Origin: a virus
IMG/VR virus record: IMGVR_UViG_3300020205_000899
Location: 1 to 29,376 of that record
Length of the DNA: 29,376 nucleotides
Direction: 5' to 3' (one strand)
Below the pieces are notes generated by a model. The model worked only from the letters and a program-made list of their open reading frames with translations, had not been told where the DNA came from and ran no database searches. Position numbers and translations under genes: made by a program. This document shows positions 1 to 29,376 of the stretch, in pieces. How positions within the stretch are numbered: position 1 is the stretch's first letter; the number at the start of each line of letters is the position of its first letter.

Positions 1-1519
1 CAAGTTCTAGTACACTGACGTTCTTCAACCCGCCAGTAACTCGAGCCTTTTCAGTCAACGAGCTGGCATTCTGAATCCACTCTGCGGGAGGATTGTAAAC
101 AGCCTCAAAGAACGCCACAGTGTCCATTGGCTTGGTCTTATCAGTACGAGACAATACATACACATTGTGAGTGTTAGATTCATCCTTGGACTTGGCAGTT
201 TTCTTCCAGTGGAACTTGGCACGCTCTGTAGCACCAACTTTCAAATCATTAACAACAAAGCGAACGCCGCGGTCAATACTAAAAAGCCAGTAGTTGACGG
301 TTTTGTGAGTACCGTTAGCTTGACTAACATGATCATAGTTTGCCTTGTGATTAGAGGCCGAACTGCTTGAACCACTATGGCTAAATGCTGTAACAGAAAT
401 GTTGTACTTGGCGGCAAGGTCTTCAACAGTGTGTTTGTTGCTGACAAAGAATTCCCAAGAACGAGAAGTAGTCGCATTGATTATTTCGAATTTAGTATCT
501 ACGACATACTTTTGTACAGCATTAGACCACAAGGCGCTGTCACGCTTGTTCTTCAAGAACAGTCCACGATGCCATGTGTTTTCGATAGCATCAGCTTCTT
601 TTGCCAACACCACAGTCAACGCACTATTCAACGCTTCCAATTTTGTTTTGATAGCTTCGATAGTTTGTGGAATGTATGACAGACCTTCGCGTGATGCTTG
701 GAAGTCCAACTCACCGATAGCAAAGTGCATTTCCAAACCACAGCTCAATAGCTGACGAAGGTCGCCTAGCGTAGACTCGGCAGTTGGTACATCAATTGGG
801 TAAGCAATATTACCCATGACGGCAACACTACGACCGTTCTTAAGACTGTGAACTCCGGGGACAATGTCCTTGGTTTCGTATTCAACGTTACGGAACTCAA
901 ACCCTGCGTGACCAGAAATAACTGGACGCAATTTAAAGTGAGTGTAAACTGAACGAGCTTCGTCGCGGAATTTACTGTAGTCGTAATAGTCATTGACGCT
1001 GAATTTAACTTCAACACCGTTAGGCTCGTCAGTTGCTTCGGTCATCATTTGGGCGATGCTAGGCACACCGTCACCGTTGATGAAAGCAGAGTAGATACCT
1101 TTCTGACCGTTTTGGATCGCGGTTACAGTGAAATTATCTGTATAACTGAACGGAGACTTGCTACCAAGACCAAGAGCACCAATAAAATCATTAGAGCCAG
1201 TTTTAGTAGATTCGAAGTATGTAGTATAAATGCTCGTGACCTGTTCATGGCTCAATCCTGTACCATAGTCACGGATGCTGAAATGCGGCTCGAGTTGATT
1301 TGGAAGATGTACATCAAAGGGGGTGTCTTGCTTGTCTGCGGCCGCATGTGAGTCCACAGCGTTACAGCTCAATTCACGGATGATAGCACGGATCTTGTTA
1401 GCATACAAGCCCGAGCTCAGAATGTTAAATGCTTTAGCAGAGTTACGGATGCGGAACTCGCCAATTTCGCCAACGTTGCTCAAAACTGCTTCGTTTTGGG
1501 GAGCGTTATTAAGAATCAT
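1..1519 (-). CDS. rIIA: RIIA-like protein, GHKL ATPase domain (C-terminus off the window)
   Basis: An open frame of 506 codons starts with ATG at 1519 and leaves the window at base 1, so the C-terminus is missing. The N-terminal half has the GHKL (HATPase_c) ATP-binding signature: N-box RELSCNAVDSH (residues 48-58), G1 box DYGTGL (84-89) and glycine-rich lid GALGLGSKSPF (114-124). The stretch around FNILSSGLYANKIRAIIREL aligns by eye with phage T4 rIIA, which has [20 protein letters not shown] at the same place. In T4, rIIA is an early, membrane-associated protein needed for lysis inhibition and for growth on lambda lysogens that carry RexAB; its biochemical role is not settled. The RBS is AGAAAGG before the ATG, and a consensus sigma70 promoter lies 42-70 bases upstream. 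Family assignment is firm; function here is inferred from T4. Confidence 0.93.
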   Translation of the reverse strand, partial: MILNNAPQNEAVLSNVGEIGEFRIRNSAKAFNILSSGLYANKIRAIIRELSCNAVDSHAAADKQDTPFDVHLPNQLEPHFSIRDYGTGLSHEQVTSIYTTYFESTKTGSNDFIGALGLGSKSPFSYTDNFTVTAIQNGQKGIYSAFINGDGVPSIAQMMTEATDEPNGVEVKFSVNDYYDYSKFRDEARSVYTHFKLRPVISGHAGFEFRNVEYETKDIVPGVHSLKNGRSVAVMGNIAYPIDVPTAESTLGDLRQLLSCGLEMHFAIGELDFQASREGLSYIPQTIEAIKTKLEALNSALTVVLAKEADAIENTWHRGLFLKNKRDSALWSNAVQKYVVDTKFEIINATTSRSWEFFVSNKHTVEDLAAKYNISVTAFSHSGSSSSASNHKANYDHVSQANGTHKTVNYWLFSIDRGVRFVVNDLKVGATERAKFHWKKTAKSKDESNTHNVYVLSRTDKTKPMDTVAFFEAVYNPPAEWIQNASSLTEKARVTGGLKNVSVLEL

Positions 1520-1560
1520 TTGGAACCTTTCTAGGTGTAGTGTTAACTGCTTATGTGTTT

Positions 1561-1589
1561 ATTATACAGTGGTTTTACCTTAATGTCAA
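1561..1589 (-). promoter_or_regulatory. Consensus sigma70 promoter for rIIA
   Basis: On the minus strand TTGACA (1584-1589) is followed by a 17-nt spacer and TATAAT (1561-1566), a perfect match to the bacterial sigma70 consensus. It lies between the lipoprotein gene and rIIA, so it should drive rIIA as an early gene read by host RNA polymerase. Confidence 0.85.
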
Positions 1590-1612
1590 CCAGTTTAGGT
1601 CATTTTGGTAAA

Positions 1613-1831
1613 TTAAAATCCAAAAATGTTCTTCTTTTCGTTTACAAATTTGTCAGCCGCTTCTGCTCCTTTGGCACGAACTAACGGATCTGGGCTTTTT
1701 AGCATTTCGCCTATGATTGCCGCTTTGGCCATACTCTCGGCTGTACGATCACGGCTTACACTTTTTTCCACTTCTGGACTAAAGCTGGCACATCCTGCTA
1801 ACAGTAAAATTGACATCAAAATGATTTTCAT
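1613..1831 (-). CDS. Small lipoprotein
   Basis: This 72-residue protein begins MKIILMSILLLAGCAS: a short positive start, a hydrophobic core and a lipobox LAGC with Cys14 as the lipidation site. The mature part is a short charged helix-like segment ending in NEKKNIFGF. It is therefore expected to be exported and anchored in a membrane. Its ATG overlaps the stop of the upstream GATase-like gene in an ATGA junction, which suggests translational coupling. Phage lipoproteins can act in superinfection exclusion (T5 Llp) or in lysis (Rz1), but nothing seen here decides between these, and no Rz partner was recognised next to it. Confidence 0.75.
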   Translation of the reverse strand: MKIILMSILLLAGCASFSPEVEKSVSRDRTAESMAKAAIIGEMLKSPDPLVRAKGAEAADKFVNEKKNIFGF

Positions 1832-2475
1832 TTAATCATTATAGCATCGACAAAATTTAAAAGCAACTCATGATGGCGATTTTTATGCCAATGTTTGCCC
1901 ATCCAGCTGTAACTTTCGTACCAATGCGGCTCGCTTTCTGGATGACATCCGATTAATCCAATTCTGCCCTGTATCAGTGCCATAGGATCTCCATTTGGGT
2001 ACGTTGCCCAAACCTCACTTTTCTTTATGCCAGCTCCAGTTAACGCACACCCGTCGTAGAAGAACATCTTTTCTTCTTGTCCTTGCCACGAGACTGTTTG
2101 GGCTTTTGCGTGTGGCCTACGTGTATCAGTATTAGGACGGGTGATATACTGTGTTGCCCGTATTCCATCTAAGATGTCTAGGTAGTATTTTTCAGCCCAA
2201 TAGGCGCCCATACAGATGCCTAGATATCGTCCTCCACGTTTGATAAACTGTTGAACTGCTTGAAGATTTTCTCGTAGGAGGTAATCAAAACTGCTGGCAT
2301 CCCCGATTCCTCCGGGTATGGCGATTATATCTACATCGTCAAAAAAATCCCGCTCAACTGCGTGGCGGGTAAAGATTTTAAAACTGTAATCAGAGCTCAA
2401 GGCATTCATTATGCCGTTTGCTGATTGTACAGAGCATTTGGGCTGATGTAAAAATAATGCTATTTTGCCCTTCAT
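1828..2475 (-). CDS. Class I glutamine-amidotransferase-like protein (BPL_N type)
   Basis: This 215-residue protein has a class I GATase fold signature: an early strand followed by IIAIPGGIGD (about 51-60), the nucleophile elbow GRYLGICMGAYWA with the candidate catalytic Cys near residue 88, and a late CHPESE that supplies the His/Glu of a triad. The overall pattern resembles the BPL_N domain found at the N-terminus of some biotin-protein ligases, here as a stand-alone protein. No synthase domain is attached, so the substrate is unknown. It is the penultimate gene of the leftward operon and overlaps the lipoprotein gene by 4 nt. The RBS is a weak GGAG about 15 nt upstream, formed by the terminal codons of the preceding gene. 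The fold call is good; any pathway is unknown. Confidence 0.7.
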   Translation of the reverse strand: MKGKIALFLHQPKCSVQSANGIMNALSSDYSFKIFTRHAVERDFFDDVDIIAIPGGIGDASSFDYLLRENLQAVQQFIKRGGRYLGICMGAYWAEKYYLDILDGIRATQYITRPNTDTRRPHAKAQTVSWQGQEEKMFFYDGCALTGAGIKKSEVWATYPNGDPMALIQGRIGLIGCHPESEPHWYESYSWMGKHWHKNRHHELLLNFVDAIMIK

Positions 2476-2487
2476 ACATCTATTTAT

Positions 2488-2742
2488 TCAACTCCATTTT
2501 AGCAACAATATTGTGTAGAGTTTTTCGTGAATGTCAAAACAAGCTATTCTGTGTGGAGGGTGCTCGTACCAAAGACTGCTAGGCTGTGTCCGTATCCATT
2601 CTGCTATATCTTTGTAAGCGGTACCGATCTGATACCAAAGATCGTCATCGACTACACTCTGGTCCAGAGTGGTCCATTTTGGCTTCCAGTGTCCGGTAAT
2701 TGGATCAGATGCCATCATACGTTTACTAGCAAATCCTGTCAT
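2488..2742 (-). CDS. Small phage protein of the tandem -KWS family, copy 1
   Basis: This gene encodes 84 residues from the ATG at 2742. That start is preferred over an upstream GTG because it forms an ATGA overlap with the stop of the preceding gene, as the other members do. The C-terminus is YTILLLKWS, the signature shared by the neighbouring small genes, but the usual acidic residues before it are partly lost (HEKLYTI). It is the most diverged of the full-length copies. Function is unknown; no catalytic motif or membrane segment is visible. Confidence 0.75.
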   Translation of the reverse strand: MTGFASKRMMASDPITGHWKPKWTTLDQSVVDDDLWYQIGTAYKDIAEWIRTQPSSLWYEHPPHRIACFDIHEKLYTILLLKWS

Positions 2743-2990
2743 GACCACTTTAAAATGAACCACATATAATCTTTCTCTTCAACAAAATGAAATATGTATT
2801 TGTTGTGTTGATTGGGGCCTGCCCAAAACATTGCCCAATAGCCGTCAGTATTTCCGATAGCTTCCCATCTTTTGCCAAAATGTTCTAAACACCAGTTACC
2901 AGCCTCTCTATGCTGGTCAGCATCAATTAGCATACTGTATTCTAACTTGCGAAATGCTCTACGTTCTGTTCGGCGTTGTATTGAATTCAT
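2739..2990 (-). CDS. Small phage protein of the tandem -KWS family, copy 2
   Basis: This 83-residue protein starts at the ATG at 2990, inside an ATGA overlap with the upstream copy. Residues 28-60 include a WCLEHFGKRWEAIG segment that resembles WAIERFG in the distant copy at 6856-7089. The C-terminus is FHFVEEKDYMWFILKWS: an aromatic strand, a Lys/Asp turn, then the conserved FxLKWS end. The likely fold is a small alpha/beta unit with the motif as the last strand, but that is inference. Function is unknown. Confidence 0.78.
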   Translation of the reverse strand: MNSIQRRTERRAFRKLEYSMLIDADQHREAGNWCLEHFGKRWEAIGNTDGYWAMFWAGPNQHNKYIFHFVEEKDYMWFILKWS

Positions 2991-3271
2991 GACCACTTCA
3001 ATATAAACATGGTGCGATCTCGTTCATCACGGAACCAATACTTTTGATTACTGCCTATACAGCGAGTATTCGCCGATGACCAATCACTCTTTCCCATGGT
3101 TTCAGTGATCCAATCAGACATATCGAGCCACTCGTCCGCAGAGTAGTTCAATGGTTTGACCCAATAAGGATATTTAGGTTGAATCTCAGCATAACCAGTT
3201 TCAAATCTTTTCATATAAAACCTATCGACTACTGAATTAAGTATGATTGTGAAATCGGTGTCGCTTATCAT
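2987..3271 (-). CDS. Small phage protein of the tandem -KWS family, copy 3
   Basis: This is the longest member, with 94 residues from the ATG at 3271. It ends YWFRDERDRTMFILKWS, close to copies 2 and 4. The middle part has several Trp residues (DEWLDMSDW, KSDWSS). The start overlaps the stop of copy 4 by 4 nt (TCATGA), and its own stop overlaps the start of copy 2 in the same way. No function can be assigned. Confidence 0.78.
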   Translation of the reverse strand: MISDTDFTIILNSVVDRFYMKRFETGYAEIQPKYPYWVKPLNYSADEWLDMSDWITETMGKSDWSSANTRCIGSNQKYWFRDERDRTMFILKWS

Positions 3272-3483
3272 GACCATCTCAACAAGAACATGGTTAAATC
3301 CCGCTCTCGTTTGAAATACCACCTGTCGTCGTGATAAACACAGGTTTCAGATTTGAAAGTTTCCGAACACCATTGTCCTTGATCCCACAACTCACGGGTG
3401 AGACGCATGGCCGCCGGGGTGCTATGAGTCAGTTTTACTCTTCGACGGCCAAAATCAACATTCAATGTAAGATTCTCTTTCAT
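3268..3483 (-). CDS. Small phage protein of the tandem -KWS family, copy 4
   Basis: This 71-residue protein runs from the ATG at 3483. The core LWDQGQWCSETF resembles the GNWCLEHF segment of copy 2, and the end is WYFKRERDLTMFLLRWS. The last three codons (Trp, Ser, stop) hold the ATG of the following gene, so the conserved C-terminus and the coupling junction are the same bases. Function is unknown. Confidence 0.78.
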   Translation of the reverse strand: MKENLTLNVDFGRRRVKLTHSTPAAMRLTRELWDQGQWCSETFKSETCVYHDDRWYFKRERDLTMFLLRWS

Positions 3484-3746
3484 GACCACCTCAAAATAAA
3501 CAGCGTAGCATCTTTAGATTTTTCAAAAAGAAATGTACTTCCAAAACTTTTTATATATCCGGAACAGTTTTGTTCAATCCATATGTCTATATCTATAGAG
3601 TGAAACCTACTAGAGAATCTAGGTAGTTCCACTCTGGTCCAGCCGCTGTCAACTAGCAGAGTTCCTAGAACATTAAAGTCTATTTCGTCAGCAAGATCTT
3701 TTGCTAACTTTTCTATGTATTCGTGTTCTAAGTCACTGAGCGCCAT
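3480..3746 (-). CDS. Small phage protein of the tandem -KWS family, copy 5
   Basis: This 88-residue protein begins MALSDLEHEYIEKLAKDLADE, an acidic amphipathic helix, and ends FLFEKSKDATLFILRWS. It keeps the WIEQ aromatic/acidic segment seen at a similar distance from the end in other copies. Its stop overlaps the ATG of copy 4 by 4 nt. The start at 3746 is 9 nt downstream of the stop of copy 6. Function is unknown. Confidence 0.78.
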   Translation of the reverse strand: MALSDLEHEYIEKLAKDLADEIDFNVLGTLLVDSGWTRVELPRFSSRFHSIDIDIWIEQNCSGYIKSFGSTFLFEKSKDATLFILRWS

Positions 3747-3755
3747 TTTTTAAAT

Positions 3756-3938
3756 TCATGAGCATTTAAGTAAGAACATTAGGTGGTCTTGCTTGTTTGC
3801 GAAGTAAACATTTTTCCCCCGAATAAACCATCGGTTACCGTCTGGGTGGCCGTAGGTATCATATAGCCAATCGTATATTTCATCGGGCAGAGGCCGAGCA
3901 AGTTCTACTCCGTGATACTCATGATCGATCAGTAGCAT
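3756..3938 (-). CDS. Small phage protein of the tandem -KWS family, copy 6
   Basis: This is the shortest copy, 60 residues, ending VYFANKQDHLMFLLKCS, with Cys in place of the conserved Trp. The segment EIYDWLYDTYGHPDGNRWFI precedes the terminal strand. The gene overlaps the upstream 157-residue gene by 20 nt and is followed at once by copy 5, so it is the promoter-proximal member of the tandem set. Function is unknown. Confidence 0.72.
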   Translation of the reverse strand: MLLIDHEYHGVELARPLPDEIYDWLYDTYGHPDGNRWFIRGKNVYFANKQDHLMFLLKCS

Positions 3939-4392
3939 TTTGTTCTTTAGTCAGTTGACACATGAGCATAAAGTGATTGTAGGCTTTTCGAACACTTTCG
4001 TGTTCCATAAGTTTGTCAGCTTCTGCCATTTGTGCTTTGACGCCTGCGTCAGCGATGTCTCGAGCACAGCCCAGACTCAGTGTGGCTAACTCATCACCAA
4101 ACTCTTTGGCCAACTTCTTCCATGCCTTGCGTTGTCCTTCGGTAATAGGAGTACGTTGTGGTTTCATTTCGCTGGCTTTGCGTAGAGCATCACAGATAGC
4201 ATCTTCTGCTACTCGCCCTGCGGCAATCATAGCCGCATAGTTAGGGTCAATATTAAAGCGGCGAGACTGGCCTCCTGGATAACACATAACCAGGTGGTTG
4301 CCTTTTGGAAAACTATCCAAATATTCGTTATCGTATTCTGCGACAGGAACATATCGTCGTCCACGTTTCTCATAGTAAATCTTCTTTGTCAT
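3919..4392 (-). CDS. Conserved phage hypothetical protein with C-terminal KAYxHFxLM motif
   Basis: This 157-residue protein has a basic/aromatic N-terminus (KKIYYEKRGRRYVPVAEYD), a central stretch NHLVMCYPGGQSRRFNIDPNY, and a largely helical C-terminal half. It ends in VRKAYNHFMLMCQLTKE. The same terminal motif (KxAYxxYxLMxKL) recurs in the proteins at 25905-26297 and 26957-27457 in this window. It lies between a zinc-motif protein upstream (overlap 23 nt) and the -KWS array downstream. No enzymatic motif is seen. Gene reality is well supported by its length and by tight packing; the role is unknown. Confidence 0.75.
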   Translation of the reverse strand: MTKKIYYEKRGRRYVPVAEYDNEYLDSFPKGNHLVMCYPGGQSRRFNIDPNYAAMIAAGRVAEDAICDALRKASEMKPQRTPITEGQRKAWKKLAKEFGDELATLSLGCARDIADAGVKAQMAEADKLMEHESVRKAYNHFMLMCQLTKEQNATDRS

Positions 4393-4666
4393 CGGGTTTT
4401 AATCCATTGCTGTGTCGGTCTGTGGGTGTATCAACATCTTGGAATAGACGTTTTTCTTGTTGTGTTAATTCTTTAAAAACTTTACGAGGATTGCCACACA
4501 TATGACATTTTGGATTACCGCAATTCATTGCGTGGTGCTTGGCAAACTTATGAGGTTCTTCAACAGGTACACCAAACTCTTTGGCAATCTTAGTCTGCTT
4601 CTTTACAGCATTCTCGTCTTTGAGTAATCGTTTACTCTTTTTGAATTTTTCCTGTTCCGTGCCCAT
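4370..4666 (-). CDS. Conserved phage protein with CxxxxCxxC zinc-like motif
   Basis: This 98-residue, highly charged protein has a central MNCGNPKCHMCGNPRK (about residues 48-63) with Cys at CGNPKCHMC, flanked by His residues in KHHAMNC. These could bind zinc. The sequence FGVPVEEPHKFAKHHAMNCGN is, from memory, a pattern common in small proteins of T4-like and other phages, with no known function. It starts within the end of the upstream RHH-like gene (overlap 35 nt). It may be a nucleic-acid-binding protein, but that is only inferred from charge and the metal motif. Confidence 0.75.
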   Translation of the reverse strand: MGTEQEKFKKSKRLLKDENAVKKQTKIAKEFGVPVEEPHKFAKHHAMNCGNPKCHMCGNPRKVFKELTQQEKRLFQDVDTPTDRHSNGLKPDDKEDLL

Positions 4667-5165
4667 CGTTCATCCTTATGTATTGACGTAGTAGATCTTC
4701 TACAAACTTATTTAAAGTCATGTCTTTCTCATGAGCCATTTTCATCATCAGGAACATGTCTTCCTCAGGAAGATCCAACGGCATTTGTACGCGAGTATCA
4801 TAGTCGATGCCCATGTAGATGGCCGCGGCTTTTTCTAACCAATCTTCTTCAACTTCTAGATCAGTGTAGTCAACATCGTCCCATGCCTGATTGGCTAGAA
4901 CGCTTTTACGTTTAGCTTCTTTACGATGCTTTTTACTAAAATCGGAATTGATCCAACGATACGCTCTATTATTTGTGTAGTCGTGCGCTTGAACTTCGTA
5001 GATAATCTGGGTCTTAGTGTCAAAAATAACACTGAAGCTGTGTCCGTCTTGCTCACCGTTCCAACTATCTAGCATATAGGCATCGGGACCATAACATTCC
5101 CAACCGTAATTACTTCCTTCGGTTATTCGATATTCGACAATTTCCATCCAATCCTTAAGCCACAT
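4632..5165 (-). CDS. Conserved hypothetical protein with ribbon-helix-helix-like C-terminus
   Basis: The protein is 177 residues if it starts at the ATG at 5165. That start is chosen because AAAGGAG lies six bases before it, whereas an upstream in-frame start would begin inside the promoter. The N-terminal two-thirds is an alpha/beta region rich in Trp and Tyr (YGWECYGPDAYMLDSWNGEQDG), of unknown fold. The C-terminus, PLDLPEEDMFLMMKMAHEKD followed by MTLNKFVEDLLRQYI, resembles the strand-helix-helix of ribbon-helix-helix DNA-binding proteins. It is the first gene of the leftward operon. It may be a regulator, but this rests on the short C-terminal resemblance only. Confidence 0.7.
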   Translation of the reverse strand: MWLKDWMEIVEYRITEGSNYGWECYGPDAYMLDSWNGEQDGHSFSVIFDTKTQIIYEVQAHDYTNNRAYRWINSDFSKKHRKEAKRKSVLANQAWDDVDYTDLEVEEDWLEKAAAIYMGIDYDTRVQMPLDLPEEDMFLMMKMAHEKDMTLNKFVEDLLRQYIRMNDGHGTGKIQKE

Positions 5166-5190
5166 ACAAATCTCCTTTAAGATGTATATT

Positions 5191-5219
5191 AGTATAACAC
5201 CACAACCAATTTTTGTCAA
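5191..5219 (-). promoter_or_regulatory. Sigma70 promoter for the 5165-1613 operon
   Basis: Minus-strand TTGACA (5214-5219), a 17-nt spacer and TATACT (5191-5196) make a near-consensus sigma70 promoter. It lies just before the strong RBS of the gene starting at 5165, in the divergent gap with the plus-strand ALAS gene. Confidence 0.8.
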
Positions 5220-5245
5220 TATCAAAATGGTTAAATACTAACATA

Positions 5246-6457
5246 ATGATCAGACCTAAAACACATGACGCAATAGCCAAAAGTTTAGAGAAACTTAAAA
5301 CTGAAGGCAACTACAGGGTATTCACAGACATACTAAGACAGCGTGGAGACTTTCCACACGCAATCTGGTACGGCAAGTACAATATCAAAAAAATTACCAA
5401 TTGGTGCTCAAACGATTACTTGGGCATGGGACAGCATAAAGTCGTAATTGACGCAATGCACACCGCGCTGGATACAGCAGGTGCCGGTGCTGGGGGGACA
5501 AGGAATATTAGTGGTACTACTCACTATCATGTTGCCCTAGAACATGAACTGGCCAAACTACACGATAAGACCAGTGCGCTGACATTTACCAGTGGCTATG
5601 TTGCTAACCAAGCGACCCTTAGCGTACTAGGTAGGATGATTCCAAACGCACACTTTATCAGTGACAAGCATAATCATAACAGTATGATCGTTGGAATCAA
5701 AAGTTCTAAAGTTCCACGTACAGTTTGGAATCATAACGACCTAAATCATCTACGTGAAATACTACAAGGATTAGACGACGCTGTTCAACCTATCATTGCC
5801 CTCGAAGGAGTCTACTCCATGGACGGTGATAGAGGATTGGTCAGTGATGTTTGCGAAATTGCTCGCTTACACGGTGCTATGGTTTATGTGGACGAAGTGC
5901 ATGCCGTTGGCCTATATGGTGCTAGAGGAGCAGGTGTTGCTGAAGAACAATTCTGCGTAGATGGTGTTGACATCATACAAGGTACACTGGCCAAAGCGTT
6001 TGGCGTACAAGGTGGATACATTGCCGGAAGCCGAGACTTAATTGATATGGTTCGCAGTTACGCAGATGGATTTATTTTTAGTACAAGTATGAGTCCTGTA
6101 CTGTGTGCCGGTGCTCTTGCGTCAGTGAAGTATGTACAAGATCATCCAGAGCTTAGAACAAGAATTATGGAAGTAGCAGGTATAACTCGAGAACATCTTA
6201 AGTCTGCCGGCTTTGAAGTAAATCCGTTATCAGAAGGAGGACATATTGTTCCTATGATGATACGCGATGCTGTAAAATGTAAAGCAATTAGTGATTGGTT
6301 GCTTGAAGAAAAGGCTCTGTATGTACAGCCTATTAACTATCCTACGGTTCCTTGGGGCACAGAGCGACTACGCTTTACTCCGACACCCAATCATTCAGAA
6401 TCAGATATATTTTACTTAACAGAAAGCCTAAAGGAGGCACTAAATGGAAAAAATTAA
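5246..6457 (+). CDS. hemA: 5-aminolevulinate synthase (C4 pathway, PLP-dependent)
   Basis: This 403-residue protein matches the full catalytic core of bacterial ALAS (alpha-oxoamine synthase family, fold type I PLP enzyme). ALAS condenses glycine with succinyl-CoA to give 5-aminolevulinate, the first precursor of heme. Visible landmarks are CSNDYLGMGQH (54-64), GTRNISGTTHYH (84-95), DEVHAVGLYGARG (216-228) with the cofactor-contacting Asp216 and His219, the PLP lysine Lys250 in GTLAKAFG, and GTERLRFTPTP (371-381). It aligns along its length by eye with the Rhodobacter enzyme and ends at the usual place, so it is probably active. ALAS is preferred over the related KBL, BioF and SPT because of RNISGTT, SMDGD and the C-terminal TERLRFTP. 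It is the first of only two plus-strand genes. No clear Shine-Dalgarno precedes the ATG at 5246; an in-frame TTG at 5213 is a weak alternative start. Confidence 0.95.
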   Translation: MIRPKTHDAIAKSLEKLKTEGNYRVFTDILRQRGDFPHAIWYGKYNIKKITNWCSNDYLGMGQHKVVIDAMHTALDTAGAGAGGTRNISGTTHYHVALEHELAKLHDKTSALTFTSGYVANQATLSVLGRMIPNAHFISDKHNHNSMIVGIKSSKVPRTVWNHNDLNHLREILQGLDDAVQPIIALEGVYSMDGDRGLVSDVCEIARLHGAMVYVDEVHAVGLYGARGAGVAEEQFCVDGVDIIQGTLAKAFGVQGGYIAGSRDLIDMVRSYADGFIFSTSMSPVLCAGALASVKYVQDHPELRTRIMEVAGITREHLKSAGFEVNPLSEGGHIVPMMIRDAVKCKAISDWLLEEKALYVQPINYPTVPWGTERLRFTPTPNHSESDIFYLTESLKEALNGKN

Positions 6458-6863
6458 AAAATACTTATGGATGACCGCAGGTTTCTTATTCCTGGGCGTT
6501 GCCTACATTGGCGTTATTGTTCCAGGTATCCCTTGGTCAACACCTAGCTTGATTGCCGCATATTGTTTTGCTCGTAGCAGTAAACGATTCCATGACTATA
6601 TGCTTAACCACAAACTATTTGGACCGTTTATTAAAAACTGGTCCGATGGCCGAGTGTATCCTAGCAAAGTAAAATGGATCATGTTCATTAGTATGGATGT
6701 CAGTTTGGTCATCATGTGGTTCGCTACCCAAAACTGGAAAGCAGTGGCAGGCATGGGATTGATGTTTGCGTTAATCCTTATTTGGGCAAGTCGTTATCCT
6801 AGTACAAAAGAAGAAAGCGACCGTAGAAAGGCCGCTGGAGAAAAACTAGGCTGGTTTAAATAA
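6444..6863 (+). CDS. DUF454 / YbaN-family inner-membrane protein
   Basis: This 139-residue membrane protein shows the YbaN (DUF454) pattern: a first hydrophobic segment (about 8-27), the loop VPGIPWSTPSLIAAYCFARSS (27-47), then NHKLFGPFIKNWSDGRVYPSKVKW, followed by two hydrophobic segments (about 78-95 and 102-115) and a charged tail. Its start overlaps the ALAS stop by 14 nt and has a strong AAAGGAGG, so it is translated with ALAS. In bacteria, genes of this family are often found near heme or iron genes; from memory, the function is not established. A link to heme is therefore inferred from pairing with ALAS. Its stop overlaps the convergent gene at 6856 by 8 nt. Confidence 0.85.
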   Translation: MEKIKKYLWMTAGFLFLGVAYIGVIVPGIPWSTPSLIAAYCFARSSKRFHDYMLNHKLFGPFIKNWSDGRVYPSKVKWIMFISMDVSLVIMWFATQNWKAVAGMGLMFALILIWASRYPSTKEESDRRKAAGEKLGWFK

Positions 6864-7089
6864 ACTCAGTTAAGTATTCGTCGGGCACAATTTGGCCATT
6901 CCACATAATGGCCATCATTAGGGCATCCTTGTTGCTGTTAAAAACAAAGTCCATGTAATTAACATTGGCATGGGTTTGAAACCGGTCACCAGGCAGACCA
7001 AATCGTTCTATGGCCCAAATACAAACTTCGTTCCAATAACCTTCGTTATCTATTTTGATAGTCCACGGTATACGTACTGTTGAGCTCAT
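6856..7089 (-). CDS. Distant member of the -KWS small-protein family
   Basis: This 77-residue protein contains VCIWAIERFGLPGDRFQ and then FVFNSNKDALMMAIMWNGQ. The latter has the same aromatic-strand, Lys/Asp, Leu/Met-rich, Trp pattern that ends the six tandem copies at 2488-3938, but here with a 13-residue tail after the motif. It has a strong RBS (AAGGAG, 5 nt spacer). It is the last gene of the leftward chain from 11160 and meets the plus-strand DUF454 gene tail to tail. Function is unknown. Confidence 0.78.
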   Translation of the reverse strand: MSSTVRIPWTIKIDNEGYWNEVCIWAIERFGLPGDRFQTHANVNYMDFVFNSNKDALMMAIMWNGQIVPDEYLTEFI

Positions 7090-7098
7090 TTGATCTCC

Positions 7099-7494
7099 TT
7101 AATATAGGTGCGGCTCGGTAGTAGGAACATCTTTTAAAATGCTCCAAACTTCTTCTTTAGAAGAATATACTAATCTGTTATGTTCTAGTATAGCTCTACG
7201 GTCTTCTAGGCTTAGATCGCACCAAGCAGTGACTTTGTCGTAGCTACCATATGCTTGCGGCGGCATATACTCTAAGATCCAGCCCACTAGAGCTTTAAAT
7301 GCGTTGACTGTATTAGCAGGGTGGCTTGATCTAATAGCTGAATAGAAGTCATTGGCTAACGCCGCAGTAAAACAACCGCCGGGTTCGAAGCCGTAGACTA
7401 GATAGTTATATATAGGGTCAGCAAAATCCTTAGGAACATCCCACTTGGAGAATGTTGCTATCAGTCGATTTTTACTGTGAGCTGTTAAGTTCAT
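7099..7494 (-). CDS. Conserved phage hypothetical protein
   Basis: The protein is 131 residues from the ATG at 7494, which has GGAGG eight bases upstream; the longer frame to 7557 lacks an RBS and reads through the preceding gene. The core YLVYGFEPGGCFTAALANDF, followed by HPANTVNAFKALVGWILEYMPP, is a pattern recalled from small proteins of many tailed phages: a GG turn, an N-D pair and a helix before PP. It has no catalytic motif or membrane segment. Its start overlaps the upstream gene by 23 nt. Function is unknown. Confidence 0.75.
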   Translation of the reverse strand: MNLTAHSKNRLIATFSKWDVPKDFADPIYNYLVYGFEPGGCFTAALANDFYSAIRSSHPANTVNAFKALVGWILEYMPPQAYGSYDKVTAWCDLSLEDRRAILEHNRLVYSSKEEVWSILKDVPTTEPHLY

Positions 7495-7858
7495 TTTCTT
7501 CCTCCGCTTGAGGTTGGTCGGGAATGTTTTCTGTATCACCATTATTAGCAACCACAAATCTCATGCCCAGCATTGTGTCCGTTTCTGGGGGCGTACAGTC
7601 TGGCCTAAATATAAACAGTCGACGAGTAAGATTATCTTTGGAATAATATACTCTGTAGCTGACACGCACCGCATTTAACCGTTGTTCAAGTTCAGCTATG
7701 GTGACACCTTGTGTCCATTCGTCGGCAACTGATTCTCTAGTCTGCTCAAAGTAAAAATCCGTCATACGCTGTATGGCAGAACCCTTGCCCCAAAATGCGT
7801 TTTGCTCACACCATTGAATGGTGTGGTCCAACATTTCTGTTGTAATTTCATTAGTCAT
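7472..7858 (-). CDS. Hypothetical protein
   Basis: This 128-residue protein has a helical N-terminal half (TTEMLDHTIQWCEQNAFWGKG), then VSYRVYYSKDNLTRRLFIFRPD, which looks like a beta hairpin, and an acidic, Gln/Glu-rich tail (PQAEEENELNSSQ). It is not recognised. Its ATG overlaps the stop of the 31-residue membrane peptide gene upstream by 4 nt. Confidence 0.65.
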   Translation of the reverse strand: MTNEITTEMLDHTIQWCEQNAFWGKGSAIQRMTDFYFEQTRESVADEWTQGVTIAELEQRLNAVRVSYRVYYSKDNLTRRLFIFRPDCTPPETDTMLGMRFVVANNGDTENIPDQPQAEEENELNSSQ

Positions 7859-7950
7859 TTACATACTCCACTGAATAACCAAATATTATATACTACAAAA
7901 TTGATAATAACAGATATGATGGCAATAATATGAACTGTAATTGTATTCAT
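7855..7950 (-). CDS. 31-residue single-span membrane peptide
   Basis: The product is MNTITVHIIAIISVIINFVV followed by YNIWLFSGVCK. Nearly the whole peptide is hydrophobic, consistent with one transmembrane helix. It has a good RBS (GGAGAGAAGCT before ATG). Its start overlaps the upstream stop and its stop overlaps the downstream start, both in ATGA junctions, which is strong evidence that it is a gene. Function is unknown. Confidence 0.72.
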   Translation of the reverse strand: MNTITVHIIAIISVIINFVVYNIWLFSGVCK

Positions 7951-8183
7951 AGCTTCTCTCCGCAATGTGGACACAGTTTGGTATTGGCATTACGCATTTC
8001 TTTCAGTGTACGGTTTAGTTTACGGGCATCTACTACAATACGTTTGATAGCCTGTTTATCACGTTCATGTTTGGCTTTACTCAATTCTTCTTTAAGGTGT
8101 AGCTTCATCTTGTTAAGACGACCTTCAAAGATTTCTATAAAGCCTGTTATGCCCGGACTAGAGCTTGTTGGGGTACCACTCAT
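7947..8183 (-). CDS. Coiled-coil protein with C-terminal CPHCGEKL
   Basis: This 78-residue protein has a Ser/Thr/Gly N-terminus, a long basic helix from about residue 20 to 65 (GRLNKMKLHLKEELSKAKH and on), and a C-terminal CPHCGEKL. The CxxC resembles half of a zinc ribbon; a dimer could supply the other half. The RBS AGGAG lies at a normal distance from the ATG at 8183. Not recognised as a known family; perhaps nucleic-acid binding, judged from charge. Confidence 0.7.
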   Translation of the reverse strand: MSGTPTSSSPGITGFIEIFEGRLNKMKLHLKEELSKAKHERDKQAIKRIVVDARKLNRTLKEMRNANTKLCPHCGEKL

Positions 8184-8186
8184 ATG

Positions 8187-8309
8187 TTAACTCCTAATTC
8201 TACGCCAAACAATTTCAAATGTGTTAGGATTCAGCATAACTTCCCAACCTTGGGGAATATGCTCAGGAAAGAGACTTGTTTTACCGGTACTGTGTTTGTA
8301 TAGTTTCAT
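8187..8309 (-). CDS. 40-residue hypothetical protein
   Basis: The product begins MKLYKHSTGKTSLFPEHIPQ and ends EIVWRRIRS. Its ATG sits in a 4-nt overlap with the stop of the gene at 8306, and its stop is three bases from the next start, filling what would otherwise be a 120-nt gap in a fully packed operon. The P-x-G-W-E-V-x-L-N sequence looks like a real small domain. It is too short to assign. Confidence 0.65.
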   Translation of the reverse strand: MKLYKHSTGKTSLFPEHIPQGWEVMLNPNTFEIVWRRIRS

Positions 8310-8569
8310 TCTTCAACTCCGAAAAATTGTTTGATACCATTGCTGGCATCGTTCACTGCCAACGCATATCCATAGTCTCGGTCATGCCAATATTGCTGTT
8401 CTTCGTGTAGGCATTCTTTCTGCTCGTCTACAATACTGATACATTCTTTAATAAGCATCTCGGCGAACTTTTCGTTATACATCTGAAACCAGATCGGAGT
8501 ACCTGTATCATCATAAGTGTTAGCATGATCCTTAGCCTGTTCAGCAAGTAGGTGAATTCGTTCGTTCAT
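8306..8569 (-). CDS. Conserved phage protein, FAExLIKEC/IKxFFGVE family, copy A
   Basis: This 87-residue protein has RIHLLAEQAKDHA at the N-terminus, KFAEMLIKECISIVDEQKE in the middle and NGIKQFFGVEE at the end. The combination (LAEQA, FAxLIxEC, IKxHFGVE) is a pattern recalled from small proteins of many T4-like and other phages, with no known function. A shorter paralogue lies two genes away at 8772-8999. It overlaps its neighbours by 4 nt on both sides. Confidence 0.78.
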   Translation of the reverse strand: MNERIHLLAEQAKDHANTYDDTGTPIWFQMYNEKFAEMLIKECISIVDEQKECLHEEQQYWHDRDYGYALAVNDASNGIKQFFGVEE

Positions 8570-8775
8570 ATCATACCCTTAAACAATTCTTTAACTGAAA
8601 TTGCTCGACCTGTAGTATAAACAATATCAAAACTATCATTCTCAATGTAATACCGATTGCGGGTGCAATTTACATATTCACCATTTTCGTCAGCGTATAC
8701 TTGTCGCATCTGAGTAAAGGTATTATCTATAACACCATCAAAGATAACCCGTGTGGTAATTTTACGCTTGTTCAT
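8566..8775 (-). CDS. Hypothetical protein
   Basis: This 69-residue protein has alternating strands (TTRVIFDGVIDNTFTQMRQVY; NRYYIENDSFDIVYTTGRAI) and ends in VKELFKGMI. It probably forms a small beta-rich fold. It sits between the two copies of the FAExLIKEC family with 4-nt overlaps on both sides. Not recognised. Confidence 0.68.
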   Translation of the reverse strand: MNKRKITTRVIFDGVIDNTFTQMRQVYADENGEYVNCTRNRYYIENDSFDIVYTTGRAISVKELFKGMI

Positions 8776-8999
8776 TCTTTGACTCCGAAATGTTGTTTAA
8801 TCAAATCGTATGCTTGACCTCGACTGACCATATCACGCAACATAGGCTTTAGAGCCACTTGACATTCTTTAATCATAGTCTTAGCGAACTGTTGTTCAAA
8901 CATTTCCCTGGTGACTAAAAAACTAGGAGTATTTTTAATCACATCTTCATATGCCTGCTCGGCAATCTTTTGAATTTTGTTTTGTTTCTTCTTTGGCAT
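8772..8999 (-). CDS. Conserved phage protein, FAExLIKEC/IKxFFGVE family, copy B
   Basis: This 75-residue protein has a Lys/Gln-rich start (PKKKQNKIQKIAEQAYEDV), then FAKTMIKECQVALKPMLRD and YDLIKQHFGVKE. It aligns with the protein at 8306-8569 through IAEQA/LAEQA, the FAxxxIKEC segment and the IKQxFGVxE terminus, so the two are paralogues. It begins directly after the methyltransferase stop. Function is unknown. Confidence 0.78.
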   Translation of the reverse strand: MPKKKQNKIQKIAEQAYEDVIKNTPSFLVTREMFEQQFAKTMIKECQVALKPMLRDMVSRGQAYDLIKQHFGVKE

Positions 9000-9000
9000 A

Positions 9001-9942
9001 TTAACAATTCCAAATATAAATCTTATCTTGTTTCTTTTTGCCCTTTTTTAGAGCATTAGCCTTTTGGCCCATTTGCTGTAATAGGTCTTCTTCATCATGG
9101 CAAGGCGTAAGTCCATGTTTAACCGCATCAGCGTACATTTTAGGACTAATGTTAAAACAAACATGTCCACCTTTTTTAATGTTGTCGACACACTTCTGCC
9201 AAAGGGGTATAAAAAATAGTTCATAAAAAGCCTTGTCATTGTCCCATTCTGTCATGTGTTCATAAATTTCTAAATTGATGTATGGAGGACTTGTCAGTAC
9301 AAAGTCATACTCAATTTTACTAAAATCTACATCCAGACAACTTTGCCAAATCATTTGTAAGTTACCATGAGCTTCTTCAAACAAACTATTGCCAAAGGCA
9401 TTTTGTTCATTTAAAAAAGTTACCATATCGTTATAAGCAGGAACCATTTCTACATTAGTATCAATTCCTGTATAGTTGATGCCCAGTGCCCAAGCACCTA
9501 ACATACGACCTCCCCAGCCAGCTGTAGGATCTAGCACACTCTTAGCATTATACTTTTTATATAGGTATTTTGCTGTAGTGCTTTTGAACATGACCACACT
9601 ACCTAGGTTAATACGAAAACACTCAAATACATTACCTGCGGCTGTTCGGCCGCCTCGGTTACGTTTCTTAGTGTTCTCAATCAGCTTGTCCCACTCAGCA
9701 GTATCTGCGGCAATGTCATAAATGGTCTTTCCATCCTTTCTGCGGCACTTCAGCAAATTCTTAAATTGATAGTGATAGAGGAAAGGATTGCCGGAAAAAT
9801 TATTAGCGTTGGTACTTGCGTCGAACTCTTTGAGGTTATCTAGATCTCGAATAAGCTCTTTGGTTGTAATTTGCTTGTGGGTTTCTATGTCACTGATTGT
9901 AACTGAATTTAAATGTGCGTTAACGGGTTTCAATGTTGCCAT
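9001..9942 (-). CDS. DNA methyltransferase-like protein (N6-adenine or N4-cytosine type)
   Basis: This 313-residue protein has the SAM-binding motif I SVLDPTAGWGGRMLGAWALG (about 135-154) followed by catalytic motif IV TSPPY, within VLTSPPYINLEIYEH. S/T-S-P-P-Y marks amino-methyltransferases acting on adenine N6 or cytosine N4 in DNA. Motif I precedes motif IV, with little room between them for a target-recognition domain, so specificity may lie in the N-terminal 110 residues or the C-terminus. It is third in the unit PD-(D/E)XK nuclease - exonuclease - methyltransferase. It may protect phage DNA from host or phage restriction enzymes; that role is inferred. The residue after TSPP is Tyr, as expected for activity. 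Confidence 0.85.
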   Translation of the reverse strand: MATLKPVNAHLNSVTISDIETHKQITTKELIRDLDNLKEFDASTNANNFSGNPFLYHYQFKNLLKCRRKDGKTIYDIAADTAEWDKLIENTKKRNRGGRTAAGNVFECFRINLGSVVMFKSTTAKYLYKKYNAKSVLDPTAGWGGRMLGAWALGINYTGIDTNVEMVPAYNDMVTFLNEQNAFGNSLFEEAHGNLQMIWQSCLDVDFSKIEYDFVLTSPPYINLEIYEHMTEWDNDKAFYELFFIPLWQKCVDNIKKGGHVCFNISPKMYADAVKHGLTPCHDEEDLLQQMGQKANALKKGKKKQDKIYIWNC

Positions 9943-9949
9943 GAAATAT

Positions 9950-10480
9950 TTAACGAGGTTTTATCTTGAGCTTAGAATAAATGTTTTGTACACCCACAGC
10001 CTGTCGGATAGCATCCTGTAGGGCATCGTGTTTGCTACCTTTTGGCATGTCCGGATCATAGCCCAAATCAAACAATGTGCGAGTATCACGAAGTTGCCAG
10101 AAGTTCCAAGGCAAAGGTTTCTTTAGTTGACTGTAAAGACTTTCGAGGATAACCAAGTCAAAGGTAGCGCCGTGACTCCAAAAGGTATCACAGCCCCAGG
10201 CAAACTTATGGAACTGATCCATAGCATCCGCAAGTGGGATACGACCTTCTTCACTAAAGGCTTCTTCCATAATCACAGGATCTTGTTTGCTCCACCAGTC
10301 CAAAGTATTTGGATCAATTTCACGACCTAATGCGTCCTGGTCATCTAGGTTAATCTTAAAGTAGATCTTATCCGCGTAGCCATTTCCGTATGGGTTGAAA
10401 TGTACAGCGCCTAAACTTAGGACCACTGCGTTTGGGGAAACTGCCATAGTTTCCATATCTACCATAAGTGCTTTTGTCAT
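9950..10480 (-). CDS. DEDDh 3'-5' exonuclease, DexA/Rv2179c-like
   Basis: This 176-residue protein has all DEDDh exonuclease motifs: VDMET (Asp8, Glu10), SHGATFDLVILE (Asp108), and KHDALQDAIRQA (His151, Asp156). The start MTKALMVDMETM and SLGAVHFNP match the Rv2179c-like/DexA group of nucleic-acid 3' trimming enzymes. In T4, DexA is an early 3'-5' exonuclease. This one is compact, with only the catalytic fold. It overlaps the upstream PD-(D/E)XK gene by 4 nt. Substrate (DNA or RNA) cannot be told from sequence. Confidence 0.88.
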   Translation of the reverse strand: MTKALMVDMETMAVSPNAVVLSLGAVHFNPYGNGYADKIYFKINLDDQDALGREIDPNTLDWWSKQDPVIMEEAFSEEGRIPLADAMDQFHKFAWGCDTFWSHGATFDLVILESLYSQLKKPLPWNFWQLRDTRTLFDLGYDPDMPKGSKHDALQDAIRQAVGVQNIYSKLKIKPR

Positions 10481-11160
10481 TGTTTTGCGTAATCCAGTAC
10501 GTTCTTCTCACATTGCTTGCGAGACTTGTGTGTAAAATAATTGGTCTTATCACCGCCACCACCTTGGAAATTCTGTGGACGACCTTTGATATCCCAACCC
10601 CTATTGAAACTGTCTAGTGGTTTAATTATAGCACGATATTTCGCTTCGAGCAACTTCTGTTCTTTCCAGAATGCGATTTGTGTTTGGGTCTCAGCATCAG
10701 TGATAACATCCTTGCCCAAAAACACAGTTGTTTCATCGACTTTGCCAGAACTAAGAACATAGATAGCGTTAGGATGTGGAAGGCTATCGTTCCACATTGG
10801 ACAAAGTCCGTTTTGGCCGCTTTTACATTCTACAGCAACAAATCGATTATTAAAGTCCAGAACTAGAATGTCCGGGAATCCCTGGCTACCAGCCGGTTGT
10901 ACGATGTATGAGCCCAAAGACATTCCAGGTGTTGCGACTCGGAGATCAGTGTCGTCTCCGCTACGAACCCATTTCCTTAGAAGCCCCTTGGTAAGTTTGG
11001 GATATTGTGTTTTGAGTATTTCAGCAAAGCCTGCTGATTTGATTTTGGATGCTACAGCATCTTCGTGCCCATGTACGACACTACCCGATTTAGCCTGTTC
11101 ATTTTTAAAATACGGCATGGCCAAAATTTTGGTCATTGCGTCATGAAGTTGTGTGCTCAT
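10477..11160 (-). CDS. PD-(D/E)XK nuclease, restriction-endonuclease-like
   Basis: The protein is 227 residues from the ATG at 11160, which has AAAGG before it; the longer frame upstream would overlap the promoter -10. The catalytic core is GSQGFPDILVLDF followed by FVAVECKSGQNG, that is PD, a strand, then E-x-K, on adjacent strands. It continues with PMWNDSLPHPNAIYVLSSGK, a pattern recalled from type II restriction-endonuclease-like proteins. The C-terminus is Gly- and Lys-rich (NFQGGGGDKTNYFTHKSRKQ). It is the first gene after a consensus promoter and is followed by an exonuclease and a DNA methyltransferase. Possible roles are host DNA breakdown or a restriction partner for the methyltransferase; neither is shown. 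Confidence 0.75.
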   Translation of the reverse strand: MSTQLHDAMTKILAMPYFKNEQAKSGSVVHGHEDAVASKIKSAGFAEILKTQYPKLTKGLLRKWVRSGDDTDLRVATPGMSLGSYIVQPAGSQGFPDILVLDFNNRFVAVECKSGQNGLCPMWNDSLPHPNAIYVLSSGKVDETTVFLGKDVITDAETQTQIAFWKEQKLLEAKYRAIIKPLDSFNRGWDIKGRPQNFQGGGGDKTNYFTHKSRKQCEKNVLDYAKQ

Positions 11161-11184
11161 ATAGATCCTTTGCTCATTAAGAAT

Positions 11185-11213
11185 ATTATACAAGCAACAC
11201 TAGGTTTTGTCAA
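11185..11213 (-). promoter_or_regulatory. Consensus sigma70 promoter for the nuclease/methyltransferase operon
   Basis: Minus-strand TTGACA (11208-11213), a 17-nt spacer and TATAAT (11185-11190) match the consensus exactly. The -35 box overlaps the stop codon of the bS21 gene. It should start the transcript that runs from 11160 to about 6856. Confidence 0.85.
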
Positions 11214-11446
11214 TACATTTTTTTAGGTAATTGCTGTTCGCGTAGCTTTTTATTCCAACGAGCCTTGGCAGCGCCTTTTTTACGCTTACGCTCCGTCGTT
11301 GGTTTTTCATAGAATTGTTTGGCCAATACATCCATTAGCTTGCCAGATTCGTCAACCTTTTTCTTGAATTTTCTTAGGGCAACGTTAATGTTAGCATCTT
11401 TTACTTCAACACAAATGCCTCGCCCTGAACTATTGTTTTTTCTCAT
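11210..11446 (-). CDS. rpsU: Phage-encoded ribosomal protein bS21
   Basis: This 78-residue basic protein matches bS21: [20 protein letters not shown], then [21 protein letters not shown] and a Lys/Arg-rich tail. The [12 protein letters not shown] block is the family hallmark. bS21 sits on the 30S platform near the anti-Shine-Dalgarno end of 16S rRNA and helps mRNA binding; phage copies are known in large aquatic phages and are thought to replace or supplement the host protein. The start has no strong RBS (AGAAA before the ATG) and lies inside the end of clpX (17-nt overlap), so translation is probably coupled to clpX. The length is close to bacterial bS21. Assignment is firm; effect on the host ribosome is inferred. 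Confidence 0.93.
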
Positions 11447-12671
11447 TTTCTACTTTATCAAAAATTAATACAGCTGGTTTTCCTTCAACCGTATCCTTAC
11501 TTATCACTATTTTGGTTAAACCTCTTTCTACGAGATCCATCGCTTCAAATTGATATTTAAGTAGTATTTTTTCTAATATATTTTTGAGTCCGCGAGCATT
11601 GGTTTCCATAGTTTTGGCCTGTTCGGCAATAGATAGCAATGCGTTATCTTCTATTTTGAGTTCAACACCGTCTAGGTCAAAAATGTACTGATACTGACGT
11701 AACAGATTATTCTTTGGTTCTTTAAGAATTGTTACCAATTGTTCGGTGGTCAACTCTTCTACACAGGCAATATTACCAAATCGTCCTACAAATTCTGGAA
11801 TTAGACCGTAGCTGATTAAATCTTTTGTAGTAACATCTTTATGTAGAGATTTCTTTTCATCTTTTGGAGCTATCTTTGATCCAAATCCCACTGAACTCTT
11901 GCTAGTCCTACGTGCTATGATCTTTTCCAATCCTACAAATGCTCCACCGCAGATAAACAGAATGTGATGTGTATTAATTTCGTTCATCTCACCTCGGGGG
12001 TGTTTACGTTTTTCTCCGGCAGGTAGTCGCACAATACTGCCTTCAATCATTTTGAGCAATGCTTGTTGTACGCCTTCACCACTTACGTCTCGAGTGATGC
12101 TGGTGCTTTCACCTTTGCGGGCAATCTTATCAATTTCGTCAATGTAGACAATACCGTGTTCTGCCTTCTTAATGTCGCCTTCAGCATCGGCTACTAATCG
12201 TACTAATACACTTTCAACATCATCGCCAACATATCCTGCTTCAGTTAGTCCAGTAGCATCACAAATGGCAAATGGAACATCTAGGTATTCTGCCAGTTTA
12301 CGAACTAAGAATGTCTTGCCGCAACCTGTTGGACCCATCATAAGAACGTTGGTCTTGTCAATTTCTATATTCTGATTGTTTTTAGCAATACGTTTAAAGT
12401 GTTGACATACTGCTACGCTTAGGGCAATCTTAGCATCGTCCTGTCCTATAATATAGTCATCGAGGTACTCTTTAACTCTTACAGGATTTAAAAGTTGTGC
12501 GTCGTCTGTTGGGAATTTCTTAATCTTATTATCGTCTTTGAGTATGTTAACACATAGGTCTACGCACTCATTACAAACAGCGACGTCGTCACCACCGACG
12601 ATAAGTTTTTCAACTTCTTCTTTACTTTTGCCGCAAAAACTACAGCAGGGAGTATTATTGTTATTTGACAA
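11430..12671 (-). CDS. clpX: ClpX, AAA+ unfoldase of the ClpXP protease
   Basis: This 413-residue protein is a complete ClpX. It has the N-terminal zinc-binding domain (Cys10, Cys13, Cys33, Cys36), Walker A GPTGCGKT (113-120), pore loop 1 GYVGDD (146-151), Walker [10 protein letters not shown] (174-182), the RKH loop in [10 protein letters not shown] that helps read ssrA tags in E. coli ClpX, a ClpP-docking loop with VGF where E. coli has IGF, and sensor [13 protein letters not shown]. All functional loops are kept, so it probably unfolds substrates and docks on host ClpP; no phage ClpP is seen here. The start is TTG at 12671, supported by GAGG six bases upstream and by the absence of any suitable ATG before the zinc domain. 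It overlaps the gene upstream by 11 nt and bS21 downstream by 17 nt. Confidence 0.95.
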
Positions 12672-13041
12672 AATGTACCTCTAAAAATTCTTTAATGCTT
12701 TGAACGTTTTTTTGATTGATGTAACTCATCAGTGCTACAAAATCTTCATCATCTGCTTTATACCAAACATTAGGTTTTCCTAGTATATAACTAGTTATCC
12801 ATTTTGTAACATCTGAATTATTGTTACAATTTAAGTAGACACCTTTGGATATTGCTGTTGCGTGTAGTAGCCAAGGGACATTTGCTTCGCCTTGGTAGTA
12901 GTATAGATTTACAGGAGTAGTAAGATTGTGATCTGAAAACCACTGGCTCGCTTCCTCCTGTTCTTGATCTGATATGTTCATAAACACTATGCTAGTGTTT
13001 TCATTTTCAAAAATGTCAGGTGGGGTTATTAGGGTTATCAT
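12661..13041 (-). CDS. Hypothetical phage protein
   Basis: This 126-residue acidic protein begins [20 protein letters not shown] and has a pattern of alternating strands and helices ([38 protein letters not shown]), with a C-terminal helix [15 protein letters not shown]. It may be an alpha/beta domain, but no family is recognised. It starts inside the end of the coiled-coil membrane protein (26-nt overlap) and ends 11 nt inside clpX, so it is part of that operon. Confidence 0.7.
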
Positions 13042-14503
13042 CTTTCTTTTGTTTAGACTGCTCTATGTATTCTTCTTCGGTGATTTGTGAATTTATTTTA
13101 TTCCATAAACCACTATCTGCTTGTTCTTCATTTTGAATATAAGAACTTAACCTATCAAATTCTTCTTTGGGATATCCTACACCGTCAACCTTAACTACAT
13201 CCCCGTCACTGCTGTACCCGTGTAGTTTAACATCGTCTGCTAATTTTTTAGCTCTGAACAGGTCAACTTCTTTTTTCAAATCTTCATTTTCTTGCTGAAG
13301 ACGATTAACTGTGCCTTCTAGGGCATCAATCAATTCAGCATCAACTACATACTCTTTTGGAGATTCGGTTTGCGGTTGTGCGGGAGGAGCAACCATTGGA
13401 GGAATATCTTCCCATCCTTCTGGTTTCTTCCAAAAGTCTCCTTTATAAAGATATGGATGACTTAGTTCAAGTGGAATCTCTTCGTCAACATCTTCAAGGA
13501 CTTGGTAAGAGATTGTCGAAGTGTTTATCTCAACGGTTTCAGGAATCACTGATTGTACTTCTTGGGCGATAAATCCTGTAGAAGTGCTCTGTTCAGCTTT
13601 TACTGCTTTCTCCGCCTCCTTGATCATCTTGTCCCATTTTTCTAAATCCGTTTCTTCAGCTTCGGGTACCCGTAGACCAATAATGGTACCATCAGCATCT
13701 GTAAGTACGCCCCCGGATTTAGACCTACGTTCTCTAAAGTTTTGGAAACTAATTTGACTAGATAAGAGTAGGATAACCGCCAAAGGATCAAACACTATAA
13801 TAAGAATAATGATGACCCAAGTAACTGCCTTTTCTAAAATGGTAGGATCAGTTTGCCCGTAGACAAAGGCCGCAATATATTTTATTGGCCCAACTTCAGC
13901 TTCGACCTTACGTACCTCAGCGGCAATAGGCGCCCTTTCTTCAGATAATTGACTAATAATTTTCTGTTCGGCAGTGATCTCAGATTGGAGACGAGCACGT
14001 TCTTTTTGTTGGCCTCTTCGAATCGCAACTGCTTTGTCGGCGCCCTTTTCGTCTGAGCTTCGACCCATGACTTGGTCCACAGCCTCATCCATCTGTTTAA
14101 GCGCCTTACGGTTAGCATCTATATTGTCTTTTGCTGTTTTAATCTTTTCGTCATATACGGCAATCTTGGCTGTAACGTCACCACTGACTAGACTTTGGTC
14201 ACTGTGCGCCTTTGACAAGAAACCAAAGATGCCCATGCTGGTAATAATCATTAGAACCATAATGGCTGTAAACAGATACATCCTCACAGACCAAGGAGCG
14301 ATCTTCCAATTTTGTTTTAGCCATAACGTAGCTGTGATTTTACCCACACCTAGTGCTACACCCATAATAACAACAGGAATGAAGGCGGCAGAGAAAATGG
14401 CAGTAAGGCCGAGAATACTGTAGTATTCTGCGACCATGGAAAGTGTTAGTCCACTTAGTAATGCTAGATAGGCGAGGAATTTTTCATTTAGTGTTGGGTT
14501 CAT
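13016..14503 (-). CDS. Multi-span membrane protein with coiled coil, DUF4407-like layout
   Basis: This 495-residue protein has about two hydrophobic segments at 8-62, one at 72-96, a long charged coiled coil (about 105-220, many Lys/Glu/Ala/Gln), and another hydrophobic stretch near 222-257 (TWVIIILIIVFDPLAVILLL). This TM - coiled coil - TM order is like DUF4407 proteins. The C-terminal half is soluble, Glu- and Pro-rich, and holds a second coiled coil (LIDALEGTVNRLQQENEDLK). In that half, STGFIAQEVQSVIPETVEIN resembles a stretch of the intramolecular chaperone (S74) domain of phage tailspikes, without the rest of that domain. It probably sits in the host inner membrane. Function is unknown. 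Confidence 0.75.
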   Translation of the reverse strand: MNPTLNEKFLAYLALLSGLTLSMVAEYYSILGLTAIFSAAFIPVVIMGVALGVGKITATLWLKQNWKIAPWSVRMYLFTAIMVLMIITSMGIFGFLSKAHSDQSLVSGDVTAKIAVYDEKIKTAKDNIDANRKALKQMDEAVDQVMGRSSDEKGADKAVAIRRGQQKERARLQSEITAEQKIISQLSEERAPIAAEVRKVEAEVGPIKYIAAFVYGQTDPTILEKAVTWVIIILIIVFDPLAVILLLSSQISFQNFRERRSKSGGVLTDADGTIIGLRVPEAEETDLEKWDKMIKEAEKAVKAEQSTSTGFIAQEVQSVIPETVEINTSTISYQVLEDVDEEIPLELSHPYLYKGDFWKKPEGWEDIPPMVAPPAQPQTESPKEYVVDAELIDALEGTVNRLQQENEDLKKEVDLFRAKKLADDVKLHGYSSDGDVVKVDGVGYPKEEFDRLSSYIQNEEQADSGLWNKINSQITEEEYIEQSKQKKDDNPNNPT

Positions 14504-14512
14504 AAGAATTAT

Positions 14513-15055
14513 TTATTTGAACAACCCGCCCCATGTGCTTTTAAGAATCTTAGGTCTACGTTTGGCATTAGCTTCATCGTTAATGTTGCCAATAGGTTTT
14601 TCGCCTACTAGTTCTCTATAACGTTCTATGAGATCATTCTCCATTACGTTAATTTCGGTCCACGTATCAATGGTTTTAAAAGGGTAGTTAGTGACGTCAT
14701 AAATTGTCACAATCATATGTTTCCTATCAATAGGAAACCCGTATAGTTTTTCAAAATCTTCTTCTACCACTCTCCAGTCGGAACCGCTAGACCCGTTTAG
14801 ACGTTTTGGTGTATTATTAACGACAGGATCATTTTCCCAACTCTTGCTATGTCCGACTTGCCGATATACTCGATCTCCGTAGATACGAGAATTATCTGCG
14901 CTCATGCCATATTTCAATAGGATACCTTTATATCTTATAGAATACAGATATTTTCTAATCTTAAATGTTTTCATTAGATTAGAAATTTCTGAAGGTACAT
15001 TTAACTTACCTATATCAATTGTATGCTTTACAATTTTAGACCAATCAATATCCAT
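14513..15055 (-). CDS. Conserved hypothetical protein, possibly GIY-YIG-like
   Basis: The protein is 180 residues from the ATG at 15055, chosen for the GCGGAGATAAT RBS. Residues about 35-70 read KYLYSIRYKGILLKYGMSAD followed by YGDRVYRQVGHSKSW. The spacing of the Tyr, Gly and Arg residues is loosely like the GIY-YIG nuclease core (Y-x-Y ... K-Y-G-x-S ... R). The later part, HMIVTIYDVTNYPF, and a C-terminal helix DLIERYRELVGEKP follow. The nuclease idea is weak, because the exact GIY and YIG triplets are absent. It lies one base downstream of the next gene, in a tightly packed operon. Confidence 0.65.
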   Translation of the reverse strand: MDIDWSKIVKHTIDIGKLNVPSEISNLMKTFKIRKYLYSIRYKGILLKYGMSADNSRIYGDRVYRQVGHSKSWENDPVVNNTPKRLNGSSGSDWRVVEEDFEKLYGFPIDRKHMIVTIYDVTNYPFKTIDTWTEINVMENDLIERYRELVGEKPIGNINDEANAKRRPKILKSTWGGLFK

Positions 15056-15056
15056 A

Positions 15057-15458
15057 TTATCTCCGCATTCGTGAAATGTCAACTGCTTCTTCATCGCTAA
15101 ACACAGGGACCGCATTGGACTTGTGCATAGTTGCGATACCTTTTACTTTGGTACCGGTGTAAACTTTAGGAGGCGGCATTGTTGCGTTGCCTGTAAAGTC
15201 GCCACGACTTTTAATGTGGCTAGTAGTGTTACGACCATTTGGAATAGATAGGCTGTATCCGGACGAGCTCAAGTTACCAGCACTCATCGCTCGCTTGCGT
15301 TTCTTTTCCTCTGCTTCAATGCCTTGGCGTTTGAGCAGGTCTTTCCAACTTTCGTCCAATTCTCTAGCCTTCCTTGCTTCTTCAGCATTTCTAAATTTGC
15401 GCTTGCCCTTCTTTTTGCCTGTAGTTGAATACATAGGCGGCAACAAGTGCATGCTCAT
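15057..15458 (-). CDS. Conserved phage protein ending in MHKSNAVPVFSDEEAVDIS
   Basis: This 133-residue protein has a basic, Lys/Arg-rich N-terminal half (KKKGKRKFRNAEEARKAREL; EAEEKKRKRAM) and a conserved C-terminal part with GIATMHKSNAVPVFSDEEA and DISRMRR. The C-terminal motif is recalled from small proteins of many phages infecting marine and freshwater bacteria; no function is known. The basic helix and short motifs suggest nucleic-acid or protein binding. It lies directly before the gene at 14513-15055. Confidence 0.75.
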   Translation of the reverse strand: MSMHLLPPMYSTTGKKKGKRKFRNAEEARKARELDESWKDLLKRQGIEAEEKKRKRAMSAGNLSSSGYSLSIPNGRNTTSHIKSRGDFTGNATMPPPKVYTGTKVKGIATMHKSNAVPVFSDEEAVDISRMRR

Positions 15459-15460
15459 AA

Positions 15461-15793
15461 TTAGGCTGTTTCAAGTTCGGGTTGAGTTTGTGTTTGAGCT
15501 ACCTGTGTCTGTGCTACAGGTTCAAACGTTTTTTGGACTTTGCGCGGAATACCAGTAAATCGCAAAATTGTACCAGTAGATTCAATTTTAAGGCTACCGG
15601 CAACTACCCAAATTTGGTGGCCACTAGCATCAATGCCAGCTAACTTTCGTACTACACCATTTACTAGTCCAGTAGAAGTATCTTTGCCACGATTCCAGTG
15701 GTAAGTTGTACCTTTATTAATCCAAGTCTGTTCGTCTCCAGATTGGGTTTTACAAAAGGCTTTAAGTTGTGTAAGTGTGTGATCTGCGTTCAT
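15461..15793 (-). CDS. Hypothetical protein, first gene of the clpX operon
   Basis: The protein is 110 residues from the ATG at 15793, preferred because AGGAGA precedes it and because the longer frame would run across the promoter. It has a helical start (HTLTQLKAFCKTQSGDEQTW), a beta-rich centre (TYHWNRGKDTSTGLVNGVVR; GHQIWVVAGSLKIESTGTIL) and a Gln/Thr repeat tail (AQTQVAQTQTQPELETA). Not recognised. A sigma70 promoter sits 23-51 bases upstream, so this gene likely leads the unit that reaches clpX and bS21. Confidence 0.7.
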   Translation of the reverse strand: MNADHTLTQLKAFCKTQSGDEQTWINKGTTYHWNRGKDTSTGLVNGVVRKLAGIDASGHQIWVVAGSLKIESTGTILRFTGIPRKVQKTFEPVAQTQVAQTQTQPELETA

Positions 15794-15815
15794 TATGAAT
15801 CTCCTATGTGTTACT

Positions 15816-15844
15816 AGTATACAGTAAAACGGGTAGGAGGTCAA
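15816..15844 (-). promoter_or_regulatory. Sigma70 promoter for the 15793-11210 operon
   Basis: Minus-strand TTGACC (15839-15844), a 17-nt spacer and TATACT (15816-15821). The -35 box overlaps the stop of the methyltransferase gene upstream. It should drive the operon that ends with clpX and bS21. Confidence 0.75.
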
Positions 15845-16539
15845 GTACTGATTTTACCAAATTTAAAAATATAAGTTGTTAAACCGCCATTTCTACTATT
15901 GAATAGTGCTCTAATATTGGATTGAGACGGATACGCATCAACTAGAGTTAATTCTTTGAAATAGTTTTTAACCTGTTGGACAGTAAAAGATGTTTCAAAA
16001 GGATTTAATTCTTGATCTTTATAAAGTATATCATTTAAGTAATCAATTTTAAAAAACTTTTTTAAGATCTTTCCATATGGATTATATACACCAAGGATTA
16101 AAGTTCCGCCCGGATTGATAAGTTTGCTCAGATATTTTATAGCAGTTTCATATTCTGGAATATGATGTAATACTCCCTGACATATAACTAGATCGTATTT
16201 CGATTTATGCTGTACCCCAAATTCTAAAAAATTAGCTTTGTGATATTTGATATTGTTGATGTTATTATGTACGGCAAATTTTTCTGCGAATATTATCGAT
16301 TCGGCAAAGTCACACGCTGTAAAATTAATATTTGGATTTTTCATAGCAAACAAGTTTGATATGACTCCGGTGCCGCACCCAACGTCAATGACAGTTTTTA
16401 CATCGGACGTAATATAATTATCAATTATTTTTAGATACGGGTTTTGAACATCGGGAATGTGATAGTGAAGATCTTCTAAAGTATAAGGTCCCGGAAATTG
16501 ATTAACATCATAAAAAGTTTTTACAGAATTGTCTATCAT
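15841..16539 (-). CDS. Class I SAM-dependent methyltransferase
   Basis: This 232-residue protein has motif I VIDVGCGTGVISNLFA (about 50-65), an acidic post-I residue in ACDFAE, motif II/III QGVLHHIPEYETAIKYLSKL and PGGTLILGVYNP, the usual methyltransferase_11-type layout. The substrate is unknown: the set of motifs fits small molecules, lipids, sugars or proteins rather than DNA, since no (D/N/S)PPY is present. Its coding sequence looks more AT-rich (many AAA, ATT, TTA codons) than its neighbours by eye, which may mean later acquisition. It overlaps iscU by 4 nt. Confidence 0.85.
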   Translation of the reverse strand: MIDNSVKTFYDVNQFPGPYTLEDLHYHIPDVQNPYLKIIDNYITSDVKTVIDVGCGTGVISNLFAMKNPNINFTACDFAESIIFAEKFAVHNNINNIKYHKANFLEFGVQHKSKYDLVICQGVLHHIPEYETAIKYLSKLINPGGTLILGVYNPYGKILKKFFKIDYLNDILYKDQELNPFETSFTVQQVKNYFKELTLVDAYPSQSNIRALFNSRNGGLTTYIFKFGKIST

Positions 16540-16922
16540 TTTGTATGATGTCGTTTACGGTAATCTTCTATGGCGGCTTTGATCGCATCTTCGGCTAGAA
16601 TTGAACAATGGATCTTAACTGGAGGAAGAGCTAGTTCTTCTGCGATTTGGGAGTTTTTAAGGTTAACAGCATCATCAATATGCATACCCTTAACCCATTC
16701 TGTAACCAACGACGAACTGGCGATTGCTGAACCGCATCCATATGTCTTGAAACGAGCATCTCTAATAATACCATCTTCATCTACCTTTATCTGTAATTTC
16801 ATTACATCGCCACAAGCTGGTGCTCCCACCATACCTGTGCCAATACCTTCCTCGTCTTTGGCAAAGCTACCAACATTACGTGGATTTTCGTAATGATCAA
16901 TGACCTTTTCTGAGTAGGCCAT
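16536..16922 (-). CDS. iscU: IscU-like Fe-S cluster scaffold protein
   Basis: This 128-residue protein matches IscU along its full length. The cluster ligands are at the same numbers as in E. coli IscU: Cys37 and Asp39 in GAPACGDV, Cys63 in YGCGSAIASSS, and His105/Cys106 in VKIHCS. The LPPVK site (99-103), bound by the HscA chaperone in bacteria, is also kept. IscU accepts sulfur and iron and builds [2Fe-2S] clusters for transfer to apo-proteins. No cysteine desulfurase, IscA or ferredoxin is seen nearby, so it would depend on host partners. It lies in an operon of small genes behind a T4-late-type promoter. Assignment is firm; the benefit to the phage is unknown. Confidence 0.95.
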   Translation of the reverse strand: MAYSEKVIDHYENPRNVGSFAKDEEGIGTGMVGAPACGDVMKLQIKVDEDGIIRDARFKTYGCGSAIASSSLVTEWVKGMHIDDAVNLKNSQIAEELALPPVKIHCSILAEDAIKAAIEDYRKRHHTK

Positions 16923-17089
16923 TATTGTTTCTCCACTTCAACAATAACATCGCTTGCTACTAATTGCTGTACAACTTCTTCAATCGTATCAGGTAGTTCG
17001 TCGAACCCAGTATTATCAACTGTGTCTCCGCGGTCCCGAACCAGTCGACTTAATTTAACTACAAATAATGTTTCTTCAATTTTTGCCAT
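16922..17089 (-). CDS. 55-residue acidic protein next to iscU
   Basis: The start at 17089 (MAKIEETLFVVKLSRLVRD) is chosen because AAGGAGG lies five bases before it; the longer frame would put that RBS inside the coding sequence. The sequence is strand-helix-like, ending in VVQQLVASDVIVEVEKQ. The stop overlaps the iscU ATG by one base. Not recognised. Its place before iscU suggests co-expression, nothing more. Confidence 0.7.
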   Translation of the reverse strand: MAKIEETLFVVKLSRLVRDRGDTVDNTGFDELPDTIEEVVQQLVASDVIVEVEKQ

Positions 17090-17090
17090 A

Positions 17091-17267
17091 TCATCCTCCT
17101 TGATCACTATCTTTTACCATATGCTCTTCAAATCGATCAAACTCTTCTTTTGTATCAACTTGTTCTTCAATTTTTTCAGTTTTCTTCTTACCAAAGATCG
17201 CATCATAGTTGTTAGCAAATTGATCTTGGCTAACACTATACGGACGCGGTCTACTACCTTTACTCAT
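17091..17267 (-). CDS. 58-residue conserved phage protein (RPRPYSVSQDQFANNYDAIFG)
   Basis: The product starts MSKGSRPRPYSVSQDQFANN and continues YDAIFGKKKTEKIEE. The R-P-R-P ... F-x-N-x-(Y/W)-D-x-I-F-G pattern is recalled from very small proteins of many tailed phages. The rest is charged and helix-prone, ending DSDQGG; these last codons carry the RBS of the following gene. RBS AAAGGAA precedes the ATG. Function is unknown. Confidence 0.78.
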   Translation of the reverse strand: MSKGSRPRPYSVSQDQFANNYDAIFGKKKTEKIEEQVDTKEEFDRFEEHMVKDSDQGG

Positions 17268-17276
17268 ATTATTCCT

Positions 17277-17435
17277 TTACCAATGTCTTATAACACCTGC
17301 TACAATAAACGCATTTGTTATAATGTAAAATAAAATTATAGCTGTTCTAATGATAGCGATCTTATCTGCTTCATTATCATCATTACCAGCTTTTTCCCCT
17401 ACGGCCTTGGCCCATAGTCTCCAAAACTCTTTCAT
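17277..17435 (-). CDS. 52-residue conserved phage membrane protein (MKEFWRLWAKAxGEKA)
   Basis: The product has an amphipathic start MKEFWRLWAKAVGEKAGNDD, then a charged turn and one hydrophobic segment (IAIIRTAIILFYIITNAFIV), ending VIRHW. This small membrane protein pattern is recalled from many T4-like and related phages; its function is not known. The ATG overlaps the stop of the gene upstream by 4 nt. Confidence 0.8.
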   Translation of the reverse strand: MKEFWRLWAKAVGEKAGNDDNEADKIAIIRTAIILFYIITNAFIVAGVIRHW

Positions 17436-17575
17436 TTATCAACTTCTATAACTTTCTTATATTCGATACCATACTGCTTATAAAGCCACGCTATAAAAGC
17501 TTCTAGTTCTTTAGTTGGATATGGATATGCCTTATGGGCAATTGATAATTTTTCTAACCAATCCTTATCGTTCAT
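17432..17575 (-). CDS. 47-residue hypothetical protein
   Basis: The product starts MNDKDWLEKLSIAHKAYPYP and ends YKKVIEVDK: a short, mostly helical protein with many Tyr, Lys and Trp residues. It has a GAGGG RBS and is the first gene after a TATAAATA element. Its stop overlaps the next ATG by 4 nt. Not recognised. Confidence 0.68.
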   Translation of the reverse strand: MNDKDWLEKLSIAHKAYPYPTKELEAFIAWLYKQYGIEYKKVIEVDK

Positions 17576-17591
17576 AACACCCTCTTTTAAA

Positions 17592-17599
17592 TATTTATA
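17592..17599 (-). promoter_or_regulatory. T4-type late promoter (TATAAATA)
   Basis: The exact T4 late-promoter octamer TATAAATA lies on the minus strand 17 bases before the ATG at 17575 and just downstream of the terminator of the outer-membrane protein gene. In T4 this element is used by the phage late sigma factor gp55. It implies late expression of the small genes and iscU. No -35 box is needed or seen. Confidence 0.6.
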
Positions 17600-17614
17600 G
17601 GTAATACTAGTTAC

Positions 17615-17646
17615 CGTAAAAAAAGGCTACCGAAGTAGCCTTTGGT
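17615..17646 (-). terminator. Intrinsic terminator after the outer-membrane protein gene
   Basis: On the minus strand AAAGGCTAC, a TTCG loop and GTAGCCTTT form a perfect 9-bp hairpin (17622-17643) followed by a run of T. It ends the transcript of the gene at 17661-18371. Confidence 0.9.
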
Positions 17647-17660
17647 TTTATCTAGTTAGA

Positions 17661-18371
17661 TTAGAATGCTTTTGATACAGATACTACGAAAGTGTCTCTG
17701 TAAAGACGCTGTGCGTTAACTGTATTGGCAGAATCAAATCCGCTTCCTTTGTTACTATTGGTGTAGTACTTACCAGCAATGTCCCAACCTTGTAGATTGT
17801 AAACAGCACCAACGTTCCAATCGGTATAGTTTAAAGAAGAACTGTTAGAAATGTCAGTACGACCAACGTGTGCTACAGCGGTTAAATTCTTAACCAATGG
17901 TTGAGCAAGGTCAACTTGGTAATAATTAGAATTCTTACTGTTAGCAATACCAAAGTAGTTACCTAATGACTGACTTGCCTTGGCAGAGATCGGTCCTTTG
18001 CTTACACCAACGTAGACTTCGTTTGTATCGAAATCAGTTGAAGTACCGTTAGTGGCACGTGGGTAGAAATAGTTCATTGAACCTACATCAACTGTAAATC
18101 CAAGAAAGTCCTTCTTAAATCCTGCGTACAAATCGCTTTCTAGTCCTGCGCCGTTGCTATACACTAAAGAGCTAACTGAACTGTTCCAGTTACCGGCATA
18201 GAAGCCGCTCTTATGAGTAAAGTCAACGCCACCTTGAACAGCTGGAGCATTTTGAGTTTGGCTTACACCACGGAAACGATAGTCTGAAGTTAGACCAAGA
18301 TTGCCAGTGATTTCCGCTTGGGCTACAGAGATGCCTGCTGCCATAAGTAGTGCGAGTAATAGTTTTTTCAT
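17661..18371 (-). CDS. Outer-membrane beta-barrel protein, Gcw_chp / TIGR02001 family
   Basis: This 236-residue protein starts at the ATG at 18371 with a type I signal peptide MKKLLLALLMAAGISVAQA, cleavage expected after AQA. The mature start has GLTSDYRFRGVSQTQNAPAV and SGFYAGNW, the hallmark of the Gcw_chp (TIGR02001) family of proteobacterial outer-membrane proteins. Alternating polar/hydrophobic strands and a C-terminal Phe (FVVSVSKAF) fit a barrel assembled by BAM. It is a single-gene unit with its own sigma70 promoter and terminator. Such a gene is unexpected in a phage; it could alter the cell surface or porin content of the infected host. Family call is firm, role inferred. Confidence 0.88.
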   Translation of the reverse strand: MKKLLLALLMAAGISVAQAEITGNLGLTSDYRFRGVSQTQNAPAVQGGVDFTHKSGFYAGNWNSSVSSLVYSNGAGLESDLYAGFKKDFLGFTVDVGSMNYFYPRATNGTSTDFDTNEVYVGVSKGPISAKASQSLGNYFGIANSKNSNYYQVDLAQPLVKNLTAVAHVGRTDISNSSSLNYTDWNVGAVYNLQGWDIAGKYYTNSNKGSGFDSANTVNAQRLYRDTFVVSVSKAF

Positions 18372-18415
18372 TGTTTTAATTTCCTTTAAATGTTGATCTT
18401 TTATGATCATACACT

Positions 18416-18445
18416 ATTATATATCACTCCTGTATACAAAGTCAA
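18416..18445 (-). promoter_or_regulatory. Sigma70 promoter for the outer-membrane protein gene
   Basis: Minus-strand TTGACT (18440-18445), an 18-nt spacer and TATAAT (18416-18421). It lies 45-75 bases before the ATG at 18371, between that gene and the terminator upstream. Confidence 0.8.
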
Positions 18446-18467
18446 CTAAAACTGGCACTAACTGCAA

Positions 18468-18499
18468 TAAAAAAAGTCCACAGACTTAACTGTGGACTT
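18468..18499 (-). terminator. Intrinsic terminator downstream of the exported Ala/Lys/Pro-rich gene
   Basis: Minus-strand AAGTCCACAG, a 6-nt loop and CTGTGGACTT make a perfect 10-bp hairpin (18474-18499) followed by a T-run. The stop codon of the orphan frame at 18486 lies in its loop. Confidence 0.9.
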
Positions 18500-18653
18500 G
18501 ATCGTACTTCTTCATTGCTAACTGTCTAGCTAACCATAATCTAAATTTTACGTAGTCCGATAAGTCATCTTCGATAACCTTACCAAACTCGCGAGCCTTT
18601 AGATTACGACCAAATGTGATATCATCATTAACAATGAGATCACTATCTTCTAG
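18486..18653 (-). CDS. Orphan conserved-looking reading frame with no normal start codon
   Basis: After the stop of the Ala/Lys/Pro-rich gene another frame continues for 55 codons: LEDSDLIVNDDITFGRNLKA and later DDLSDYVKFRLWLARQLAMK, ending QVHS and TAA. The composition and the (D)xxDYVKxRLWLARQLAMKKY stretch look like a real phage protein rather than noise. Yet no ATG, GTG or TTG in this frame follows the upstream stop; the first possible weak start is ATT at 18635. The frame is reached from the upstream gene by a +1 shift. It may be a frameshift product, a gene with an ATT start, a decayed gene, or the result of a sequencing error. Confidence is moderate that it is coding, low for any exact start. 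Confidence 0.45.
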   Translation of the reverse strand, partial: LEDSDLIVNDDITFGRNLKAREFGKVIEDDLSDYVKFRLWLARQLAMKKYDQVHS

Positions 18654-18660
18654 GTTGAGT

Positions 18661-18885
18661 TTACTTAGCGGCTGGCGTAGCGGCTTTTGCGTCTGCTTTA
18701 GCTGGCTCTTTCTTAGCAGGTTCGCTTTTAGTAGGCTTCTTTTCGTCCTTCTTAACTTCTGCCTTAGCTGGAGCACTTGCTGCAACAGCAGGAGCGGCTG
18801 GTTTGGCTTCTTCTTTCTTAGCTGGTTCGGCGGCGAATACAGTTGCGGCAGACAATGCTACTAGAGTTGCGATAATTTTGTTCAT
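18661..18885 (-). CDS. Exported Ala/Lys/Pro-rich protein
   Basis: This 74-residue protein has a signal peptide MNKIIATLVALSAATVFA with likely cleavage before AEPAKK. The mature part is almost only Ala, Lys, Pro and Glu with repeated AKKE/PAK units (EPAKKEEAKPAAPAV; KKEPAKADAKAATPAAK), so it is probably an extended, flexible, positively and negatively charged chain in the periplasm. A hairpin (TGTAGGG with CCCTACA) lies in its 5' leader. Such low-complexity tails occur in cell-wall-binding or linker proteins; no binding domain is present here. A second frame follows directly after the stop. Confidence 0.65.
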   Translation of the reverse strand: MNKIIATLVALSAATVFAAEPAKKEEAKPAAPAVAASAPAKAEVKKDEKKPTKSEPAKKEPAKADAKAATPAAK

Positions 18886-18971
18886 TCTAATTCCTTTTAG
18901 GTTATGTAGGGATTTCTACCCCTACATATATATAACGCCTTAGCTCACAAGCCCGTTGACAAGAATCTTAC

Positions 18972-20063
18972 TTAAAAAGCATCAAAGTACGAGTAGCTTT
19001 GTTCTTTAACCTTGCTCAACACTAGTTGTACACCCCGGGCGTTGGCAAATACAAATTTACCAGTTTGACTATCAATTTTCTTGATATCGCTCGGATCGAA
19101 TCTGATAGCATCCCATTCCCAGTTAAAGTCGCCGTCCTCGTCTTTTTCGTCATCATACTCTTTGACGAGAACTTTTACTTGACTCTGAAGAGGATTGCCT
19201 TTCCATTCAAGGGTCTCCATATCTTCTGTCTTAACTTCCTCACCATTCTTGATAAGTTTCATGCTAAACTTATTACCAGAATCAAATTCTGGCTTGACGT
19301 TCAACATACGCAGAGCATCTTCGGGGCCTTCGTTGTAGCGGTTCATTTCTTCAACAGTGGCTTTCAACATGTCAAAGTTGAACTGAGCAAACAAACTGGC
19401 AATCTGGCACAGTTTTTCAGTATGCTTTTGAAGACTCTTCTTCAAGTTATCATTACAGTATTCTGTAATGAAATTAGCATCCAGACCTTTATAGTCCAGC
19501 ATGTAGAACAAACGACCTGGACGGTTTCGCATGTTCTGGTTAATACGCCATTTGTCGTTACAAGTAAGTACAAACAACTTCTTGCTTGGGAACACACCAT
19601 CAAGCAAGGTCAGTGCCTTTTCTTGATCTTCCTCATCGTATACTTTTTCGAACTCGTCAAACAGGACCATACAAGGCTGTTCAATCATCTGCATGAAAGC
19701 ATTAAACTTGTCGCCGACCCAGGGAGCATTGATAACAATACAAGGAATGTTTGAACGATTGGCAGCTTCAATAGCTAAATTCTTAGCCAGCAGTGATTTG
19801 CCAGAACCCTTTTCACCAGCTAGCATAACGCCAGTGCTTGCGGTACGATCTATAAATGTATTCAAGATACGGTCAGTGTTCTTGTCAAGGTCGCCGTAAC
19901 GCTTGCCCTTGATTTCAAACGACTCAATATGCTCTAGGTACAGTGGGCCATCCATGGGCATCTCTTTGACCACGTAATTGCCTGCTGGCAACTTTTCGTG
20001 GAGATCCATGGCTTCTTTGGTAGAAACGCGAAATGTATTACCCGACTTCAAAAAGTATGACAT
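18972..20063 (-). CDS. AAA+ family ATPase
   Basis: This 363-residue protein has one AAA+ core: Walker A GEKGSGKS (83-90), Walker B CMVLFDEFEK (131-140), a sensor-I-like Asn in VLTCNDKW, and an arginine-finger candidate in RNRPGRLFYM. The N-terminal 60 residues and the acidic C-terminal domain (YDDEKDEDGDFNWEWDAIRF) are specific to this protein. It lacks the ClpX/FtsH/Lon landmarks and resembles the single-domain ATPases found in many large phages, with no clear role. It has its own strong promoter, built into the terminator of the NAMPT gene. Confidence 0.85.
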   Translation of the reverse strand: MSYFLKSGNTFRVSTKEAMDLHEKLPAGNYVVKEMPMDGPLYLEHIESFEIKGKRYGDLDKNTDRILNTFIDRTASTGVMLAGEKGSGKSLLAKNLAIEAANRSNIPCIVINAPWVGDKFNAFMQMIEQPCMVLFDEFEKVYDEEDQEKALTLLDGVFPSKKLFVLTCNDKWRINQNMRNRPGRLFYMLDYKGLDANFITEYCNDNLKKSLQKHTEKLCQIASLFAQFNFDMLKATVEEMNRYNEGPEDALRMLNVKPEFDSGNKFSMKLIKNGEEVKTEDMETLEWKGNPLQSQVKVLVKEYDDEKDEDGDFNWEWDAIRFDPSDIKKIDSQTGKFVFANARGVQLVLSKVKEQSYSYFDAF

Positions 20064-20099
20064 TGTATAAAACTTTCAATGTAGTGTTGATATACATTT

Positions 20100-20128
20100 A
20101 TTATAGACAAAAAACAAGGGCCTGTCAA
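20100..20128 (-). promoter_or_regulatory. Consensus sigma70 promoter inside a terminator hairpin (PeSL-like)
   Basis: Minus-strand TTGACA (20123-20128), a 17-nt spacer and TATAAT (20100-20105) are a perfect consensus. The six bases TTGACA are exactly the loop of the terminator hairpin at 20114-20137, so the same DNA ends the NAMPT transcript and starts the AAA+ gene transcript. This layout is that of the composite promoter/stem-loop elements (PeSLs) described in T4-like phages. Confidence 0.85.
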
Positions 20129-20137
20129 GACCCTTGT
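20106..20137 (-). terminator. Terminator after the NAMPT gene, loop equals a -35 box
   Basis: Minus-strand ACAAGGGTC, loop TTGACA, GGCCCTTGT (9-bp stem with one T-G pair) followed by TTTTT. Confidence 0.88.
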
Positions 20138-20142
20138 TGGAT

Positions 20143-21537
20143 TTATTTCATGCTGTTAGCACGAACTTCTTCAAAGGTATAATCCTTGTGAAGATTGCCA
20201 CTCCAGTAAACTGGAACAAGAGCATCAGTCCATCCAGTTCCTTTGTCAGTCCAACCATGCGGTTGTTCAACGCTAGTTTGGAACTCCTCTCCCGACTGCC
20301 AAAGTGTGACACGACCTTTCTTACTGGCCTTGACACGGTCAGTGATTGGATCTTTGAAAACATCAACCCATTCGCCGTTGATCAGTGCCGCACTACACTT
20401 CATGGCAAATTTTTGAGTATCGCGATCCAATTGCTGTAGCAAAGCACCGCCCATACCAAACGCAAGGTTATCGGCACTCCAGCCATTCAAGTCAACTACA
20501 ACACCCAGGATGCTACGGACGCTCAATTGGTTGATACCATCGCCCCAAAGCAATCGAACATTGTTCAACACTTTGTAGCCTTTTGCGTTAACTGTGTAGC
20601 CAAAAGTTTCACCTAGGATGTGGAACATCTTTGGCAGGACTTCAACTGGATCTCCACTATCAGGACGAATGACAACAGTAGCACCACTGTCAATAACTTG
20701 TTGTTTCAGTTCAGTGCCCCACATGCGGCAGGCTTCGTAGATGTCGTAACTGTCAGACACTACAGCCAACAATGCGCCAGGCTTGCCAAACTGTGCAACC
20801 ATGTTGCTATAGGCTTTTACTTCACCTGCTCGTCCCCAACTAGTGATTGTACTATGCTCGGCAGCGGGTATGCTGAATCCAGCCACACCAGCATTGTAAT
20901 ACTCCCTAGCGAATAACATACCAGAAATATTGTCCGTGCCCATAAAGTTAACGAGGTGCGCCGCACCACCAATGCCAGCAGACTCCATTGAACTAACACC
21001 ACGAGCGCCAAAATCGTGTAACTTAAAACCGATTGTAGTAGGATCACCTGATTTCTCCAAATAGTCTGCGATAATGTTTTTAATCATTTTGCTTTGAGTA
21101 GCCACTGTGGTAGGATACCAAATAGCACGAAGCAAGGCAGTTTCCAACCAAGTGGTCAACCAGAACGCTTTAGGATCAGTGTTTTCAATAGTTGCCAAAA
21201 CGTTTTTAACAGGAACCACTGTGCCTTCAGGTACAGCACGAATAACAATCGGAAGGTAACCTCTGTGTGCTGATAGAATGTATTCCCATCCTTCTCTGTT
21301 GAAAGGTTCGCCATGGGCTGTAAGAATTTCATCAGCAATATCAATATCGGCTTGGGTGATTGGTTCAAGTAGGTACTCCTTAATAAAGGCCTGGAGGCCA
21401 AAGAACACGGTTCGGTCATACCGTCCACCGCGTGATTCAATATAACTGTAAACACCTGTGGTGCCCAACGGATATTGTTTGAACATTGAGACTTTGTAGC
21501 TGTCTGTGTTCAGGATAAGATTTTTAGAGAGTTTCAT
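20143..21537 (-). CDS. nadV: Nicotinamide phosphoribosyltransferase (NAMPT/NadV)
   Basis: This 464-residue protein matches NAMPT, which makes NMN from nicotinamide and PRPP. Key residues by comparison with the human enzyme are present: TDSYKVSMFKQYP at the N-terminus, KLHDFGARGVSS (His174, Arg179), GTDN (Asp202), PAAEHSTITSWG with the catalytic His228, SDSYDIY, and IRPDSGDP (Arg291, Asp293). The length is close to bacterial and phage NadV. The product NMN is the substrate of the NadM-Nudix enzyme encoded just upstream, so the two form a two-step route from nicotinamide to NAD+. In phages this pair is known to rebuild NAD+ after NAD-depleting defence. The leader has a structured element shared with the NadM gene. 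Confidence 0.95.
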   Translation of the reverse strand: MKLSKNLILNTDSYKVSMFKQYPLGTTGVYSYIESRGGRYDRTVFFGLQAFIKEYLLEPITQADIDIADEILTAHGEPFNREGWEYILSAHRGYLPIVIRAVPEGTVVPVKNVLATIENTDPKAFWLTTWLETALLRAIWYPTTVATQSKMIKNIIADYLEKSGDPTTIGFKLHDFGARGVSSMESAGIGGAAHLVNFMGTDNISGMLFAREYYNAGVAGFSIPAAEHSTITSWGRAGEVKAYSNMVAQFGKPGALLAVVSDSYDIYEACRMWGTELKQQVIDSGATVVIRPDSGDPVEVLPKMFHILGETFGYTVNAKGYKVLNNVRLLWGDGINQLSVRSILGVVVDLNGWSADNLAFGMGGALLQQLDRDTQKFAMKCSAALINGEWVDVFKDPITDRVKASKKGRVTLWQSGEEFQTSVEQPHGWTDKGTGWTDALVPVYWSGNLHKDYTFEEVRANSMK

Positions 21538-21538
21538 T

Positions 21539-21586
21539 TTAAAAGTTCCTTTTAAGTAAATCAGCCTTTGCGTCTATCGCTTAGGC
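21539..21586 (-). promoter_or_regulatory. Structured leader of the NAMPT gene (candidate cis-regulatory RNA, copy 2)
   Basis: On the minus strand, nested stems GCC/GGC and GCG/CGC with an AUAGA loop and A-rich internal loop (21564-21586) are followed by a second hairpin UUAAAAG-GAA-CUUUUAA (21539-21555). The second hairpin holds the AAAGGA ribosome-binding site just before the ATG. The same two-part arrangement with compensatory base changes precedes the NadM-Nudix gene. The first stem overlaps the NadM stop codon. It could act by hiding or exposing the RBS; the ligand, if any, is unknown. Confidence 0.55.
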
Positions 21587-22600
21587 ACCTACGAAGTGTT
21601 GTAGGATTTCGTAGTGGTCTTCAAAGCAGTCTTCCGACTTCACTTCTGCTATAGGCACCCACCTAGCCTTTTCAGCGTCATCATTACCTTTTACCTTGGG
21701 CAGTTCACCGTCGGGTAAAACAATATGAAACGCATGAGTGATAATACGTCCTCTTGGGCTACGACCAATAGCATCGAATACTTTACTGCGAACGATACTG
21801 CCCTTTAGCACAGGAGTAGGTACTTTAATCATTGTTTCTTCACGTAGTTCACGTAACATTGCCGCTTCAACTGATTTGTCAGTATTGGCGTTAACGTATC
21901 CACCTGGCAATGCCCACAGGCCTCGACCAGGTTCAGCACGGCGTTTAATCATTAGTACGTGGCCAGATTGGATAACCACAGCGTCAGCAGTACTGAAGAT
22001 AGGAGGATAAGGTAAACTAGCATATTGTTGTTTGTATTTGATGACAAATTCACGTTCTTTAATGATTTGTTCGTACTCTGGAGTTTCCTTAAACCTCATT
22101 AGGAATTCAAAAGCACTTTCTGGAACAACACCTTTAATAAAGGCCATGTTGGCATCACGCTTGAAATACAAATCACGAATATCAACTGCGCTCAAGAATT
22201 CAAGTAGTCCTACATTTTCAAATCCCCACTGAGGGAACATATCCAGGTAAAACGAGCTGTCATCTTTCTTGTGGCCGATGATACCCACACGTTCACCGGG
22301 CGTAGTATGTTTGCTAACCAAAGACTGGACACGGACTGCCCACGCTTGGTCGTTGTAAATTGTATCTGGGTTTGCTTCTACTGCGATACGCATCGACAAT
22401 CCACCTGCGGCAGATTTGATCATGCGCTCTCTTTCAAAAGAGGTAAATGGGTTTTTATAGGTACGTGGCTGATTGGCACTACCTGTAACAATCACCAGTT
22501 GATCGCAAAGTGCTGTGGCACGTTTGATAATCTCTAAGTGAGCATTGTGTATGGGCTGAAAGCGTCCGATTAGGACGAGGGTATCGTATTTCTTAGACAT
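21581..22600 (-). CDS. nadM: Bifunctional NMN adenylyltransferase / Nudix hydrolase (NadM-Nudix)
   Basis: This 339-residue protein has two domains. Residues 1-185 are a nucleotidyltransferase with GRFQPIHNAH (12-21, the GxxxPxHxxH type motif) and SFERERMI, as in NadM-type NMN adenylyltransferases, which make NAD+ from NMN and ATP. Residues 200-339 are a Nudix domain with the box GGYVNANTDKSVEAAMLREL then REETMI, including RELREE (250-255); related fusions hydrolyse ADP-ribose. The same fusion is known in Synechocystis and in vibriophage KVP40. With NAMPT downstream it completes NAD+ salvage. It is transcribed from its own promoter after the tmRNA terminator, with a short structured 5' leader. 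Confidence 0.93.
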   Translation of the reverse strand: MSKKYDTLVLIGRFQPIHNAHLEIIKRATALCDQLVIVTGSANQPRTYKNPFTSFERERMIKSAAGGLSMRIAVEANPDTIYNDQAWAVRVQSLVSKHTTPGERVGIIGHKKDDSSFYLDMFPQWGFENVGLLEFLSAVDIRDLYFKRDANMAFIKGVVPESAFEFLMRFKETPEYEQIIKEREFVIKYKQQYASLPYPPIFSTADAVVIQSGHVLMIKRRAEPGRGLWALPGGYVNANTDKSVEAAMLRELREETMIKVPTPVLKGSIVRSKVFDAIGRSPRGRIITHAFHIVLPDGELPKVKGNDDAEKARWVPIAEVKSEDCFEDHYEILQHFVGA

Positions 22601-22657
22601 TGAAAAATCCTTTCAATTATGTCAGCTTTGCGTCTATCGCATTGCTTTTGTTGCTAT
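22600..22657 (-). promoter_or_regulatory. Structured leader of the NadM-Nudix gene (candidate cis-regulatory RNA, copy 1)
   Basis: The predicted 5' UTR is about 57 nt. It holds AGC-AAU-GCG-AUAGA-CGC-AAA-GCU (22624-22646), a nested hairpin with the same inner stem and loop as the NAMPT leader but a different outer stem (AGC/GCU instead of GCC/GGC). Then comes hairpin UUGAAA-GGAUU-UUUCAA (22600-22616), which contains the RBS in stem and loop and whose last base is the A of the start codon. Confidence 0.55.
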
Positions 22658-22663
22658 GTATTT

Positions 22664-22692
22664 ATTATACAGGGGAATTACTCCCCTGTAAA
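22664..22692 (-). promoter_or_regulatory. Sigma70 promoter of the NadM-NAMPT operon with a palindrome between -35 and -10
   Basis: Minus-strand TTTACA (22687-22692), a 17-nt spacer and TATAAT (22664-22669). The spacer is filled by an inverted repeat, ACAGGGGA/TCCCCTGT (22669-22689, 5-nt gap), which could be an operator or a hairpin. Confidence 0.75.
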
Positions 22693-22705
22693 GCGGTTAT
22701 TTGTC

Positions 22706-22731
22706 CAAAAGAAACCCGCCGAAGCGGGTCC
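22706..22731 (-). terminator. Intrinsic terminator of the tmRNA transcript
   Basis: Minus-strand ACCCGC, TTCG loop, GCGGGT and a following TTCTTTT form a strong short terminator directly after the tmRNA coding piece. Confidence 0.85.
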
Positions 22732-22740
22732 TGTTATTTT

Positions 22741-23080
22741 CTGTTACGAGGTATAACTACCCTAAGCCGAGTTTAGGCGGCTAAGGCGAACTGTTCGTCG
22801 TTTGCATTTACGTGTTGTGCTTCTACGACCGGGTTACCCCAATCCTACGGGTTCTGCTTTCCCGAGCTGTCCACTCTGTTACTTGTTGCCCTGTCGAAAC
22901 CATGGCAGGCCCATTATTAAACATACTCCTTACCTAGCATTTTCAGTTCAAGGCTTGCAGGAACCGCCTTATATACTATCTAGGTTACACAGATTCCACG
23001 ATGGGAATATGTTTAATGGTGGACCTGGCGGGAGTCGAACCCGCGTCCAGAACACTTTTCTCTTTGCTTCATACAGCAAT
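22741..23080 (-). ncRNA. ssrA: Circularly permuted two-piece tmRNA
   Basis: In transcript order the 3' (acceptor) piece comes first. Its T arm GCGGG-TTCGACT-CCCGC is followed by CAGGTCC, A and an encoded CCA ending at 23017. After a 104-nt intervening segment (22913-23016) comes the 5' (coding) piece, starting GGGCCTGCCATGGTTTCGAC at 22912. GGGCCTG pairs with CAGGTCC over 7 bp with one G-U, closing the acceptor stem between the two pieces. The coding piece holds the tag frame GCA...TAA (22773-22805), which reads ANDEQFALAA. tmRNA with SmpB rescues stalled ribosomes and marks the broken product for ClpXP. Transcript ends are estimated from the promoter and terminator. A normal unpermuted gene is excluded because the 5' half lies downstream of the CCA end. 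Confidence 0.93.
22913..23016 (-). other. Intervening segment of the permuted tmRNA, with paired ends
   Basis: This 104-nt segment lies between the CCA end of the acceptor piece and the 5' end of the coding piece. Its two ends, TTAAACATATTCC and GGAGTATGTTTAA, are complementary over 13 positions with one mismatch. The pairing stacks near the acceptor stem and would bring both cleavage sites together. It is expected to be cut out during tmRNA maturation, by analogy with known two-piece tmRNAs. Confidence 0.75.
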
Positions 23081-23087
23081 AACTTAT

Positions 23088-23116
23088 ACTATACTATCTT
23101 TTGACGAGGCTGTCAA
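23088..23116 (-). promoter_or_regulatory. Sigma70 promoter of the tmRNA gene
   Basis: Minus-strand TTGACA (23111-23116), a 17-nt spacer and TATAGT (23088-23093), 70 bases before the encoded CCA end. The -35 box lies in the loop of a short hairpin (CGAGG...CCTCG), similar to the other stem-loop promoters in this window but without a T-run. Confidence 0.75.
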
Positions 23117-23173
23117 GAAGTCCTCGCCCAACTATGTCTAACCTAGGCTACGCCCGGATGCTTGACAGGCAAA

Positions 23174-23710
23174 TTATTTATTGTCAACCTGTTCCACTTT
23201 TACTCCGGACTTTTCGAGGAAGCGGACTCCCGCATCATCTCTATAGTTAGCACCATACCATACACGACTAATGCCTGACTGATAAATGAGCTTGGCACAG
23301 TCGAGACAAGGCATGTGAGTAACAAATAAGTCAGCCCCAAGCCCAGAGTTAGTAGACTTCGCCAGTTTTGCAATAGCATTTGATTCAGCATGTAATACCT
23401 CTGGTTTGGTTTTTAGTTTATATCGAGCAGTGGTTTCAAAACTTTCATTGTCGTTTGCGACCACTACTGTTTCTTCAAATGGCCACTGTTCGTAAATTTC
23501 ATCGGGACTTAGCCAACCACCAGCATCACGACTCATATAGACTTTATCCTCACAGTCATTATCCCACCCAGAAGGCATACCGTTGTAGCCATAGCTGATA
23601 ACAGTATCGTCTTTTACGATAACTGCGCCAACATGTAATCTGCGGGCATGACTGAGTTGAGCAGAGCGTTTTGCCCAGTCCATATAGAGGTCGATAAATT
23701 TTTGTTTCAT
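23174..23710 (-). CDS. dCMP deaminase
   Basis: This 178-residue protein has the zinc-dependent deaminase motifs HAES (His107, Glu109) and PCLDC (Cys135, Cys138), with an early HARRLHVGAVIVKDD and SYGYNGMPSG as in phage T4 Cd and other dCMP deaminases. It turns dCMP into dUMP, the substrate of the ThyX encoded a few genes upstream. An insertion of about 30 residues between the N-terminal strands and the HAE motif (DEIYEQWPFEETVVVANDNE) makes it a little longer than the shortest family members. It is followed directly by the tmRNA promoter. Confidence 0.92.
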   Translation of the reverse strand: MKQKFIDLYMDWAKRSAQLSHARRLHVGAVIVKDDTVISYGYNGMPSGWDNDCEDKVYMSRDAGGWLSPDEIYEQWPFEETVVVANDNESFETTARYKLKTKPEVLHAESNAIAKLAKSTNSGLGADLFVTHMPCLDCAKLIYQSGISRVWYGANYRDDAGVRFLEKSGVKVEQVDNK

Positions 23711-23718
23711 TTAAATTA

Positions 23719-24588
23719 TTATGTTGGGGCAGATTTGGAAGGTCTCCACAAACTTATCAGTGTTCCATTTCCGGGAAGTTTGTAGCCAGTGGGCCAGGAT
23801 TGTGATACACTACTGGTTACAGGATTATTTGAAACATCTTTGGCACCTTGATTGCCCCCAACGAATGTATAAGCGCCATTGGCAGTTCGAGTGTATATAA
23901 AATTAACATGATTACCATTACCATACTTCCATAGCGCAATGTCTCCGGGCTGGCCTTGATCTAGGGGAACATTAACAGCGTTCCATCTTGAAGGCTTATC
24001 GCTTATTGCTTTGGCCGCAGCCTCCTTACACCAGGCGTACCCATTTTGCTTTAGAGCAAAGTTTACAAATCCCATACACCATGCGGTTTGGTCATGATTA
24101 GCGTACCATGTCATACCAAGAGATGACCAAACTCCCATGATATTTGGGTTGCTGGCTGCTTTACTAGCCGGCGGTTTAGGGGCAGGATCACTGACCCTTG
24201 TCCACATTCCCCTTTTTGCTTCAGCAACTCTCGCAGCCATCCATCCTACAAAATCAGTCGACACAGCCGTGGTGATGATACCAGTTGATGTTGTCACTGC
24301 GGTAGCAGGAGTTCCTTGGTAACCAGTTTCGATGGCGCTTTGTTCTGTAGAAGTTACGGGCACTACGACAGGTGTTGTTAACGTGGCCGCCTCGGCTATA
24401 GCCGGTGCCGCTTCACTAACCTCGTAAGACGTAGAAACTGGTGCGACTGGATCAAAGGCAAATGCTTCGCTTACTCCGGGAGGAAGCCAAAGAGCAACTT
24501 TAACATTATTAGCGTAAACGTTACCACTTTTGTAAACGTCGGCAATGTGTGTTACTCCGTGTACTACAGCACCTGGTTGATATGGCAT
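23719..24588 (-). CDS. PAAR-like tip domain fused to a CHAP/TIGR02594-type cell-wall hydrolase
   Basis: This 289-residue protein has three parts. Residues 1-34 (AVVHGVTHIADV ... NVYANNVKVAL) look like a short PAAR-type spike-tip unit and are nearly the same as the next protein upstream. Residues 35-145 are a Thr/Val/Ala/Pro-rich linker. Residues 148-285 match Cys peptidases of the CHAP/TIGR02594 kind: nucleophile Cys171 in TAWCMGFVNFAL, then QGQPGDIALW and His227 in GNHVNFIYT, and GGNQ (244-247). This suggests a baseplate spike part that cuts peptidoglycan during DNA entry, in place of the gp5 lysozyme used by T4. It has no signal peptide, which also argues for a virion role rather than an export-based endolysin. 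Confidence 0.78.
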   Translation of the reverse strand: MPYQPGAVVHGVTHIADVYKSGNVYANNVKVALWLPPGVSEAFAFDPVAPVSTSYEVSEAAPAIAEAATLTTPVVVPVTSTEQSAIETGYQGTPATAVTTSTGIITTAVSTDFVGWMAARVAEAKRGMWTRVSDPAPKPPASKAASNPNIMGVWSSLGMTWYANHDQTAWCMGFVNFALKQNGYAWCKEAAAKAISDKPSRWNAVNVPLDQGQPGDIALWKYGNGNHVNFIYTRTANGAYTFVGGNQGAKDVSNNPVTSSVSQSWPTGYKLPGNGTLISLWRPSKSAPT

Positions 24589-24591
24589 AGG

Positions 24592-24798
24592 TTATTCCCT
24601 AATCTCAGTTGAATCGTCAGGAGGGAAATCGTCAGGAGCAGGGGGCGCCATAGTAGACATTGAGAATGTAAATCCCGCATTAGAAGAAGCTGATCCTGAT
24701 ATGGCAACTTTGACATTGTTAACATAGACGTTGCCTGCCTTAAAGACATCGGCAATGTGTGTTACTCCATGAACTACAGCACCCGGTTGATATGCCAT
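24592..24798 (-). CDS. PAAR-like spike-tip protein, short form
   Basis: This 68-residue protein begins MAYQPGAVVHGVTHIADVFK, almost identical to the N-terminus of the following gene, with NVYVNNVKVAI completing the PAAR-like unit. The remaining residues are a Ser/Pro/Asp-rich tail. The DNA of the shared part is also close, so it is a recent duplication. It may be an alternative tip of the tail spike, as T4 gp5.4 is; this is inferred from the motif. Confidence 0.68.
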   Translation of the reverse strand: MAYQPGAVVHGVTHIADVFKAGNVYVNNVKVAISGSASSNAGFTFSMSTMAPPAPDDFPPDDSTEIRE

Positions 24799-24808
24799 TT
24801 GCTACTCC

Positions 24809-25114
24809 TTATTCAAACTTAGAAACTTGGTTTGTTAAACTGTTAATTATTGAAACTAACGTTTGTGTTCCAGTAGATGAATAGCTGGCTATACCATACT
24901 CTTGTCCATACCAAGAGATCATTTCTAAAGGTTTGATCCAATCATACGCACTATACGATCGTATACCAGTAGTTGTTGACAATGTCTCGATCTTTTTAGC
25001 AGATACTGCGATCGACTCTAGGGAAGTAGCAATTCTTTCAAGATAAGAACTGTAGTCATAGACTGCCGAAATACCTCCGGTACTTGTGGTTACAGTTGTT
25101 AGTGTAGCTGCCAT
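24809..25114 (-). CDS. Hypothetical protein, possibly virion-associated
   Basis: This 101-residue Ser/Thr/Ile-rich protein starts MAATLTTVTTSTGGISAVYD and has a helical centre (YLERIATSLESIAVSAKKIE) and a C-terminal helix SIINSLTNQVSKFE. No family is recognised. The gene is upstream of, and in line with, the two PAAR-like genes and has a CATAAATA late-promoter-like element before it, so a structural or assembly role is plausible. Confidence 0.65.
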   Translation of the reverse strand: MAATLTTVTTSTGGISAVYDYSSYLERIATSLESIAVSAKKIETLSTTTGIRSYSAYDWIKPLEMISWYGQEYGIASYSSTGTQTLVSIINSLTNQVSKFE

Positions 25115-25136
25115 CGCATATTCCCCATTAAAGCAG

Positions 25137-25144
25137 TATTTATG
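25137..25144 (-). promoter_or_regulatory. Possible T4-type late promoter (CATAAATA)
   Basis: The octamer differs from the T4 late consensus TATAAATA at the first base. It lies about 22 bases before the ATG at 25114 and overlaps the stop of the gene at 25140. It would give late expression of the PAAR-like genes. Only one motif supports it. Confidence 0.35.
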
Positions 25145-25427
25145 CTAGGGCAATACCCGTGGTTCCTGTTAGGTATTGATCAGCTGCATCCTTTTTAGCG
25201 GGAGCAATTACCATAACAAATTGTTGTTTAATAGTGATGGTGTCTTTGGCCGCTAAGAACATGTAAGGAATCATTCCTAGTCCTTGTGGGCCAAGTGTAA
25301 CTGACAAGGGCTTGGTGATTTTTATATAATCAGCAGTTTCTTCTTCTAAGCGTGTGATGATTTCCTCACCGTTGATTAGTTTAATACTTACGATGTCGCC
25401 GTGGGCAACTGGTTTTTCAAATAACAT
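25140..25427 (-). CDS. Conserved phage protein, Sm/LSm-like beta fold
   Basis: This 95-residue protein has HGDIVSIKLINGEEIITRLE followed by DYIKITKPLSVTLGPQGLGM and TITIKQQFVMVIAPAKK, a series of five strands with the IxGEEIIxRLxxE turn. This resembles the Sm fold (LSm/Hfq-like) and is recalled from T4-like phages as a conserved small protein of unknown role. The C-terminal TGTTGIALA is a further conserved-looking patch. RNA binding is possible but not shown. RBS AAAAGGAA precedes the ATG. Confidence 0.7.
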   Translation of the reverse strand: MLFEKPVAHGDIVSIKLINGEEIITRLEEETADYIKITKPLSVTLGPQGLGMIPYMFLAAKDTITIKQQFVMVIAPAKKDAADQYLTGTTGIALA

Positions 25428-25429
25428 TT

Positions 25430-25897
25430 TTATTCCTTTTCGTTTAATTCTAGCCAGGTATGGTCTCCCATGTACTTAACCTGTGCCATGTATTCGTAGT
25501 CCTCTGGAGCACTACTTGACCAGCCATCTGGCCCATTTTGTGTTAGCAAGGTATGTTGCTTTCGCTTGTCCCATACTAACCAATAGATATTTCCCATTAC
25601 TGGTTGAAACTGATAAACTGCTCCATGAACAGCATCGGTAACTTCTAATCTACGTTTAATCTCCTGTGCTTGTTTTTCCAGCACAGTAACTAATTCCATA
25701 ATACGATCATATTCTTGCTGAGCAAACATCCTAGCATGATTGATCATCAAATCTTTTTGCTTGGTAACAGGCACCATCTCAAACTTTACAGCACCTGCTT
25801 CAGTAGCATAGGGAGTAACATTCCTATTAAGGAAAGGAATCAATGTTCCTGTACTGGTAGAGTCGTAACTGTCCCGCCCTTTTAAAATATTTGACAT
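25430..25897 (-). CDS. DUF2452-like conserved phage protein
   Basis: This 155-residue protein has a helical middle (FAQQEYDRIMELVTVLEKQA QEIKRR) and a C-terminal part with YQFQPVMGNIYWLVWDKRKQ, then SSSAPEDYEYMAQVKYMGD and HTW. This agrees with the DUF2452 pattern: a helix ending in the QAxxIxxR type, FxPxxGxxYxL, a Lys/Gly turn, the W-x-x-S/A loop and a terminal DHTW. The function of DUF2452 is unknown. It packs 2 nt from the LSm-like gene and 7 nt from the gene upstream. Confidence 0.75.
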   Translation of the reverse strand: MSNILKGRDSYDSTSTGTLIPFLNRNVTPYATEAGAVKFEMVPVTKQKDLMINHARMFAQQEYDRIMELVTVLEKQAQEIKRRLEVTDAVHGAVYQFQPVMGNIYWLVWDKRKQHTLLTQNGPDGWSSSAPEDYEYMAQVKYMGDHTWLELNEKE

Positions 25898-25904
25898 GTG
25901 CCTT

Positions 25905-26297
25905 TTACAATTCTCCCGACTGGGCCAATTTTAACATCAAGCTGTATTGTTCGTATGCTTTCTTTACTGCTGGGTATTTGTTCCGCAAATACTGTTCTTG
26001 TTCTTTTTGTTCCATGAGTGTCTCGAACATATTATAATGTCCTTGGCTCTTCATGTTATTAAACACCTGTTCTTCAAACTCTGCTATACGTTCTAATTCG
26101 CTTTCGCTGATTTCCACAGTATACAGAGTTTCCGTTTCAAAATGAATAGGTTCATTTAAAAATTTATTGTAGTCATCCGCGAACCTGAACAAATTAATAT
26201 TGGACTTGGTATGCTTGTAGGCCCGCTTATTTGAATCAACTACACGAAGCTGATGTTCGCCGCAGAATTTTCTTACTGCGTTACTCGGGTTGGACAT
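25905..26297 (-). CDS. Conserved hypothetical protein with C-terminal KAYxxYxLM motif
   Basis: This 130-residue protein starts MSNPSNAVRKFCGEHQLRVV, has a strand-helix core, and a long Glu/Gln-rich helix (LMEQKEQEQYLRNKYPAVKK) that leads to AYEQYSLMLKLAQSGEL. The terminal motif matches those of the proteins at 3919-4392 and 26957-27457. Its ATG lies 17 nt inside the end of thyX. Function is unknown. Confidence 0.7.
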   Translation of the reverse strand: MSNPSNAVRKFCGEHQLRVVDSNKRAYKHTKSNINLFRFADDYNKFLNEPIHFETETLYTVEISESELERIAEFEEQVFNNMKSQGHYNMFETLMEQKEQEQYLRNKYPAVKKAYEQYSLMLKLAQSGEL

Positions 26298-26967
26298 ACT
26301 CTGTCACCATTGGAAATATTTCAGCAATGACCTGAGCACAGGCACGAGCTACTTCCATGTGTTCTTTTTGTGTTCCATTTCCACTACGTAGGTCAATGAA
26401 GTGAATCCATGAACGCAAGGTGCCATTCATATACAATCGACTTACTGTATTACCTTCTGGTAGAATAGCACGGGCTTGTTCTTTAGCAATACCGCATTCA
26501 ATCGCCCATTTATAATTTTCTTTGACTAAGTCAATGACCTCTTGCTGCCGACGATTCCATTCATGAATAAGAAATTTATCATCTTCATCCTGTACGTCGA
26601 TCTCTACGCTGTTCTGACGATTCTTAGTATCTTGTAGACGTGCTTCACGAATAACAAAATCTAAATCTTTTGTCGGGTCGGCATAACGTTGACTAAACTC
26701 CTGGAATGAAAAACTTCTGTGTCTTAGGATTTGGCGAGCTATGTCGCGAGTAGTTTCAATTTCTAAACAGGCACTGACCATTTCAAGAGGGCTCCAGTGT
26801 TTATGCTTGACTAGATAGCGGATCAGCTTATCGGCTGTTTCCATATTAAACTGGTTACTAGGGTTACTTACACGAGCACAAAAAGCAATAAGGTCTTGTA
26901 CATCGAGAAGCCCTTCGTCGTACATACTACGACTAGGTTTGCTTGATGAGATTAATTTAACTTTCAT
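26281..26967 (-). CDS. thyX: Flavin-dependent thymidylate synthase ThyX
   Basis: This 228-residue protein has the ThyX motif RHRSFSFQEFSQRYAD (82-97), with RHR and the essential S/R residues that bind FAD and dUMP, the downstream segment GIAKEQARAILPEG, and the C-terminal STRxxx-like SRLYMNGTLRSWIHFIDLR. ThyX turns dUMP into dTMP with methylene-tetrahydrofolate and FAD, so it completes the step after dCMP deaminase. It overlaps the gene upstream by 11 nt and the gene downstream by 17 nt. The length is typical. Confidence 0.95.
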   Translation of the reverse strand: MKVKLISSSKPSRSMYDEGLLDVQDLIAFCARVSNPSNQFNMETADKLIRYLVKHKHWSPLEMVSACLEIETTRDIARQILRHRSFSFQEFSQRYADPTKDLDFVIREARLQDTKNRQNSVEIDVQDEDDKFLIHEWNRRQQEVIDLVKENYKWAIECGIAKEQARAILPEGNTVSRLYMNGTLRSWIHFIDLRSGNGTQKEHMEVARACAQVIAEIFPMVTEYVQPE

Positions 26968-27457
26968 TTTTATCTTTCCAATCGTCTCCGATTAATTTTT
27001 CCATTAGTTTATAATGATCGTAGGCTTTCTTTAAAGCCGCAAACTTTTTTAGTTTTTCAGGATCTGGGTCAGGCAGAATCGCTAGTCTATCTTCTATCTT
27101 TTCTAAAAGCGTACCTAAACTGCGACCTTTCCATTTTATATCACCATCAAATTTAGCATCACTGGTTACGTGTAGACCGGCGTTAGTGGTAGAAGTTCCC
27201 CAAGTGCCGTTATAGCCTGCTCCAGTGTTGAATGTATAATACGGACTTGACGACCCCGACCCAACGGCACCGGCGGAGTTAATCGTAATATTGCCGTAAT
27301 TAGTACCAGTTGTTGTATAGGTATAATTGTTTGAGGTCATAGATGACAGTACTGAGTTAACAGAACTTAAATCTATAGGCGCAAGAACTTTAATATCCCA
27401 ATCGTCTACGCTTGTATCATCTAGCGGCCACTGTTCGTCATTAGTCTCCGTATCCAC
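26957..27457 (-). CDS. Virion-like protein with GDIKWKGRSLGxLLExIEDRL module
   Basis: The likely start is GTG at 27457, which has GAGGAGA before it; an earlier TTG would overlap the glutaredoxin gene far more. The 166-residue protein has an acidic N-terminus, a Thr/Asn/Gly/Ser-rich beta region (NNYTYTTTGTNYGNITINSA) and a C-terminal module AKFDGDIKWKGRSLGTLLEK, IEDRLAIL, ALKKAYDHYKLMEKL. The C-terminal module is recalled from many phage proteins, probably structural. The KAYxHYxLM end is shared with two other proteins in this window. Confidence 0.72.
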   Translation of the reverse strand: MDTETNDEQWPLDDTSVDDWDIKVLAPIDLSSVNSVLSSMTSNNYTYTTTGTNYGNITINSAGAVGSGSSSPYYTFNTGAGYNGTWGTSTTNAGLHVTSDAKFDGDIKWKGRSLGTLLEKIEDRLAILPDPDPEKLKKFAALKKAYDHYKLMEKLIGDDWKDKNES

Positions 27458-27689
27458 CGGCGGTCTCCTCGAGATACTTACGTAGTTCTGTAAACCCGCC
27501 AACTAGTTGACTGTTAATAATAATTTGTGGAACTGCTCTGGCATTTGGTACAGCTTCTAGTAGTTGTTCCTTGGTCCACGTACCTTCTGTGATGTTGCGT
27601 TCTTCGTATTCAATACCACGTTGTTTAAGTAGCGCCTTAGCTTGATCGCAATAAGGGCAGGGTGTTTTACTCCATACAATAGCTTTCAT
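27441..27689 (-). CDS. grx: Glutaredoxin
   Basis: This 82-residue protein has the redox site CPYC (11-14) after a first strand KAIVWSKT, the cis-Pro segment RAVPQIIINSQLVGGF and a final helix LRKYLEETAGG: a complete glutaredoxin fold. It probably reduces the phage ribonucleotide reductase encoded upstream, using host glutathione. It is behind its own stem-loop promoter downstream of nrdB. Confidence 0.93.
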   Translation of the reverse strand: MKAIVWSKTPCPYCDQAKALLKQRGIEYEERNITEGTWTKEQLLEAVPNARAVPQIIINSQLVGGFTELRKYLEETAGGYGD

Positions 27690-27708
27690 TGTTATTATCC
27701 TTTCATAC

Positions 27709-27747
27709 AGTTTAGATGAAAAAAGGCCCCAAAGTCAAGGCCTTTTT
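27709..27747 (-). promoter_or_regulatory. Terminator of nrdB with embedded promoter for glutaredoxin (PeSL-like)
   Basis: Minus-strand AAAAAGGCC and GGCCTTTTT form a 9-bp hairpin (27720-27747) with a T-run that ends the nrdB transcript. The 10-nt loop begins with TTGACT (27733-27738), a -35 box; 18 nt later comes TAAACT (27709-27714), a weak -10. The element probably both ends the nrdAB transcript and starts the glutaredoxin-thyX transcript. Confidence 0.7.
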
Positions 27748-27761
27748 GTATTTTGGCAAAA

Positions 27762-28862
27762 TTAAAGATCAGGCAATTCGTCGTAGCTAACTGTGTCACT
27801 CATAACACCAATGACGTAGTTTGTACTTTCATTTTCCTGTAATGCCGTTTGTTTCTTATTAATGTTTACGTGTTTGTTAAACCAAGGAATTGGACTAGAC
27901 CTTGGATGGTCTTCTAGATACTTGATTCCAATTTCTTTTAGTCTAGTAAATGCTGTGTAATCGACAAAATCTTTTAGAATGTTAGCGTTAAGGCCAATAA
28001 CTACACCTTTGCTAAACAGATACTCTGCCCATTCTTTTTCTTCACGTATTACTTCCATGTACAGGGCATAAACATCAGCCGCACATTCTTCTTGTAGTTT
28101 AACAAAGTCTTCGTCATCCTTGACTACATTGTTGATCAACCAAGCAGTCCATTCTGTGTGTAACAGTTCGTCCTGTAGGATCAAACTGATAATGTTTCCG
28201 TTGCCAATATAGATCTTATTCTCTACCATTGCTAGACTGGTGGCGAAACTTACCATAAAGCGTAGAGCCTCCAAGGCATATGATGCGTGTAAGGCCATCC
28301 ATATGGCTCGTTTATGAGTATGGAGTTCAACTTCTTCTCCCAACTCTTTACGGCAGTTAAGCTGATGAAGATCCTCATAGTAACGACCAATGTTAGCAGC
28401 CATACCAACAATTTCAGCTGTGTCGTGAATCTTGTTAAATTCTTCTTTAGGTACTCCATATACGTTCCTAATAATATGACTGTAGCTTTTACTGTGAATG
28501 TTAGTTTCAAAGAAACTCCAGTTACTTACTAATGCTTCTAATTCAGGGATACTAATTACAGGTTGGAATACTTGATTAGGAGCACGACCTTGAATGGAAT
28601 CCAAAGCAGTTTGGCGAAGTAGATTACTGGTAAAAATATGCTTGATAGCATCGCTCGATTCCTTATGATCAATTTTGTCTTTGGTAAGACTGATCTCTTC
28701 CGGAACCCAAAAGAATCCGCGGGCGAGCTCTTCAAACTTGGCAATCTTAGGGTACTTAACTTCTTCAAAACGTTGTACTGTAACAGGGCCTTCTGGATCC
28801 AGAAACATTTTACGCTTTAGATAATTTGTTTGTTTACTTAGGTTATATTGTGCTTTACTCAT
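27762..28862 (-). CDS. nrdB: Ribonucleotide reductase class Ia small subunit
   Basis: This 366-residue protein has the di-iron carboxylate pattern of R2: an Asp in the TKDKIDHKES region, ETNIHSKSYSHIIRNVYG (Glu, His), EALRFMVSFATSLAMVE and LILQDELLHTEWTAWLIN (Glu, His). The C-terminal tail ends DTVSYDELPDL, acidic and hydrophobic, as needed to dock on the large subunit. With NrdA it makes deoxyribonucleoside diphosphates for phage DNA synthesis. It lies 12 nt downstream of nrdA. Confidence 0.95.
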   Translation of the reverse strand: MSKAQYNLSKQTNYLKRKMFLDPEGPVTVQRFEEVKYPKIAKFEELARGFFWVPEEISLTKDKIDHKESSDAIKHIFTSNLLRQTALDSIQGRAPNQVFQPVISIPELEALVSNWSFFETNIHSKSYSHIIRNVYGVPKEEFNKIHDTAEIVGMAANIGRYYEDLHQLNCRKELGEEVELHTHKRAIWMALHASYALEALRFMVSFATSLAMVENKIYIGNGNIISLILQDELLHTEWTAWLINNVVKDDEDFVKLQEECAADVYALYMEVIREEKEWAEYLFSKGVVIGLNANILKDFVDYTAFTRLKEIGIKYLEDHPRSSPIPWFNKHVNINKKQTALQENESTNYVIGVMSDTVSYDELPDL

Positions 28863-28874
28863 GTGTGTCTCTCT

Positions 28875-29376
28875 TTATAATTTACAGGCTTCGCAGTCTT
28901 CAAGGTCTTCATATATCAAAATATTATCGGCGGCGTTAATGGCATGACCGTTAATGCCATTAACCTGTGGAGTTGCTATTGTGCCAGTGACGCTGGCTTT
29001 AGCACCTACCTTGTTGATCAAACTGTAGTATATACTCTTTATGCCCCATTTGTAAGCCAGCATTAGATTTTTAGCAATCAATGTTCCGGGTACTTTGCCT
29101 GCTTCGTAGTTGGCAGGGTTATAGAATGTATTAGTTGATAAACTTTGATCAACATATACTGCCAGTACTGCGGCAGTTTTCAAGTATTCAATACAGTCCT
29201 TTTGGTCCCACATCATCTGGTAACGATTCTTTAAACGTCTGTACTCTGGCACGACCTGTACAAACGATCCAGCTTTCGATTCCTTTACAGAAATCAATTC
29301 CATCGGCATTTCAATTCCGTTGGTGGAGTTTAAAACAACTGAGCTGGACTCAACCGGTGCCACGGCCATTAGTGTA
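28875..29376 (-). CDS. nrdA: Ribonucleotide reductase class Ia large subunit, C-terminal part
   Basis: The frame is open through the right edge, so only about 167 C-terminal residues are seen. TLMAVAPVESSSVVLNSTNG IE is the active-site region next to the substrate loop; QMMWDQKDCIEYLKTAAVLA and the later TLIAKNLMLAYKWGIKSIYY follow the usual R1 pattern. The end EDCEACKL carries the mobile Cys pair (CxxC) that re-reduces the active site and is itself reduced by glutaredoxin. The apparent ATG at 29369 is internal and not a start. Confidence 0.92.
   Translation of the reverse strand, partial: TLMAVAPVESSSVVLNSTNGIEMPMELISVKESKAGSFVQVVPEYRRLKNRYQMMWDQKDCIEYLKTAAVLAVYVDQSLSTNTFYNPANYEAGKVPGTLIAKNLMLAYKWGIKSIYYSLINKVGAKASVTGTIATPQVNGINGHAINAADNILIYEDLEDCEACKL

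Follow-up and report, generated by a model that had tools for sequence, protein, structure and literature searches.

Two-piece tmRNAs encoded by permuted ssrA genes are documented in phages; of the 133 unique phage tmRNAs counted in 2021, 53 were two-piece, and 50 of these 53 were marine or aquatic (PMC9004378). Methylophilales phage Melnitz (MZ577097) and Pelagibacter phage HTVC008M (NC_020484) are large phages with such a gene (PMC9004378), as is the case for the locus described here, from which Melnitz differs in that its RNA resembles those of alphaproteobacteria (PMC9004378), its tag is ANDNYVPVDYALAA, and its spacer measures 142 nt and holds an ORF, and HTVC008M in a spacer of 49 nt. The betaproteobacterial two-piece tmRNA (RF01850) shares with our locus the gene order, the tRNA-like domain, G3-U70, and the resume context, as well as a 10-aa tag of the ANDExFAxAA type, a spacer hairpin, and, in several copies, a UGAU end before G1. 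In contrast, the bacterial beta forms sampled (L314, L339-L350) have spacers of 25-43 nt compared with 104 nt here, our tag ANDEQFALAA was not among their tags (ANDERFALAA, ANDEHFAIAA, ANDEQFAIAA, ANDENFALAA, and others), and our gene is located in a phage, beside nucleotide and NAD genes. A protein gene inside ssrA has also been described for tmRNA genes with group I introns, some of which carry homing endonuclease genes; that case involves a self-splicing intron in an unpermuted gene (PMC11915505), whereas the phage nested genes reported below lie in the spacer of the permuted form, which is presumably removed by tRNA-type processing. Phages that encode a ribosome-rescue RNA and Clp proteins, as ours does, appear in passages on huge-phage translation sets with tmRNA and SmpB (PMC7162821) and on phage AP-J-162 with tmRNA and ClpX (PMC11242549). 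Those passages make no mention of permutation or spacer content, and the SmpB of the huge phages (PMC7162821) sets them apart from the relatives of our phage that were tested.

The stretch analysed here (the window) is an IMG/VR virus fragment of 29,376 bases with phage-type gene content, namely NadV, NMNAT/Nudix, dCMP deaminase, ribonucleotide reductase beta, and ThyX. The tmRNA gene and its surroundings comprise the following features:

23088-23116, minus strand: sigma-70-like promoter TTGACA-17-TATAGT, 11 of 12 positions in a consensus scan, position checked
23017-23078, minus strand: first tmRNA piece, the 3' half of the tRNA-like domain, with T-arm GCGGGTTCGACTCCCGC, acceptor 3' strand CAGGTCC, discriminator A, and encoded CCA (ARAGORN 3' tRNA domain; RF04321 from 23078; mature 5' end approximate)
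23027-23017, minus strand: CAGGTCC-A-CCA, read from the sequence, CCA end at 23017
22913-23016, minus strand: spacer (intervening segment) of 104 nt, structured, no ORF (fold -27.1 kcal/mol, z -3.7), presumably removed from the precursor
23004-23016, minus strand: 5' arm of the spacer helix, UUAAACAUAUUCC, 13 bp (folds)
22917-22929, minus strand: 3' arm of the spacer helix, GGAGUAUGUUUAA, then unpaired UAAU before G1 (folds)
22730-22912, minus strand: second (coding) tmRNA piece; 3' end approximate, before the terminator-like hairpin (RF01850 to 22710)
from 22912, minus strand: GGGCCTG...GGTTTCGACA, read from the sequence
22888-22912, minus strand: start of the second piece, acceptor 5' strand GGGCCUG and D-arm-like GGUUUCGACA (ARAGORN 5' tRNA domain, Rfam; G1 = 22912)
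22773-22805, minus strand: tag frame GCA...TAA, ANDEQFALAA, with resume context CGUAAAU ahead (ARAGORN and sequence)
22707-22729, minus strand: intrinsic-terminator-like hairpin ACCCGC-UUCG-GCGGGU, then UUCUUUU (sequence reading and fold)
20143-21537 and 21581-22600, minus strand: NadV (nicotinamide phosphoribosyltransferase) adjoining an NMNAT-Nudix fusion, directly downstream of the tmRNA

Inspection of the sequence revealed that the T-arm/CCA piece comes first on the minus strand and the GGTTTCGAC/tag piece second, so that the CCA-bearing 3' tRNA half stands ahead of the 5' half and tag. ARAGORN called a tmRNA* (permuted) at c[22682,23109] with the tag ANDEQFALAA, listed as 'Uncultured U02' in its dictionary, and Rfam cmscan matched two permuted models over their complete length, RF01850 beta_tmRNA at 23129-22710 (119.2 bits, E 5e-36, model 1-331; cut-off 84 bits) and RF04321 tmRNA_permuted at 23078-22773 (118.5 bits, model 1-213; cut-off 47 bits). 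The full-length matches and the acceptor pairing reveal a tRNA-like domain with acceptor stem, T-arm, and D-like GGUUUCGAC; the tag frame runs from the resume codon to a stop with an AA end (ANDEQFALAA*), and the fold has a z-score of -3.2. The acceptor halves GGGCCUG and CAGGUCC form 7/7 pairs including an alanine-type G3-U70. Among viral relatives, 14 distinct acceptor stems were found, each 7/7 paired; positions 4-6 are occupied by four to five different pair types, and 13 of the 14 stems keep G-U at 3-70.

The covariance models and the permuted mode of ARAGORN thus bear out the original prediction of a two-piece permuted tmRNA, whose positions for the CCA end (23017) and the start of the coding piece (22912) were exact to the single base, and the predicted acceptor closure (GGGCCTG/CAGGTCC) and tag stand as well. 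The betaproteobacterial type, proposed on account of the tag, is supported by RF01850, which scored above the family cut-off and highest in its clan. An own promoter and terminator had also been proposed, and promoter-like and terminator-like elements do flank the gene according to sequence, scan, and fold; the consensus scan reported the terminator-like hairpin on the plus strand only, not as a minus-strand terminator. An unpermuted gene with a missed 5' half can be rejected, since a second GGTTTCGAC, sought on both strands of the window, was absent apart from the copy in the downstream piece, and no intact 5' half lies upstream. The window gene is therefore a sound new example of a phage two-piece tmRNA, with an expanded, ORF-less spacer; by itself it is of a known kind, here alongside a phage ClpX.

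It was the 104-nt spacer, on which the original prediction had made no remark, that proved the most interesting feature. Bacterial relatives sampled have spacers of 4-44 nt, whereas spacers in the phage set obtained by scanning for the tag have a median of 87 nt and a maximum of 232 nt among the matches listed. A spacer helix is general in the phage copies: arms of the same locus pair over about 11-12 bp compared with about 6-9 bp (6.6-8.5 bp) when arms are swapped between loci, which indicates that the two arms changed together. The spacer usually ends in UGAU or UAAU before G1, and several bacterial beta copies have the same end. An ORF was looked for in the window's own spacer and none was found, neither does this spacer show the combination of Shine-Dalgarno sequence and spacer-filling ORF described next, and Rfam up to E 1 gave no match to another known RNA in it. 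As a separate observation, the noncoding spacers of L015, L045, L051, L071, L072, and L078 contain stretches resembling tRNA or tmRNA T-arms, e.g., GGTTCGAATCC, as if the spacer loop captured fragments of RNA genes.

In many relatives, the CCA is directly followed by UAAGGA(G), an ATG lies a few nucleotides on, and the frame stays open to the end of the spacer. Such a Shine-Dalgarno sequence with a spacer-filling ORF was found in 20 of 62 distinct spacers of at least 60 nt among the matches listed of the tag-scan set, which was picked without regard to the spacer, compared with about 0.4 in shuffles and 0 on the antisense strand. The ORF criterion was set after examples had been seen; the selection analysis and the antisense control are independent of this choice. 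All nine spacers of at least 120 nt (9/9, among the matches listed) displayed a sense-strand open run nearly filling the spacer, and in 14 of 14 tested loci with a long spacer or an ORF, RF04321 aligned over both tmRNA halves around the spacer. Scanning for TCCACCATAAGGA-N2-9-ATG yielded 116 new loci, 52 of which are permuted tmRNAs, nearly all with spacer ORFs. Both scans together gave 84 ORF-bearing copies in about 41 groups at 40% identity. Nested genes are located as follows:

L008, L010, L016, L021-L026, L039, L041, L047, L076, L086, L123, and many of L352-L467: nested ORFs in tmRNA spacers, purifying selection
MZ577097 46096-46257: the nested ORF of Melnitz, 54 codons with the start in the spacer, purifying selection; it lies within a feature annotated only SsrA and is itself unannotated

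The pooled pN/pS of the spacer ORFs is 0.38, and the ORF shared by L021 and L039 reveals a pS of 0.61 and a pN of 0.13 over 69 codons. One group belongs to DUF2061 (72.6 bits) and another to PGDYG (27.8 bits, cut-off 27), while many of the products are hydrophobic peptides of 20-30 aa. Sorted by the place of their stop codon, the 73 distinct coding spacers comprise 34 that stop 1 nt ahead of G1, 14 that stop 12-13 nt ahead of it, and 25 whose frame ends within the mature tmRNA.

It could be argued that these ORFs are frames left open by chance within the loop of a structured RNA, the phage spacers being no more than long hairpins for processing. An ORF is absent from the window spacer and from about two thirds of those in the tag-scan set, and the spacer state changed at least 16 times on the mature-RNA tree (80 tag-scan rows), as would suit such frames; in spacers below 100 nt, some ORF scores may indeed be due to chance. 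Against this stand the shuffle and antisense controls, the purifying selection, the known protein families, and the long frames filling their spacers, so that we consider chance very improbable as a general explanation and the nested genes very probably real coding genes. No report of protein genes nested in the discarded part of a tmRNA precursor was found in the open literature searched, and the descriptions of the permuted form in that literature contain neither the expanded spacer slot nor genes nested in it. These genes would add dozens of small phage proteins to the catalogue.

Melnitz offers a cultured case, in which the nested-gene idea is testable in an existing phage-host pair. Its 142-nt spacer shows GGAG-N6-ATG at the start of the nested ORF, which is present in the Melnitz isolates, and the labelling of the whole feature as SsrA illustrates how annotation overlooks such genes. 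Relatives of this ORF in marine contigs revealed a pS of 0.23-0.31 and a pN of 0.08-0.10 in the spacer part, and ORFs of the Melnitz type in such contigs show an in-frame insertion of eight codons. Judging from these substitutions, the Melnitz spacer ORF is under purifying selection. A glutamine riboswitch is reportedly present in the Melnitz ssrA region.

The nearest rows to the window tmRNA are viral, and its smallest well-supported clade comprises six rows (99/89), among them two scored as spacer-coding (L057 and L432) and three as noncoding (L045, L031, and L052); L057 is less secure than the long cases, because its frame ends inside the mature tmRNA. A sister phage (L123/L124) has a NadV 88% identical to that of the window; upstream of the same NMNAT-NadV pair, it carries a permuted tmRNA with the tag ANDSVYALAA and a 223-nt coding spacer whose ORF encodes about 65 aa. 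In most other NadV relatives, no tmRNA was seen near NadV. The tmRNA and its spacer content are thus both accessory. The pair of NadV and NMNAT-Nudix fusion in the window presumably resembles a phage pathway restoring NAD+. In L123, we also identified a GOLLD RNA (930-1394, plus strand, 201.8 bits); it encloses a tRNA-Lys and precedes the permuted tmRNA by about 1.8 kb.

With high confidence, we regard the window gene as a phage-borne permuted ssrA of betaproteobacterial type that makes a two-piece tmRNA for ribosome rescue and tagging, and its spacer as an insertion slot of the family. One precursor would be transcribed from the gene's own promoter, with the T-arm/CCA piece ahead of the tag piece, and the 104-nt spacer hairpin would place its 13-bp stem next to the acceptor stem. 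By analogy with known tRNA-type processing, host RNase P would cut before G1 (22912), host 3' trimming would free the CCA at 23017, and the two RNAs would be held together by the acceptor helix. AlaRS would charge the RNA with alanine via G3-U70, and host SmpB would load it onto stalled ribosomes, where ANDEQFALAA would be added to the stalled peptides, the ALAA end marking them for ClpX, which is also phage-encoded. The probable role would be to keep ribosomes recycling and to clear protein fragments while mRNAs are cut in infection. At the family level, the spacer hairpin would serve as the slot, with a small protein gene in the loop of many relatives, its Shine-Dalgarno sequence in the stem just past CCA and its stop often a UGA just before G1; the window would represent the ORF-less version.

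For the family, we lean towards a double gene, in which the precursor gives both a rescue RNA and the mRNA of a freely exchanged small protein, often one hydrophobic helix, with translation and processing mutually exclusive and the window in the empty state. Translation of the tmRNA precursor during infection is likely. Since the Shine-Dalgarno sequence follows CCA and the stop often precedes the RNase P site by 1 nt, a given molecule would be translated or processed but not both; a ribosome ending at the UGA beside G1 might, speculatively, cover the acceptor strand, and one precursor could therefore serve either as mRNA or as tmRNA. That this arrangement works as a switch is a tentative and rather doubtful extension. 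A slot leaving the working RNA untouched would be a possible reason for phages to keep the permuted form.

Two further explanations concern the RNA of the window itself. According to one, it derives from a host ssrA and is now a decayed or passenger copy that has lost its function. Imprecise excision can leave phages with ssrA fragments (PMC9004378), and an accessory tmRNA, absent near NadV in most relatives of the window phage, would suit such an origin; however, all elements tested are intact (acceptor with G3-U70, T-arm, resume site, ALAA tag frame, CCA, promoter, and terminator-like hairpin), the acceptor stems covary among viral relatives, and a close bacterial copy was not found in the genomes sampled, which leaves this explanation highly unlikely. 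We give similarly little credence to an RNA that mainly inhibits or diverts host trans-translation in the manner of phage DS6A, whose tag-less tmRNA reportedly inhibits the endogenous one (PMC11915505), even though some relatives of the window RNA have odd, long tags, since the complete tag frame ending in ALAA would be superfluous in an inhibitor and a ClpX is encoded by the phage itself.

The ClpX gene of the window is intact:

11430-12671, minus strand: ClpX unfoldase, 413 aa (Pfam zf-C4_ClpX and AAA_2; phmmer to ClpX 1.9e-120, 405.6 bits)

Its product displays the C4 zinc finger, the AAA+ core, Walker A GPTGCGKT, the pore loop GYVG, the RKH loop, the docking loop VGFG, and ARGL; the ClpP-docking loop reads IGFG in solved bacterial ClpX. 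Because ALAA-type tags are ClpX signals, the phage-made tag and its phage-made reader may cooperate. The pairing may also be a coincidence, since two of the seven ClpX-bearing records (7/31), L139 and L151, are phages with a NadV gene but no tmRNA seen in its vicinity, and we leave a linkage of tmRNA and ClpX as a lead. ClpP was found in 9 of 13 records tested, among them the window, whose 29-kb fragment revealed none. A phage SmpB was found in none of the 25 long phage records tested, and the window RNA would therefore depend on the SmpB of the host. Downstream of clpX, the window encodes a 3'-5' exoribonuclease Rv2179c-like protein (9950-10480, minus strand, 122 bits), which could be relevant to RNA turnover in infection. 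At 17661-18410 (minus strand, 177.5 bits), there is a protein of the Gcw_chp family, a bacterial family of unknown function, here on a phage contig.

Regarding occurrence, the original prediction had held such a gene to be rare in phages, which is wrong given the published two-piece phage tmRNAs (PMC9004378) and the exact 20-mer of the tag, which matched at least 119 IMG/VR stretches. The tmRNAs called there are nearly all permuted, and 96 permuted ARAGORN calls with exactly ANDEQFALAA were obtained among the IMG/VR matches listed. For a lytic phage, as had been assumed, the window gives no support. The hint at the host lineage holds loosely, as to the betaproteobacterial type, but the closest tmRNAs are those of other phages, and a betaproteobacterial-type host stays an unproven proposal. 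BLAST against cultured phages (50,697 records) gave no close relative, no record matching more than 15% of the query, and revealed short conserved stretches only, e.g., the T-arm. Among 84,980 genomes of bacteria and archaea, a strict tag pattern had one match, a 3-kb phage-like contig with seven tRNAs that looks like a phage binned into a MAG; as this pattern recovers only 42 of the viral matches listed, absence of the tag from bacteria is suggested, short of proof. A close bacterial tmRNA was sought in samples of 369, 85, 398, and 349 genomes, and the sole close match was L121, a phage-like contig binned into a MAG. Sampling of one order around a strong match to RF01850 revealed the permuted beta form in 14 of 349 species.

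An origin of the bacterial two-piece tmRNA in phages was considered and dropped. In a first tree, the bacterial beta forms were nested among the phage forms; a tree constrained to one clade of beta-type phage rows had a p-AU of 0.656 and an even better likelihood, and the claim is withheld because this single-clade tree is not rejected.

ARAGORN reported odd or unusually long tags for L356, L376, L383, L387, L389, L394, L405, L409, L415, and L439, e.g., ANAKAITTEAEVMTFTWDLPANESRYALAA, which could be real long tags or miscalled frames. Finally, L121 displayed a second T-arm-like tmRNA fragment at about 1428-1500 on the plus strand, seen in a translated ORF and lying about 1 kb from the complete permuted tmRNA.
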